DNA from: Nocardiopsis terrae
Lineage (GTDB): Bacteria > Actinomycetota > Actinomycetes > Streptosporangiales > Streptosporangiaceae
DNA: 64,000 bases
Assembly: GCF_014651695.1 (NCBI RefSeq)
Contig: NZ_BMXJ01000006.1
Location: 546,935 to 610,934 of the forward strand
Direction of reading: 5' to 3'
Shown one piece after another: positions 1-64,000 of the stretch (positions are counted from its first letter, which is position 1; every line of letters begins with the position of its first letter). A program made the translations under genes and the position numbers. Under the pieces are notes generated by a model that did no database searches, was not told the origin of the DNA, and saw only the letters and a list, made by a program, of their open reading frames with translations.

Positions 1-839
1 CCTACTACGCCATCACCGTCGTCGCTCCGGGTATCGCCGAACGGTTCCGTTCGGGGCAGTTCGTGTCGGTGGCGGTCGGCGGCGACCACTCCAGCACCCT
101 GTTGCGCCGCCCCTTCGCCGTGCACGACGTCAAGCCCGACTACGGCGGCACCGTCGAGTTCCTGTTCGCGGTGCGCGGTAGCGGGACCGCCTGGCTGGCC
201 GAACGAAGATCGCGCGATCTGCTCGACGTGGTCGGCCCCCTCGGCCGCCCCTTCCCGCTGCCCCGGGACCCGGTCAACTGCGTGCTGGTGGGCGGGGGCT
301 CCGGGAGCGCGCCCCTGTTCCCGCTCGCACAGTCGCTGCGCCGGCGGGGCTGCCGGGTGGATTTCGTGCTGGGCGCGACCTCCGCCGACCGTGTGTTCAG
401 CGCCATCACCGCCCGCCGTATCGCCGAAACCGCCGCCTTCACCACCGACGACGGTTCCTTCGGCACGCGCGGCCGGGTCTGTGACGTGCTGGGCCGGGTG
501 ATCGAGGAGGCCAGGTCCGACGCGGTCTACGCCTGCGGTCCGATGCCGATGCTGCGGGCGGTCACGGCGGTGGCGGGCAGCCACGGGCTCCCCGTGCAGG
601 TCGCGGTGGAGGAGGCCATGGCGTGCGGTGTCGGTATCTGTATGAGCTGCGTGATCCCGGTGGTGGGAGAGGACGGCATCACCCGGATGGTGCGCTCCTG
701 CGTGGACGGTCCGGTCTTCCGGGGCGAACACGTGCGCTTCGACGATGTCGGCACGATCCCCTTCGACGCCCTGGGCGCGCCCGGCTGGAAGGGGTCCAGC
801 GCGGCCCGCGCCGCCGAGTCGGCCCGCGACATCGCCTGA
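1..839 (+). CDS. pyrK: Dihydroorotate dehydrogenase electron-transfer subunit PyrK (5' partial)
   Basis: Flavin/iron-sulfur subunit that passes electrons from the class 1B dihydroorotate dehydrogenase to NAD+ in pyrimidine synthesis. The reading frame is already open at base 3, so the true start lies upstream of the window. The visible part has the ferredoxin-reductase fold: an FAD-binding segment (LLRRPFAVHD), an NAD-binding segment (VLVGGGSGSAPLFPLAQSL) and, near the C-terminus, the Cys-rich [2Fe-2S] loop ACGVGICMSC followed by a further Cys in VRSCVDG. The catalytic partner pyrD begins 61 bases downstream on the same strand, which supports a PyrK-PyrD pair. Family assignment is firm; only the N-terminus is unseen. 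Confidence 0.9.
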   Translation, partial: YYAITVVAPGIAERFRSGQFVSVAVGGDHSSTLLRRPFAVHDVKPDYGGTVEFLFAVRGSGTAWLAERRSRDLLDVVGPLGRPFPLPRDPVNCVLVGGGSGSAPLFPLAQSLRRRGCRVDFVLGATSADRVFSAITARRIAETAAFTTDDGSFGTRGRVCDVLGRVIEEARSDAVYACGPMPMLRAVTAVAGSHGLPVQVAVEEAMACGVGICMSCVIPVVGEDGITRMVRSCVDGPVFRGEHVRFDDVGTIPFDALGAPGWKGSSAARAAESARDIA

Positions 840-900
840 TCCCAGCGCCGTAGAGACCACAGCAGGGCCGTGCTGACAGGCCACGAGTGAGCGAAGGCAA

Positions 901-1842
901 TTGAACGCAGACCTCAGGACCAGACTGGGCTCCCTGCGACTCCCGAACCCGGTGGTGACCGCCGCCGGGTGCGCGGGGTCGGGGCGCGAGCTGGCGCAGT
1001 TCTTCGACATCGCCGAGATCGGCGCAGTCACCACCAAGTCGTTGATGCTGGAGCCGCGTGCGGGCCGACCCGCGCCGCGTATGGCGGAGACTCCCAGCGG
1101 GATGCTCAGTGCCACGGGTATGCAGGGGCCCGGGATCGACGTCTTCCTCCAGCGCGACCTGCCGTGGCTGCTCTCCCGAGGAGGGAGGGCGATCGTCTCC
1201 CTCGCGGGGTCGGGCGCGGGCGAGTTCGGCGAGCTGGCCAGACGGGTCTCCGAGGCGGAGGGCGTGGGCGCCATCGAGGTCAACCTCTCCTGCCCGAACC
1301 CGGCGGACCCGTCGGGGCGCCACTTCGCCGACGACGCGGCCCAGGCCGCGGCGGTGGTGCAGACGGTGCGCTCGCACGCCCGGTCCGACGTGCCGGTCCT
1401 GGCCAAGCTCGCCGCGGACGTCCCCGACGTCGTCGAGCTCGCCGGGGCCTGCGTCGCGGCCCGCGCCGACGGGCTGACCATGGTCAACACCCTGCGGGGG
1501 ATGAGTGTGGACACCCGGACCCTGCGCCCGGCGGTGGCCGGGGGGATGGGCGGGCTCTCCGGTCCGGCGATCCGTCCCCTGGCGGTGGGGTGCGTCTACC
1601 GGGTCCACGAGGTCTTTCCCGAGGTGCCGATCATCGGGACGGGCGGGGTGCGTACCGGGACCGACGTCCTGGAGTTCATGGCTGCGGGGGCGAGCGCCGT
1701 GGCGGTGGGGACGGTGAACTTCGCCGACCCCTCGGCCTGTGTGCGGGTGCTGAGGGAGTTCACCGAGGCACTGGACGCCCGGGGGGTTTCCAGGGCCTCG
1801 GACGTGGTGGGGGCCGCGCACCGGCCGGGAACCGGTGTGTGA
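901..1842 (+). CDS. pyrD: Dihydroorotate dehydrogenase, class 1B catalytic subunit
   Basis: Oxidises dihydroorotate to orotate with FMN; 313 residues, a normal class 1 length. The active-site loop NLSCPNP carries the catalytic Cys typical of class 1 enzymes, and the C-terminal IGTGGVRTG binds FMN phosphate. There is no N-terminal membrane helix as in quinone-linked class 2 enzymes, and pyrK lies immediately upstream, so this is the NAD-linked 1B type. I chose the TTG at 901 because the protein then starts at the expected MNADLRTRLGSLRLPNP and a GCGAAGG sits just upstream; no ATG or GTG fits better in this frame. Class 2 enzymes are the more familiar type in Streptomyces and Mycobacterium. Confidence 0.92.
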   Translation: MNADLRTRLGSLRLPNPVVTAAGCAGSGRELAQFFDIAEIGAVTTKSLMLEPRAGRPAPRMAETPSGMLSATGMQGPGIDVFLQRDLPWLLSRGGRAIVSLAGSGAGEFGELARRVSEAEGVGAIEVNLSCPNPADPSGRHFADDAAQAAAVVQTVRSHARSDVPVLAKLAADVPDVVELAGACVAARADGLTMVNTLRGMSVDTRTLRPAVAGGMGGLSGPAIRPLAVGCVYRVHEVFPEVPIIGTGGVRTGTDVLEFMAAGASAVAVGTVNFADPSACVRVLREFTEALDARGVSRASDVVGAAHRPGTGV

Positions 1843-2161
1843 CGACGGCTTCACGGATCGACAGCGCCCTGACCGGCCTGAACGGCGCTGAGATGGCTCT
1901 GTGTGGCCGAACGGGTGCATTCGGGACACAGGGGCTGGGTTCGTTGGGAAAGCGTCCCCAGGGTCGTTTCAGCGGCCGTTACGGGGAAGTGACACGGGAT
2001 GGGTGCATGAAGCGCCCCATCCGGGGAATCGCACACCTGATGGTGTGCACATGACAGTGGACGTGCATCGGCCGGTGCTTCTGTAATCGCAGACGTAAGT
2101 ACTGGCGGATGCTTCAGGCACCGGCGCCGACCGCCGGTGGCACACGATTGGAGATACCGAC
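1843..2161 (+). other. pyrD-pyrF intergenic region with two hairpins
   Basis: A 319-base gap inside a pathway usually encoded as a tight operon. No convincing gene is seen. It contains two perfect 7-bp inverted repeats: GGATGGG at 1997-2003 with CCCATCC at 2016-2022, and GCACACC at 2031-2037 with GGTGTGC at 2042-2048 (loop TGAT). A GGAG at about 2150 serves pyrF. pyrF probably has its own promoter here; the repeats could be operator or leader structures, which is inference. Confidence 0.4.
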
Positions 2162-2869
2162 ATGACCGCGCCCTCCGCGCCCATCGCCGTCGCGATCGAC
2201 GCCAACGAGATCGAGACCGCGGCCACCTGGGCCTCCTCGGTCGCACCGCACGTGAGCACGGTGAAGGTGGGCCTGGAGCTGTACCTGCGGTACGGCCCCG
2301 AGGTGATCAGCGCCGTGCGCGGCGCCAACCGCGTCGGCGTCTTCCTGGACCTGAAGCTGCACGACATCCCCGCCACCGTCGCCGGCGCGGCGCGCAGCGT
2401 GGCGGGCCTGCGGCCCTCGATCCTGACGGTTCACGCGGGTGGGGGAGCGGACATGGTCCGGGCCGCGGTGGAGGCCGCGCCGGACACCAAGATCGCGGCG
2501 GTGACGGTGCTCACCTCCATGAACGAGACGGACCTGGAGCAGGTGGGGCTGCTCGGTCCGGCACGGGACGCGGTGCGACGCCTGGCGGTGCTCGCGGTGG
2601 GCGCGGGCGCGCGCGCACTGGTGTGCTCGCCCCAGGAGGTCGCGCTCGTGCGTGCCGAGGTGGGCCCGGACGTCACCCTGATCACCCCGGGCGTACGCCC
2701 GGCCGGGGCGGACGCGGGTGACCAGTCCAGGGTGGCCACCCCGGAGGAGGCGATCGAGGCAGGGGCGGACCTTCTGGTCATCGGTCGTCCGATCACCCGT
2801 GCCGCGGACCCCGGTGCGGCGGCGGCCTCCATCGCGGCGGCCGTACGGCGTGCCGGGGTCCGTGTCTGA
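2162..2869 (+). CDS. pyrF: Orotidine 5'-phosphate decarboxylase
   Basis: Last step of UMP synthesis, decarboxylating OMP. The 235-residue TIM barrel begins [13 protein letters not shown], in which the Asp and the following barrel strand match the family. The catalytic Asp-Lys-Asp signature is plain in [13 protein letters not shown], and the phosphate-binding end reads TPGVRP followed later by [11 protein letters not shown]. The ATG at 2162 follows GGAG with good spacing. Length is that of the short bacterial form. mihF follows after a 380-base gap, the usual actinobacterial order. Confidence 0.95.
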
Positions 2870-2916
2870 TCCTTCGGCCGCGGGCCCGTGGGCTGCGCTG
2901 TTCGGCCGGGGAGAGG

Positions 2917-2944
2917 GGGGCGGGCGTCTCGGCGCACCCGCCCC
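2917..2944 (+). terminator. Hairpin terminator after pyrF
   Basis: An 8-bp perfect stem, GGGGCGGG at 2917-2924 with CCCGCCCC at 2937-2944, about 50 bases after the pyrF stop. There is no U-tract, as is common for actinobacterial terminators. Confidence 0.55.
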
Positions 2945-3015
2945 ATCACCCACAGTTGTGGGTCACGGACGGTTACTAATTGGGTCTGTCCGAAACTAGG
3001 AAACCATGGCAAAGA

Positions 3016-3029
3016 GTGACCCGCGTCAC
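3016..3029. promoter_or_regulatory. Crp-like palindrome upstream of mihF
   Basis: GTGACCCGCGTCAC is a perfect inverted repeat that also fits the general Crp/FNR half-site layout GTGA-N6-TCAC. Two further direct GTGAC half-sites follow at 3036-3040 and 3049-3053. It lies about 220 bases before the mihF start. The match is seen in the sequence; binding by Crp is inferred. Confidence 0.35.
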
Positions 3030-3249
3030 CGCTGGGTGACCTGCGCTGGTGACACGCTTTCCCTGGTCATCAATCGGGACCAAAGTCCTGTTTTTCGTCT
3101 CTTAAAGCTATGGACCGGTAACCCTGTGTAGTTCCTTCGATGAAATAGCCCTTGAAAGGGCACTTTACGTTGCCTAACAGGGGTCAGACCTACTAACTTG
3201 CGCAGGCGTCCGCCCTCTACAAACGAGTAGAAATCCGAGGTGACCCGGC

Positions 3250-3573
3250 GTGGCCCTTCCTCCCCTCACACCCGAGCAGCGCAGCGCGGCTCTCGAGAAG
3301 GCCGCCAAGGCCAGAAAAGAGCGTGCGGAGGTCAAGAACAAGCTGAAGAACGGCGGCATCTCGCTGTCCGAGGTGCTCTCCAACGGCCTCAAGGACGACG
3401 TCATCGGCAAGATGAAGGTTTCGGCTCTGCTGGAATCCCTCCCCGGTGTCGGCAAGGTGCGCGCCAAACAGATCATGGAGCGGCTCAACATCGCTGAGTC
3501 GCGCCGTGTCCGGGGCCTGGGTACCAACCAGCGCGCCGCCCTGGAGAGCGAGTTCGGCGACCTCACCAAGTAA
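3250..3573 (+). CDS. mihF: Actinobacterial integration host factor (mIHF)
   Basis: A 107-residue basic nucleoid-associated protein found only in Actinobacteria, unrelated to proteobacterial IHF. The N-terminal helix MALPPLTPEQRSAALEKAA and the DNA-binding segment LLESLPGVGKVRAKQIMERL, followed by RRVRGLGTNQRAALE, match mIHF along the whole length. It starts at GTG with GAGGTG upstream. In Streptomyces and Mycobacterium the protein shapes DNA and affects development and growth, and the gene sits beside gmk as it does here. Confidence 0.95.
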   Translation: MALPPLTPEQRSAALEKAAKARKERAEVKNKLKNGGISLSEVLSNGLKDDVIGKMKVSALLESLPGVGKVRAKQIMERLNIAESRRVRGLGTNQRAALESEFGDLTK

Positions 3574-3901
3574 CACCGGTCCGTCGAGACCGGCCGACAC
3601 CGCACCCGTCGCGTCCCCCACAGTCGCGCGGGGCCGTCGCAGCCAAGGCGGCGGCAGGCGGTGAGCAGTACCCGGCGCCGCGGTCGGCGGGCGGGTGGGC
3701 CCCAGGTCACACTCCGTCCGTCGCACCGTGGCCCGGTGGTATAAAGGGAGCTTCCCGCGACCGTACGCTGCGCACCACAACGCCAGCACGAGCCGCCCGC
3801 GCGGTGACGCGTCGGACCGCGAGCCCGGCCCCAGGCAGCGCACACCAGGCCCGCCCGCGGCCCACCGCGTGGCGGAGAGCCGAATGGAAGCCTGATCTCA
3901 C
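3574..3901 (+). other. mihF-gmk intergenic region
   Basis: 328 bases without a supported gene. A short stem lies just after mihF (CCGGTC 3576-3581 with GACCGG 3588-3593), possibly a weak terminator. TATAAA at 3740-3745 could be a -10 element for gmk, but no matching -35 is evident, so the promoter call is tentative. Confidence 0.3.
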
Positions 3902-4492
3902 ATGCCTGCGCAGACCGCAGACCAGTCCCGACCGGCCGAGAAGCGGCTGACCGTCCTCTCCGGCCCCTCCGGCGTGGGAAAGAGCACGGTCGTCGCACAC
4001 CTGCGCCAGGTCAACCCCGACGTGTGGCTGTCGGTTTCGGTGACCACCCGCAAGCCCAGGCCGGGTGAGCGGGACGGGGTCCAGTACTACTTCGTCACCG
4101 ACGAGGAGTTCGACCGCCTCGTTGCCGAGAACCAGCTCCTGGAGTGGGCCCAGTTCGCCGGCAACCGCTACGGGACCCCGCGCGGCCCCGTCGAGGAACG
4201 GCTCGCCCGAGGGGTGCCCGTACTGTTGGAGATCGAACTCCAGGGCGCGCGCCAGGTGCGCGACTCCATGGACGACGCCCTGCACGTCTTCCTCGCACCG
4301 CCCTCCTGGGAGGAGCTGGTACGCAGGCTGACCGGCCGCGGCACCGAGTCCGACGAGGTCGTCCAGCGCAGGCTGGAGGTCGCCAAGGTCGAGCTGGCCG
4401 CGGAGAAGGAATTCGACACGACCCTGGTCAACACGTCCGTACAGGAAGTGTGCGACGAGCTGCTAGCGTTGATGACCGCGCCCAAGGTGTGA
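3902..4492 (+). CDS. gmk: Guanylate kinase
   Basis: Phosphorylates GMP to GDP; 196 residues, normal length. The P-loop GPSGVGKST lies near residue 21, the GMP-binding segment [18 protein letters not shown] follows, and the C-terminal part has the lid and nucleotide contacts ([17 protein letters not shown]). It starts at ATG; the ribosome-binding site is weak. The gene order mihF-gmk-rpoZ is the classical actinobacterial one. Confidence 0.96.
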
Positions 4493-4605
4493 TAGCGGCC
4501 GCGTCGGCCCCGGCTGCGGCGCCCCGCCTCGGGCCCCGAGAACCGTTCCATCCAACCAACGTCACGGCTTTCGACGAGCCGGAGACCGTCCCTGGGGGTA
4601 ACAAA

Positions 4606-4872
4606 GTGGCTGGTACCGAGCCCGTCGCCGAAGGCATCACCAACCCGCCGATCGACGACCTGCTGGAGTGCGTCGACAGCAAGTACAGCCTGGTCACCAT
4701 GGCCTCCAAGCGGGCCCGCCAGATCAACGCCTACTACGCCCAGCTCGGCGAGGGCCTGCTGGAGTACGTCGGCCCGCTGGTGGAGACCCAGGTCCAGGAG
4801 AAGTCCCTGTCCATCGCCCTGCGCGAGGTCAAGTCCGGTCTGCTCACCGCGGAGCCGTACGAGGGCGCCTGA
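4606..4872 (+). CDS. rpoZ: RNA polymerase omega subunit
   Basis: Small RNA polymerase subunit that assists beta' assembly and helps form the ppGpp site in other bacteria. The conserved core runs [18 protein letters not shown], then [13 protein letters not shown] chose the GTG at 4606, preceded by a G-rich Shine-Dalgarno (GGGGG at about 4594-4598), giving 88 residues, typical for Actinobacteria. The frame stays open far upstream, but that extension lies over gmk and is not protein-like. Confidence 0.93.
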
Positions 4873-4910
4873 TCCCTCGCCGACCCCCTCGGGGTCGTTG
4901 TCGTAAACAC

Positions 4911-4952
4911 CGCGCCCTCCGCGGCGCCCGTCAGGGGCGCGCGGAGGGCGCG
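4911..4952 (+). terminator. Large hairpin after rpoZ
   Basis: A 13-bp perfect stem (4911-4923 with 4940-4952; arm CGCGCCCTCCGCG) with a further GC-rich inner stem. A smaller stem, CGACCCC 4881-4887 with GGGGTCG 4891-4897, precedes it. Together they probably terminate the gmk-rpoZ transcript before coaBC. Confidence 0.65.
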
Positions 4953-5012
4953 GTCGTCCCCGGGGGGCGTCCCCGGGAAACGCCGGGGTGCGGGCCTGGT
5001 AGAACTCCTTGT

Positions 5013-6233
5013 GTGAGTGACACAGAATCCGTTCCCCAGGTGGTCCTCGGCGTCGGCGGGGGCATCGCCGCCTACAAGGTGTGCGAGCTGCTCCGTCGGC
5101 TGACCGAGTCGGGCCATCGTGTCCGGGTCGTGCCCACCGCCGACGCCCTGCGCTTCGTCGGTGAGCCCACCTGGGCCGCCCTGTCCGGTCAACCCGTCGA
5201 CACCGGCGTGTGGGACCAGGTCCACGAGGTTCCGCACGTGCGCATCGGCCAGACGGCCGACCTCGTGTTCGTCGCGCCCGCCACCGCCAACATCCTGGCG
5301 AAGGCGGCCGCCGGTCTGGCCGACGACCTCCTGACCAACACCCTCCTCACCGCCCGCTGCCCGGTCGTGTTCGCCCCGGCGATGCACACCGAGATGTGGG
5401 AGCATCCGGCGACCCAGGCCAACGTGGCGACGCTGCGCTCGCGCGGAGCCCTGGTCCTGGACCCGGCCGTGGGCCGCCTCACCGGAGCCGACAGCGGGCG
5501 CGGGCGGCTGCCGGAGGCCGCGGAGCTGTTCGAGGCCGCCCGCCTCGTGCTCCGCCGCGGGGCCGTGGAACCCGACCTCACCGGTAAGCGCGTGCTGATC
5601 TCCGCCGGGGGCACCCGCGAGGCCATCGACCCGGTCCGTTTCATCGGCAACCACTCCTCGGGGCGGCAGGGGTACGCCCTGGCACGGACCGCCGCCGCTC
5701 GTGGCGCCGACGTGACCGTGGTCGCCGCCAACGTCGGCCTGCCCGACCCCGCCGGCGTACACCTGGTGAGAGTGGGGTCGGCGGTGGAGTTGGCCGAGGC
5801 GGTGGAGGCCGAGCGGGCCGGCGCCGACGCGGTGGTGATGACCGCGGCGGTCGCCGACTTCCGCCCGGTGAACAGCGCCGCCTCCAAGATCAAGAAGTCC
5901 GGTACGGCGCCGGCCCCCATCGAACTGGTGGAGAATCCCGACATCCTCGCCGGCCTGGTCGTCTCCCGGGAGAGGGAGGGGACCGCCCAGACCATCGTGG
6001 GCTTCGCCGCGGAGACCGACGACGTGATCGCCAACGGCCGGGCCAAACTGGCCCGGAAGGGCTGTGACCTGCTCGTGGTCAACCAGGTCGGTGGAGGGAA
6101 AGCGTTCGGTACCGACGACAACAAGGCGACCGTCCTGGGCGCCGACGGAACCGTCGTGGACGTTCCCACGGGCCCCAAGGAGGACCTCGCCGACCGGGTG
6201 TGGGACCTGGTGGCCGAACGGCTCCCGGGCTGA
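5013..6233 (+). CDS. coaBC: Phosphopantothenoylcysteine decarboxylase / phosphopantothenate-cysteine ligase
   Basis: Bifunctional coenzyme A enzyme, 406 residues from the GTG at 5013 (VSDTESVPQVVLGVGGG). The N-terminal flavoprotein half (CoaC) has GVGGGIAAYK, the FMN/active-site segment PATANILAKAAAGLADDL and PAMHTEMW. The C-terminal half (CoaB) has ISAGGTREAIDPVRF, NHSSGRQGYALA and the KIKKSG segment that contacts the nucleotide. The frame continues upstream over rpoZ, but only from 5013 is the sequence family-like. The position between rpoZ and metK is the standard actinobacterial arrangement. Confidence 0.95.
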   Translation: MSDTESVPQVVLGVGGGIAAYKVCELLRRLTESGHRVRVVPTADALRFVGEPTWAALSGQPVDTGVWDQVHEVPHVRIGQTADLVFVAPATANILAKAAAGLADDLLTNTLLTARCPVVFAPAMHTEMWEHPATQANVATLRSRGALVLDPAVGRLTGADSGRGRLPEAAELFEAARLVLRRGAVEPDLTGKRVLISAGGTREAIDPVRFIGNHSSGRQGYALARTAAARGADVTVVAANVGLPDPAGVHLVRVGSAVELAEAVEAERAGADAVVMTAAVADFRPVNSAASKIKKSGTAPAPIELVENPDILAGLVVSREREGTAQTIVGFAAETDDVIANGRAKLARKGCDLLVVNQVGGGKAFGTDDNKATVLGADGTVVDVPTGPKEDLADRVWDLVAERLPG

Positions 6234-6542
6234 GCCCCGGCCGCTCGCCCGCCCGGCCCGGGGCCGCGGCCCGAGTACCCGGCCCGCGGTCGGCCCGTGG
6301 TGGAGGGGAGGTAAATCTCCTGCTCGCCACGCTGGATTCCTACCGCTGAGTACGACACACTTCCTTCGGGTGTCCGTGCACGGCTGACGAGGCCGAGCAG
6401 TGGGCGTCCACCCCCACCAGTCCGGTTACAGTGGACGAATAACCAACCGCGTCGGTCGGTATTGCCGCCCCGGCAGGAGCCGTGGAGGAGCGAAACCGCC
6501 CGACACATGTCAGCCAGCAGCCGCTGCAAGGAGTCACGCAAC
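6234..6542 (+). other. coaBC-metK intergenic region
   Basis: 309 bases, GC-rich just after coaBC and more mixed from about 6340 to 6450. The inverted repeat GGTTA (6424-6428) / TAACC (6440-6444) lies in a likely promoter zone about 100 bases before metK. I see no S-adenosylmethionine riboswitch fold that I can support. AAGGAG at 6528-6533 is the metK ribosome-binding site. Confidence 0.35.
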
Positions 6543-7736
6543 GTGTCCCGCCGCCTTTTCACCTCCGAGTCGGTCACCGAAGGCCATCCCGACAAGATGG
6601 CCGACCAGATCAGTGACGCGATCCTCGACGCGATGCTCACCAGCGACCCCAGCAGTCGGGTCGCGGTCGAGACGCTGATCACCACCGGTCAGGTCCACAT
6701 CGCGGGTGAGGTCACCACCCAGACCTATGTCGACATCCCCGCCATCGTGCGCGAGAAGATCCTCGAGATCGGATACGACTCCTCCGCCAAGGGGTTCGAC
6801 GGTGACTCCTGCGGGGTCAACGTCTCCATCGACGCACAGTCCCCTGACATCGCCCAGGGCGTCGACACCGCCTACGAGGCGCGTGTCGAGCACGAGGAGG
6901 ACGTCCTCGACCGGCAGGGCGCTGGTGACCAGGGCCTGATGTTCGGCTACGCCAACCGTGAGACCCCCGAGCTCATGCCGCTGCCGATCAAGCTGGCGCA
7001 CGCGCTCTCCGAGCGGCTCTCCGAGGTGCGCCGCAACGGCACGGTTCCCTACCTGCGACCCGACGGCAAGACCCAGGTCACCGTCGAGTACGAGGGCCAG
7101 ACCCCGGTCCGTCTGGACACCGTCGTGGTCTCCAGCCAGCACTCCGCGGACATCCACCTCGAGGAGATGCTGACCCCGGACATCCGGGAGCACGTCATCG
7201 AACCGGTCGTGGCCGCCTACGGCCTGGAGTCGGACGACTACCGACTCCTGGTCAACCCGACCGGTCGCTTCGAGATCGGCGGTCCGATGGGCGACGCCGG
7301 GCTGACCGGCCGCAAGATCATCGTCGACACCTACGGCGGCTACGCCCGCCACGGCGGCGGCGCCTTCTCCGGCAAGGACCCGTCGAAGGTGGACCGCTCC
7401 GCCGCCTACGCCACCCGCTGGGTCGCGAAGAACATCGTCGCCGCGGAGCTGGCCGAGCGTGCCGAGGTCCAGGTGGCCTACGCGATCGGCAAGGCGCATC
7501 CGGTGGGTGTGTTCATCGAGACCTTCGGTACCGAGAAGGTGGCTCCGGAGCTGATCGAGAAGGCGGTCAAGGAGGTCTTCGACCTGCGTCCCGCCGCCAT
7601 CGTGCGCGACCTCGACCTGCTGCGCCCGATCTACTCCAAGACCGCCGCCTACGGCCACTTCGGCCGTGAGCTGCCGGAGTTCACCTGGGAGCGCACCGAC
7701 CGCGCCGCTGCGCTGCGGTCGTTCGTGGGGCTCTGA
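6543..7736 (+). CDS. metK: S-adenosylmethionine synthetase
   Basis: Makes S-adenosylmethionine from methionine and ATP; 397 residues. Signatures: [20 protein letters not shown] at the N-terminus (ATP and metal contacts), [12 protein letters not shown] in the middle, and the glycine-rich phosphate loop [19 protein letters not shown]. The GTG at 6543 is chosen because AAGGAG lies 9 bases upstream and the protein then begins [11 protein letters not shown] as in homologues. priA often follows metK in Actinobacteria; here surface-protein genes follow instead. Confidence 0.97.
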
Positions 7737-7757
7737 CCGGGGACGAATCCGCCCGGG

Positions 7758-7785
7758 GGCGGGTGGCCGTACGCGGCCGCCCGCC
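7758..7785 (+). terminator. Terminator after metK
   Basis: A 12-bp stem with one T-G wobble (7758-7769 with 7774-7785) and a TACG loop, 21 bases after the metK stop. Confidence 0.65.
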
Positions 7786-7894
7786 TTCGGTGTGTTCGGG
7801 GGCTCCGCATGGCACAAGCCCAATATGACTACTTTGTGTTATCAAATAAATGTAGAAAGTCATTAGTTGTGCCGCCGTGCGGAGGGGGAACACC

Positions 7895-8554
7895 ATGGCC
7901 GTGCCAGCGGTGGTGTCGGCAGTCGGTCTGGCCGCGTTGATCGCGGCACCCGGGCAGCCGCTGCAGGAGGGCGAGGGGCCGGTCCCCGGCGCGGGAAGCC
8001 TGTACGTCACCGTCCAGGGGCGGTCGGAGGAACCGCTCCGTGCCGGTGGCCGGGTGGAGTACACGATCAGGGTGCGCAACGCCGGGTACGAGGCTGCGCC
8101 CGGGGCCCAGGTCGTGCAGTACCTGCCGCCCTCGATGCGCTACGTCTCGGGTGCCCCCGAGGGGGCCGAGGCCGGTGGGGCGGAGTGGGACCAGCCCCTG
8201 GAGCCGGGTGAGCGCGCTGTTCTCTCGGTGACCGCCGAGATCACCGAGACCCCCGAGCGGGGGCGGCAGCCGGTCAGCACCGTGTGTTTGCGCCCGGGGG
8301 TCGAGGCCCAACTCGCCTCCTGCGCCTCCTCCGTACACCAGGTCCATCGCGTACTGCCGTTTGCCTGGGTGGCGGCGGGCCTGCTTCTCGTCCTCTCCGT
8401 CGCGGTCGCCGTCGGAGGCTTTCTGCGCTACCGGGGCACACGAAAGCCGCGTCCGGCGCCGGAGGCACCCAGTGGTCCCGGCCCTGATCCCGTAGTCGAT
8501 ATCGGCGCTCCGTCAGAGCGGGCGCCCGTCTACCATCTGGACGCGCACCGCTAG
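7895..8554 (+). CDS. Putative secreted/membrane protein with a DUF11-like repeat domain
   Basis: 219 residues, no named family. A hydrophobic N-terminal segment (AVPAVVSAVGLAALIAAP) looks like a signal peptide or anchor. Residues of about 45-125 form a beta-rich domain with the pattern of DUF11/conserved-repeat domains (VEYTIRVRNAG ... VVQYLPPSMRYV ... LEPGERAVLSVTAEI). A transmembrane helix lies near the C-terminus (WVAAGLLLVLSVAVAVGGFL), followed by a basic, Pro-rich tail, so the beta domain is probably outside the cell. The ATG at 7895 is chosen for the GGAGGGGG just upstream, in a distinctly AT-rich stretch. It sits beside the wall-anchored repeat protein. Confidence 0.6.
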   Translation: MAVPAVVSAVGLAALIAAPGQPLQEGEGPVPGAGSLYVTVQGRSEEPLRAGGRVEYTIRVRNAGYEAAPGAQVVQYLPPSMRYVSGAPEGAEAGGAEWDQPLEPGERAVLSVTAEITETPERGRQPVSTVCLRPGVEAQLASCASSVHQVHRVLPFAWVAAGLLLVLSVAVAVGGFLRYRGTRKPRPAPEAPSGPGPDPVVDIGAPSERAPVYHLDAHR

Positions 8555-8560
8555 ACCGGA

Positions 8561-8596
8561 CCGATGGGCCGCATCCGAGAGGACGCGGCCCATCGG
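8561..8596 (+). terminator. Terminator after the DUF11-like gene
   Basis: A 12-bp perfect stem (CCGATGGGCCGC 8561-8572 with GCGGCCCATCGG 8585-8596) plus a short inner stem around GAGA. It begins 7 bases after the stop codon. Confidence 0.75.
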
Positions 8597-8681
8597 CGTG
8601 TATCGACGGTTTACCACTTTTTTCCGGGACTTGCTGATGTTGCTTAGTCACTTTGAGTAGCGATCTGTGCACAATCCTCGT

Positions 8682-9767
8682 ATGAACTATTGCTCCAAGT
8701 ACGCGCCCAAGGCACCCGAATCCACCGTCAGTGCTCGCAGCCTGATCCGCATGGCCGCTGTCTCCGCGAGTGCCGCGATCGTGGCCCCGTTCCTGTGGGG
8801 GATGACCCCGGCTCTCGCTGACGACACCCTCCGTGTCGAGCAGGCGGTCGAGTCGGTCACCACGGTGGACACGGCCCCTGCCGGCCCAGTGCACGTCGAG
8901 CTTCCCCAGGTTGTCGAGAACACGATGCCGGAGCAGCCCACGCGCTCGGTCGAGCCCGTTGAGGTCCCTCCGGAGCCTGCCCAGGCTCCTGCGGAGGATC
9001 TCGCCGAGAGCACCGGGGCCTCGGCTGAGAGCGAGCCCGGCAAGCTCGGCGGGGACAAGCCCGGCAAGTCCTATGGGTACGACGGCGACGACGGCCACGA
9101 CGGCCACGACGGCCACGACGGCGACGACGGCCACGACGGCCACGACGGCCACGACGGCCACGACGGCAAGGACGGGAAGGACGGCAAGGACGGGAAGGAC
9201 GGCAAGGACGGGAAGGACGGCAAGGACGGGAAGGACGGGAAGGACGGGAAGGACGGGAAGGACGGCAAGGACGGGAAGGACGGCAAGGACGGGAAGGACG
9301 GCAAGGACGGGAAGGACGGCAAGGACGGGAAGGACGGCAAGGACGGGAAGGACGGGAAGGACGGCAAGGACGGGAAGGACGGGAAGGACGGGAAGGACGG
9401 GAAGGACGGGAAGGACGGCAAGGACGGCAAGGACGGCAAGGACGGGAAGGACGGCAAGGACGGCAAGGACGGCAAGGACGGCAAGGACGGCAAGGACGGC
9501 AAGGACGGCAAGGACGGGCACGACGGCCACGATGGGCACGACGGCCACGATGGGCACGACGGCCACGATGGGCACGACGGGCACGACGGCCACGAGCACC
9601 CTGACCACAAGCACGAAGCCCCCGAACACGATGCCGAGCCCGTCCTCGCGCAGACCGGTGCGTCCGCCGCGATCCCTGCGGTGAGCGGCCTTCTGGCGGC
9701 CCTGACCGGTATCGGCGCCATGGTGATCGGGCGCCGCCGTCCCGCCACGGAGGAGGACGACAGCTAG
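8682..9767 (+). CDS. Collagen-like (Lys-Asp-Gly) repeat surface protein with LAQTG sorting signal
   Basis: 361 residues from the ATG at 8682; a GTG at 8667 would add five residues, and neither start has a clear ribosome-binding site. Order: a long signal peptide (LIRMAAVSASAAIVAPF ... TPALA, cut near ALA-DD), an acidic Pro/Glu-rich linker to about residue 132, 57 perfect Gly-every-third triplets (residues 133-303), a His/Glu-rich spacer, the sortase-type signal LAQTG at 322-326, a hydrophobic helix and an RRR tail. LAxTG is favoured by actinobacterial class E sortases, so the mature protein is probably linked to peptidoglycan. The triplets resemble bacterial collagen-like repeats but contain no proline. 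No sortase gene is in the window. Confidence 0.8.
   Translation: MNYCSKYAPKAPESTVSARSLIRMAAVSASAAIVAPFLWGMTPALADDTLRVEQAVESVTTVDTAPAGPVHVELPQVVENTMPEQPTRSVEPVEVPPEPAQAPAEDLAESTGASAESEPGKLGGDKPGKSYGYDGDDGHDGHDGHDGDDGHDGHDGHDGHDGKDGKDGKDGKDGKDGKDGKDGKDGKDGKDGKDGKDGKDGKDGKDGKDGKDGKDGKDGKDGKDGKDGKDGKDGKDGKDGKDGKDGKDGKDGKDGKDGKDGKDGKDGKDGKDGKDGKDGHDGHDGHDGHDGHDGHDGHDGHDGHEHPDHKHEAPEHDAEPVLAQTGASAAIPAVSGLLAALTGIGAMVIGRRRPATEEDDS
9078..9590 (+). repeat. 57 tandem 9-bp units encoding Gly-X-Asp-type triplets
   Basis: 513 bases: ten mixed units (Tyr-, Asp- or His-Asp-Gly), then 39 consecutive Lys-Asp-Gly units (9168-9518), then eight His-Asp-Gly units. Lys units alternate between GGCAAGGAC and GGGAAGGAC in irregular order, the pattern expected from slippage. 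The tract has no stop codon on either strand, so it creates long false reading frames. Confidence 0.95.
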
Positions 9768-9801
9768 CGCACCCGGTCACGACCGGTCCGAGAGCGCGAA
9801 A

Positions 9802-9831
9802 GGGCCGCACCCCTGCTCGGGGGTGCGGCCC
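9802..9831. terminator. Bidirectional terminator between convergent genes
   Basis: A 12-bp perfect stem (GGGCCGCACCCC 9802-9813 with GGGGTGCGGCCC 9820-9831) between the repeat-protein gene and the opposing DUF349 gene; it can serve both. Confidence 0.85.
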
Positions 9832-9851
9832 GTGGCCTTTCCTGCGGAGCG

Positions 9852-11084
9852 TCAGCTCATCTCGTCAAGAGCCTTCTCCGCCTCGGCCAACCAGGAGCGG
9901 CGCGCCTCCAGAGCGGCCTCGTGCTCCTTGATCCGGCGGGCGTCGTCAGCGGCCCTGGCCTTCTCCAGCTTGGCCTCCAGCCCCGCGATCGCCGTCGACA
10001 GTTGGTCGACGGTGTCCTTGGCGCGGGCACGTGCCTCGGGGCTCGTGCGCTCCCACTCCGCGTCCTCCGCCCGGCGCACCCCGTCTTCGATCTGCCGGAA
10101 CGCGCCCTCCAGCTGGTCCCGTACGTCCCGGGGCAGCTCACCGGCCTCCTCCCAGGCCTCCTGGAAGTCACGCAGACGGGCGCGGGCACGGCGCGGGTCG
10201 GAGATACCCGGGATCTCGTCCTTGGCCTCCGCCAGGATGCGCTCCTTGGCCTCGGCGTTGACCCGCAGTTCGGCGTCACGTTCGGCGAAGGTCGCGTTGC
10301 GCGCGTCGAAGAAGACGTCCTGGGCGGCCTTGAAGCGGCCCCACAGCTTGTCCTCGCTGCTCCGGTCAGCCCGGCCGCTGGCCTTCCACCGCTGCATCAG
10401 GTCCCGGTAGGCGCGGGCGGTGGGCCCCCAGTCCGTGGAGTTCGAGAGGGCCTCTGCCTCGGAGACGATGCGCTCCTTCTCGGCACGCACGCCTTCGCGC
10501 TGCTGGTCCAGATTGGCGAAGTAGGTCTTGCGCCGCTTGGAGAAGGAGTTGCGGGCCGCGGACATGCGCTTCCACAGAGCCTGCTCGGTGGGGCGGTCGG
10601 CCCGGGGGGCCTTCTTCCACTCCTCGATGAGCTGGAGCATGCGCTCGCCGCCGGACTTCCAGTGCGTGGTCTCCACCGCGACCCGTTCGGCCTCGGCGAC
10701 GATCCGCTCCTTGATCTCGCGGGCCTGGCTGCGGGCCTGCTCCTGGGCCTGCTTCTGCTCGACCTTGCGCTCCTCGGCGCGGTCGGCCAGCTTGTCCAGT
10801 CGCTGGGACAGTGAGTCCAGGTCACCCACCGCGTTCGCGTCCTTGACCGCCGTACGCAGCTTGTCGATGTTGGCCATCGCCGCGGTGGCGGACAGATCCG
10901 TGCTGCGGAGCCGTTTCTCCAGCAGCTCCACCTCGGTGACCAGAGAGTCGTACTTGCGTCGGAAGAAGGCCAGGGCCTCCTCTGGCGCGCCCGCCTGCCA
11001 GGATCCGACGACCCGTTCGCCTTCGCCTGTGCGCACATAGACCGTGCCGTCTTCGTCTACGCGGCCCCAAGGGTCCGTGGTCAC
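9852..11084 (-). CDS. DUF349 domain-containing coiled-coil protein
   Basis: 410 residues, mostly charged helices. Repeated DUF349 units are visible: RMLQLIEEWKKAPRADRPTE, then YRDLMQRWKASGRADRSSED, then LRDFQEAWEEAGELPRD, each a helical hairpin with a Trp at the same position. The N-terminus (WGRVDEDGTVYVRTGEGERV) is a small beta segment typical of the actinobacterial version. It starts at a GTG directly behind AGGAGG. Function is unproven; actinobacterial homologues commonly lie near relA, an MBL hydrolase and hisS/aspS, and the last part of that neighbourhood is here. Confidence 0.85.
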   Translation of the reverse strand: MTTDPWGRVDEDGTVYVRTGEGERVVGSWQAGAPEEALAFFRRKYDSLVTEVELLEKRLRSTDLSATAAMANIDKLRTAVKDANAVGDLDSLSQRLDKLADRAEERKVEQKQAQEQARSQAREIKERIVAEAERVAVETTHWKSGGERMLQLIEEWKKAPRADRPTEQALWKRMSAARNSFSKRRKTYFANLDQQREGVRAEKERIVSEAEALSNSTDWGPTARAYRDLMQRWKASGRADRSSEDKLWGRFKAAQDVFFDARNATFAERDAELRVNAEAKERILAEAKDEIPGISDPRRARARLRDFQEAWEEAGELPRDVRDQLEGAFRQIEDGVRRAEDAEWERTSPEARARAKDTVDQLSTAIAGLEAKLEKARAADDARRIKEHEAALEARRSWLAEAEKALDEMS

Positions 11085-11533
11085 CGTGTCCTCCTGCTGT
11101 CATGAACCCGGCCGGTCGGGGTCGGGTTCGGGTCGTCGCGGCGGCATCCGTGCCTGTTCGTGATGGGAACCACCGTGCACCAGCACGATATCCATACGTT
11201 TCGGCGGACAACGACGCGCCGTGTCTCACATCAACGCAGATCGAGAGGTCTGCTCCCGCTGTCGTGCCGTCGGCCGGGTTCGGCACCCGCCCCGAAAAGG
11301 GAGGCACAGGTCGAAGACCTCGGTGTACACGACGACGGTGACCAATATGGCACTACCACGCGCTTTGGCAAAGAGCCCGGGCGCGCGCGGTGATCGAATG
11401 GTGATCAAACGCGTTCGCCGAGAAGCCACCGGTTCGCCCGTCCCGACCCGGCTCGGTAGGCTCTGCGGCCGGGGGCCTGTGGCCCGGCCGTGTTCGGGCG
11501 TCCCCCGTGGCCAGTGAAAACCACCAGGACAGG
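11085..11533. other. Divergent intergenic region, DUF349 / MBL hydrolase
   Basis: 449 bases between divergent genes, so promoters for both are expected. I find no supported gene. Two near-identical GGTGATCRAA words at 11389-11398 and 11400-11409 are exactly one helical turn apart, a possible regulator site. The relA-side genes often found here in other Actinobacteria are absent. Confidence 0.3.
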
Positions 11534-12223
11534 ATGACCTCCGCCGTGCTCATCGCCGCACTTCCCACCGGGCCCCTCTCCGCGAACTGCTACGTGCTCG
11601 CACCGGCCCCGGGCGGCGACTGCGTCATCGTGGACCCGGGCCAGGACGCCGCCCCCCAAGTGGCCGGAGTCCTGGCCGAACACGGGCTCACCCCGACCGC
11701 CGTCCTGCTGACCCACGGACACTTCGACCACGTCTGGTCGGCCGCCGAACTCGGTGACCGCCACGGGATTCCGGTGCACCTGCACGGTGCGGACCGCGGT
11801 CTGCTCACCGAGCCCGCCGCCGGAGTCGATGCGGGCTTCGCCGCCCAGCTCCAGATGCTCCTGGGGCCCGGCCCCCACCCCGAGCCCGCCCACCTGGTCG
11901 AGGTCCAGGACGGTGCGGTGCTCAGCCTGGCTGGGATGGAGTTCACCGTCGAGCACACCCCGGGGCACACCCCGGGTTCGGTCGTCTACGTCACGTACAC
12001 CGAGGACGGGGTGCCGGTGATGTTCGCCGGTGACCTGGTCTTCGCCGGGTCCGTCGGCCGCACGGACTTCCCGGGCGGCGACGGCGCCGCCATGACGGCC
12101 AGCCTCGCCAGGGCGGTCCTGGCCCGCCGCGACGACACCCAGGTCCTGCCCGGGCACGGTCCCGCCACCACGGTGGGGCGCGAGCGCGCCACCAACCCGT
12201 ACCTGCGCGGCGTCGCGGGCTGA
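11534..12223 (+). CDS. MBL-fold metallo-hydrolase (glyoxalase II-like)
   Basis: 229 residues. The metal-binding motif THGHFDH is intact, and later ligands are in TPGHTPGS, FAGDLVFAGSVGRTD and VLPGHGP. This set is typical of the hydroxyacylglutathione-hydrolase-like branch of the family; the true substrate is unknown. The ATG at 11534 is preferred over the GTG at 11507 because AGGACAGG lies directly before it. In many Actinobacteria hisS stands between this gene and aspS; here aspS follows after about 160 bases. Confidence 0.85.
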   Translation: MTSAVLIAALPTGPLSANCYVLAPAPGGDCVIVDPGQDAAPQVAGVLAEHGLTPTAVLLTHGHFDHVWSAAELGDRHGIPVHLHGADRGLLTEPAAGVDAGFAAQLQMLLGPGPHPEPAHLVEVQDGAVLSLAGMEFTVEHTPGHTPGSVVYVTYTEDGVPVMFAGDLVFAGSVGRTDFPGGDGAAMTASLARAVLARRDDTQVLPGHGPATTVGRERATNPYLRGVAG

Positions 12224-12383
12224 CCTCCCGGCCCTGCCCCGCCGTTCCGACCAGGAGGCCAGGTGGTGCCGTTGGCGGTAGGATTCCAGATGTTCAAGGG
12301 GCAATGCCATGCCTTCAGCCGGGCCCGGTCACGGGCTCCCCGGCATCCTCGCTCAGCCGTGTAGTTAGTGGACTTGGTAACTC

Positions 12384-14153
12384 ATGCATCGTTACAGGAC
12401 TCATTCGTGTGGTCAGCTCCGTAAGGAGCACGTCGGGCAGCAAGCGCGCCTTTCTGGCTGGGTGCACAACCGCCGTGACCTCGGCGGCCTGCTCTTCGTC
12501 GACCTGCGCGACCACTACGGCGTCACGCAGCTCATGGCCCGCCCCGAGTCCCCGGTGTTCGAGGAGCTCAGCCGGATCTCCAAGGAGTCGGTGATCCAGG
12601 TCACGGGGCTGGTCAGCGCGCGCAGCGCCGAGAACGTCAACCCGAACCTGCCCACCGGTGAGATCGAGATCGAGGCGGCGCAGGTGGAGGTCCTCGGCAC
12701 CACCGAGGAGCTTCCCCTGACGGTCTTCCCCGAGGACAACACCTCCGAGGAGCGCCGCCTCACCTACCGCTTCCTGGACCTGCGCCGGGAGCGGATGCAC
12801 CGCAACGTCATGCTGCGCTCGCAGGTGGTGGCCTACATCCGCCAGAAGATGACGGAGCTGGGCTTCAACGAGTTCCAGACCCCGATCCTGACCAGCTCCA
12901 GCCCCGAGGGTGCCCGCGACTTCCTCGTGCCCTCGCGCCTGCACCCGGGGGAGTTCTTCGCCCTGCCCCAGGCGCCGCAGCAGTTCAAGCAGCTCCTGAT
13001 GATCGCCGGGTTCGACCGCTACTTCCAGATCGCCCCCTGCTTCCGTGACGAGGACAGCCGCGCCGACCGCTCGCCCGGCGAGTTCTACCAGCTCGACGTG
13101 GAGATGAGCTTCGTCGAGCAGGAGGACGTCTTCGAGGTCATCGAGAAGGTCATGACCGAGGTCTTCCGGGAGTTCTCCACGGACTGGGAGATCACGTCCC
13201 CCTACCCGCGCATCGCTTACCGCGACGCCCTTGAGTGGTACGGCACCGACAAGCCCGACCTGCGTGCGCCGATGAAGATGCTCGACGTCACCGAGCTCTT
13301 CGGCAAGACCGACTTCCGCGCCTTCGAGGGCAAGAGGGTCCGGGCCCTGGCCGTGCCCCAGGTGGGCGACAAGCCCCGCAAGTTCTTCGACGGCATCGGC
13401 GACTTCGCGGTCGAGAACGGCGCCAAGGGCCTGGCCTGGCTGAAGGTCGGCGAGAACGGCGAGCTGACCGGTCCCATCGCCAAGTTCGTCACCGAGATCA
13501 CCGACGAGCTCCTCCAGACCCTCGGTGCCGGTCCCGGATACGGCCTGTTCTTCTGCGCCAGCGAGGACGACGCCGAGATCAACCGGATCATGGCCCCGGT
13601 CCGTGTGGAGGCGAGCAAGCGCGCCGACCTCTTCGAGGAGAAGGTCTACCGTTTCTGCTGGATCGTGGACTTCCCGATGTTCGAGCGCTCCGACGAGGGC
13701 CACATCGAGTTCAGCCACAACCCGTTCTCCATGCCTCAGGGCGGAATGGACGCGCTCGAGAACAAGGACCCGCTGGACATCCTCGCCTTGCAGTACGACA
13801 TCGTCTGCAACGGTGTGGAGCTGTCCTCCGGGGCGATCCGGAACCACTCGCCCGAGATCATGTACCGGGCCTTCGACATCGCGGGCTACGACAAGGAAGC
13901 GGTCGAGGCCGAGTTCGGCGGCATGCTCAGGGCGCTGAAGTTCGGCGCCCCGCCGCACGGCGGCATCGCCCCCGGCATCGACCGGATCGTGATGCTCCTC
14001 GCCGACGAGCCCAACATCCGGGAGACCATCGCCTTCCCGCTCAACCAGAACGCGCAGGACCTGATGATGGGCGCCCCCGCGGCCGTCTCCGACCAGCAGT
14101 TGAAGGACGTGCACATCCGCACGGTGGTTCCGCCGAAGGACCAGAAGAAGTAG
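12384..14153 (+). CDS. aspS: Aspartate-tRNA ligase
   Basis: Class II synthetase, 589 residues, normal bacterial length. The N-terminal OB anticodon-binding fold begins [19 protein letters not shown]. The class II motifs are [36 protein letters not shown] (motif 2) and [14 protein letters not shown] (motif 3). The bacterial GAD insertion lies between motifs 2 and 3. It starts at ATG with a weak ribosome-binding site. Whether it is discriminating or also charges tRNA-Asn cannot be judged from sequence alone. Confidence 0.96.
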
Positions 14154-14231
14154 ACGCGCGACAGCGGGGCGTCGGAGTCCGGAGCCACCCGGAGCCCGGC
14201 GGCCCCGCCCCTCCTCCGGGAGCGTTCGCCA

Positions 14232-14266
14232 CGGGGCGGCACACGGTTCTGCCGTGTGCCGCCCCG
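14232..14266. terminator. Bidirectional terminator, aspS / zinc-finger gene
   Basis: A 15-bp perfect stem (arm CGGGGCGGCACACGG 14232-14246 with its complement at 14252-14266), loop TTCTG, lying between convergent aspS and the minus-strand mini-gene. Confidence 0.9.
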
Positions 14267-14273
14267 CCGTCGT

Positions 14274-14414
14274 TCAGCGTTTGGCCGCGCCGCACTGTTG
14301 GCAGCAGATGTCCTCGTCGTCGGGGTTGCTGTAGGTGCAGAGCCGACAGGTCCAGTTCCACGTGGTGCCGTGAAGGAGCCGTCCCGTCACGGAGCGGGCG
14401 CGTGCAGGGTGCAT
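14274..14414 (-). CDS. 46-residue RanBP2-type zinc-finger-like protein
   Basis: A very short gene, starting at the ATG at 14414 behind GAGGAC on the minus strand. Its second half is a treble-clef-like finger: a Trp, then CRLC, an Asn four residues after the second Cys, then CCQQC. This is close to the RanBP2 pattern W-x-C-x2-C-x3-N-x6-C-x2-C, with one extra spacing residue. The N-terminal half is basic. No function can be assigned; nucleic-acid or protein binding is possible. The terminator directly behind it supports a real transcript end. Confidence 0.6.
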   Translation of the reverse strand: MHPARARSVTGRLLHGTTWNWTCRLCTYSNPDDEDICCQQCGAAKR

Positions 14415-14990
14415 GGTGAGTCCTCGGGGGGTCGGACGAGTTCTCGGCTGAACAGTTCGGTGCCCGTAATAACCGCACTTCGAACTTGCCACATTCGGTC
14501 AGAATGCGAAGAAAAGGTGATTAACAGGTCAAATAGTCCGCCCGTAAAGGGGAAGTCGATGGCACCCGGATGCGGTCGGGCCCGTCATCCCCTACCGTTG
14601 GGGGCGAATCACCCTCCCACGCCGCGAATCGCACGTGTCCTGGAGTGAACACGGTGCACCAGCGGGACCGCCCCCATTCGGGGCGAGGTGGGAGCGGAGT
14701 GCATTTCTGTGCCGCCGAGTCACACGAGCGTAACGATTCACGCCTCGGGGTCGGTAGGGTGCGGCCACCGGAGCGGAAGCAGCCGTTACCCCGTCGCGTT
14801 GATGGACCATGAGGGTCCGTGCCCGACGAGGCGGTGCAGCCGACGGGCGGGGCGCCGATACGCCCGCCCCGGTTCCCACCCGGGCCGGGGCCGCCGCCGG
14901 ACACTACAATGAGCCGAATCGGTACGTTCCAGGGGTGACCGCGCCGGAGCGCGGGTGTGACGTCCGAGCCGACATGAGGATGAGTCATAC
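14415..14990. other. Divergent intergenic region before the PP2C phosphatase gene
   Basis: 576 bases, the longest gap in this part. The section at 14460-14540 is comparatively AT-rich and probably carries the promoter of the minus-strand zinc-finger gene; the phosphatase promoter should lie between 14700 and 14980. No gene, RNA or clear operator is supported. Confidence 0.3.
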
Positions 14991-17027
14991 GTGAACGGAA
15001 AACGCGCTTCAGGCGGTGGCTCCGAGAACGCTCTCGCGGAGGCGTTCCGCCACGCACCCGAGCCCATGGCGGTCACCGGGGCCGACGGCGCGATCCAGCA
15101 CGCCAACCAGGCGCTCACCGAACTGTTCGGCGCGGACGAGGCGGAACTCACCGGCAGGCCCTGGTTCGACCTCCTGGAATCCCATGACGTCGAGCACGGG
15201 GCACGGGCCCATCAGGAGGCGGTCTCCGGGAACTGGGCCCGCCGATCCCGCCTGCGCCTGGCGGTCACCGACAAATCCTCCCGGATGGCGGAGATCGGGC
15301 TGCGCCCCCTCACCGACGACCACGGGCCCGCCTCCGGTGCGATCGTGCTCTTCCACGCGCTGTCCACCGAGGAGGCCGACCTGCGCGTGGTCGGGGACCT
15401 GCGCACCGACAACTCCGACTCCGTCCTGTGGAGCCTGGACCTCAGCAACGGCCGCCTCCGGGAACTCTTCGGCCCGACCCCGCTGGGCGGCCTCCTGGCC
15501 GGGGACGACCGCGAGCTCGAACACATCCTCGAACGCGTCCACCCGGACGACACGGCCCGTGTGCGCGACGCCATCGCGGTCTCCTTCGCCGGGCGCGACT
15601 ACGAGCAGCGCTTCCGGATCTTCGACCGCCTCGGCGACGAACGCTCCCTGCACGTGCGGGCCCGGTACGTACCCGGGCAGCCCGACCGCCTCGTGGGGAT
15701 CGTCGACGACGTCACCGAGCACGTCCAGTTGGTGCGCAGACTCGCCGACCGCCGCCGCACCGAGGCCGAACACGGCCGCCTGGTCACCGAACTGTCCTCC
15801 AAACTCGTCTCGGCCACCACCGTCGACAAGGTCATGGACCTGCTCAGTGAGGAGTTCCTGCCGATCTTCGGCGGTACCGGCGCCGCGGCCCTCTACGTCG
15901 AGGAGGGGCTGTTGCGCACCTCGCCCAGCGCCCGCGAGCGCGGCTACGTGGAGCACATCGACGGCCGTCGCGCCGACGACACCGACTTCCCGATGGGCGC
16001 GGTCATCCAGGACCGCCAGCCCCGCTTCTTCGAGAGCCGTGCCGAGATCGTCAGCCGGTTCCCCGCCGCGGTCGAACTGATGCGCTCGGTCCGCGGCCAG
16101 GCCTGGGCCACCGTGCCGATCTTCGGTGACGGCAAGATCGCCCTCGGGGTGTGGCAGATGGTCTGGGACCGGCCCCACCACGCCAGCCGCGACGAACGCG
16201 CACTCATGCTCACCTTCGCGGGCCTGGCCGGTCAGGCGCTCCAGCGGATCAAGGCCCAGCAGGCCGAGCTCGAGCTGGCCGATGCCGTGCAACGCCGGAT
16301 GCTGCCCCGCCAGGTGGCGAGCTTTCCCGACATGGACATCGCCACCAAGTACCTGCCCTCCCGCGCGGAGTGGCGGATCTGCGGCGACTTCTACGACGTC
16401 ATCGAGCTCCCGGACAACAAGGTGGGACTCCTCGTCGGGGACGTGCAGGGCCACGGGGTGGAGGCGGCCGCGGCCATGGGCCAGATCCGTGTCGCCTTCC
16501 GCGCCTACGCGACCAACCAGTCCGACCCCGGCGTGGTCCTGGGCGAAACCAACCGGCTGCTCACCGAGACGGGTGAGATCGTCTTCGCCACCTGCGGCTA
16601 CCTCGTGGTGGACCGGGGGAGCGGCGTCATGCAGGCTGCCTGGGCGGGCCAGCCCCCCGCGGTGCTCGCGTCCAGGGGGAGCTACGAGCTGTGGGCCCCC
16701 GAGACCGGCCCGCCCCTGGGCGTGCTCGCGGACACCGAGTACACCGTGACCACCCGGGTCCTGGCCCCGGGCACCACGCTGCTGCTGTGCTCCGACGGGC
16801 TCGTGGAGAGCTCCGAGGTCACCATGCAGGACGGTCTGGCCCAGGTCGGGGAGGCGCTCGCCGAACACGGGGAGAACCCCAGGGCCGCGGCCCAGGTCCT
16901 GGCCGAGATGGCGCCCGCGGGCCGGGGCGACGACATCGCGCTCCTGGTCACCCGGATGATCCCGCGCGCGACACCGCCTCCCGAGCAGGCGGAGAGCCCG
17001 GAGAACCTGCCCGTCAACGCGGGCTGA
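14991..17027 (+). CDS. PAS-GAF-PP2C (SpoIIE/RsbU-type) serine phosphatase
   Basis: 678 residues. A PAS domain lies at about 15-115 (FRHAPEPMAVTGADGAIQHANQ), a second PAS-like segment at about 125-240, a GAF domain at about 265-420 and a SpoIIE-type PP2C domain from about 430. The phosphatase metal ligands are present in GDFYD (Asp466) and GDVQGHG (Asp484). Such proteins dephosphorylate anti-anti-sigma factors and so release stress sigma factors when the sensor domains detect a signal. No anti-sigma kinase or STAS partner lies nearby, so the target is encoded elsewhere. It starts at GTG; GAGGATGAG is upstream. Confidence 0.88.
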   Translation: MNGKRASGGGSENALAEAFRHAPEPMAVTGADGAIQHANQALTELFGADEAELTGRPWFDLLESHDVEHGARAHQEAVSGNWARRSRLRLAVTDKSSRMAEIGLRPLTDDHGPASGAIVLFHALSTEEADLRVVGDLRTDNSDSVLWSLDLSNGRLRELFGPTPLGGLLAGDDRELEHILERVHPDDTARVRDAIAVSFAGRDYEQRFRIFDRLGDERSLHVRARYVPGQPDRLVGIVDDVTEHVQLVRRLADRRRTEAEHGRLVTELSSKLVSATTVDKVMDLLSEEFLPIFGGTGAAALYVEEGLLRTSPSARERGYVEHIDGRRADDTDFPMGAVIQDRQPRFFESRAEIVSRFPAAVELMRSVRGQAWATVPIFGDGKIALGVWQMVWDRPHHASRDERALMLTFAGLAGQALQRIKAQQAELELADAVQRRMLPRQVASFPDMDIATKYLPSRAEWRICGDFYDVIELPDNKVGLLVGDVQGHGVEAAAAMGQIRVAFRAYATNQSDPGVVLGETNRLLTETGEIVFATCGYLVVDRGSGVMQAAWAGQPPAVLASRGSYELWAPETGPPLGVLADTEYTVTTRVLAPGTTLLLCSDGLVESSEVTMQDGLAQVGEALAEHGENPRAAAQVLAEMAPAGRGDDIALLVTRMIPRATPPPEQAESPENLPVNAG

Positions 17028-17078
17028 GGAACACCGGAACCGGCCGGGAGCGTCCTCGGCCTCACCTAACCTGGGTAG

Positions 17079-18410
17079 GTGTCCGAAACACTGTTCGACG
17101 ATGCCGGGGCCGAGGCCGCCAAGGGGCAGGAACCGCTGGCCGTACGCATGCGGCCGCGCTCCCTCGACGAGGTCGTGGGCCAACGCCACCTCCTGGGCGA
17201 GGGTAGCCCGCTGCGCCGCCTGGTCGAGGACGACGCGCCCATGTCCGTGTTCCTGTGGGGGCCGCCGGGGACCGGGAAGACCACCCTGGCCAGCGTGGTC
17301 AGCCGGGTCACCCAGCGCCGGTTCGTGGAGCTCTCCGCGGTCAACGCCGGGGTCAGGGACGTGCGGGCCGTCGTCGACGAGGCGAAACGCCGCATGGGTA
17401 TGCACGGCACCCGCACCCTGCTCTTCGTCGACGAGGTGCACCGCTTCAACAAGACCCAGCAGGACGCCCTGCTGCCCGCGGTGGAGAACCGCTGGGTCAG
17501 CTTCATCGGCGCCACCACCGAGAACCCCTTCTTCTCCGTGGTCAGCCCACTGCTCTCCCGCTCCCTGCTGCTGTCCCTGGAGTCCCTCGACGACTCCGAC
17601 GTCCGGGCCCTGGTCGACCGGGCACTGACCGACGAGCGCGGGCTGGACGGCCGCTACACCCTCACGGAGGAGGGCGGCGACCACCTCATCCGCCTGGCAG
17701 GGGGAGACGGGCGCCGATCCCTGACCTACCTGGAGGCCGCCGCGCTGGTCTCCGGCCCGGTGGGCGCCGAACCCGTGGAGATCACCGCCGACCACGTCGA
17801 ACGGGCCGTCGACCGCCACGCCGTGCGCTACGACCGCTCCGGCGACCAGCACTACGACGTCATCAGCGCCTTCATCAAGAGCATGCGCGGATCCGACCCC
17901 GACGCCGCCCTGCACTACCTGGCACGCATGGTCGAGGCGGGAGAGGACCCCCGCTTCATCGCCCGGCGCCTGGTCGTGCACGCCAGCGAGGACGTGGGGA
18001 TGGCCGACCCCACGGCCCTGCAGACCGCGGTCGCGGCAGCCCAGGCGGTGGAGCTCATCGGTATGCCCGAGGCGCGCATCAACCTGGCCCAGGCGGTCAT
18101 CCACATCAGCCTGGCCCCCAAGTCCAACGCGGTCATCACCGCCATCGACGAGGCGATGGCGGACGTGCGCGCGGGACGGGCCGGCCCGGTCCCGCCGCAC
18201 CTGCGCGACGGCCACTACAAGGGCGCCGCCGATCTCGGGCACGGCAAGGGCTACCGCTACGCCCACGACTACCCGGGCGGGGTCGCTCCGCAGCAGCACG
18301 CCCCCGAGGGGCTCACCGAGCGCGAGTACTACCGTCCCACCCAGCACGGGACCGAACGGCGGTTCACCGAGGTCCTCCAACGGATCAGGAACGTCCTCAA
18401 GGGCGGCTAG
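17079..18410 (+). CDS. rarA: Replication-associated recombination protein A (RarA/MgsA) AAA+ ATPase
   Basis: 443-residue clamp-loader-like ATPase acting at stalled forks. Walker A is [11 protein letters not shown], Walker [12 protein letters not shown], sensor 1 [11 protein letters not shown], and the C-terminal MgsA tetramerisation part includes [19 protein letters not shown]. It starts at a GTG 51 bases after the phosphatase stop. The location downstream of aspS is usual in Actinobacteria. Confidence 0.95.
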
Positions 18411-18446
18411 GGGACCGGCGGGCGGCCCCGGGGCCGGGGAACGCGT

Positions 18447-18475
18447 GCGGCCCGCCGGGGGCCCCGGCGGGCCGC
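18447..18475. terminator. Bidirectional terminator, rarA / pseudokinase
   Basis: An almost continuous palindrome (GCGGCCCGCCGGGG 18447-18460 with its complement at 18462-18475) between convergent genes; the innermost bases must form the loop. Confidence 0.85.
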
Positions 18476-18490
18476 GCTCCGGGCCGCGGT

Positions 18491-20059
18491 TCAGTCGGAG
18501 AACAGCTCGACGACCTCCACCACCTCGCGGGGCCCCTCACCCTCCTGGTCCTCGGCGAAGGTGATCTCCACGATCATCACCGGCCCCCAGGAGAGGTAGT
18601 CGATGAAGTCGCTCCCGCTCAGCTCCCAGGTGCCGCGCGCCTCCTCGTCGAGGAAGACGTGCTCGGGCGCGGCACAGAACCTGGCGCACAGCACCTCGGC
18701 GTCGGTCCGGATGACCGCCTGACCGGGTTCCCCGGCCTCCTCCCACTGCTCGGACCAGGCCTCGTGGCTCGGAATCCCCTGGTTGCGCGGGATCTCGCCG
18801 TCCCGGGTGACCGGGGTGTACACCCACACCCGTTCCCCGTCCCCGTCTTCCGGCTCCTCCTGCTCGGCGGGATCGAACCGGACCACCAGGGTGCGCGGGT
18901 CCTCCTCTTCCTCCGAGGCGGTCTCCTCCGGCTCCTCCGGAACCTCCTCCGCCACCGGACCGGCTTCGGTGCCGCCACCGGTCACCTGGGCGATCCCCCA
19001 GGCGCCGCCGCCGATGAGCACGCCGGCCACCGCCACCACACCCGTCAGGAAGAGGGCTCGGGAGGGACGGTGGTTGGACAGCCGCCCCTCCAACCGGATC
19101 ACCTCGGGGACACGCGGGGCGGGTTCCACGGCGTGCCACTCGCGTTCGAGGATCCGCCCGATCTCCTCGCGGTCCCCGGGCGCGGGGACCGCACCCTGCT
19201 CGGTGTTCTCGGCCTGCCAGACCGCGATGACCGCGCCGATGACCTCCCGCAGGCTGGGCCGCTGGTCCGGGTTCGGGTCCAGGGCCCGGCCCACGACCGG
19301 GCGCAACCCCTTGGCCAGGCCGTCCAGGGAGAAGGAACCGGACGCCACCCGCTGGGAGATCTCCTCGGGCTCGCCGGTGCCGAAGGGCAGCCGCCCGGTC
19401 CCGGCGAACGCCACGACGGCGCCCCAGGCGAAGACGTCCGCGGCCGGGGTCGCCACACCGCCCCGATAGCGCTCGGGGCTCAGCCATGTGGCCCCGGAAC
19501 CGCGCAGCCGCTCGGAGTCCGCGGCGACGGCGCACTCCATGATGTGCGGACCGTGCGACTCCAGGAGGACCTCGCTGGGCCGCAGCGAACCGTGTGCCAC
19601 CCCGCGTGCGTGCAGGGCGGACAACCCCTCGGCCAGCCCGATGGCCAGAGCGACCAGCTTTCCGGTGCCGAGGCCGCCCCGTTTGGTCACGTAGTGGGAG
19701 AGCCGCTGGCCGGCGAGGTAGGGCATGGCCAGCCACGGCGGGTTGGCGTCCGCGTCGAAGTTCAGGGGGGCGACCACCCGCTGGGGGTCGACGGAGGACA
19801 GGTTGCGCAGCCTCTGGGCGAGGGCGGGGTAGACGTCGGGTGACTCCAGTTCGGGGGACCGGAGCACCTTCACGGCGACCAGTCGGTCACCCGCGGTGGT
19901 GGAGGAGGTGTCCACCGCGGCGTAGACGGTACCGGTAGCGCCCTGCCCCAGGCGTCCCAGGGCGAGATAGGGGCCGATCCGTGTCGGATCGTCGGGGTAG
20001 AGGGGTGCCAGGTCCGGTGGTACCAGTACGGAGATCTCTCGGGGAGAACGAGGGCTCAT
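18491..20059 (-). CDS. Membrane-anchored protein kinase-like protein, probable pseudokinase
   Basis: 522 residues from the ATG at 20059 (AGGA upstream). The kinase fold spans about 31-285: a glycine loop (GRLGQGATGTVY) and the ATP-contacting Lys64 in VAVKVL are kept. The catalytic loop, however, reads AHGSLRPSEV, so the HRD Asp is Ser158, and DFG is replaced by ECAVA (175-179). A transmembrane helix (336-357) leads to an acidic linker and an extracellular domain of about 150 residues. Loss of both catalytic Asp residues argues for a non-phosphorylating, perhaps ATP-binding, receptor. The active kinase at 44394-46049 shares its DVFAWGAVVAFA segment but keeps HRD and DFG. Confidence 0.85.
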   Translation of the reverse strand: MSPRSPREISVLVPPDLAPLYPDDPTRIGPYLALGRLGQGATGTVYAAVDTSSTTAGDRLVAVKVLRSPELESPDVYPALAQRLRNLSSVDPQRVVAPLNFDADANPPWLAMPYLAGQRLSHYVTKRGGLGTGKLVALAIGLAEGLSALHARGVAHGSLRPSEVLLESHGPHIMECAVAADSERLRGSGATWLSPERYRGGVATPAADVFAWGAVVAFAGTGRLPFGTGEPEEISQRVASGSFSLDGLAKGLRPVVGRALDPNPDQRPSLREVIGAVIAVWQAENTEQGAVPAPGDREEIGRILEREWHAVEPAPRVPEVIRLEGRLSNHRPSRALFLTGVVAVAGVLIGGGAWGIAQVTGGGTEAGPVAEEVPEEPEETASEEEEDPRTLVVRFDPAEQEEPEDGDGERVWVYTPVTRDGEIPRNQGIPSHEAWSEQWEEAGEPGQAVIRTDAEVLCARFCAAPEHVFLDEEARGTWELSGSDFIDYLSWGPVMIVEITFAEDQEGEGPREVVEVVELFSD

Positions 20060-20451
20060 GCGTGTCCTGTCGGTGCTTCTGAGGCCAATGAGCGGCTGAG
20101 GTGTCCGGACATCGTAGTGAAGTTCCCGCTCTGTAGTGATTCTCCCGGAAGACACCTGCTTCCGTCGATCCCCGGGGCCTCCACCGGCCGGGGAGGGCCC
20201 GAGCGTGACCGGACTCACCGACGGGCCGCACCGTGGCGTGCCCGCACGTCCGTGTGGGGGACGCGATAGGGTCAGCCGAAACCGACCGCCTCGGCCCCAC
20301 CGGCGGGGGCGGCGGACACGGCTCGGGAGACCCGACCCGGCGCAGTCGCTGGCCCCCCGTACCCGCCTCGCGGTACCGGTGCGCGCCCCGCGCGTGCCGC
20401 GACCGTTCGCACACCCTCGAAGCAACCCTCTATCTGCCCTACGGAGCCTTC
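20060..20451. other. Divergent intergenic region, pseudokinase / DUF948
   Basis: 392 bases between divergent genes; promoters for both are expected. Nothing else is supported. GGAG at about 20443 serves the DUF948 gene. Confidence 0.3.
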
Positions 20452-20844
20452 ATGCTGACCGGAGGAGAGGTCGCCGCGCTCGTCGCCGCGGTGGTCTGGG
20501 CGGTGCTGGCCACGTTCATGTGCGTGGCGCTCGTCAAACTGATCAAGCTCATCAACGAGACCACGAAGGTCGTCTCGGAACTGGGGGACCGTACCCCGCC
20601 GCTGCTGGACGACGTGGCCTCCACGGTGGAACGCACCAACACCTCGCTGGAGCGGGTCGAGGAGATCACCGCCAACGTGCAGGCCTCCTCGGAGGACGTC
20701 TCCACCATGACCGCGCTGACCCGGTCGGTGTTCACCGGCCCGCTGGTGAGGGTCGCCTCGTTCTCCTACGCCGTCCGCCAGGTCCTGGGGCGCCGCAAGG
20801 CCCTGGCCGTGATGCGCGGCCGCAGGCGGAGGGAGAACCGGTGA
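20452..20844 (+). CDS. DUF948 domain-containing membrane protein
   Basis: 130 residues. An N-terminal transmembrane helix (ALVAAVVWAVLATFMCVALV) is followed by a long amphipathic helix with the DUF948 pattern (ELGDRTPPLLDDVASTVERTN). The function of the family is unknown. The ATG at 20452 follows GGAG. It overlaps the next gene by four bases and lies upstream of alaS, the conserved actinobacterial position. Confidence 0.88.
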   Translation: MLTGGEVAALVAAVVWAVLATFMCVALVKLIKLINETTKVVSELGDRTPPLLDDVASTVERTNTSLERVEEITANVQASSEDVSTMTALTRSVFTGPLVRVASFSYAVRQVLGRRKALAVMRGRRRRENR

Positions 20845-21125
20845 TCGGCAGACTGTTCTACCTCGCCGCGGGCGCCGCGCTCGGCGGCTACGTGGTCCAC
20901 CGCGTCAACCGGGCCCGCAACGCCCTGACCCCCGGCGGCATCGCGGACCGGGTCGAGGGCCGGGTCAGCGAGTACCGGGGAGCCCTCCAGGAGCTCAACG
21001 AGGACCTCACCGAGGCGGTGCGCCGGGAGGAGGCCGAGATGCTGCGCCGCTACGCGCCCGGGAACCGGGCCCTGCGCTCCGCCGACACCCCGCCGGGGAA
21101 CTCCCCGGACACGGGTAGCCGCTGA
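20841..21125 (+). CDS. DUF6167-like small membrane protein
   Basis: 94 residues from the GTG at 20841, which overlaps the stop of the DUF948 gene (GTGA), so the two are probably translationally coupled. A glycine-rich N-terminal hydrophobic segment (LFYLAAGAALGGYVV) precedes a charged helix rich in Glu and Arg. It matches, by length and neighbourhood, the small protein paired with DUF948 in Streptomyces. No function is known. Confidence 0.75.
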   Translation: MIGRLFYLAAGAALGGYVVHRVNRARNALTPGGIADRVEGRVSEYRGALQELNEDLTEAVRREEAEMLRRYAPGNRALRSADTPPGNSPDTGSR

Positions 21126-21244
21126 ACGCCACGGCTGCGGGACGGAACCGGGCTGGTCAAAACTGTGACGTCACCACGGCGAACCGGTTTCCTCCACCGT
21201 GCGTCTGTACGGTTGACGAACCAGTCAATGATGGAGGAAAAGCC

Positions 21245-21832
21245 ATGTACCCGCCCGAACAGTCCTATGGTCCAGTCCCCGGCGGACAGGGCCCCTACCA
21301 ACAGGGCCCCTACCAACAGGGCCCCTACCAACAGGGTCCGCCCGGGTTCCCCGGTGCGCCGCAGCAGTCCGACAAGATGCCCGGCACCGCCATCACCGTC
21401 CGGGTGCTCATGTTCATCGGGGGTGTCTCCGGCCTGATCTTCGGCGGACTCCTCCTGGTGGTGGCGCTCCTGGCCGGTGGTGACAACGAGTTCTCCCAGG
21501 GCTTCGCCGAGGGCGTCCAGACATCGGGCACCTACGTCAGCCCCGGGGAGGTCGCCATCGTGATGGCGATCATGGGCGGCATCATGTTCCTGTACGGCCT
21601 CGTGTCCACCGCCCTGGCCTCGTTCCTGGGCCGGCGCAGCGCGGTGGTCCTGTGGATGACCGTCGTCTTCCAGGCACTGGCCGCCCTCTCGCTGGTCTTC
21701 GGCGTCGCCACCGGCGGCTTCCTGGGTGTCCTCCCGCTGCTCTTCGCGGTCGGCATGATCGTCCTGATGGTGCTCCCCGTCACCCGTGCCTACTACGGCC
21801 CTCAGCCCGTCAACCCCTACACGGGGTACTGA
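21245..21832 (+). CDS. Pro/Gln-rich N-tail membrane protein (first paralogue)
   Basis: 195 residues behind a strong GGAGGAAA. The N-terminal 45 residues are a disordered Pro/Gly/Gln/Tyr tail containing three QGPYQ units; four hydrophobic segments follow (about 55-75, 100-120, 128-150, 155-180). It ends with a short Tyr-rich tail. The membrane part shares TxxTVRVLMFIGG with the next gene, so the two are tandem duplicates. Function unknown. Confidence 0.65.
   Translation: MYPPEQSYGPVPGGQGPYQQGPYQQGPYQQGPPGFPGAPQQSDKMPGTAITVRVLMFIGGVSGLIFGGLLLVVALLAGGDNEFSQGFAEGVQTSGTYVSPGEVAIVMAIMGGIMFLYGLVSTALASFLGRRSAVVLWMTVVFQALAALSLVFGVATGGFLGVLPLLFAVGMIVLMVLPVTRAYYGPQPVNPYTGY
21287..21331 (+). repeat. Three perfect 15-bp tandem repeats (CAGGGCCCCTACCAA)
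   Basis: Each copy encodes QGPYQ in the disordered tail of the membrane protein at 21245-21832. The three copies are identical in DNA, which points to recent slippage. Confidence 0.95.
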
Positions 21833-22000
21833 CGGGCCCGGGCGCCGACGGGCCGACCTGAGCCCCCGGCGCTCCCAGGCGGCCCCGCCCCACGACCGGG
21901 GCCGGGCCGCCGGCAGCGGGTTTCGCCGTGTCCCGGCCGGCGCCCGCCCGCATCTGTAGGATTTCTCCGCCGTCCCCCAGTCTTCCCAGAGAGGACCACA

Positions 22001-22627
22001 GTGCATCCCTCGTCTTCCCCCGACCCCCACCAGCCCCCCGGCCAGGGCCAGCAGCCGCAGTACCCCCAGCAGGGCGGCTACGGCGGCTACCCCCAGGGTC
22101 CCGCGGCCGGCCAGCCCTACGGTGCTCCGGGCGGCCCGGTCCCGCCCCCGCCCCAGTACGGCGCCGCTCCGGGCGCACCCGACACCATGCCGGGTGCGGC
22201 CACCACGGTCCGGGTCCTGATGTTCATCGGCGGCCCGATCGGCATCATCCTCGGCCTGATCCTGGGCGGCGTCACCCTGCTCGGCGTCGGCGTCGGCGCC
22301 GCCGCCGGCAGCGCGTCCGAGGCGTCCGGCTCCGAGCTCACCGCCGCCCTGGGCGTCCTGGGCGCCCTGGGCGCGCTCGTCGCACTGATCCCTCTGGTCT
22401 ACGGCGTCGCCTCGACCTGGCTCGCCGCCGTCATGGGCCGCCGCAGGACCGGGGTCTACTGGGGCGTCGTCGCCTTCAACATCGTCGCGCTGCTGATCCT
22501 GGTGCTCCACGTGTTCGCTGCGATCTCCATGGAAGGGGCTCCCGGGTCGCTGATCCCGTTCGTCTTCCACGCGACGATGACCGGCCTCATGTTCGCTCCG
22601 AAGGTGCGGGCGTTCTACGGCGTCTAG
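22001..22627 (+). CDS. Pro/Gln-rich N-tail membrane protein (second paralogue)
   Basis: 208 residues from the GTG at 22001, behind AGAGAGGA. It has the same architecture as the preceding gene: a low-complexity Pro/Gln/Gly tail of about 60 residues, then MPGAATTVRVLMFIGG and four hydrophobic segments. Tail and membrane lengths differ, so the duplication is old. Function unknown. Confidence 0.65.
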   Translation: MHPSSSPDPHQPPGQGQQPQYPQQGGYGGYPQGPAAGQPYGAPGGPVPPPPQYGAAPGAPDTMPGAATTVRVLMFIGGPIGIILGLILGGVTLLGVGVGAAAGSASEASGSELTAALGVLGALGALVALIPLVYGVASTWLAAVMGRRRTGVYWGVVAFNIVALLILVLHVFAAISMEGAPGSLIPFVFHATMTGLMFAPKVRAFYGV

Positions 22628-22976
22628 GCGCCCCGTTCACGGCCGGTCGACCCGGTACGGGCGCCGGACCGACCGGTGAAGGGCCCGGCTCATCACGCCG
22701 GGCCCTTCGGTGTTCCCGCACCGGGCCGCGCGTCCGCACCGGGCCCCGGCCGCGGCGGCCTCCGCACGGATCCGCCGGTAGCCGGCGGCGATAGCCTTGG
22801 AATGGCCGGACCACCGCCGTTGTCCTAACGGTGCGGGGCCCGGCGGCCACAGCAAACCATGCGCGCAGGCGTGGCGGTTCCCTCTACGATGGGCCCCTAT
22901 CGACCACGCGTGACCACGGTCCCACCCAGGGACAACCCCGCCGCCCGGCGGCGGAGCCAAGCACAGGAGGGCATCA
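22628..22976 (+). other. Intergenic region before alaS
   Basis: 349 bases holding the terminator above and the alaS promoter region. Two stretches, 22790-22860 and 22900-22976, are the likely promoter and leader. No leader peptide or T-box is recognisable. Confidence 0.35.
22679..22707 (+). terminator. Terminator after the paralogous membrane genes
   Basis: An 11-bp perfect stem (AAGGGCCCGGC 22679-22689 with GCCGGGCCCTT 22697-22707), loop TCATCAC, 51 bases after the stop codon. Confidence 0.85.
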
Positions 22977-25643
<2,667 letters not shown>

Positions 25644-26154
25644 CAGCGGTGCCGTCCTCGCGGGGCGGCCGGTGAGACGACGGTGACGGGTGTGGGGCCG
25701 CAGGGCTCCACACCCGCTGTCGTCGGCCCACCCGGGGTCCGCCGCCCACCGCCGCAGGGGCCGGTTCCGGCCGGATCGGGGCCGTGCGCGGCCCCGCCGT
25801 ACCGGGCGGAGCCGTGCCACGGCGACCGGGGGTGCCCCAACGTCCTACCGGAGTGGCCTACACTCTGACGGTACGTGCCCAGATCCGGGCCCCGTCGCGG
25901 CCCGTCCGACACGGCGCACCGCGACCCCCGGCGGAGCACACCCACGCAGGTGACGAACAGCGATTCTGCGCACCGTCACCGAATCGGGCATACTGTGGCG
26001 CGTCACAGCCGAGCACACGGCTCTCTGCGCGGCCCAGCCCGCGATCCACGCTGATGAACAGGACCACCGTGTTGAGGATTTCCCAGCCGCGGTGCCGTGC
26101 CCGTACTGGCACAGCCCGCCCGCGAACCGTCCCCGGTCCGGGGGAGACGTCCTC
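25644..26154 (+). other. alaS-ruvX intergenic region
   Basis: 511 bases. An alaS terminator hairpin is at its start (25687-25716). The remainder becomes less GC-rich around 25950-26080, where a promoter for the ruvX-mltG-aroE operon is likely. No gene is supported on either strand. Confidence 0.35.
25687..25716 (+). terminator. Terminator after alaS
   Basis: A stem of 11 bp with one G-T wobble (CGGGTGTGG at 25687-25695 pairs with CCACACCCG at 25708-25716, extended inward), 44 bases after the alaS stop. Confidence 0.65.
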
Positions 26155-26643
26155 TTGAGGAACGGTGTGCGCCTGGCCGTCGACCCAGGCAACGCCCGCA
26201 TCGGGGTCGCGGCGAGCGACCCCGGCGGTATGCTCGCCAGCCCGGTGGAGACCGTCCCGCGCGGCAGGGGCGACATCCAACGGATCGCCCTGCTGGTCCT
26301 GGAACGCGAGGCACGCGAGGTCGTCGTGGGCTACCCCGCCTCGCTGTCCGGCGGCGAGGGGCCGGCCGCCAGGTCCGCCCGGGAGTTCGCCGGTACGCTC
26401 GCCAAGCTCCTGCACCCCGTGCCCGTCCGGTTGGTAGACGAACGACTCACCACCGTGACCGCCCAGGGCCAGCTCCTCTCCGGTGCCTCCTTCGGTAAGA
26501 AGGGAGCCAAGGGGGGCAGGGCCCGCCGATCGGTCATCGACCAGGCAGCCGCCACGGTCCTCCTCCAGAGCGCTTTGGACCAGGAACGGTCAACAGGCCA
26601 TCCCCCGGGCGAGATCGTCCGCTCCAGCCAGGGAGACTCATGA
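26155..26643 (+). CDS. ruvX: Putative pre-16S rRNA nuclease / Holliday junction resolvase-like RuvX (YqgF)
   Basis: 162 residues, RNase H fold. The first catalytic Asp is in RLAVDPGNARIGVA, followed by VVVGYPASLSG and the C-terminal VRLVDERLTTVTA and DQAAATVLLQS. The TTG at 26155 gives an N-terminus (LRNGVRLAVD) like homologues that begin MRRG, with GGGGAG 9-14 bases upstream; a GTG at 26167 is a less likely alternative. Its stop overlaps the mltG start (ATGA). Confidence 0.9.
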   Translation: MRNGVRLAVDPGNARIGVAASDPGGMLASPVETVPRGRGDIQRIALLVLEREAREVVVGYPASLSGGEGPAARSAREFAGTLAKLLHPVPVRLVDERLTTVTAQGQLLSGASFGKKGAKGGRARRSVIDQAAATVLLQSALDQERSTGHPPGEIVRSSQGDS

Positions 26644-29024
26644 ACGACAGGGATGACTACCCCGACAATCCCTATCGTGGGCGTGCCGACCGCGAAGGCG
26701 GTTACGACTACGACCCGCTGTCCGACCCGCTGCCCGCGCAGCCGCCGCCGCGCGGGCGCCGGGCGCGCCCGGAACCTCCGTCCGCCCCCCGGCCGGAGCA
26801 GCCGGGCACCGGTGAGTTCGGACACACCGGACCGTCCACCGGGGAGTTCCGCACCCCCCGGTACGCCTCCCCGCCCTCCGGGGAGTTCGACCCGCAGGGC
26901 CGGCCCGGGCGCCGCCGCAGGGCCGAACCGCCCGCGGACGAGGCACCGTGGACCGGAGAACGGCCGACGGCGCCGCCCCGGCGTTCGGGTGCGGCCGAAG
27001 CGCTACGGGGCAGCCGTGCCGCCCGCGGCGGGGGACAGGACCCCCAGCGGCCCGGGACGGGTTCTCCCTCGGACACCGGTAGCCATCAGCGCCCGGGCGG
27101 CGACCCGACCCAGGAGGCACTCGCCGCCCTGGCCAACCTCGGCGGTGCCCCCACCACCCCCACTGTCCCCGGCGACTCCGGTGCCCCCAGCGGCCCCGGT
27201 GACCCCAGTGCCTTCGGCGGCGCAGGCGGTCCCGGTGAGCGCGGGCACGGTCAGGCCGAGGAACCGTCCCACGAGGAACCGCCCCGCAGGGCCCGGCGCG
27301 CCCGCGCCGAGGAACCGGCGGAGCCGCGCTCGCCCCTCTGGGACGACGACCCCGACGAACCGGTCCCCGCCTTCCTGGCCGACGAGCCCGAGGAGGAGCC
27401 CAGGGGCCGGCGCTCTCGCCGCAAACGGGCCAGGGGGGGCGAGGAGGAGCCTTCGCGTGACACCGGTTCCTTCGCCGCCCCGCAGGAGGAGGAACCCGCG
27501 GGCCGCAGGGGCCGTCGCCGTTCCCGCCGTGCGGCCGCGGAGGAACCCGCCGACACCGGCGCGTTCCGCGCCTCGCCTCCGCAGGAGGAGGAACCCGCCG
27601 GTCGAGGGGGCCGCCGTCGTTCCCGCCGTGCGGCCGCGGAGGAACCCGCCGACACCGGTTCCTTCGCCGAGGCCCCCGCGGACCCGTCCGAGGAGGAGCC
27701 CTCGCGTGACACCGGTTCCTTCGCCGCCCCGCTGGACGAGGAACCCGCAGGTCGTCGCGGTGGCCGCCGTCGTGCCCGCCGTTCCCGCCGCGGCGCACCC
27801 GACCCCGAGCCCCCGGTGGAGGACGAGGCCGAGGAGGACCTCTACGAGGAGGAGCGGCTGGAGGACATCGCGGCCGCCTACGGGAACAGCCGCGCCAACC
27901 GCAAAAGAGCCAGGAGGGCCAAGGCCGCGCAGGCGGCCCGGCGCGCCGCGGGCAAACCCCGAAGGCGCAGGAGCAAGGGCCTGATGATCCTGCTCGCCCT
28001 GGTCCTGATGCTCGTGGTGGCCGGCGGCGGCTACGGGGTCATGCGCACCTACGTGTTCCCGGCCGACCACTCGGGCGAGGGCGAGGGCGAGGTCGTCTTC
28101 ACCATCGAGGAGGGCGAGAGCGGTACCGCCATCGCCCAGCGCCTGGTGGACCAGGACGTCGTCGCCAGCGTGCGGGCCTTCACCAACGCGCTCAACGCGA
28201 TGCCCGAGGAGGAACTGGGTGAGGGCCTGGTGCCCGGCACCTACTCCCTGGCCGAGGGCATGAGCGGCCAGAGCGCGGTGACGGCCCTGCTCGACCCGGC
28301 GAACCGGCTCGGCGGAGGGATCACCATCCGGGAGGGCCTGCGCTCCGAACAGGTTCTGGAGCACCTCGCCGACAACACGGGCCTGGACCTGGACGAACTC
28401 CGGGCGGCTTACGAACAGACGGACGAGCTCGGTCTGCCCGAGTACGCGACGGAGGGCCCCGAGGGCTACCTGTTCCCGGCCACGTACGAGTTCGAGCCCG
28501 GCACCGAGGCCCTGGCGATGCTGCGCACCATGGTCACCCAGCACCGACAGGTCGCAACGGAGATCGACCTGGAGGGCAAGGCCGCCGCACTCGGCTACGA
28601 CGCCAACGAGATCATGGCGATCGCCTCCATCGTCCAGGCCGAGAGCGGCGGAACCGAGGACATGCCCAAGATCTCCCGGGTCGTCCACAACCGCCTGGAC
28701 ATCGAGATGCCGCTCCAGATGGACAGCACGTGCTTCTACGCGATCGGGGAGTACGGCATCGCGCTCAACAGCGAGCAGCTCGCCGCCTGTGAGGCCGACA
28801 CCAGCGGGTTCGACACCTATCACAAGCCCGGTCTCATCCCTGGGCCGTTCGTGGCACCGGGGCAGGACGCCATCGAGGCGGCCCTGGAGCCGGCCGAGGG
28901 CGAGTGGCTGTACTTCGTGGCCACCGACCCGGAGAACGGCGTCACCGAGTTCGCCGAGACCCACGAGGAGTTCGAGGTCCTCAAGGAGCGCTTCGAGGAG
29001 ACCTGGGGCGGTGGTGGGAACTGA
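26640..29024 (+). CDS. mltG: Endolytic murein transglycosylase MltG with an extended cytoplasmic tail
   Basis: 794 residues. The single transmembrane helix is at about 448-470 (LMILLALVLMLVVAGGGYGV), followed by the YceG/MltG domain. The catalytic Glu is Glu668 in SIVQAESGG, and the family segment PLQMDSTCFYAIG follows. MltG cleaves nascent glycan strands at the outer membrane face and limits their length. The first 447 residues are cytoplasmic, disordered and unusual: TGEF/TGSF/TGAF motifs recur with blocks of Glu-Glu-Pro and Arg-rich RGRRRSRR. E. coli MltG has almost no such tail. It overlaps ruvX upstream (ATGA) and aroE downstream by one base. Confidence 0.92.
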   Translation: MNDRDDYPDNPYRGRADREGGYDYDPLSDPLPAQPPPRGRRARPEPPSAPRPEQPGTGEFGHTGPSTGEFRTPRYASPPSGEFDPQGRPGRRRRAEPPADEAPWTGERPTAPPRRSGAAEALRGSRAARGGGQDPQRPGTGSPSDTGSHQRPGGDPTQEALAALANLGGAPTTPTVPGDSGAPSGPGDPSAFGGAGGPGERGHGQAEEPSHEEPPRRARRARAEEPAEPRSPLWDDDPDEPVPAFLADEPEEEPRGRRSRRKRARGGEEEPSRDTGSFAAPQEEEPAGRRGRRRSRRAAAEEPADTGAFRASPPQEEEPAGRGGRRRSRRAAAEEPADTGSFAEAPADPSEEEPSRDTGSFAAPLDEEPAGRRGGRRRARRSRRGAPDPEPPVEDEAEEDLYEEERLEDIAAAYGNSRANRKRARRAKAAQAARRAAGKPRRRRSKGLMILLALVLMLVVAGGGYGVMRTYVFPADHSGEGEGEVVFTIEEGESGTAIAQRLVDQDVVASVRAFTNALNAMPEEELGEGLVPGTYSLAEGMSGQSAVTALLDPANRLGGGITIREGLRSEQVLEHLADNTGLDLDELRAAYEQTDELGLPEYATEGPEGYLFPATYEFEPGTEALAMLRTMVTQHRQVATEIDLEGKAAALGYDANEIMAIASIVQAESGGTEDMPKISRVVHNRLDIEMPLQMDSTCFYAIGEYGIALNSEQLAACEADTSGFDTYHKPGLIPGPFVAPGQDAIEAALEPAEGEWLYFVATDPENGVTEFAETHEEFEVLKERFEETWGGGGN
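27519..27658 (+). repeat. Imperfect tandem repeats in the mltG tail
   Basis: A 41-base word occurs exactly at 27519-27559 and again at 27618-27658 (period 99). Looser copies extend over about 27440-27792. Each unit encodes an acidic EEEPAGR part, an Arg-rich RRRSRR part and a DTGxF motif. Confidence 0.85.
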
Positions 29025-29860
29025 TGCGCGCCGCGGTCCTGGGCTCGCCGGTGGCCCACTCCCTCTCCCCGGTCCTGCACTCCGCGGCCTACACGGCCAT
29101 GGGGCTGCGGGACTGGTCCTACGGGTTGTTCGAATGCGACGAGAAGGGGCTGGCGCCCTTCCTCGACGGGCTGGACCCGGCCGAGTGGGCCGGGCTCTCC
29201 CTGACCATGCCGCTCAAGCGCCGGGCCATGGAGTTGGCCGCCGAGGTCGAGGACCTGGCCGCGGCGGTCGGCGGTGCCAACACCCTCGTCCGGCGGGGCG
29301 CGGGCTGGGCGGCCCGTAACACGGACGTGGCGGGGATCGCCCGGGCCCTGACCGAGGCCGGGGCCGGTGCCCCGCGCGACGCCGTCGTCCTGGGCGCGGG
29401 GGCCACCGCGGCCTCCGCCCTCGCGGCTCTGCGGGAACTGGGCACACCCGGCCCGGTCACCGTCCTGGCCCGTGACACCGGGCGCACCGGCGAGGTCACC
29501 GCGGCGGCCGAGCGCCTGGGCCGTCCGGTACGGGTGGCGCCGCTGGCGGAGGCCCCCCGGCACCTGGACGTCGACCTCGTGCTCTCCACCCTGCCCTCGG
29601 GGGCGGCGGACGCGCACGCCGAGCAGCTCGCGGCCTGCCGGGCCGACCTGTTCGATGTGATCTACGACCCCTGGCCCACCGTGGCCGCCGGAGCGGTGGC
29701 GGCCCGCGGCGGGCGCGTGGTCGGCGGTTTCCCGATGCTGCTGCACCAGGCCGCCGCCCAGGTCAGGCTGATGACCGGGGTCGAGGACGTCCCGGTCGGC
29801 GCCATGCGGGCCGCGGGCGAGGCGGAGTTGGCCCGGCGCTCCGCGCCGGCCGGCTCCTGA
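29024..29860 (+). CDS. aroE: Shikimate dehydrogenase
   Basis: Reduces 3-dehydroshikimate with NADPH; 278 residues. Substrate-binding SPVAHSLSPVLH, the catalytic Lys in SLTMPLKRRA and the Asp in ARNTDVAG are all present. The NADP-binding loop is less typical (LGAGATAASALAAL). The ATG shares its first base with the mltG stop, so translation is coupled. The remaining aro genes that commonly follow are not in this window. Confidence 0.92.
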   Translation: MRAAVLGSPVAHSLSPVLHSAAYTAMGLRDWSYGLFECDEKGLAPFLDGLDPAEWAGLSLTMPLKRRAMELAAEVEDLAAAVGGANTLVRRGAGWAARNTDVAGIARALTEAGAGAPRDAVVLGAGATAASALAALRELGTPGPVTVLARDTGRTGEVTAAAERLGRPVRVAPLAEAPRHLDVDLVLSTLPSGAADAHAEQLAACRADLFDVIYDPWPTVAAGAVAARGGRVVGGFPMLLHQAAAQVRLMTGVEDVPVGAMRAAGEAELARRSAPAGS

Positions 29861-30255
29861 CCCCGGAGGGATCGGTGGTCAGCCGGTCGCCTGGCCCTGC
29901 TATATTGGACGTAATCGACTTGGTCCGGTGTGCTCCGCACACCGGCAGCCGCAAGCGGAGATGATCCTCCCACCTACCGGGCACCGCCCGTGTGGGTCCC
30001 GGTCAGACGATGGGCGTACCGCGCCGTGTTCGCCGGCCTCCCCTGCAGGGGTGTCCGCGGAACGTGCGGGGTCTCCGTCGTGAACATCCGGTCGGATCAC
30101 CCCGCTTGCACACGCTGGCGGGGTTTTCGCTTTTTGGTGAGATCCCAACGCGGGCGGGTGGCCTGAACAAGCACGGGCGACCCGGTCGAACAGGCCGACC
30201 ACCACACGGTGGACGGCCGGTCCCAGGTAATCCGAGAAAGCTAGGGAGGGGTCTC
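29861..30255 (+). promoter_or_regulatory. infC leader region
   Basis: 395 bases before initiation factor 3. TATATT at 29901-29906 is a plausible -10 element without a good -35. The transcribed leader would contain an intrinsic terminator (30099-30135), suggesting attenuation of the infC-rpmI-rplT operon. In Bacillus and E. coli this operon is autoregulated through L20; the same control here is inference. The infC frame stays open through much of the leader, but the encoded sequence is Arg/Pro-rich and not IF3-like. Confidence 0.5.
30099..30135 (+). terminator. Intrinsic terminator (candidate attenuator) in the infC leader
   Basis: ACCCCGC-type stem: CCCCGC 30100-30105 with GCGGGG 30118-30123, followed by TTTT (30124-30127) and TTTTT (30131-30135). 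A U-tract is unusual in this GC-rich window and occurs here before, not after, a gene; infC starts about 120 bases on. Confidence 0.65.
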
Positions 30256-30840
30256 ATCAGCACAGAGCCCCGCATCAATGACCGTATCCGGGTGCCCGAG
30301 GTCCGACTTGTCGGGCCCAACGGTGAGCAGGTCGGAATCGTCTCCGTGCAGGACGCCCTGCGTCTCGCCCAGGAGTCGGACCTCGACCTCGTCGAGGTCG
30401 CGCCGACCGCGCGCCCGCCGGTCGCGAAGCTGATGGACTACGGCAAGTTCAAGTACGAGTCCGCGGTCAAGGCCCGTGAGTCGCGCAAGAACCAGTCGAA
30501 CACGATCATCAAGGAGATCAAGCTCCGCCCGAAGATCGATCCGCACGACTACGAGACCAAGAAGGGTCACGTCGTCCGGTTCCTCAAGAGCGGGGACAAG
30601 GTCAAGGTGACGATCATGTTCCGTGGTCGTGAGCAGTCCCGTCCCGAACTCGGGCGCAGGCTGCTGGCGCGGTTGGCCCAGGACGTCCAGGATCTTGGCA
30701 CGGTCGAGTCCCAGCCCAAGCAGGACGGCCGCAACATGGTCATGGTGATCGGTCCGCACAAGCGGCGTTCCGAGCACAAGGCCGAGGCCCGTGCCGCGGC
30801 GGGGGACAAGACCCGCCGCGAAGAGCGCGACCAGGCGTAG
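30256..30840 (+). CDS. infC: Translation initiation factor IF-3, apparent ATC start
   Basis: 194 residues. IF3 homology begins exactly at [18 protein letters not shown], and its first codon is ATC, preceded at proper distance by GGGAGGGG (30244-30251). No ATG, GTG or TTG lies at a fitting place. Rare start codons (AUU, AUC, AUA) are a known feature of infC, where IF3 discriminates against them and so represses its own synthesis. The linker and C-terminal domain follow ([16 protein letters not shown] ... [15 protein letters not shown]). Automatic annotation may extend the gene falsely upstream. Confidence 0.9.
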
Positions 30841-30855
30841 GCGCCAGGGGAAGTC

Positions 30856-30899
30856 CCCCACCGCCCGGCCGTCGCGAAGGCCGGAACCGGGCGGTGGGG
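30856..30899 (+). other. Strong hairpin between infC and rpmI
   Basis: A 13-bp perfect stem (CCCCACCGCCCGG 30856-30868 with its complement at 30887-30899) with a further inner stem and no U-tract. It may be a partial terminator or an RNA-processing signal that sets IF3 against L35/L20 levels. Confidence 0.6.
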
Positions 30900-31026
30900 T
30901 GGGCTGTGCGCGAACAGCCTGTGATGCACCGGTGTGCGACGCAGATCCCGCCGTAGCAGCGGAACAACCGCGTCACCCGTCAGACGAGACGGGGGGCGCG
31001 CCGACGGAGTAGGAGACGACGGCGAC

Positions 31027-31221
31027 ATGCCGAAGAACAAGTCCCACAGCGGAGCCAAGGACCGTTTCAAGGTCACCGGATCCGGCAAGATCATGCGCCG
31101 CCGTGCCAACAAGAACCACATCCTTGAGCACAAGACCTCCAAGCGCAAGCGCAAGCTGGGCAACGAGGCCGTGCTCTCCCCGGCTGACACCAAGGGCATC
31201 AAGAAGCTCCTGGGCAAGTAA
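31027..31221 (+). CDS. rpmI: 50S ribosomal protein L35
   Basis: 64 residues, [18 protein letters not shown] and a basic core with KRKRKLG, a full match to L35. The ATG at 31027 is chosen; in-frame codons upstream give non-homologous sequence. It lies between infC and rplT as in nearly all bacteria. Confidence 0.97.
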
Positions 31222-31391
31222 ACACCGGAGAACCTCCCGTCCTCCTCGGCAGTTGCCCGTGCGTACGACCAGGTCGGCGCGCGCCAGGCGCTCGGAGGAC
31301 GACCACCTGAAGCGAACACGGCCGCCGGGCCCGTCCTGGCCGGACCGGTCGGCGCGCCGTGCGCGCCGGAAGAACCAATGAGGGAGTCACT

Positions 31392-31763
31392 GTGGCACGC
31401 GTGAAGCGGGCTCTCAACGCCAAGAAGAAGCGCAAGGTCGTTCTCGACCGGGCCAGTGGTTACCGCGGGCAGCGCTCGCGTCTGTACCGCAAGGCCAAGG
31501 AGCAGATGCTCCACTCGATGACCTACTCCTACCGGGACCGCAAGGACCGCAAGGGGCAGTTCCGTCGTCTGTGGATCCAGCGGATCAACGCCGCCTCCCG
31601 CGCTCACGGCCTGACCTACAACCGTCTCATCCAGGGTCTGAAGCTGGCCGAGATCGAGGTCGACCGTCGCATGCTGGCCGAGCTGGCCGTCAACGACGAG
31701 GCCGCCTTCGCCGCGCTCGTGGAGAAGGCCAAGCAGGCCCTCCCCACCTCCGCCGCGGCCTAG
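31392..31763 (+). CDS. rplT: 50S ribosomal protein L20
   Basis: 123 residues from the GTG at 31392 ([15 protein letters not shown]), behind AGGGAG. The Arg/Lys-rich N-terminal helix and the conserved [18 protein letters not shown] segment are clear. L20 binds 23S rRNA early in assembly. A perfect 8-bp stem (CGGCGCGC 31350-31357 with 31361-31368) sits about 24 bases before the start and could influence translation. Confidence 0.97.
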
Positions 31764-31788
31764 CGGGCACAGAAGCAGACAGGTAGCG

Positions 31789-32637
31789 ATGGCGAGCCAC
31801 GAGTTCACGAGTGTCCGGTCACCCAGGATCAAGGGGGTTCGGCGGCTCGCCAAGCGCACCTTCCGCCAGCGTGAGCGGCGCTTCCTCGCGGAGGGGCCGC
31901 AGGCTGTGCGGGAGGCACTGGCCGCCGTCAACGGCGGTGACGGGCGGTCCCCCTACGGTGGGGCCGCCCACGGTGTCGTCGAGGTCTACGCCACGGCGGA
32001 GGCCATGCGGCGCCACATCGACCTCATGGACGCCGCCCACACCGCGGGCGTGCCCACCCACCGGGTCAGTCTCGACGTCATGTCCGAACTGGCGCAGACC
32101 ATCACCCCGCAGGGGGTCATCGCGGTCTGCGAGTTCGTCGACGTGCCCCTGGAGAGCGTCACCGACGTGCGGCTCGCCGTCGTCCTCTCCCACGTGCGCG
32201 ACCCCGGCAACGCCGGAACGGTCCTGCGCACCGCCGACGCGGCCGGAGCCGACGTCGTCATCTTCACCGACGCCTCGGTCGATCCCTACAACGGCAAGTG
32301 CGTGCGGGCCTCCGCCGGAAGCCTGTTCCACCTGCCGGTGGTGGTGGGGGTGCCGGCGGCCCGGGCGGTCGACTTCCTGCACGGCACCGGGGCCCGGGCC
32401 TGGGCCGCCGACGGGGGCGGAGACCGGGATCTCCACCAGCTCGCCGACGACGGTGACCTGGACGGTCCGGTGGGCTGGGTCTTCGGAAACGAGGCCTGGG
32501 GCCTGCCCGAGGAGATCGTGCGGCTGACCGACGGCGCGGTCAGCGTTCCGATCTACGGCGGGGCCGAAAGCCTGAATCTGGCTACGGCCGCCGCGGTCTG
32601 CCTGTACACGACCGCGAGGCAGCAGCGCCGCCCCTGA
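31789..32637 (+). CDS. TrmH-family RNA 2'-O-methyltransferase
   Basis: 282 residues, SpoU/TrmH fold with a C-terminal trefoil knot. An N-terminal substrate-binding part (RSPRIKGVRRLAKRTFRQRE) is followed by the motifs LSHVRDPGNAGTVLRTADA (motif 1), PVGWVFGNEAWGLP (motif 2) and VPIYGGAESLNLATAAAV (motif 3). It probably methylates 23S rRNA, given its place 25 bases behind rplT, but the exact nucleotide is unknown. The relationship to thiostrepton-resistance methylases is only at family level. Confidence 0.9.
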   Translation: MASHEFTSVRSPRIKGVRRLAKRTFRQRERRFLAEGPQAVREALAAVNGGDGRSPYGGAAHGVVEVYATAEAMRRHIDLMDAAHTAGVPTHRVSLDVMSELAQTITPQGVIAVCEFVDVPLESVTDVRLAVVLSHVRDPGNAGTVLRTADAAGADVVIFTDASVDPYNGKCVRASAGSLFHLPVVVGVPAARAVDFLHGTGARAWAADGGGDRDLHQLADDGDLDGPVGWVFGNEAWGLPEEIVRLTDGAVSVPIYGGAESLNLATAAAVCLYTTARQQRRP

Positions 32638-33184
32638 GGCCGTACCGCGACCGTCCGAGGTCTTTTCCGCATGTCGTGGGCGCACTGAAGGCAATCACGC
32701 TCAGTGACTACCTTGCCCTCGCCCCAGGTCGGACGGCGGGGGGATGTACACGCTCGGTAACAGGTGGTCTCAACCACCCGAAATGCACGTGCACGGGCTT
32801 CGAGTGTCGATAGGGTCGGACCCGTACCACCGAGGTTCATGCGGATCCGGCGTGGGCGCCCTCACCCGACCCGTGTCACGGGTAGGGCCGTGCGCACGGC
32901 CGTGGTACCCCGGCAGGCTTGGCGACAGGGTGTGAGCACACGGTGCTCGCAGACCGGACGCGGGCGGCCGGGGGTGGCGCCTTCGGGCCGATGACGGTGC
33001 GGTGGTGCCGGTCAGCCCGGCTCCGCCCGCGCCGCCGTATCCCGGATCATCAGGCGTACCAGGTGGGAGTGCAGGGTAGGTCTGCGGTGGTGTTCGGGGG
33101 AGAGGTACGACGGACACCACCGGTCAGCGATCCCGACCCAGGAGTCCTGTGGTCGCGGACCTTCGGAGGGGAGCGGGGAGAGGC
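32638..33184 (+). other. Intergenic region before the sensor kinase
   Basis: 547 bases. It contains the inverted repeat GGTGGT (32763-32768) / ACCACC (32773-32778) and, shortly after, the palindrome TGCACGTGCA (32784-32793), which together resemble an operator region. No coding sequence is supported on either strand. The last 30 bases are purine-rich (GGAGGGGAGCGGGGAGAG) and serve the kinase start. Confidence 0.35.
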
Positions 33185-34423
33185 GTGGGCAGCGGCCGGC
33201 AGGCGGGCCAACCGGCGGAGGACTCCGACGGTGCGGCGGCGCAACCCTCACGGACCCCCGTCCCCGAGGTCGAACCCGGCGCCGACGACTCCGCCGGACG
33301 GGAGAGGACCACGGAACCGGAGAGCAGGACCGGGGACCAGCACGGCCCCGCGCCCGCCCTCTGGGACGTCGACTCCGCCCTCGGCGGGGCGGTCGGTCCC
33401 TCCCTGCACGCCGACGACCTGCCCGACGGGGTGGTCGTCGCGGACGCCAGGGGCCGGGTCGTCCTCTTCAACGTTCAGGCCGCCCAGCTCATCGGGGTCC
33501 CGGCCGAGGCGGCGCTCGGCCGCGACTACCGTGCCGCACTGCCCCTCAACGGACTCGACGGCAACGACTGGTGGGAGTCCAGCGACCCCTACGGCGGCGA
33601 CCGGGACCGCACCCGCCAGCCCGAACGGGTGCTCTGCCTGCCGGACGAACGCGAGATCCTCGTCGCCGCCCGCTACGTGCGGGCCCGGCCCGGGGGTGCG
33701 CTCGTCCGCCTCGTCGTCACCCTCAGGGACGCCTCCGCGCGGGCCGAACGCTCCCGGGCCGACCTCGTCTCCGAGGTCGCCCACGAGCTGCGCTCCCCGC
33801 TGACCAGCGTGAAGGGCTTCACCTCCACCCTGCTCAACAAGTGGGAACGGCTCTCCGACAAGCAGAAGCTGTTCATGCTGGAAACGGTCAACGCCGACGC
33901 CGACCGCGTCACCCGGCTCATCCACGACCTGCTGGACGTCTCACGTATCGAGTCCGGGCGGCTGGAGGTGCGCCGCCAGGTCGTCGACCTGCCCGCCATG
34001 GTGCGCCGCGTCGTCGCCAGCCGCGTCGCCTCCGGGGAGGCCGAGGAGCGCTTCCGGGTCGAAACCCACGGCGAACTCTCCCAGATGTGGCTGGACGCCG
34101 ACAAACTCGAACAGATCCTCGCCAACCTCGTGGAAAACGGGGTGCGGCACGGCGCTGGTACTGTCAGTATCGTGATCGAGCCGTGTGAGGGAGGAGCAGC
34201 GGTGTCGGTGCGCGACGAAGGCCAGGGCATAGCACCCGAGACCATTCCGCGCGTCTTCCGCCAGTTCTGGCGCAGTAAGCGCCGTGGCGGAACCGGCCTC
34301 GGACTGTTCATCGTCAAGGGCCTCGTCGAGGCCCACGGCGGCACGATCACCGTCGGACGCGCCCCCAACGGCGGCGCCGAGTTCCGATTTACCATGCCCG
34401 CCGGGACCCCCGAGTTCGTCTGA
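33185..34423 (+). CDS. PAS-domain sensor histidine kinase
   Basis: 412 residues from the GTG at 33185, behind a very strong purine-rich site; a GTG at 33149 would add 12 residues. There are no transmembrane helices. The PAS domain (PDGVVVADARGRVVLFN) is followed by HisKA with the phospho-acceptor His in SEVAHELRSPLTSVKG, then HATPase_c with the N box LVENGVRHG, the G1 box DEGQGI and the G2 box GTGLGLFIVKG. A homologous orphan kinase lies between an rRNA methylase and pheS in Streptomyces. No response regulator is adjacent, so the partner is unknown. Confidence 0.92.
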   Translation: MGSGRQAGQPAEDSDGAAAQPSRTPVPEVEPGADDSAGRERTTEPESRTGDQHGPAPALWDVDSALGGAVGPSLHADDLPDGVVVADARGRVVLFNVQAAQLIGVPAEAALGRDYRAALPLNGLDGNDWWESSDPYGGDRDRTRQPERVLCLPDEREILVAARYVRARPGGALVRLVVTLRDASARAERSRADLVSEVAHELRSPLTSVKGFTSTLLNKWERLSDKQKLFMLETVNADADRVTRLIHDLLDVSRIESGRLEVRRQVVDLPAMVRRVVASRVASGEAEERFRVETHGELSQMWLDADKLEQILANLVENGVRHGAGTVSIVIEPCEGGAAVSVRDEGQGIAPETIPRVFRQFWRSKRRGGTGLGLFIVKGLVEAHGGTITVGRAPNGGAEFRFTMPAGTPEFV

Positions 34424-34559
34424 GCCCTCAGAACCCTCGGCCTCCCCGGCGGGCTGCACTCGGCATGTCCCGGACCCCGCGACGGACCCTTCCCGGGCTG
34501 CCCGAGAACCGCCTGTGCTTTTCCTGTCGGCTTCGTCCGCCCTGTGGCGGACCGTGACT

Positions 34560-34595
34560 GCCGTCCCGCTCCCCTGATCGGGGAGTGGTGACGGC
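34560..34595 (+). promoter_or_regulatory. Hairpin directly upstream of the pheS ribosome-binding site
   Basis: A 15-bp stem with one bulged T and one G-T wobble: GCCGTC CCGCTCCCC (34560-34574) pairs with GGGGAGTGG T GACGGC (34580-34595). It ends one base before GAGGC, the likely pheS ribosome-binding site. There is no U-tract, so it could be a kinase-gene terminator or a translation control element. Confidence 0.5.
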
Positions 34596-34608
34596 GAGGC
34601 AACCAACC

Positions 34609-35727
34609 ATGTCTGCACCGAACAATTCCTTCGATCCGGTCGAGGTGACCCCCCTGCACCCCGACGAGGTCGCCCGCATGCGCGAGGAGGCGCTGGCCGC
34701 CATCGAGGCCGCCGCCGATCTCGCCGAACTCAAGGAGGTCCGGCTCGCGCACGCCTCGGACCGCTCCCCGCTGGCCCTGGCCAACCGGGAGATCGGCGCG
34801 CTGCCCCCGGCCGCCAAGGCCGACGCCGGCAAGCGTGTCGGCGGTGCCCGGCGCGACGTCGGGCAGGCGCTCAAGGCCCGCCAGGCGGTCCTGGAGGCCG
34901 AGCGCGACGAGCGCGTCCTGGTGGAGGAGCGCGTCGACGTCACCCTCCCCTGGGACCGCGCCCCCCGCGGCGCCCGCCACCCCCTGACCACGATCGCCGA
35001 ACGCATGGCCGACGTGTTCGTCGGCATGGGCTTCGAGGTGGCGGAGGGCCCCGAGGTCGAGGCGGAGTGGTTCAACTTCGACGCGCTCAACTTCCAGCCC
35101 GACCACCCGGCCCGCACCATGCAGGACACCTTCTTCGTGGAGGGCCCCGAGGGTGGGGAGTCCGGCCTGGTCATGCGTACCCACACCTCCCCGGTGCAGG
35201 TTCGCGCGCTGCTCTCGCGGGAGCTCCCGGTGTACGTGGTCGCGCCCGGCAAGACCTTCCGCACCGACGAGCTCGACGCCACCCACACCCCGGTCTTCCA
35301 CCAGCTGGAGGGCCTGGTCGTGGACAGGGGCATCACCATGGCCCACCTGCGCGGCGCCATCGACACCTTCGTCGAGTCCTTCTTCGGCGAGGCCCTGCGG
35401 ACCCGGTTCCGCGCCTCCTACTTCCCGTTCACCGAGCCCTCCGCCGAGGTGGACATGGAGTGCTTCGTGTGCCACGGCAGGTCGGTGGGCAACCCCGACG
35501 AGCCGTGCCGCACCTGCTCCAGCGAGGGCTGGATCGAGATCGGCGGCTGCGGTGTGGTCAATCCGCGCGTGCTGACCGCCGCGGGCGTGGACACCGAGGT
35601 CTACAGCGGCTGGGCCTTCGGCCTGGGAATCGAACGAACACTGATGTTCGCGCACGGCGTGCGCGACATGCGCGACATGGTCGAGGGTGACGTGCGCTTC
35701 ACCTCGGCCTTCGGGAGTGAGATCTGA
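34609..35727 (+). CDS. pheS: Phenylalanine-tRNA ligase alpha subunit
   Basis: 372 residues from the ATG at 34609. An N-terminal coiled coil (about 15-90) precedes the class II catalytic domain: [39 protein letters not shown] (motif 2) and [14 protein letters not shown] (motif 3). The phenylalanine pocket segment [16 protein letters not shown] is intact. The stop overlaps the pheT start by one base. Confidence 0.96.
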
Positions 35728-38216
35728 TGCGTGTTCCCATGACCTGGCTGCGCGAGTACGTCGAGCTCCCCGCCGACGTCACCGCCCGCGAACTGGCCTC
35801 CCGCCTGACCCTGGCGGGCCTGGAGGTCGAGACCGTCGACGAGCTCGGCGCCGACCTGACCGGACCCGTCGTCTTCGGCCGTGTGCTGGAGATCGAGGAG
35901 CTCACGGGGTTCAAGAAGCCCATCCGCTACTGCAGGGTCGACGTCGGACGGGCCAACGGCACCGGCGAACCGCAGGAGATCGTCTGCGGAGCCCGCAACT
36001 TCGCCGAGGGTGACCTGGTCATCGTCTCCCTGCCCGGGGCCGAACTGCCCGGCGGGTTCCGGATCGGCGCCCGCAAGACCTACGGGAAGACGTCGGCGGG
36101 CATGATCTGCTCGGCCACCGAACTCGGCCTGTGGGAGGACCACACCGGCATCGTCGTCCTGCCCGAGGGTTTCGGTGAGGTCGGCGCGGACGCGATCGGG
36201 GCGCTCGGCCTGCGCGAGGACGTGCTCGACATCGCGGTCACCCCCGACCGCGGCTACGCGCTGTCCATGCGCGGTGTGGCCCGCGACACCGCGGCCCTTT
36301 ACCAGGTCGACTTCCGCGACCCCGCCGAGGTCGACATCGCCGGACCGGTCGGCCCCGGCCACCCCGCCGCCATCGCCGACCCCGCCCTGGCGGACCGGAT
36401 CGTGCTGCGCGGCGCCACCGGGTTCGACCCCGAGGCGCCGACCCCGCTGTGGATGAAGCGCCGCCTGCACCAGAGCGGGGTGCGCCCCGTCTCCCTGGCC
36501 GTCGACGTCACCAACTACGTGATGCTCGAACTCGGCCAGCCGCTGCACGCCTGGGACCGGGACCGCCTCACCGGAACCCTCACCGTGCGCGCCGCCGAGG
36601 CGGGCGAGAAGCTGGAGACCCTGGACCACGTCCAGCGCTCCCTGGACCCCGACGACATCGTCATCGCCGACGAGACCGGCTCCCAGGCGGTCGCCGGTGT
36701 GATGGGCGGCCTGGACACCGAGATCGGCCTGTCCTCCAACGCCGTGCTGGTGGAGGCGGCGCACTTCGACCCCCGGCACATCGCCCGGGCCTCGCGCCGC
36801 CACCAGCTCTCCTCGGAGGCCTCCCGCCGCTTCGAGCGGGGGATCGACTCCCGGGTGCAGTTGGCGGCCGCGACCCGCGCGGTGGAGCTGCTCGCCGAAC
36901 TGGGCGGGGCGGACGTCGAGACGGCCTACACCGAGGTCAGCCTTCCGGTGGAGCCGACCAGGATCACGATCCGCACCGGCCACGCCGGTGCCGTCGCCGG
37001 GGTCGACTACCCCGAGGGCACCACCGAGCGGTGGCTGCGCGCCGTCGGCTGCTCCTTCGAGGCCGACGGTGACGTTCTCACGGTGACCCCGCCGTCCTGG
37101 CGGCCGGACCTGACCGACCCCAACGACCTCGCCGAGGAGGTCATCCGGCTGGAGGGGTACGAGAACATCCCCTCGATCGGGTTCAAGGGCTTCGGCCGCG
37201 GCCTGACCGGGAGCCAGCGCCTGCGCCGGGCCGTGGGCCGGGCCCTGGCCGCGAGCGGCCACAACGAGGTGCTCACCTACCCCTTCCTCGGTGAGCGCGA
37301 CCTCGACGGGCTCCAGCTGGCGGCCGACGACCCGCGCCGGGTCAGCATGCGGCTGGCCAACCCGCTCAACGACGAGGAGCCGCTGCTGCGCACCACGCTG
37401 CTGCCGGGGATGTTCAGGACCCTGGCGCGCAACGTCGGCCGCGGCCTCAACGACGTCGCCCTCTTCGAGATGGGGCTGGTCTACCTGCCCAGGGCCGGGG
37501 CCGGCCGTGCCCCGCTGCTGCCGGTGGACCGCGGCCCCAGCGCCGAGGAGCTGGAGCTGGTCGACGCCGCCCTGCCGGAGCAGCCGCGCCGGGTGGGTGT
37601 GGTGCTCTCCGGTGCCGCCGAGCACGCCGGCTGGTGGGGCCCGGGCCGGGAGGCCGGGTGGGCCGACGCGATCCAGGCCGTCCGCGACGTCGCCCGGGTG
37701 GCCGGGGTGGACCTGGAGGTCGAGGCCGCCCAGTACGCCCCCTGGCATCCGGGCCGCTGCGCGGCGCTGTTCGTGCGGGTGGAGGGCGAGCGAGTCCTGG
37801 TCGGACACGCCGGTGAACTGCACCCGCGCACGGTCAAGGCCTTCGGGCTGCCCGAGCGCAGCGCCGCGGCGGAGTTCGACCTCGACCTGGTCGAGCGGGC
37901 GCGCACCAAGGTCACCGCCCCCGAGGTGTCCGCCTACCCGGTGGCCACCCAGGACGTGGCCCTGGTCGTCGACGCCTCGGTTCCGGTCGGCGAGGTCAGC
38001 GCGGCCCTGGCGGAGGGCGCCGGCGAGCTGCTGGAGAGCGTGCGGCTGTTCGACGTCTACACCGGCGAGCAGGTCGGGGAGGGGCGCAAGTCCGTCGCCT
38101 TCGCCCTGCGGTTCCGTGCCGGCGACCGCACGCTGACGGCGGAGGAGGCCGGTGCCGCCCGTGATGCCGCCGTGGCCCTGGCCACCGAACGGACGGGTGC
38201 GGTCCTGCGCGGCTAG
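35727..38216 (+). CDS. pheT: Phenylalanine-tRNA ligase beta subunit
   Basis: 829 residues; the first base of its ATG is the last base of the pheS stop. The N-terminal tRNA-binding (EMAP-like) domain includes [16 protein letters not shown], then the B3/B4 editing region (about 210-385), the B5 domain, the catalytic-like core ([22 protein letters not shown]) and the C-terminal FDX-ACB anticodon domain ([17 protein letters not shown]). It forms an (alpha beta)2 enzyme with PheS. argC usually follows in Streptomyces; here a 13.5-kb block intervenes. Confidence 0.96.
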
Positions 38217-38617
38217 CCTCGGGAAACACACTGTTAACACGGTGGGACGGGGCGGGTTCCTCCTACGGGGAGGCCCGCCCCGCCCCCGTGTGACGGGATG
38301 ACGTTCCGGGGCCGCGTGCTCCGGCTCGGAAGCCTCCGCAGAGCCCGGTGTGTTGCGAAACAGCGGGTCTCAGGACCCGGATTCCAAGAAAATTATCGGG
38401 CTGTTTTTCCAGCGCAGTAGGGGTTTTGGTGCGAAGAGCCGAGGGTAGCTGGAATGAAGTTTGGGTTTCGGGGCATGAAAGCTCGTTTTGGCTCTTGCTG
38501 CGGAGCGTCCCTAGAACTTAGCCTGCAGTTAGCTGCCACAACCTGGGCGCCCGGGTGAGGGTCAGATCCGTTTTCCGCTGCGCGCTCTCGCGCATGTCAC
38601 GGCTCGGAGGTCGCCAT
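38217..38617 (+). other. AT-richer region between pheT and the aminotransferase gene
   Basis: 401 bases. After the terminator, 38340-38540 has noticeably lower GC than the flanking genes (for example the run ccaagaaaattatcgggctg) and probably carries the aminotransferase promoter. It also marks the edge of the block inserted between pheT and argC. No gene, tRNA or direct-repeat boundary was recognised. Confidence 0.4.
38249..38281 (+). terminator. Terminator after pheT
   Basis: A compound stem: GGGGCGGG 38249-38256 with CCCGCCCC 38274-38281, and inside it CCTCC 38259-38263 with GGAGG 38269-38273, separated by a TT bulge. Confidence 0.85.
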
Positions 38618-39925
38618 ATGACCGAAACGGTTGTCTCGTCCGCGCTCACTCCCAAGGAACACCGGGAGCCCAGCCGTCTTTGGCATACCTTCTGCGATAT
38701 GAACGCCGTGGCCAAGGGCCCGGAGTTCGTGGTGGCCCGCGCCGAGGGCGCGTGGCTCTGGGACCAGTTCGGTGACCGCTACCTCGACGGTACGGCCAGC
38801 CTCTGGTACTGCAACGTCGGCCACGGCCGCGCTGAGATCGCGGACGCGGTCCACCGTCAGATGAGCACCCTGGACGCCTACACCGTCTACGGGGACTTCG
38901 CGAACGTACCCGCCATGGAGCTCAGCGAGCGCCTGGCCGCGCACGCACCGGTCCAGGACCCGCGTGTGATCCTCACCTGCGGGGGCGGCGAGTCGATCGA
39001 CACGGCCGCCAAGCTCGCCCGCAGCTACTGGGTCACCCAGGGGCAGCCCGGGCGCCAGCACCTGATCAGCCGGACCGGGGGCTACCACGGCCTCAACGGC
39101 TTCGGGACCAGCATCATCGGGATGGAGCGCTTCCGTACCGGCTACGGCAAGCTCATCGAGGACACCTCCGTGGTGCCGTACGACTCCGCCGCCGCGCTGG
39201 AGGCGGAGATCCTGCGGGTCGGCGCGGACCGGGTCGCCGCCTTCTTCGCCGAGCCGGTGATCGGTGCGGGCGGCGTGTTCCTTCCACCGGAGAACTACTT
39301 CACGGACGTGGCGCGCATCTGTCAGAAGTACGGCGTGCTGTTCATCGTGGACAGTGTGATCTGCGGCTTCGCCCGGATGGGGAACTGGTTCGGGATCGAG
39401 CGGTTCGGGGTGAACCCGGACATGATCGTCTTCGCCAAGGGCGTTTCCAGCGGATACCTGCCGCTGGGCGGCGTCGTGGTCAGCGGCCGGGTGGCCGACC
39501 CGTTCTGGAACGAGGCGGGCAACCCGTTCCTGCACGGGACCACCTACGCGGGACACCCGACGGCCTGCGCGGCGGCCATGGCTAACCTGGACATCCTGGA
39601 GCGCGAGGACCTGTTCACCGTTTCCCGCGAGGTGGAGACCCACCTGGACTCGGCGCTGCAGGGCCTGGCCGGCCACCCGCTGGTCGCCGAGGTCCGTTCC
39701 GGGGTGGGGGTGATGGGTGCGGTGGAGCTCACGGAGGAGGCCCTGACGGGCCGGGGGATCACCACGGCCGAGGTCTTCGCGGAGGCCCGTACGCGCGGGG
39801 TCGTCGTCCGGCCCGTTCCCAAGGCCCTGCTGGTCTCGCCGCCCCTGATCGTCACCTGGGAGCAGATCGACCATCTGGTGTCCACCCTGTCGGCGGCCCT
39901 GGACGCCGTGATGGCCCGTCACTGA
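38618..39925 (+). CDS. PLP-dependent class III aminotransferase
   Basis: 435 residues from the ATG at 38618, seven bases behind CGGAGG; upstream in-frame codons give a non-homologous leader. The PLP-binding Lys274 is in VFAKGVSSGYLPLGG and the Asp in FIVDSVICGF, where class III enzymes more often have DEV. Substrate-side residues (SLWYCNVGHG, TGGYHGLNG) fit the omega-amino-acid/diamine-pyruvate group. With the MarR regulator and a PuuB-like oxidase next to it, a role in polyamine, amine or omega-amino-acid breakdown is likely but not proven. Confidence 0.85.
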   Translation: MTETVVSSALTPKEHREPSRLWHTFCDMNAVAKGPEFVVARAEGAWLWDQFGDRYLDGTASLWYCNVGHGRAEIADAVHRQMSTLDAYTVYGDFANVPAMELSERLAAHAPVQDPRVILTCGGGESIDTAAKLARSYWVTQGQPGRQHLISRTGGYHGLNGFGTSIIGMERFRTGYGKLIEDTSVVPYDSAAALEAEILRVGADRVAAFFAEPVIGAGGVFLPPENYFTDVARICQKYGVLFIVDSVICGFARMGNWFGIERFGVNPDMIVFAKGVSSGYLPLGGVVVSGRVADPFWNEAGNPFLHGTTYAGHPTACAAAMANLDILEREDLFTVSREVETHLDSALQGLAGHPLVAEVRSGVGVMGAVELTEEALTGRGITTAEVFAEARTRGVVVRPVPKALLVSPPLIVTWEQIDHLVSTLSAALDAVMARH

Positions 39926-39928
39926 GGG

Positions 39929-40012
39929 CGGGGAGCCCGGAAGCCGTTCGGGCTCCCCGTCCGAGAAACCCCTGTGGGTCCCACCGTTGCCGTGTGCGGC
40001 GGTGGGTTTTTT
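39929..40012 (+). terminator. Double terminator after the aminotransferase gene
   Basis: The first hairpin is an 11-bp perfect stem (CGGGGAGCCCG 39929-39939 with 39949-39959). The second has CCCACC 39980-39985 and GCCG 39989-39992 pairing with CGGC-GGTGGG (39997-40006), followed by TTTTTT (40007-40012), a textbook intrinsic terminator. Confidence 0.9.
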
Positions 40013-40052
40013 CGTTCCCTCGGGAAACCTCTGTCAAAAATCGCTACCCTAG

Positions 40053-40065
40053 AGTAATATTTACT
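40053..40065. promoter_or_regulatory. Palindrome AGTAATATTTACT upstream of marR (candidate operator)
   Basis: A perfect 5-3-5 inverted repeat in an unusually AT-rich stretch 60 bases before the marR start. A second small repeat, AAGA-TACT-TCTT, lies at about 40070-40081. MarR proteins typically repress their own promoter through such short palindromes; the link is inferred from position. Confidence 0.5.
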
Positions 40066-40124
40066 GGGAAGATACTTCTTTGGGGGTGGGATGCCTCCCC
40101 CGAGGGCACGACAGGGGGCAGGGT

Positions 40125-40619
40125 ATGAGCACACGGCCGAGCGGGACCGACGAGCGCTCACGCGGGGGCGCCGGACCCAGCGACGACGACCTGATCACGG
40201 CCTGGGGCCTGGTGCACGAGGCGATGAACGAGATACAGCCCCGGCTGCTGTACGGGATCACCCCCGACGGCAAGGACATGGCGGGCCCGTGGTTCGAGGT
40301 CCTCATCCGCCTCCAGCGCACCCCGGACCACCAGCTGCCGATGAGCCGCCTCGCCCGGGAGGTCAGCCTCAGTACGGGAGGGTTCACCAAGCTGGCGGAC
40401 CGCCTGGAGAAGGAGGGCTACCTGGAGCGGCACAACTGTTCCAACGACCGCCGCGTCGTCTACGCCACCCTCACCGAGAAGGGGCTCGATTTCATCGGCA
40501 CCGCCCGGGACCGCCACGTCGAACGGCTGCGAGAGCACGTTCTCACCCCGCTCGGAGAGGGAGGGGTTCGACAACTCGCCACTATCGCGCGTACTCTCCG
40601 TGACAGCTCTCGCGAATGA
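40125..40619 (+). CDS. MarR-family transcriptional regulator
   Basis: 164 residues from the ATG at 40125, behind AGGGGGCAGGG. The winged helix is clear: LPMSRLAREVSLSTGGFTKLADRLEKEG (recognition helix) and the wing CSNDRRVVYATLTEKG, flanked by dimerisation helices. It probably controls the adjacent aminotransferase and oxidoreductase and itself, responding to a small ligand. The palindrome upstream is the likely site. Confidence 0.9.
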   Translation: MSTRPSGTDERSRGGAGPSDDDLITAWGLVHEAMNEIQPRLLYGITPDGKDMAGPWFEVLIRLQRTPDHQLPMSRLAREVSLSTGGFTKLADRLEKEGYLERHNCSNDRRVVYATLTEKGLDFIGTARDRHVERLREHVLTPLGEGGVRQLATIARTLRDSSRE

Positions 40620-40787
40620 CCGGAGCACCAGGATGGAACTGTGCGTAGTCGAATCCCTACCTCCTGGGATCGATGATCCTCGCGAATGCGTAGAAAACAT
40701 CCCACGTGCCTTCGTTCCCATGTAGGTTGGCCAGAGTTCGAGGGCCCAACGCGGGGTGGGTCGGAGCATGAGGTTCCGGGGGGAATG

Positions 40788-42236
40788 ATGAGGCTGTTCA
40801 CCACTGCTGCCCAGATGAGGCCGATTCCCCGATCCTCGCGTTTCGCCAACGGCGGGGTCTCCTTCTGGTTCCGGGACGGGGGCCTTCCCGAGCGCAGAGC
40901 ACCCCTTCCCGGCGGCGCCGACTACGACGTCTGCGTCGTCGGCGCCGGTTACACCGGCCTCTGGACCGCCTACTACCTCAAGAAGGACCAGCCGGACCTG
41001 AGGGTGGCCGTCCTCGAGCGGGAGTTCGCCGGCTTCGGTGCTTCCGGTCGTAACGGAGGGTGGTTGTCGGCTGACTTCTCGGGCTCCCGAGAGGACTACG
41101 CACGGTCACACGGCAAGGCGGCCATGGTCGCCCTGCAGCGTGCACTGATGGCCACCGTGGACGAGGTGGTCACGGTCGCCGGGGCCGAGGGGATCGACGC
41201 CGACATCGTCAAGGGCGGCATGCGCCTGGTCGCCGCGAACGCAGCCCAGCACGAACGGCTCGAACGGCAGATCGAGTACCTCCAGGAGTGGGGGTACTGG
41301 CCCGACGACATCCACATGGTGGGCCCCGACCACGAGCCCCGGCTCTCCGTGAACGGGGCCGTGGCCTCCGGGTACTCGCCGCACGCCGCGCGCGTCCACC
41401 CGGCCAAACTGGTCACCGGCCTGGCCGGGGTGGTCGAGGCGATGGGTGTGGAGATCTTCGAGGACACCGCCGTGACCGAGATCCGGCCCCGGTCGGGCTC
41501 CGAACGCCCGGCCGTGGTCACCGAACACGGCACGGTCCACGCCGACCACGTGGTCCGGGCCACCGAGGGCTTCACCTCGACCCTGCGCGGCCAGCGCCGC
41601 CGGTGGCGCCCCATGTACTCCTCGATGATCGTCACCGAGCCGATCTCCGCCGAACTGTGGGAGGGCATCGGCTGGGAGGGGCGCGAGGTCCTGGGCGACA
41701 CCGCGCACTCCTACATCTACGCCCAGCGCACCGCGGACGACCGCATCGCCATCGGCGGCCGGAGCGGGCCCCAGCGCATCGGGTTCTCCGAGGACAACGA
41801 GGGCGCCACCCAGCCCCAGGCCATCGCCGAACTCTGGCGGTCCCTGACCCGGATGTTCCCCGACCTCGTGGACGTGCCGATCGAACACGCCTGGTCCGGG
41901 GTGCTCGGGGTTCCCAGGGACTGGTCCCCGACCGTGAACCTGGACGCCGAGTCCGGCCTGGGCTGGGCCGGCGGTTACGCGGGCAGCGGGGTCGCCACCA
42001 GCAACCTGGCCGGGCGCACCCTGCGTGACCTCGTCCTGGGCCGCAGCACCGATCTGACCCGGTTGCCGTGGGTCGGGCACGAGGTACGCGGCTGGGAACC
42101 CGAACCGCTGCGCTGGATGGGCACACAGGTCGTGCGCGGCCTCTACCGCACGGCCGACCGCCGCGAGTCCAGGACCGAGGGCAAGGGGCACACCTCCCGC
42201 CTGGCCGACCTGGCCACCCGGATGCCGGGCAACTGA
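40788..42236 (+). CDS. FAD-dependent amine/amino-acid oxidoreductase (DAO/PuuB-like)
   Basis: 482 residues from the ATG at 40788, five bases behind GGGGGG; the adjacent ATG at 40785 is possible. The Rossmann FAD-binding motif is DVCVVGAGYTGLWTAYYL, then GFGASGRNGGWLS, and the C-terminal FAD segment is LGWAGGYAGSGVATSNLAGR. The layout matches the DAO family, closest in pattern to gamma-glutamylputrescine oxidase-type enzymes. No signal peptide. A pathway link to the aminotransferase 0.9 kb upstream is inferred from proximity. Confidence 0.87.
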   Translation: MRLFTTAAQMRPIPRSSRFANGGVSFWFRDGGLPERRAPLPGGADYDVCVVGAGYTGLWTAYYLKKDQPDLRVAVLEREFAGFGASGRNGGWLSADFSGSREDYARSHGKAAMVALQRALMATVDEVVTVAGAEGIDADIVKGGMRLVAANAAQHERLERQIEYLQEWGYWPDDIHMVGPDHEPRLSVNGAVASGYSPHAARVHPAKLVTGLAGVVEAMGVEIFEDTAVTEIRPRSGSERPAVVTEHGTVHADHVVRATEGFTSTLRGQRRRWRPMYSSMIVTEPISAELWEGIGWEGREVLGDTAHSYIYAQRTADDRIAIGGRSGPQRIGFSEDNEGATQPQAIAELWRSLTRMFPDLVDVPIEHAWSGVLGVPRDWSPTVNLDAESGLGWAGGYAGSGVATSNLAGRTLRDLVLGRSTDLTRLPWVGHEVRGWEPEPLRWMGTQVVRGLYRTADRRESRTEGKGHTSRLADLATRMPGN

Positions 42237-42342
42237 CACCGGCGGGCGTCGGGAAGCCGGTCGCGGGTTCTCCCCGTTCTCCGGTGCCGGCACCGCCTCC
42301 CGTGGCAGAATCGGTGACCTGTCATGGTTTGGGGAGGGCCGG

Positions 42343-43266
42343 ATGGGTGTACTGGCTGATGAGCTGCGGCGGCTCCAGGCGAGGAGGGGCATCCGGGGGG
42401 ACCACCCCGAACGCCTCGTGGGTCCGCACCTGGCCCGAATGGTGGGGCTGACCGGGGCGGAGAGCCCGACCGAGGTACGCCGCATGGTCATCGCCACGCT
42501 GCGGGAACTCTCCCGGGACCTTCCCCAGGACCTGCGGCTGGCCTTCCTCGCCGGTCTGGGCGTGCACCCCGACGCCGACGCCCCCGTCCTCGGCCGGCGG
42601 CTGGAGTGGGTGGCGCGCGAACTGTACACCTCTGCCCGTACGGCCCGGCGCTACCTCGACCAGGCAGTGGAACACGTGGAGTCCGAGGCCGTAACCCCCG
42701 TTCCTGGGCCGGGATACGTCCCCCCGGGCTGGTGGCTGGCCGGACTGCGCACCACGCTCCGCCTGGGTGCGCACGGTGTCGAGTCGTTCGAGGAACGCGA
42801 GATCGTCGCGACCGTGGACGACCTGGAGCAGGTGGTGGTCTCGGCGCATCTGCCCCGAGCCGAACCCGGAGACGAGACCCCGCAGGAACTGGAGCTGGAG
42901 CTCGTGTCCGGCGCGTGCTCGGTGACACGGGAGCGCCCCACGCCGACCTACTTCCGGCACCACGTGCGGCTCCCCAGACCGTTGGCCCTGGGGGAGCGGC
43001 ATGTCTTCACCGTGAGCCTGCGCGTACCGTCCCAGCAGGGTTTCACGCCGCGGTACGTCTTCCGACCCCTGCGCCGCTGTGACCGCTTCAGCCTGGTGGT
43101 CCGCTTCACCGACCAGCCGCCCCCGCGAGCCTGGCGGGTGCCCGGGGTACCGCACGGGGCCGTGGACGACCTGCCCCGCGACCCCCTGGTTCCGATCGAC
43201 GGCGGTTACTCCACCGATTTCACCGCCCTGCGCCCAGGGCTCGCCTACGGCCTCCGCTGGGGCTGA
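42343..43266 (+). CDS. Hypothetical protein (helical N-domain, beta-rich C-domain)
   Basis: 307 residues, not recognised. The ATG at 42343 follows GGGGAGGGCCGG. Residues 1-100 are helical and end in ELYTSARTARRYLDQAVEHV, a pattern seen before regulatory or sensor parts in several actinobacterial proteins; residues of about 115-300 are beta-rich with alternating hydrophobic strands. There is no membrane helix or signal peptide. It converges with the FHA gene, with only 8 bases between the stops and no terminator. It may be separate from the chaperone run on the other strand. Confidence 0.55.
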   Translation: MGVLADELRRLQARRGIRGDHPERLVGPHLARMVGLTGAESPTEVRRMVIATLRELSRDLPQDLRLAFLAGLGVHPDADAPVLGRRLEWVARELYTSARTARRYLDQAVEHVESEAVTPVPGPGYVPPGWWLAGLRTTLRLGAHGVESFEEREIVATVDDLEQVVVSAHLPRAEPGDETPQELELELVSGACSVTRERPTPTYFRHHVRLPRPLALGERHVFTVSLRVPSQQGFTPRYVFRPLRRCDRFSLVVRFTDQPPPRAWRVPGVPHGAVDDLPRDPLVPIDGGYSTDFTALRPGLAYGLRWG

Positions 43267-43274
43267 CCGCCTGC

Positions 43275-44084
43275 TCAGGCATCCCACCACAGCTCTGCTT
43301 GGGCCGCCAACCACTCCTCGTCCTCCAGCAACCGCAGGTGCGCCGGGGTCAGGACCCGGAGGGCGATCAGATGGTGGGCCAGCCGTTCCCTCGTGACCCG
43401 GGTGCCCTGCTCCAGCGCCCCGGAGTCCACCAGTTTCCATTTGAGGTGGCGCAGGTGCTCTTCCACCCGCCGGGTGATCCTGGCCCGTACGTCGGCCTGG
43501 CCGGCGTCGAACCGGTTCAGCTGGTCCCAGGTGTGGGTGGCGGCCAGGGCCTCCCGGGCCACGGAAACCGAGGTGGGCAGGGCCCGGGAACGGGTGGGGT
43601 CGCCCAGCCAGTCCCGGCACAGCATGAGTGCGGTGACGAACTCCTTGGTGTGCGGGCCCAGGCGCATACGGGTGGCGGTCTCGGTCTCCTCCGCCACGTC
43701 CGGCAGCCGCGGTGGCCCTGCCACCGCGCCGCTGTCCACGTGCACTTCGATCATCGATCCGCCGCCGTGCATGTGGGGGGAACCCACCCGGGCCCGCCCG
43801 GTCGTCACCAACAGCACCCCGTGGTCCCGGGCCCCACTCGGCGGAAGCTGGCTCACCTGGCCGTCCACCACCGCGATCAGACCGTGTTTGCGGCTGAGGT
43901 TGTTGATCCGCGCCCCGTCCGTGGAAACGGTGATCTGCCCGGCCAGCCGGGACAGTCCGGGGTCGCCGAGCACCACGAGGTCGGCGTGGCGGCTGCGCCC
44001 GAAGACCAGGCAGGCGCCGGAGGGCACGGAGTGTTCAGCGCCGTCCGGCCCGATGACCTGGACGCAGGGGTGTTCTCGCGTCAT
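43275..44084 (-). CDS. FHA-domain protein
   Basis: 269 residues. The N-terminal FHA domain, a phosphothreonine-binding module, spans about 8-95: ACLVFGRSRHADLVVLGDPGLSRLAGQITV carries the Gly-Arg and Ser-Arg contacts, with the usual His replaced. The C-terminal half is helical and Arg-rich, without a known domain. It is the last gene of the minus-strand run with the Ser/Thr kinase, so it plausibly reads that kinase's phosphorylation marks. The ATG at 44084 has GGAGAAG upstream. Confidence 0.85.
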   Translation of the reverse strand: MTREHPCVQVIGPDGAEHSVPSGACLVFGRSRHADLVVLGDPGLSRLAGQITVSTDGARINNLSRKHGLIAVVDGQVSQLPPSGARDHGVLLVTTGRARVGSPHMHGGGSMIEVHVDSGAVAGPPRLPDVAEETETATRMRLGPHTKEFVTALMLCRDWLGDPTRSRALPTSVSVAREALAATHTWDQLNRFDAGQADVRARITRRVEEHLRHLKWKLVDSGALEQGTRVTRERLAHHLIALRVLTPAHLRLLEDEEWLAAQAELWWDA

Positions 44085-44185
44085 GGGCCGTTCTTCTCCA
44101 TTGGGTCGTTCCCTTCGCCCGGGGGCGGCCCCGCCCGTGGGGCAGGGCCGCCGACATGTTCTGCTCCTTCGACGAAACGGGTGAC

Positions 44186-44335
44186 TCAGCCCTTCCAGTG
44201 GCCCCCGTGTACCGGGCAGACCCGGCCGGTGTTGTCACACTTGGAACAGGTCAGCCTGTTCCCGAAATCGCTGGCACGACCGCCGTTGCATCCGCTGCAG
44301 TCGTGTGTCGGGCGGTTGCACTTTCGGCATTCCAT
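44186..44335 (-). CDS. 49-residue stand-alone DnaJ-type zinc-finger protein
   Basis: A gene too short for most finders, starting at the ATG at 44335 and ending at 44186. Paired cysteines: Cys3/Cys6 (MECRKCN), Cys13/Cys16 (CSGCNGG), Cys30/Cys33 (CSKCDNTG) and Cys40/His43 (CPVHGG). The second and third copies follow the CxxCxGxG layout of the DnaJ cysteine-rich domain, so it probably binds two zinc ions. It lies 58 bases behind the kinase gene and 101 before the FHA gene on the same strand. Since the same run encodes J-like proteins without a zinc finger, this may be the missing part as a separate chain. Confidence 0.7.
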   Translation of the reverse strand: MECRKCNRPTHDCSGCNGGRASDFGNRLTCSKCDNTGRVCPVHGGHWKG

Positions 44336-44393
44336 GGTGTTTCTCCCTACTTTCGTGGCACCGTGCCCTTCACGGTGCTCTTCTTCGGAGTGG

Positions 44394-46049
44394 TCAGGTC
44401 TGTCGCGGTGTCGAACGCATCGGTGCGCCGGGCCGACCGCCCAGCAGCGCCGCCCACACCAACAGCGCCGCGGCCAGCAGGCCCAGGAACGCGCCGCCCC
44501 ACATCACCCACTGCTCCCAGCCGCCGCCGAAGGTCGCCAGCGCCGAGTACAGGGACCGCGGTGCCCACAGTTCCGGCAGGGGTAGGCCGGGCAGGGACAG
44601 CACCGCGACCAGGGCCGCGGCCGTCGGCACCGCCCAACGCACCAGATGTGCCCTGAGCAGGCCGACGGCCACGCACACGGCCATCAGCGGCAGGTACAGA
44701 TCGGCCGAGCGGGCCGCCGCGTCGGCACCGATGGCGGTCCCCGCCGCCGCGGCGTCCGCGGTGTAGGGGGTCTGCGCCGCCTGCGCCACCATGCCCACCG
44801 CCAGCGACCACAGGTGCAGCAGCGGAAGGCACGCCGCCACCGCCACCGTCTGCCGCCAACGGGGTGGATCCGTCCGCAGTCGGGCCCAGACCCTCGGTTC
44901 GGAGGGTTCCGGTGCCCGTGTTCGTTCCGGTGCCCTGGGCCGGTCCGGTAGCCGGACGCGCTGCGGCGCGGGCGGCCGTCTCGATGGCACCGGCCTCGGG
45001 GCGCGCGAGCCCGGGACACGGACCCGCTGCGGCGGACCCGCCTTCCCGGGGCGCTCCCGGTCCGGGGACGCCCCCCGCGCCGGGAGCGCAGGGGAGGGCC
45101 GATCCGGTACCGTCTGCCCTCGCCCGCCGCTCTTTCCGGGAATGCTCCAGGTGCGGGCGAGAAGCCGGTCGGTACGGTCGCGGTGGCTCTCCCCACCGTC
45201 CGCTGTGGCGGTGTCCGAGTCCAGCGTGTCGGCCAGGGCGGCGAACACTTCCCCGGCGCTCGGGCGCGCCCGGTGGTCGGGGGCCAGGGACGCCCGCACC
45301 AGCGGCAGGAGCGGCTCGGGTACCCCGTCCAGGTCGGCCCTTCCCCGTGCGGCCCGCTCCCTGCGCGCCATCTCCTCACCGGTGCCGAAAGCGGGCCGCC
45401 CGGTCGCCGCGAACGCCACCACGGCCCCCCAGGCGAACACGTCCGCCTCAGGTCCCTCGTGCCCCGAGAACCGCTCCGGGCTGACATAGCCCGGTGTGCC
45501 GTAGACCGCCCCCGTCCGGGTGGTCGACGCGGCGTCACAGGCTCGGGCGATCCCGAAGTCCAGCACACAGGGGCCCTGCGGGCCCAGCAACACGTTGCCG
45601 GGTTTGAGGTCCCGGTGTACGACCCCGACCCGGTGGATCGCCACCAGGGCCTCGGCCGTCCCCAGACCGAAGGCCAGCAGCGCCGCTCCGGCGAAGGGCC
45701 TTCCCCTCCGTACCAGCGCGGACAGGGTCGGTCCCGGCACGTACTCCATGGCCATCCACGGCCGGGTGTCGTTGAGCCCGACGTCGCGGATGGCGGGCGT
45801 ACACCTGGCCCGGATCCGCTGCGCCAAGGCGACCTCACGGGCGAAACGGGCGCGAAAGTCCGGATCGGAGGCGTAGCCGGGCTTGACCACCTTGACCGCG
45901 ACGAGCGCCCCCCTGGGGGTGCGGGCCAGGAACACCGCCCCCATGCCGCCGCTGCCGATCCGGCCCAGCAGCACGTGTCCGCCCAGCACCCGGGGGTCCA
46001 GGGGGTTGAGCGGTTCGAGGGGCGGCACGGCCCAGGTGCGACGGTTCAC
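44394..46049 (-). CDS. Membrane Ser/Thr protein kinase (catalytically intact)
   Basis: 551 residues. The kinase domain (about 27-280) has the glycine loop GRIGSGGMGAVF, Lys53, HRDLKPGN (145-152) and DFG (164-166), so activity is expected. A long Pro/Arg-rich linker (about 300-395) leads to four predicted transmembrane helices (about 401-422, 450-468, 473-490, 514-537); there is no PASTA or other known sensor. The GTG start overlaps the stop of the GrpE-like gene (GTGA), implying coupled translation with the chaperone genes. Confidence 0.9.
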   Translation of the reverse strand: MNRRTWAVPPLEPLNPLDPRVLGGHVLLGRIGSGGMGAVFLARTPRGALVAVKVVKPGYASDPDFRARFAREVALAQRIRARCTPAIRDVGLNDTRPWMAMEYVPGPTLSALVRRGRPFAGAALLAFGLGTAEALVAIHRVGVVHRDLKPGNVLLGPQGPCVLDFGIARACDAASTTRTGAVYGTPGYVSPERFSGHEGPEADVFAWGAVVAFAATGRPAFGTGEEMARRERAARGRADLDGVPEPLLPLVRASLAPDHRARPSAGEVFAALADTLDSDTATADGGESHRDRTDRLLARTWSIPGKSGGRGQTVPDRPSPALPARGASPDRERPGKAGPPQRVRVPGSRAPRPVPSRRPPAPQRVRLPDRPRAPERTRAPEPSEPRVWARLRTDPPRWRQTVAVAACLPLLHLWSLAVGMVAQAAQTPYTADAAAAGTAIGADAAARSADLYLPLMAVCVAVGLLRAHLVRWAVPTAAALVAVLSLPGLPLPELWAPRSLYSALATFGGGWEQWVMWGGAFLGLLAAALLVWAALLGGRPGAPMRSTPRQT

Positions 46050-46606
46050 GGGGCGGGGTGCTCCGTGCCCTCGGCGGCGACGGAGGCGACCACCCGGACC
46101 GGGCGCAGCAGCCGGGACCGGTACTGGAATCCGCGCCGGAGCACGGCGTGGACCCGTAGCGAACCGTGTGCGGCTCTGGCTCCGTGCAGGTGCACCATGT
46201 CGTGCAGGTGCGGATCGAACGGATCGTCCACCCGCGCCCGGACCTGTTCCACCCCGTGCTGCTCCAACAGCGAGACCAGCTCGGACCCCAGGCTGCGCAC
46301 GAACGCCAGGTGCTGCTCGCCGGGGCTCCCCGGCGGGTGCCCGGCCTCCGCCTCGGTGAAGGCGCGGGCGTCGATGCGGTCGATGATCCTGGCGGCACCG
46401 ATCACGAAGGGGGTCAGGTACTCCTGGACCACACCGTCCTCGGCGGCGCGGAGCCGGTCGCTCAGGTCCTCGATCAGGTGGCGTTTGTCCCGGTCCTCGG
46501 ACAGCCGCCGGACGAAGAGGTCCTGGAGCTGTCCCAGCCTGGTGAGGGCCTCCTGACAGGGGTCGGTTTCCGTCTCGGGCGGTGCCACGGGCTCGTCGGG
46601 GTTCAA
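46046..46606 (-). CDS. GrpE-like nucleotide exchange factor
   Basis: 186 residues. A helical N-terminal half (LGQLQDLFVRRLSEDRDKRHLIEDL) precedes the GrpE-type beta domain, recognisable by GVEQVRARVDDPFDPHLHDMV and VLRRGFQYRSRLLRPVRVVAS, which align with the GrpE C-terminus. It would release ADP from the neighbouring Hsp70. The start appears to be TTG at 46606, overlapping the hsp70 stop (TTGA), and the stop overlaps the kinase start. It is distinct from the housekeeping grpE, which normally lies with dnaK and dnaJ. Confidence 0.8.
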   Translation of the reverse strand: MNPDEPVAPPETETDPCQEALTRLGQLQDLFVRRLSEDRDKRHLIEDLSDRLRAAEDGVVQEYLTPFVIGAARIIDRIDARAFTEAEAGHPPGSPGEQHLAFVRSLGSELVSLLEQHGVEQVRARVDDPFDPHLHDMVHLHGARAAHGSLRVHAVLRRGFQYRSRLLRPVRVVASVAAEGTEHPAP

Positions 46607-48150
46607 CGCACGGTCCTTCGCTGGAGGTCGGTGGAGAGGCGCTCGACCTCTTCCGGGCCGAGATTGTTGGCGCGTTCGATCTCGATGTCCCCGAGGGAGC
46701 GTCCGTTGCGGCCGTCCGTCGCGGTGACGTGCACGATTGCGTCCACGTCGTAGGAGATGGTCACCCGGATCGGTGACTCCTTGGGGTAGGGGGCGGCGGG
46801 CAGCGGGATGGGTACGCCCTGCTGGTCCTCGGTGATGACGGTGACCCGTTCGGGATCGGTGTGGTCGCCCACGGTGATCCGCATCAGGGCTGTCCGCTGG
46901 TCCTCGACCACGGTGTAGAACTCCTGGTGGGCCTGGGCCGGGACCTTGCTGCCGCCCGCGATGATGACGTTGTTGACGTCCGAGGTCTGGTCGCCGTTGA
47001 GGGAGATCACGCCCAGGCCGTGCGCGGTGATGTCGCTGACCGACCGGGTGCCGATCGTGGACTCGCGGTCGTCCGCTTCGGCGTCGAGGAGTTCGGCCTG
47101 CGCGGCGGCGCCCATCGCCACCGCCTCGTCCGGGTGCAGCCGCTGGTTCGGGGTCCTGCCGGTGATCTCGGCGACCAGCTCCCGAACCGCCGGGATACGG
47201 GTGGACCCGCCCACCAGCAGGACCTCGTCCAGGTTTTCGTTGGTGATCCCGGCTTTCTCCTCGGACCGGCGCAGTGCCTCCCGGGTCAGGACCCGGGTGC
47301 GCTGCAGCAGGTCGTGGATGAGGTCCCGGAACTCGGCACGGCTGATGCTCAGCTCACCGACCTCGGTGAAGATCGAGGCCGTCTCGGTGGTGCTCAGCCG
47401 GTGTTTGGCGGATTCACACTGCTCACGCAGCCGTCCCCGGGCACCCGGGTCGCCGCTGTCGTCGATGTCGGTGCCGCCGCGCTCCACCACCCTCGAATTC
47501 GCCCAGCTCTCCAGCCGGTCGTCGAAGTCGGCCCCGCCGAGCTGGGCGTCACCGGCGGTGGCGACCACGTCGAAGTCTCCGCTCCCGATGCGCAGCACGG
47601 TCACGTCGAAGGTGCCCCCGCCCAGGTCGTAGACGAGGATGTTCCCGGCGTCGCGTTCGCGCAGACCGTAGGCCAGGGCCGCCGCGGTGGGCTCACTGAG
47701 TATGCGTTCGACCTCCAGCCCGGCGATCTTCCCGGCGTCCCTGGTGGCCTGCCGCCGAGCTTCGTCGAAGTAGGCGGGCACGGTGATCACCGCCCGGGTG
47801 ACGGGTGACCCCAGCGCGACGGAGGCGTCGTCGCAGACCTTGCGAAGGATGAACGCCGAGACCTGTTCCGCGGTGTGGCGTTTCCCGTCGCTGGTCACCC
47901 GCTGCCATTCGGGGTCGCCCATGTGCGGTTTGACCCTCTCGATCACGTCGGTGTCGCTCACCAGGCGCTGGTGGCGTGCGGGGGTGCCCACGATCGCCTC
48001 GCCGTTGGTCAGGTAGACCGCGGACGGTGTGGTGTTGGCGCCTTCGCTGTTGCGCAGGATCTCGGGGCGGCCGGTCTCGTCGATGACGGCCACGGCCGTG
48101 TTCGTGGTCCCCAGGTCGATACCGACGACGGGGCTTCTGGGTTCTGTCAC
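46603..48150 (-). CDS. Short Hsp70-family chaperone (DnaK-like, no full lid)
   Basis: 515 residues from the GTG at 48150 (AGAAAGGA upstream). The nucleotide-binding domain is complete: VVGIDLGTTNTAVAV, VITVPAYFDEARRQATRDAG, ILVYDLGGGTFDVTVL, VLLVGGSTRIPAVRELV. A beta-type substrate-binding region follows (about 375-485; LGVISLNGDQTSDVNNVII). Compared with E. coli DnaK (638 residues) most of the helical lid is missing, so it may bind clients loosely or act as a switch rather than a folding chaperone. Its neighbours, two J-like proteins and a GrpE-like protein, complete a dedicated cycle. Confidence 0.88.
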   Translation of the reverse strand: MTEPRSPVVGIDLGTTNTAVAVIDETGRPEILRNSEGANTTPSAVYLTNGEAIVGTPARHQRLVSDTDVIERVKPHMGDPEWQRVTSDGKRHTAEQVSAFILRKVCDDASVALGSPVTRAVITVPAYFDEARRQATRDAGKIAGLEVERILSEPTAAALAYGLRERDAGNILVYDLGGGTFDVTVLRIGSGDFDVVATAGDAQLGGADFDDRLESWANSRVVERGGTDIDDSGDPGARGRLREQCESAKHRLSTTETASIFTEVGELSISRAEFRDLIHDLLQRTRVLTREALRRSEEKAGITNENLDEVLLVGGSTRIPAVRELVAEITGRTPNQRLHPDEAVAMGAAAQAELLDAEADDRESTIGTRSVSDITAHGLGVISLNGDQTSDVNNVIIAGGSKVPAQAHQEFYTVVEDQRTALMRITVGDHTDPERVTVITEDQQGVPIPLPAAPYPKESPIRVTISYDVDAIVHVTATDGRNGRSLGDIEIERANNLGPEEVERLSTDLQRRTVR

Positions 48151-48195
48151 TGGTGGTGTGTCCTTTCTGTGAAGTCCTGTCCGCTCCGCACCGGA

Positions 48196-49422
48196 CTAGT
48201 GGAGATCCGCGTGGGGCTCGTGGCTTCCGGAGATGAAACGGGGCGAGTCGCGGTGACGGTGGTTGTCCTCCCACCCGTACGGTCGGCACCGGGAGAAGGC
48301 CAGGCAGAGAGCTCCCACCCCGGCGAAGACCATGAGCAGGCCGGCCCCGCCGCTGGACGAGAACATGGCGAGTCCGAGCAGGGGCATGACCACGCCGCTG
48401 CCCCACACGGACGCCGAAAGGGCCTCGTTCCGGTACAGACGGCTGGTGAGACGGGGCTCCCGCGCCTGTGTGACGGCCTCCGCCAGGTTCAGGCAGGCCG
48501 CGCGTACCTCCCGGTCCTGCGGTTGAAGACCTCTGGCTTCCAGGAGGAGGGCGTGCATACGGGTCACCTCCTCCTGCGAGGTGATGAGATAGTGCTCGCC
48601 CTGCTGGACCTCGGGACACCTCTCGGCCTGTTCGACCAGGGCCGCCGCGAGCGCATCGCGTACCTCGAGTGCGCCTGGCCAGCGGCGACGGAGCTCACGC
48701 AGGTTCCGCACCGCGCTGCTGGGCCGCCCGCTCAGGCGGTTGAGCGAGGCCAGGAGCAGCCCGGACTCGGGCGTGGTGTCGAGCTCCGCGGCCCTTTCCA
48801 CCATGGGCGCCGCCAGATCCAGGTCGCCGATGTCCGCGAGCCAGTATCCGACCGAGAGGAGCCACGGCAACTCGTCCGGACGAAGCGACACGGCTCTGGT
48901 GCCCGCACGCCGCGCCCCCTCGACGTCCTTCAGCCTCAGACACGAACGGAAGAGCAGGAACCAGGCATCGGCCCGCCCGGGATCCCGCTGGACGGCCCGG
49001 GCCGCCAGGTGCCTGGCCCCGAAGTAGTCCCCGCAGTCGAGCCTCTCGGAGATCTGGGTCAGGGGGTCCTCCGCCGCGTCAGCGGTGCCCGGGGTGGTTC
49101 TGCCCCGGGCGGGCTGCCCGGGGACGTCCTGCTCGTAGCCGGAAGGTGCGGTTGTGCTCTCTCTGGCCTGTTGGGCGTGCGTGGTGTCGTAGGCGGCGCG
49201 TCGTCGCGGGTCGAGGAGGGTCTTCTCGGCTCGGGCGGCGAGTTCGAGCATGTCCTCGGCTCGGCGGCGCAGGTTTTTCTTGTTGGAGCCGGTGAACTGC
49301 TGCCATTCCAGGATGAGGGCGTCGAGCCTGTCGCGGATGGTTGCGGTGTCGGCGTCGGGAGCGGTGTCGAGGAGCGCGTAGTAGTCGACGAAACCCGGGG
49401 TGTGCACGGTGGGGGCTGCCAT
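48196..49422 (-). CDS. J-like/TPR protein with C-terminal membrane hairpin (paralogue 1)
   Basis: 408 residues from the ATG at 49422 (GGAGAC upstream). Residues 11-79 are J-like: FVDYYALLDTAPDADTATIR opens the domain and EKTLLDPRRRAAYD closes it, but the His-Pro-Asp loop is absent (EWQQFTGSNKK lies there). About 105-330 is TPR-like (AVQRDPGRADAWFLLFRSCL). Two transmembrane helices at about 341-378 precede a CRPYGWE motif, so both ends face the cytoplasm. The DNA for the J-like domain is almost identical to that of the next gene, the rest is not. It lies 45 bases before the Hsp70 start. Confidence 0.78.
   Translation of the reverse strand: MAAPTVHTPGFVDYYALLDTAPDADTATIRDRLDALILEWQQFTGSNKKNLRRRAEDMLELAARAEKTLLDPRRRAAYDTTHAQQARESTTAPSGYEQDVPGQPARGRTTPGTADAAEDPLTQISERLDCGDYFGARHLAARAVQRDPGRADAWFLLFRSCLRLKDVEGARRAGTRAVSLRPDELPWLLSVGYWLADIGDLDLAAPMVERAAELDTTPESGLLLASLNRLSGRPSSAVRNLRELRRRWPGALEVRDALAAALVEQAERCPEVQQGEHYLITSQEEVTRMHALLLEARGLQPQDREVRAACLNLAEAVTQAREPRLTSRLYRNEALSASVWGSGVVMPLLGLAMFSSSGGAGLLMVFAGVGALCLAFSRCRPYGWEDNHRHRDSPRFISGSHEPHADLH
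49149..49392 (-). repeat. 244-bp direct repeat, copy A (J-like domain coding DNA)
   Basis: Matches 50378-50621 at an offset of 1229 bases; I count two mismatches, both near one end, by direct reading. It covers the J-like domain and the following AQQA-ESTT segment of the gene at 48196-49422. Confidence 0.92.
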
Positions 49423-49448
49423 GGTGTCTCCGTTCGCGACAGGCGTGG

Positions 49449-50651
49449 TCAGAGCCGGGACCGCAGATCCTCGGCGGCGCGCAGTTCGCTGTACTTCTCG
49501 TCCTTGGTGCGGGCGTTCAGTTCCCAGCGGGGAGGGCGGCACTGGGCAGGGATCACGGTTACTGCGGCTAGCCCGACGAAGAACGGGAGGAGCCCGACGG
49601 GTAGACCGTTGGCGAGCAGAATGACGCCGAGGAGCAGGCCGATGGGGGCAGACCACCAGATGAGGGTGGAGGCTCCTTCGTTCGCGAACAGACGGAAGGT
49701 GAAGACGGTCTCCTTGGATTTGTCCAGGTGGCTGACCGTGTTGTTGAGTGCCCGGCGCACCTCCTTGTTCTGCGGCCCCAGTTTCTTGGCCTCCTGAATC
49801 AGCCCTTCCATGAGCTCGATCTCGCTCTCGTCGGTGATGATGTACATCTCCCCGGCTCGGATTCGGGGTACATCCTCGGCTGAGCCCAGGAGCGTCAGGG
49901 CTAGCTCCTCCTTCACGTCCGTGTCCTCGGGGAAGCGCTTACGGAGGTCGCGCATGGTCTGGAGAGCCTTCTCCTGTAGGCCGCGACTGCGCTGGTGCCT
50001 GGCGAGGTGGCAGCCGGCCTCTGGGGTGGTGTCGTGCCGGACCGCGTTCTCCAAGAGTGCGAAACCGCGTTCGGTCTCTCCCAGGGCTTCCACGAGAAAG
50101 CCGCCGACGTGGGAGGACCAGAGCGGGTTGGCCGGTCCCAAACGCACCGCGGTGGTTCCGGCGATCTCGGCCCCGTCCAGATCGCCCAGGCTCAGACAGG
50201 CCGCGAAGAGGATGAACCACGCCTCACCCAGGTCGGGGTCCTGTTCGACGGCACGGTTGGCGAAGAACCGGGCCGCCTTGTGGTCCCCGCCGAAGAAGGC
50301 GTCCTTGGCGCGGTCCAGGCTTTCCCGTCCCGGGTTGGCACCTCCCCGTTCACCGCTCCGCTCGCCACCGGGTGTGCCGGTTGTGCTCTCCTTGGCCTGT
50401 TGGGCGTGCGTGGTGTCGTAGGCGGCGCGTCGTCGCGGGTCGAGGAGGGTCTTCTCGGCTCGGGCGGCGAGTTCGAGCATGTCCTCGGCTCGGCGGCGCA
50501 GGTTTTTCTTGTTGGAGCCGGTGAACTGCTGCCATTCCAGGATGAGGGCGTCGAGCCTGTCGCGGATGGTTGCGGTGTCGGCGTCGGGAGCGGTGTCGAG
50601 GAGCGCGTAGTAGTCGACGAAGTCCGAGCCGTCGGTTCGGGGGGCGGGCAC
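49449..50651 (-). CDS. J-like/TPR protein with C-terminal membrane hairpin (paralogue 2)
   Basis: 400 residues from the GTG at 50651 (AGGAG upstream). Same plan as its neighbour: J-like domain 11-79 without HPD, TPR-like helices (RFFANRAVEQDPDLGEAWFI, LDGAEIAGTTAVRLGPANPL) to about 320, two transmembrane helices at about 330-368 and a CRPPRWE motif, then a charged tail. Outside the J-like domain it is clearly diverged from paralogue 1. The gap to paralogue 1 is 26 bases, so they are co-transcribed. It may select different clients through its TPR part. Confidence 0.78.
   Translation of the reverse strand: MPAPRTDGSDFVDYYALLDTAPDADTATIRDRLDALILEWQQFTGSNKKNLRRRAEDMLELAARAEKTLLDPRRRAAYDTTHAQQAKESTTGTPGGERSGERGGANPGRESLDRAKDAFFGGDHKAARFFANRAVEQDPDLGEAWFILFAACLSLGDLDGAEIAGTTAVRLGPANPLWSSHVGGFLVEALGETERGFALLENAVRHDTTPEAGCHLARHQRSRGLQEKALQTMRDLRKRFPEDTDVKEELALTLLGSAEDVPRIRAGEMYIITDESEIELMEGLIQEAKKLGPQNKEVRRALNNTVSHLDKSKETVFTFRLFANEGASTLIWWSAPIGLLLGVILLANGLPVGLLPFFVGLAAVTVIPAQCRPPRWELNARTKDEKYSELRAAEDLRSRL
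50378..50621 (-). repeat. 244-bp direct repeat, copy B (J-like domain coding DNA)
   Basis: Second copy of the repeat at 49149-49392, in the gene at 49449-50651. The near-identity stops at the domain edges, while the surrounding coding sequence differs strongly. Confidence 0.92.
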
Positions 50652-50682
50652 GATGGATCTCCTGGACGGTGTCGGTCGCGGG

Positions 50683-51144
50683 TCAGACCGGAATGTTCTG
50701 GTTGGCGTGCCGTTTCAGCTCGCGTCGCGCCTTGCGCCACCTGCGGCGGATGTAGACGGCGGGCATGGCACCGAACCGGAACCTGCCGTAGACGGTGAAC
50801 ACCTCCATCTGGATCTCCGCCTCCACCGGCTCGTGCTCGGGGTAGTCACCAGCGGGGAAGTAGGGCACGTCGACGCTGATGACGTCGTTGTCCGAGCTCA
50901 GCAGTTGGCCGTGGTAGCCGATGACGTCGCCGTTGCTGTCGGTGACCGTCTCGATCACTGGCCGCCATCGGATCATCCCGCCGCGGGCGGCGGCCTGCAT
51001 GGCCTGGGGCAGCCACTCGGCGGGTTCGCTCAGTTGGCCGCTCAACGGCACCCTGTGCACGCCTTTCTCCCAGCGCGCCAGGGCGAAACCGCCGACGACG
51101 GCCAGGGTGACGAAGAGAAGGAAGAGTGTGAATGCTGTTCCCAA
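50683..51144 (-). CDS. N-terminally anchored hypothetical protein
   Basis: 153 residues; the start appears to be TTG at 51144, six bases behind AAGGAG. One transmembrane helix (4-24: AFTLFLLFVTLAVVGGFALA) precedes a soluble domain that is beta-rich (IRWRPVIETVTDSNGDVIGY ... VEAEIQMEVFTVYGRFRF) and ends basic (IRRRWRKARRELKRH). No family is recognised. It is the first gene of the minus-strand chaperone run, 31 bases before paralogue 2. Confidence 0.6.
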   Translation of the reverse strand: MGTAFTLFLLFVTLAVVGGFALARWEKGVHRVPLSGQLSEPAEWLPQAMQAAARGGMIRWRPVIETVTDSNGDVIGYHGQLLSSDNDVISVDVPYFPAGDYPEHEPVEAEIQMEVFTVYGRFRFGAMPAVYIRRRWRKARRELKRHANQNIPV

Positions 51145-52764
<1,620 letters not shown>

Positions 52765-52792
52765 AGAAAGCTGACAGGGGAGAGGCTCCGAC

Positions 52793-53625
52793 GTGAGTGT
52801 CACCGCACCACAAGGGTTCCGCGCCGCGGGCGTGACCGCCGGGATCAGGGCCGATCGCGCCCGAGACGTCGCCGTCGTCGTCAACGACGGCCCCCTCCGC
52901 ACGGCCGGAGCGGTCTTCACCGACCACCCCGACCGGGCCGCACCGGTCCTGTGGTCCCAACAGGTCGTCTCGGGCGGACGCGTACGCGCGGCCGTCCTCA
53001 ACTCCGGCTGCGCCAACGCGGGCACCGGACCACTCGGCTTCCAGGCGGCCCACGCCGAGGCCGAGCACGCGGCCGACCTGCTGTCCGACTCCGCGGCCGA
53101 GATCGTGCTGTGCTCCGCCGGCCCCGTCGGCGCGAACCTGCCGACGGACGCACTGAACACCGGAGTGAGCGCCGCGCTCGCCGAGGCGGGCCGGGGCGGC
53201 GGGCTCCCCGCCGCCGACGCCATCCGGACCGGGGACACCGTCGCCAAGTTCGCCTTCCTGCGCGGCGAGGACGTCACCGTCGGCGGCATGGCCAAGGGGC
53301 CGGACGCCTCCCTCGGGGCGCTCCTGTGCGTCCTGACCACCGACGCCGCCCTGAGCAGCGAACAGTGCCAGCGCCTGGTCGCGGACGCGGCCGCCAGGAC
53401 CTTCGCTCCGCTGACCGGTACCAACGACACCGTCCTGCTCATGGCCAGCGGCGCGGCCCAGGACGCCCGGGGGGAGGGGACCGCCCCGGACGAGGAGGCC
53501 GTCGCCGACCTGCTCACCCGGGTGTGCGAGGAACTCGCCGCCCAGCTGGAGGCGGACACCCCCGAACCGGACGACGCCCCCGCCCCCGAAGACCAGAGGC
53601 CACCCGAGGACAAGCAGGCAACTTC

Positions 53626-53629
<4 letters not shown>
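52793..53629 (+). CDS. argJ: Short ArgJ-like protein, probably catalytically inactive
   Basis: 278 residues; ornithine acetyltransferases have about 385-405. The N-terminal half is clearly ArgJ ([40 protein letters not shown]). The self-cleavage site, normally ATML with the nucleophilic Thr, reads GALL in [14 protein letters not shown], after a short deletion. The oxyanion-hole segment, normally CSTG, is [11 protein letters not shown]. The protein ends soon after [10 protein letters not shown] and lacks about the last 110 residues, including the DPNWGR region; a Pro/Glu tail replaces them. The gene is otherwise intact and overlaps argB (ATGA), so it is still translated. Confidence 0.8.
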
Positions 53630-58776
<5,147 letters not shown>

Positions 58777-59107
58777 GCCAGACGAGCCCAGCACCAGCCC
58801 GCCCGGAGCCCGGGAGCCCGCACGACCGGGGCGCCCGGACCGGGGCGGGGCCGGGGCGCGTGTCCTCCCAGGGGCGCGCGCCCCCGTGCGTTCGGCGGAC
58901 ACCCCCGGCGCCCCGGCCACCGGACACGCACCCGTTCGACGGGGAATGTGGAATTCCCCCTTCACGAGGCGGGGGAGTGCGGTAGCGTCCAAAGCCTGCG
59001 GGCACCACACGTGTTCCCCTTTGCGCGTACCGTGACGACCCGCGCGGGAACCGGCACGCACCAAGCGTGGCCTCCGGTGCCCGCGCCGAGTCCGTGGGAG
59101 GAGCGCA
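58777..59107 (+). other. Intergenic region between argH and the conservon
   Basis: 331 bases. The inverted repeat GGGGAAT (58941-58947) / ATTCCCC (58953-58959) is the only clear structure and may be an operator or weak terminator. The conservon promoter is expected after it. GGGAGGAG at about 59097 serves cvnA. Confidence 0.35.
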
Positions 59108-61657
59108 GTGGGTCAGTCAGGGGGCGCGGGACGCGGGATCAGGACGCAGCTCAACCGGATCGTGCTGATCCCCAGCATCACCTTCCTCGCGCTGTTCGTC
59201 GTGCTCAGCGCGGCCACTCTCGCCCAAGCCGTGTCCCTGCGCTCGTCGGTCGTCGACGGCAGGGCCGGCACCGAGCTCGCCGGGGCGCTCACCGCGCTCC
59301 AGGCCGAGCGCCGCCTGAGCGTCGAGTTCCTCGCCGAACCGGGCGACGCCACCCGCCAGGCCCTCGTCGAGGCGGCGGCGGAGACCGACGGGGCGCTCAC
59401 CCGGGTCAGGGAGGCCCGCGGGGCCCTCGACGGGGACGGCGACGAGCCCGCTCCCCTCAGCCGGGCGTTCTTCGGCTCCCTCGAGGACGTGGAGGACCTG
59501 CGCACGGACAACCTCACCGAGCCCGGCCGGACCGAGACCGTCCTGGACACCTACACCGGCGCGATCCACGAGGGCATTCGCCTCTACTCGGACACCGTCC
59601 AGGGTTTGGACGACGGGCCGGCCTCGGACGCGGCCTCCGCGGCCGGCAACCTGCTGTGGGCCCAGGAGAGCTTCGGCCACGCCGACGCCCTCGTCACCGC
59701 CGTCCTGTCCGAGCGCCGCCTCACCAGGGCCGAGCAGTCCGACATCGCCTCCCTGACCGGAGAGGCGCGCCGCCGACTCGCCTCGTGGAGCCCGGCGGAC
59801 GGGCAGACGCCGACGGCCGCCGGCGGGACGGCACCGCAGACCGGCGAACCCCCCGCCGCGGACCCGCTCACCGAGGGCGACGCCTGGCGGGAGGCCCTGG
59901 GGATCGCCGACACCGTCACCCACCACGAGGCACCGGTCAACATCGACCCCCTCACCGGAGAGCAGACCCGGAGTCCGGCGCCGCCGGCCGGACTCGACGG
60001 CTGGCGCGACGCGGCGGACGAGGTCACCGCAGGGCTGGCCGAGGCCGCCGCGGACCAGACGGCCGCCGTCGTGGACCTCACCGAGGCGGCCAGCTCCTGG
60101 ATGTTCACCCTGGCGGTCGGGGGAGGGATCACCTCCGTGTTCGCCGGCACCGTCGCCTACGGGGTCGCCGCCCGTTCGGCCAGTCGCCTCACCTACCGGC
60201 TCGCCAGGCTCAGGGCCGAGACGCTGGGCATCGCCCGCAACGACCTGCCGCGGATCGTGCGCCGCCTGGAGGCGGGGGAGAGCGTCGACCTGGACACCGA
60301 GATGAAACAGCTCGACCACGGCACCGACGAGGTCGGCCAGGTCGCCGACGCCTTCAACACAGCGCAGCGCACCGCGGTCGGCGCGGCGGTCAAACAGGCC
60401 GACATCCGGGCCGGGGTCAGCCGGGTCTTCCTGGGGATCGCGCACCGCAACCAGTCCCTCGTGCAGCGCCAGCTCCAGCTCCTGGACAGGGTCGAGCGCG
60501 AGGAGGAGGACCCGGACCTGCTGGAGAGCCTCTTCCAGCTCGACCACCTGGCGACCCGGGGGCGCCGCCACGCGGAGAACCTCATCATCCTGGGCGGGGC
60601 CCAGCCCGGTCGGCGCTGGCGCCACCCCGTCCCGCTCGTCGACATCCTGCGGGGCGCCATCTCCGAGACCGACGAGTACGCCCGGGTCGAACTCGTCTCC
60701 GTTCCGGACCTGGCACTGGCGGGGGCGGTCGTGGCCGACGTCATCCACCTCCTCGCCGAGCTGGTCGAGAACGCGACCGCCTACTCGCCGCCCCACACCG
60801 ACGTCACCATCGCCGCCGAGAACGTCCCCAAGGGGGTGGTGGTCGAGATCGAGGACCGCGGCCTGGGGATGACCGAGCACGATCTCGCCGAAGCCAACAC
60901 CACACTGTCCGAGGCGCCCGAGTTCGACGTCATGACTCCTGGTACCGACGGCCGTCTCGGCCTGTTCGTGGTGGCCAGGCTGGCCCGCAAGCACGACATC
61001 GGAGTGCAGCTGCGCCCCTCCCCGTACGGGGGCACCCGGGCCGTGGTGCTCCTTCCCGGAACCCTGGTGGCCGCCATCAGCGGTCCTCCTTCGGAACGGC
61101 CCCGGGTCGCGGCGCTCGCCCGCTCCGGAGCGGGCGGTCCCGACTCCCCGGAAGCAGCCGGTCCCCGGGAGTCCGCGGACCTTCTGGCCGCCGAGGCGAG
61201 GACCGCGCGGCCCTTGCTGAGGTCGGTCCCCGAACACGGCGGTCCCGAGGGCGGACCGCGCGAGCGCGTCCCGGGCACCCCGGTGCTCCGCCAGGTGCCG
61301 GATCTGGACTCCGAAGCCGAGGAGCTGCTCCCGGAGGAGGCGCCGGCGCCACTGCCCAAACGGGGGACCGACGACGTCAGGGTCGGCGCCGGACCGGGCA
61401 GGGCCGGGCTGCCCAGACGCAGGAGGCAGACCAGCCTCGCCCCCCAGCTTCGCGGCGGGTCCGCCCACGGGGAGGCCGCGCGCGAACCGGAACCGGCGTC
61501 CCACCGGAGCCCCGAACAGGCGCGCCGGATGATGGACGCCTTCAGTGCGGGGACCCGGCGGGGACGGACCGAGGAGAGCGGTCCGACCGGGCCCGGGCAC
61601 AGCAGTGATGACCAGGTCGGTGCAGGCACCGGCGACCATACGGGAGAGAGCGACTGA
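59108..61657 (+). CDS. cvnA: Conservon sensor histidine kinase (CvnA-type)
   Basis: 849 residues. The first transmembrane helix (about 18-42), an extracellular nitrate/nitrite-sensor-like helical domain to about 333 and the second helix (about 336-358) are followed by a HAMP-like linker. Then come the conservon-type dimerisation helices (GIAHRNQSLVQRQLQLLDRV) and HATPase_c with LVENATAYSPP, EDRGLGM and GRLGLFVVARL. The last 200 residues are disordered, Pro/Arg/Glu-rich. It signals to CvnB-D, not to a classical response regulator. The GTG start follows GGGAGGAG. Confidence 0.92.
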   Translation: MGQSGGAGRGIRTQLNRIVLIPSITFLALFVVLSAATLAQAVSLRSSVVDGRAGTELAGALTALQAERRLSVEFLAEPGDATRQALVEAAAETDGALTRVREARGALDGDGDEPAPLSRAFFGSLEDVEDLRTDNLTEPGRTETVLDTYTGAIHEGIRLYSDTVQGLDDGPASDAASAAGNLLWAQESFGHADALVTAVLSERRLTRAEQSDIASLTGEARRRLASWSPADGQTPTAAGGTAPQTGEPPAADPLTEGDAWREALGIADTVTHHEAPVNIDPLTGEQTRSPAPPAGLDGWRDAADEVTAGLAEAAADQTAAVVDLTEAASSWMFTLAVGGGITSVFAGTVAYGVAARSASRLTYRLARLRAETLGIARNDLPRIVRRLEAGESVDLDTEMKQLDHGTDEVGQVADAFNTAQRTAVGAAVKQADIRAGVSRVFLGIAHRNQSLVQRQLQLLDRVEREEEDPDLLESLFQLDHLATRGRRHAENLIILGGAQPGRRWRHPVPLVDILRGAISETDEYARVELVSVPDLALAGAVVADVIHLLAELVENATAYSPPHTDVTIAAENVPKGVVVEIEDRGLGMTEHDLAEANTTLSEAPEFDVMTPGTDGRLGLFVVARLARKHDIGVQLRPSPYGGTRAVVLLPGTLVAAISGPPSERPRVAALARSGAGGPDSPEAAGPRESADLLAAEARTARPLLRSVPEHGGPEGGPRERVPGTPVLRQVPDLDSEAEELLPEEAPAPLPKRGTDDVRVGAGPGRAGLPRRRRQTSLAPQLRGGSAHGEAAREPEPASHRSPEQARRMMDAFSAGTRRGRTEESGPTGPGHSSDDQVGAGTGDHTGESD

Positions 61658-61658
61658 G

Positions 61659-62093
61659 ATGGTGGGCAAGAGCAAGGCGGCGGACAACCTGGACTGGCTC
61701 CTGGACGACCTGGTCGACCGCGTCGTCGGGGCCAGCCACGCGATCGTGCTGTCGGCCGACGGCCTGTTGCTCGGACGCTCCCGGGGGTTGGTCTCGGAGG
61801 ACGCCGAGCACCTGTCCGCGCTGGCCTCGGCGTTCCAGAGCCTGGCCCGGGGGACGGGACGGCACTTCGGCGGCGGGGACGTCCGCCAGACCGTGGTGGA
61901 GATGGAGCACTCGTACCTGTTCGTCACCGCGGCGGGAGCGGGGGCCTGTCTGGCAGTCCTGGCGACGGAGGACGCGGACGTGGGTCTGGTCGCCTACGAG
62001 ATGAACCTGAGGGTCAAACGGGTCGGCCAGTTCCTGACCGCGGCACCCAGGCGCCCGGGCCAGCTCACGGCCATGGGAGGCGGAGGATCGTGA
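61659..62093 (+). CDS. cvnB: Roadblock/LC7-domain protein (CvnB-type)
   Basis: 144 residues. LDWLLDDLVDRVVGASHAIVLSADGLLL and YLFVTAAGAGACLAVLA are the roadblock/LC7 fold. In conservons this protein interacts with the kinase and the GTPase, probably as a GTPase regulator. The ATG at 61659 directly follows the cvnA stop. Confidence 0.93.
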   Translation: MVGKSKAADNLDWLLDDLVDRVVGASHAIVLSADGLLLGRSRGLVSEDAEHLSALASAFQSLARGTGRHFGGGDVRQTVVEMEHSYLFVTAAGAGACLAVLATEDADVGLVAYEMNLRVKRVGQFLTAAPRRPGQLTAMGGGGS

Positions 62094-62599
62094 GTATCTT
62101 CGGTGAACAGCGCGGGTCGCCGCTGTCGGGCGCGGCCCCGGCGGTGCGGAGCGAGGAGGGGCCCGACCCCTCCCGCGGGCAGCCCCCGGTCTGGCACCGG
62201 GGCCGGGGGCACCCGACCTCCGAGGGCCCCTCCAACGGGGTCACCCCGGGCGATGCGCCCGCAGGACCGCTGGTGCGGCCCTACACCATGACCAAGGGGC
62301 GGACCCGGCCGGGTGCAGGGGGGCGCGGGCTGGACCTGATCACGATCGTGGTGGCCGCCCGCGACCGCGCGGACCGCCCCCGGGACCCCGAACTCCAGGC
62401 GATCCTGACGCTGTGTCGCAGACCCATATCGGTCGCGGAGATCTCCGCGCGCCTCGATGTGCCCCTGACGGTGGTCAAGGTGCTCATCGGCGACCTCGTG
62501 GCCGAGGGCGACGTCCGCACCCGGGCAGCGATGCCCGTGGCCCAGCTTCCCGAGAAGAAAGTACTTCAGGCGGTACTCGATGGCATCCGCAGACTCTGA
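62090..62599 (+). CDS. cvnC: DUF742 protein (CvnC-type)
   Basis: 169 residues with a disordered N-terminal third. The DUF742 winged-helix-like domain runs VRPYTMTKGRTRP to the end (EISARLDVPLTVVKVLIGDL). The GTG overlaps cvnB (GTGA). The N-terminal extension is longer than in many homologues. Confidence 0.92.
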   Translation: MSIFGEQRGSPLSGAAPAVRSEEGPDPSRGQPPVWHRGRGHPTSEGPSNGVTPGDAPAGPLVRPYTMTKGRTRPGAGGRGLDLITIVVAARDRADRPRDPELQAILTLCRRPISVAEISARLDVPLTVVKVLIGDLVAEGDVRTRAAMPVAQLPEKKVLQAVLDGIRRL

Positions 62600-63182
62600 G
62601 ATCCGGCCGGGCACGCAGGAGGCGATCCCGCAGGCCGTCAAAATCATCGTTGCCGGGGGGTTCGGCGCGGGGAAGACCACCATGGTGGCCTCCGTCAGCG
62701 AGATCACCCCGTTGAGTACGGAGGAGGTGATGACCGAGGCGAGCCAGGGGGTGGACGACCTGGGGGGAGTGGAGAACAAGACCACCACCACGGTCGCCCT
62801 GGACTTCGGCCGCATCACCATCAACGACGACATCGTGCTGTACCTGTTCGGCACGCCCGGGCAGGACCGCTTCTGGTTCATGTGGGACGAGTTGGCGGAG
62901 GGCGCCCTGGGTGCCGTGGTCCTGGCCGACACCCGGCGCCTGGACACCTGTTTCCACGCGGTGGACTACTTCGAACGGCGCGGGGTCCCGTTCGTCGTCG
63001 CGGTCAACCGCTTCGAGGGGTCCACCCCCTACGAGGCGGAGGAGGTGCGCGAGGCCCTCGACGTGCCGGCCGAGGTCCCGGTGCTGATGGCGGACGCACG
63101 TGAACGCGAATCCGCAAAGGAGGTCCTCGTCCGACTGGTCACCCACGTCATCCACAGTCGCAGCCCGGCCCTGAGCGGCTGA
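62580..63182 (+). CDS. cvnD: Conservon GTPase (CvnD-type)
   Basis: 200 residues. The P-loop is AGGFGAGKTTMV, the switch/G3 segment LFGTPGQDRFWFMW and the G4-like VAVNRFEG. The GTPase probably cycles at the membrane with CvnA-C as a eukaryote-like G-protein switch. The start lies 20 bases inside cvnC, a larger overlap than at the other junctions. Confidence 0.94.
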   Translation: MASADSEIRPGTQEAIPQAVKIIVAGGFGAGKTTMVASVSEITPLSTEEVMTEASQGVDDLGGVENKTTTTVALDFGRITINDDIVLYLFGTPGQDRFWFMWDELAEGALGAVVLADTRRLDTCFHAVDYFERRGVPFVVAVNRFEGSTPYEAEEVREALDVPAEVPVLMADARERESAKEVLVRLVTHVIHSRSPALSG

Positions 63183-63327
63183 CCGGGTGCCCCCGACCCC
63201 CAGTGCCGTGTCGGTCCGGTATACGTTCAGGAGATACGCCCGTCAATGTGGTGTTGAACGCTACAATGTCGCGGCAGTGACCACCGCTTCGGCGGTGCGC
63301 CCATCCACCTCTCGTCTGAATCCTGGT

Positions 63328-64000
63328 ATGCGAAACTCTGACCGACTTCCCCCACGCGAACTGCCCAAGCGGCGTTCCGGACGCCACCGCAACCCGCTGT
63401 CCTTCGACAACTGGTTCGGTACCCCCGCCCTGATCATGGCGGTCCCGGGCACGGCTGAACAGGCCAGGGACGCCGACGGTGAGTTGATCGGTGCCCGAAT
63501 GGCCGATCTCGTCCGGGCCTACCGCCCCGAGGTCACCATCAGGTTCGGACACACCGAGGGCCGTGAGCACAGCCTCGACGAGGCCCTGGGCGGGCTGGAG
63601 AAATCCGGCGACCGTCCCCTCGCCGGCGTCGTGGTCCCGCTGGTCACGGCCCCGCACGCGGGGACCAGCGCCGCTGTCGAGACCGCTGTGGCCGAGGCCG
63701 GTGCCGACGTCCGCGTCACCGAGGGGCTGGGTCCGCACCCCATGCTCGCCGAGGTGCTGCACCTGCGTCTGGCCGAGGCCGGGTTCGTACGGGCCGACCG
63801 CATGCGCCTGATCAGTGTGACGGCCCGGAACACCACCATGGCCGACGGCGTCGTCGTCGGTGCCGTCGGCGGAGAGGGCGCTGTGGGCGCCGCGGGCGTG
63901 ACCGCGGTCCTGCTCGCGGCCCGGCTCGGTCTGACCGTGCTTCCCGCCGACCTGGAGAACGAGGCCGCGATCGAGCAGGTCGTCTCCCAGCTCCGCCAGG
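63328..64000 (+). CDS. CbiX/sirohydrochlorin chelatase-like protein (3' partial)
   Basis: 224 residues visible, still open at the window end. After a basic leader (RELPKRRSGRHRNPLSFDNW) the sequence follows the CbiX/SirB fold: TPALIMAVPGTAEQARDADG, GVVVPLVTAPHAGTSAAVETA and LRLAEAGFVRADRM. Chelatases use a His in each lobe; one His is seen in APHAG, but the N-terminal His common in active enzymes is not evident (AVPGTA). The ATG at 63328 is chosen; in-frame GTGs at 63277 and 63295 are possible, with TACAAT (63262-63267) as a -10 near the first. Function may not be metal chelation. Confidence 0.7.
   Translation, partial: MRNSDRLPPRELPKRRSGRHRNPLSFDNWFGTPALIMAVPGTAEQARDADGELIGARMADLVRAYRPEVTIRFGHTEGREHSLDEALGGLEKSGDRPLAGVVVPLVTAPHAGTSAAVETAVAEAGADVRVTEGLGPHPMLAEVLHLRLAEAGFVRADRMRLISVTARNTTMADGVVVGAVGGEGAVGAAGVTAVLLAARLGLTVLPADLENEAAIEQVVSQLRQ

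Follow-up and report, generated by a model that had tools for sequence, protein, structure and literature searches.

A candidate membrane-tethered Hsp70 unit with a Ser/Thr kinase, encoded by an optional cassette beside argC in Nocardiopsis terrae

The window (the whole 64,000-nucleotide stretch of Nocardiopsis terrae DNA that was analysed) carries eight closely spaced ORFs on the minus strand at 43275-51144, in the interval bounded by a DAAO-like gene and argC. All eight are present as the sequence-only reading had described them. The four-base overlaps that it reported are exact and lie at 46603-46606 (hsp70/grpE) and 46046-46049 (grpE/kinase). Its eight-gene unit stood as to those genes and fell short in total, because a convergent ninth gene belongs with them. 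We placed the bounds of the cassette by comparing its flanks with nine empty spacers. The promoter/terminator scan returned no promoter-like sites and three terminator-like sites (3.2 expected from shuffles), and the window holds no tRNA. The features are as follows.

42237..51670, no strand: optional cassette, approximate extent, from the stop of the DAAO-like gene to the conserved TTGCATAAACTTGCA site (51674) before argC
42343..43266, plus strand: g9, 307-aa protein, convergent with the operon, ninth cassette gene, absent at the empty site
43275..44084, minus strand: g8, FHA-fold protein with a helical C-terminal domain
44186..44335, minus strand: g7, 49-aa Cys/His mini-protein (CxxC / CxxC / CxxC / CxxH)
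44394..46049, minus strand: g6, membrane Ser/Thr kinase with a C-terminal membrane region (PF00069, E 1.3e-31)
46046..46606, minus strand: g5, GrpE-like exchange factor, TTG start, four-base overlaps on both sides (PF01025, E 2e-10)
46603..48150, minus strand: g4, lidless Hsp70, 515 aa (PF00012, E 7e-121)
48196..49422, minus strand: g3, second J-like/TPR protein, C-terminal membrane segment(s) (DnaJ E 0.0015, under cut-off); 49422 is the most likely start, a correction to the first reading
49164..49392, minus strand: copy 2 of a 229-bp tract, in g3, identical to copy 1 (longest common substring)
49449..50651, minus strand: g2, first J-like/TPR protein, C-terminal membrane hairpin (DnaJ E 0.001, under cut-off)
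50393..50621, minus strand: copy 1 of the 229-bp tract, in g2, over the J-like domain (longest common substring)
50683..51144, minus strand: g1, small protein with an N-terminal anchor (one TM, residues 4-22, by hydropathy)

The Hsp70, the GrpE-like protein and the Ser/Thr kinase, as first called, all score over their Pfam cut-offs. The alignment of g4 stops where the DnaK lid starts, and its linker reads VSDITAHGLG where DnaK has VLLLDVTPLSLG; neither of these canonical DnaK features, C-terminal lid or linker, is present. The match of g5 to PF01025 lies at positions 95-162 of 165, with the GrpE C-terminal beta domain present, and the profile of its family matches the GrpE of PDB ID code 4ani (E 3.2e-17).

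For g2 and g3, the first reading had proposed J-like/TPR proteins with C-terminal hairpins. TPRs above the Pfam cut-off in both, and a C-terminal membrane segment or hairpin by hydropathy, bear out two parts of that description; the J part is less secure, with DnaJ under cut-off and the HPD motif absent. An AlphaFold2 model of g2 (pLDDT 89.4) has J-type helices, a TPR array and two long C-terminal helices. A PDB search with the J-TPR model returned mostly TPR proteins and so speaks to the TPR part, not to the J fold. Across the family, 12 of the 13 proteins compared reach E ≤ 0.1 against PF00226 (best 2e-8), the window copies staying under cut-off. HPD is missing from all 13 aligned J-TPRs and from 7 further ones, window copies included; some carry NPD, SPD or APD instead. 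A normal J-driven Hsp70 cycle therefore cannot be assumed, and of the membrane-bound Hsp70 cycle first suggested it is the gene set that stands. Judged by sequence, J-like proteins without HPD may fail to stimulate the ATPase activity of Hsp70. Beyond the shared 229-bp tract, g2 and g3 are 43-75% identical per 20-codon block. N. valliformis also has two related J-TPR proteins.

The kinase g6 retains its catalytic motifs (GxGxxGxV, VK, HRDLKPGN, and DFG) and thus the Lys, HRD and DFG of Hanks-type kinases. The membrane tail called in the first reading is there, with three to four TMs by hydropathy where four had been counted. In a five-sequence alignment, g6 lacks a middle region of ~200 aa found in its four relatives; both Thermobifida kinases have HLD in place of HRD, and one has DLTP in place of DLKP.

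The call of g8 as an FHA protein held in the predicted structure, where the N-terminal part has a clear FHA beta-sandwich fold, although Pfam makes no FHA call and returns Yop-YscD_cpl alone (E 0.0015, under cut-off). The phospho-site of FHA domains consists of a conserved Arg, Ser, His and Asn. Arg30 and Ser45 occur in all 22 FHA family proteins, whereas the His position is Ala in 19, Cys in 2 and Val in 1, and the Asn position, as located by eye, holds Thr, Lys or Ser near an invariant Asn62. With these substitutions, as located, phospho-binding may be weak or altered. The fold search was taken up by residues 2-120 and barely covered the C-terminal part; DNA binding by that helical domain is a guess, for which Pfam offers no match. 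The Cys/His pattern of g7 recurs in four loci (4 of the 5 kinase-set loci described below), and its sequence suggests that it probably binds zinc. No Pfam model passes its cut-off for g7, so the "DnaJ-type" of the first reading is a resemblance only.

Hydropathy agrees with the first description of g1 as an anchored membrane protein, and the remainder is probably cytoplasmic. It matches no family in Pfam, PADLOC or NCBIfam and is 51 and 44% identical to its counterparts in L040 and L041. The same two loci keep g9 in position and orientation (57 and 56% identical). Window g9 has no Pfam family; its N-terminal half contains a possible helix-turn-helix, and a few relatives give weak HTH/sigma-4 matches that stay under threshold. 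On the basis of three Nocardiopsis loci, g1 and g9 both appear to belong to the cassette.

ArgC searches gave 39 matches, and we read the loci of 30, the window's own included and G023 (occupied in L041) left out. The site is empty in 28 of these 30, with 76-1031 bp from the end of the DAAO-like match to the argC match, which argues that the nine genes act as one unit. The cassette occurs at the identical site in two more Nocardiopsis genomes, there with one J-TPR gene rather than two, which rules out an oddity of one strain. Two Thermobifida genomes encode J-TPR, Hsp70, GrpE, kinase and FHA proteins at another site, without g1 and g9. The core order is thus kept in five genomes (three Nocardiopsis, window included, and two Thermobifida); this order in two genera, together with the empty site, rules out clustering by chance. 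The cassette, as its distribution suggests, is a nine-gene optional unit of some actinobacteria. Cassette carriers do not group in a tree of ArgC, a single gene. The set is rare: a strong FHA match occurs in 3 of 40 genomes of the genus, the window's own included. It is conserved beyond one strain, in more than one genus; recurrence in diverse Actinobacteria, which the first reading named as support for a system, holds for the trio of J-TPR, Hsp70 and GrpE, whereas the set with the kinase is confined to Nocardiopsis and Thermobifida within the genomes searched. We considered and rejected the idea that the cassette resides on plasmids or phages: against plasmids, the window J-TPR has one distant match and the window FHA protein none.

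The FHA gene can stand without the rest, since a third Thermobifida genome has it alone at the Thermobifida site (that site only). The FHA search matched 42 genomes, one of them the window's own, and we read the loci of 20; the weaker matches L138-L140 are left out of the counts. Two have chaperones, 13 have a tail-to-tail kinase, and 5 have no adjacent kinase. The 13 pairs lack chaperones, and in them the FHA and kinase genes converge, whereas in the window the FHA gene lies downstream of the kinase; these kinase genes are possibly not orthologues of the cassette kinase. Pairing in 13 of 20 loci indicates that the FHA-kinase link holds by itself. At L140, a kinase gene lies just downstream of the FHA match.

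The trio reaches further. The J-TPR profile found at least 5 of 394 genomes and, above about 80 bits, at least 4 of 396 (own included); the alignment frequency is a lower bound, with at most four candidates scored per genome. At a looser limit 341 of 396 genomes matched, which we read as generic TPR or J domains. Sixteen J-TPR loci in Actinomycetota, counted with profiles partly built from their own members, divide into 5 with the kinase set, 7 with an EccC/FtsK-like ATPase and 4 with neither, although L042, L136 and L147 are short contigs whose partner could lie past the ends. Kinase set and ATPase never occur together (0/16) in the stretches read. Hsp70 adjoins the J-TPR gene in 15 of the 16 and a GrpE-like gene in 14; L187, where the ATPase is split over two ORFs, yielded neither, and L147 yielded no GrpE. 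The count treats L144, L145 and L148 as duplicates of L041, L116 and L136 and leaves L150 and L151 outside, which have Hsp70 without J-TPR. The trio is thus spread over diverse Actinomycetota, with the ATPase partner at least as frequent as the kinase. A FastTree phylogeny of 29 Hsp70 sequences places those of J-TPR loci in one clade (support 0.916), including two Actinopolymorpha Hsp70s without an adjoining J-TPR, and the kinase-linked Hsp70s in a subclade (support 1.0).

We propose that the cassette encodes an Hsp70 control unit that is tethered to the membrane and has a kinase as its output, a reading to which we give a probability of roughly 45% and whose wiring we infer. The J-TPR proteins would draw Hsp70 and clients together on the inner side of the membrane, and GrpE would reset Hsp70. 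Client load would alter the hold of the Hsp70 unit on the membrane kinase, which, once active, would phosphorylate itself or products of the cassette. The FHA protein would bind the phospho-site and relay the signal, and its helical C-terminal domain might carry that signal to DNA. The chaperone-kinase contact is a predicted partner relation, and phosphorylation is, judging from the genes, a plausible read-out of the Hsp70 unit. The sister loci, in which the trio accompanies an EccC/FtsK-like ATPase, suggest that the trio would be the constant control part and that the output, kinase/FHA or ATPase, would be exchanged. A more specific version, in which the lidless Hsp70, held by HPD-less J-TPRs, is both sensor and brake of the TM kinase, BiP-like by convergence, with output exchanged and trio kept, we regard as unlikely in its entirety. 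Were the proposal true, Hsp70 would here be a component devoted to signalling and not a general folding aid, in a unit small and optional enough for whole removal, and the predicted chaperone-centred systems of actinobacteria would gain a GTPase-free branch with exchanged outputs. A clean genetic test is possible because close relatives have the empty site.

The same genes could instead serve defence, the trio sensing foreign or misfolded protein during infection and freeing the membrane kinase so that growth stops. Patchy presence at a fixed site, in carriers that lie apart in the single-gene ArgC tree, would suit such a role, and the closest published relatives are predicted conflict systems (PMC7159879). 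One related trio is plasmid-borne in Rhodococcus, with TniB/TniQ and recombinase genes nearby (its Hsp70 matches 39 phage records, all under 60% identity, which appear to be ordinary DnaK-type), and another adjoins a gene whose product has a papain-fold toxin domain. Yet the nine genes encode no nuclease or toxin domain that we recognised, nor any other killing domain, and the window's neighbours look, by eye, like core genes. The kinase does match the PD-T4-6 models of PADLOC (best E 6e-54), but its matches cover the kinase domain and include many different models (34 PADLOC families), a pattern that would fit an ordinary kinase too, and the other eight proteins have no PADLOC match. We consider defence unlikely. 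Aid to transport or assembly seems to us slightly less probable: here the trio would keep a client unfolded for a membrane partner, kinase and FHA protein would regulate delivery, and the EccC-like ATPase of the sister loci would presumably be the analogous receiving partner. That ATPase occurs in 7 of the 16 J-TPR loci; all four sequences checked have both Walker motifs, A and B, and the one tested matches the Type VII secretion model TIGR03924 (EccCa) at E 3.1e-25, its 89 bits far under the cut-off of 509. A conserved helical protein of 86 aa is encoded in three of the seven ATPase loci, and one of these three also has the papain-fold toxin gene as a neighbour, but the 86-aa proteins give a weak WXG100 match (E 0.3) or none, and the nine cassette genes include no EccC-type ATPase motor, pore or recognisable cargo.

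A simple kinase-FHA regulator of envelope or gene control, merely beside an accessory chaperone set, would agree with the chaperone-free tail-to-tail pairs in 13 of 20 FHA loci. The four-base overlaps joining hsp70, grpE and kinase, the order kept in two genera, and nine genes that come and go together at one site all count against it, and we judge it quite improbable.

Returning to the Hsp70 control unit, the first reading had pointed to no named system of this kind. That stands for the exact set, which we did not find as a described system in the open-licence literature searched; relatives have been described. The closest published relatives are the GAP1-N2 systems, predicted conflict systems for which Kaur et al. 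(2020, PMC7159879) describe two kinds of actinobacterial GTPase neighbourhood as non-overlapping themes: one has HSP70, GrpE and DnaJ/TPR proteins, and the other has kinases to which zinc ribbons or TM helices are fused. The cassette shares HSP70 plus GrpE (theme 2) with DnaJ- or TPR-bearing partners, and a membrane kinase, and is likewise actinobacterial and membrane-near. However, its nine proteins match neither DO-GTPase nor GAP1 at E ≤ 1, nor FNIII, vWA, PP2C or GTPase models, with a Pfam library that recovered DO-GTPase and GAP1 in a separate GAP1-N2 system of the window's own genome (L045) and GAP1-N2 in L046-L048 and L139. All five GAP1-N2-linked Hsp70 loci encode a GAP1-N2 protein, and their Hsp70s group together (support 1.0) apart from the J-TPR-locus clade that holds the cassette Hsp70. 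Missing GTPase/GAP1 and a separate Hsp70 clade rule out membership. CoCoNuT Type III-A superoperons likewise combine Hsp70-like units with a kinase, in a TerY-P triad, and their EssC/WXG100 extensions resemble the T7SS-type ATPase and small helical proteins of the sister loci (PMC11090510). Unlike the cassette, whose proteins match no McrB GTPase, nuclease, vWA or phosphatase, they have these features; their Hsp70-like units are predicted to hydrolyse ATP poorly at best, and the part of the source used here notes neither J nor GrpE (PMC11090510).

DnaK-DnaJ-GrpE shares three folds with the cassette trio, which differs in its lidless Hsp70, absent HPD, membrane-anchored J-TPRs, and divergent GrpE. 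PERK and IRE1 are eukaryotic ER stress kinases held by BiP. They meet BiP on the lumenal side, whereas the cassette would work on the cytoplasmic side, and we claim no homology; the likeness is that here, too, an Hsp70 may gate a membrane kinase.

The window's cassette consists of the following genes:

51144 to 43275, minus strand: eight genes, in order a 153-aa anchored protein, two J-like/TPR membrane (J-TPR) proteins, an Hsp70, a GrpE-like protein, a membrane kinase, a 49-aa Cys/His protein and an FHA-fold protein
42343-43266, convergent with the eight: the ninth gene, g9

The sequence-only reading had described eight genes on one strand with four-base overlaps among hsp70, grpE and kinase. 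Both points were borne out, the overlaps falling at the hsp70/grpE and grpE/kinase junctions. We counted g9 as a member because its position and orientation are kept in both other Nocardiopsis copies.

Profiles of the cassette parts were run over related loci and yielded 16 distinct J-TPR loci, all belonging to Actinomycetota. Hsp70 was adjacent in 15 of these and a GrpE-like gene in 14, with Pfam confirming GrpE in L186, L188 and the weakest case, L043. Beside this trio stood either the kinase set (5/16), an EccC/FtsK-like ATPase (7/16: L042; L136, an Actinomycetota MAG; L137; L146, Leifsonia; L147, a Propionibacteriales MAG; L187, where the ATPase spans two ORFs; and L188, a Rhodococcus plasmid) or neither (L043, L044, L149 and L186). 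The kinase set and the ATPase occurred together in none of the 16 loci within the 5-20 kb covered per locus. Since the partner varies beside a conserved Hsp70/GrpE/J-TPR core, the trio is the constant part. The recurrence in diverse Actinobacteria raised by the sequence-only reading holds for the trio; the kinase set, in the genomes searched, was seen only in Nocardiopsis and Thermobifida.

FtsK_SpoIIIE (Pfam) was found in all five ATPase loci scanned and Walker A and B motifs in all four ATPases checked; the plasmid ATPase matched EccCa at E 3e-25, with a score well under the model's cut-off. A helical protein of 86 aa is conserved in three of the seven ATPase loci; the gene that follows it in Leifsonia codes for a papain-fold toxin 1 domain (E 9e-13). 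On the Rhodococcus pseudokoreensis plasmid (L188, 7332-14202), genes for Hsp70, J-TPR, GrpE, the ATPase and the 86-aa protein are consecutive, with TniB/TniQ and recombinase genes a few kb away. The Leifsonia sp. TF02-11 locus (L146, 7837-15672), which combines the trio, EccC-like ATPase, 86-aa protein and papain-fold toxin 1 protein, is possibly a chaperone-assisted T7SS-like export locus.

Mainly because the kinase set and the EccC-like motor are swapped in related loci, we regard the trio as a unit of control. Judging from the gene set and these comparisons, the J-TPR proteins would probably gather Hsp70 and its clients on the cytoplasmic side of the membrane. Client load would be reported by the Hsp70/GrpE cycle, which would thereby set the membrane kinase, and the FHA protein would read the phosphorylation. 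The cassette may serve defence or delivery to the membrane, or may be plain envelope signalling.

The Hsp70s stop before the lid and have an altered linker. In a 29-sequence tree, kinase-linked Hsp70s grouped with support of 1.0; Hsp70s of J-TPR loci grouped (0.916) together with two Actinopolymorpha Hsp70s that have no J-TPR neighbour, and those of five GAP1-N2 loci (a published type of GTPase-centred neighbourhood) formed a separate clade (1.0). The GrpE-like proteins keep their C-terminal domain. Of 13 members, 12 have a J-like domain that matches the DnaJ profile; HPD was missing from all 20 J-TPR sequences checked, several retaining PD after a different residue. An identical 229-bp tract covers the J-like domains of both window J-TPR genes (49164-49392 and 50393-50621), which are much less alike outside it, so the paralogues appear to have undergone recent gene conversion. 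The corresponding tract of the N. valliformis pair is not identical.

The window kinase has the glycine loop, Lys, HRD and DFG motifs and a membrane region, and does not have the ~200-residue middle region found in the other four kinases. HLD replaces HRD in the Thermobifida kinases (L116, L118) and DLTP replaces DLKP in L118; their activity may differ from that of the Nocardiopsis kinases. The FHA protein has a confident predicted FHA fold across residues 2-120. Across 22 sequences, Arg30, Ser45 and Arg46 of the FHA protein are invariant. Of the other usual phospho-site residues, His is replaced by Ala, Cys or Val, and Asn is missing from the position that we assign to it. The FHA search matched 42 genomes, and 20 FHA loci were examined in other genera of this family: in 13 the FHA gene and a kinase gene stand tail to tail without chaperones, two hold the chaperones as well and five have no adjacent kinase. 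With the 13 kinases as putative orthologues, this chaperone-free linkage supports a functional FHA-kinase pair that the chaperone trio may have joined. At L133 (7209-19401), the pair adjoins a Tubulin_2 gene and a weak DO-GTPase2 match, possibly a link to GTPase systems. In another genus of the family, a weak FHA-protein match adjoins Hsp70 in a GAP1-N2 locus (L139, 7990-12289).

The cassette is optional in Nocardiopsis and its edges are sharp. In 28 of 30 genus loci, the window's included in the 30, a DAAO-like gene is separated from the downstream argC by 76-1031 bp in which no cassette gene was detected. The two occupied loci are those of the window and G009; G023 is occupied too, in a locus outside this set. 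The TTGCATAAA-type site directly before argC is kept in the window as in each of the nine empty spacers compared, which places the cassette at ~42237-51670. In the window, the TTGCATAAACTTGCA site before argC lies at 51674-51688, with similar sites in all nine spacers; it looks like an arginine-repressor operator. Strong FHA matches (3/40 genus genomes; a fourth is weak) and strong GrpE-like matches (3/37), both counts including the window's genome, concur that the cassette is rare in the genus. The three carriers are scattered in an ArgC tree, which, built on one short gene, fits either repeated loss of the cassette or its exchange at a fixed site. Two Thermobifida (T. cellulosilytica, and L118 as the second) keep J-TPR, Hsp70, GrpE-like, kinase and FHA in order at a different chromosomal site; g1 (the anchored protein) and g9 were found in neither, and the 49-aa Cys/His protein, probably zinc-binding, in L118 only. 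Between the same neighbours, a third Thermobifida (L117, 9016-9840) has a lone FHA gene that looks like a remnant or starting point.

The closest known relatives are the GAP1-N2 systems. Kaur et al. 2020 (PMC7159879) describe HSP70, GrpE and DnaJ- or TPR-bearing partners in GAP1-N2 GTPase neighbourhoods, and kinases in others. The cassette has partners of these kinds, whereas its proteins in the window gave no GTPase, GAP1 or FNIII match; elsewhere the same genome carries a GAP1-N2 GTPase system that includes a lidless Hsp70 and a GrpE of its own (L045, C2:425001-444900). CoCoNuT systems bring Hsp70 units together with a kinase triad and EssC/WXG100 genes (PMC11090510), sharing Hsp70 and kinase elements in kind within a different framework. 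As the sequence-only reading had remarked, the exact gene set is without an earlier description in the literature searched, and the cassette, if our reading is right, would extend the predicted chaperone-centred systems of actinobacteria to a branch without GTPases.
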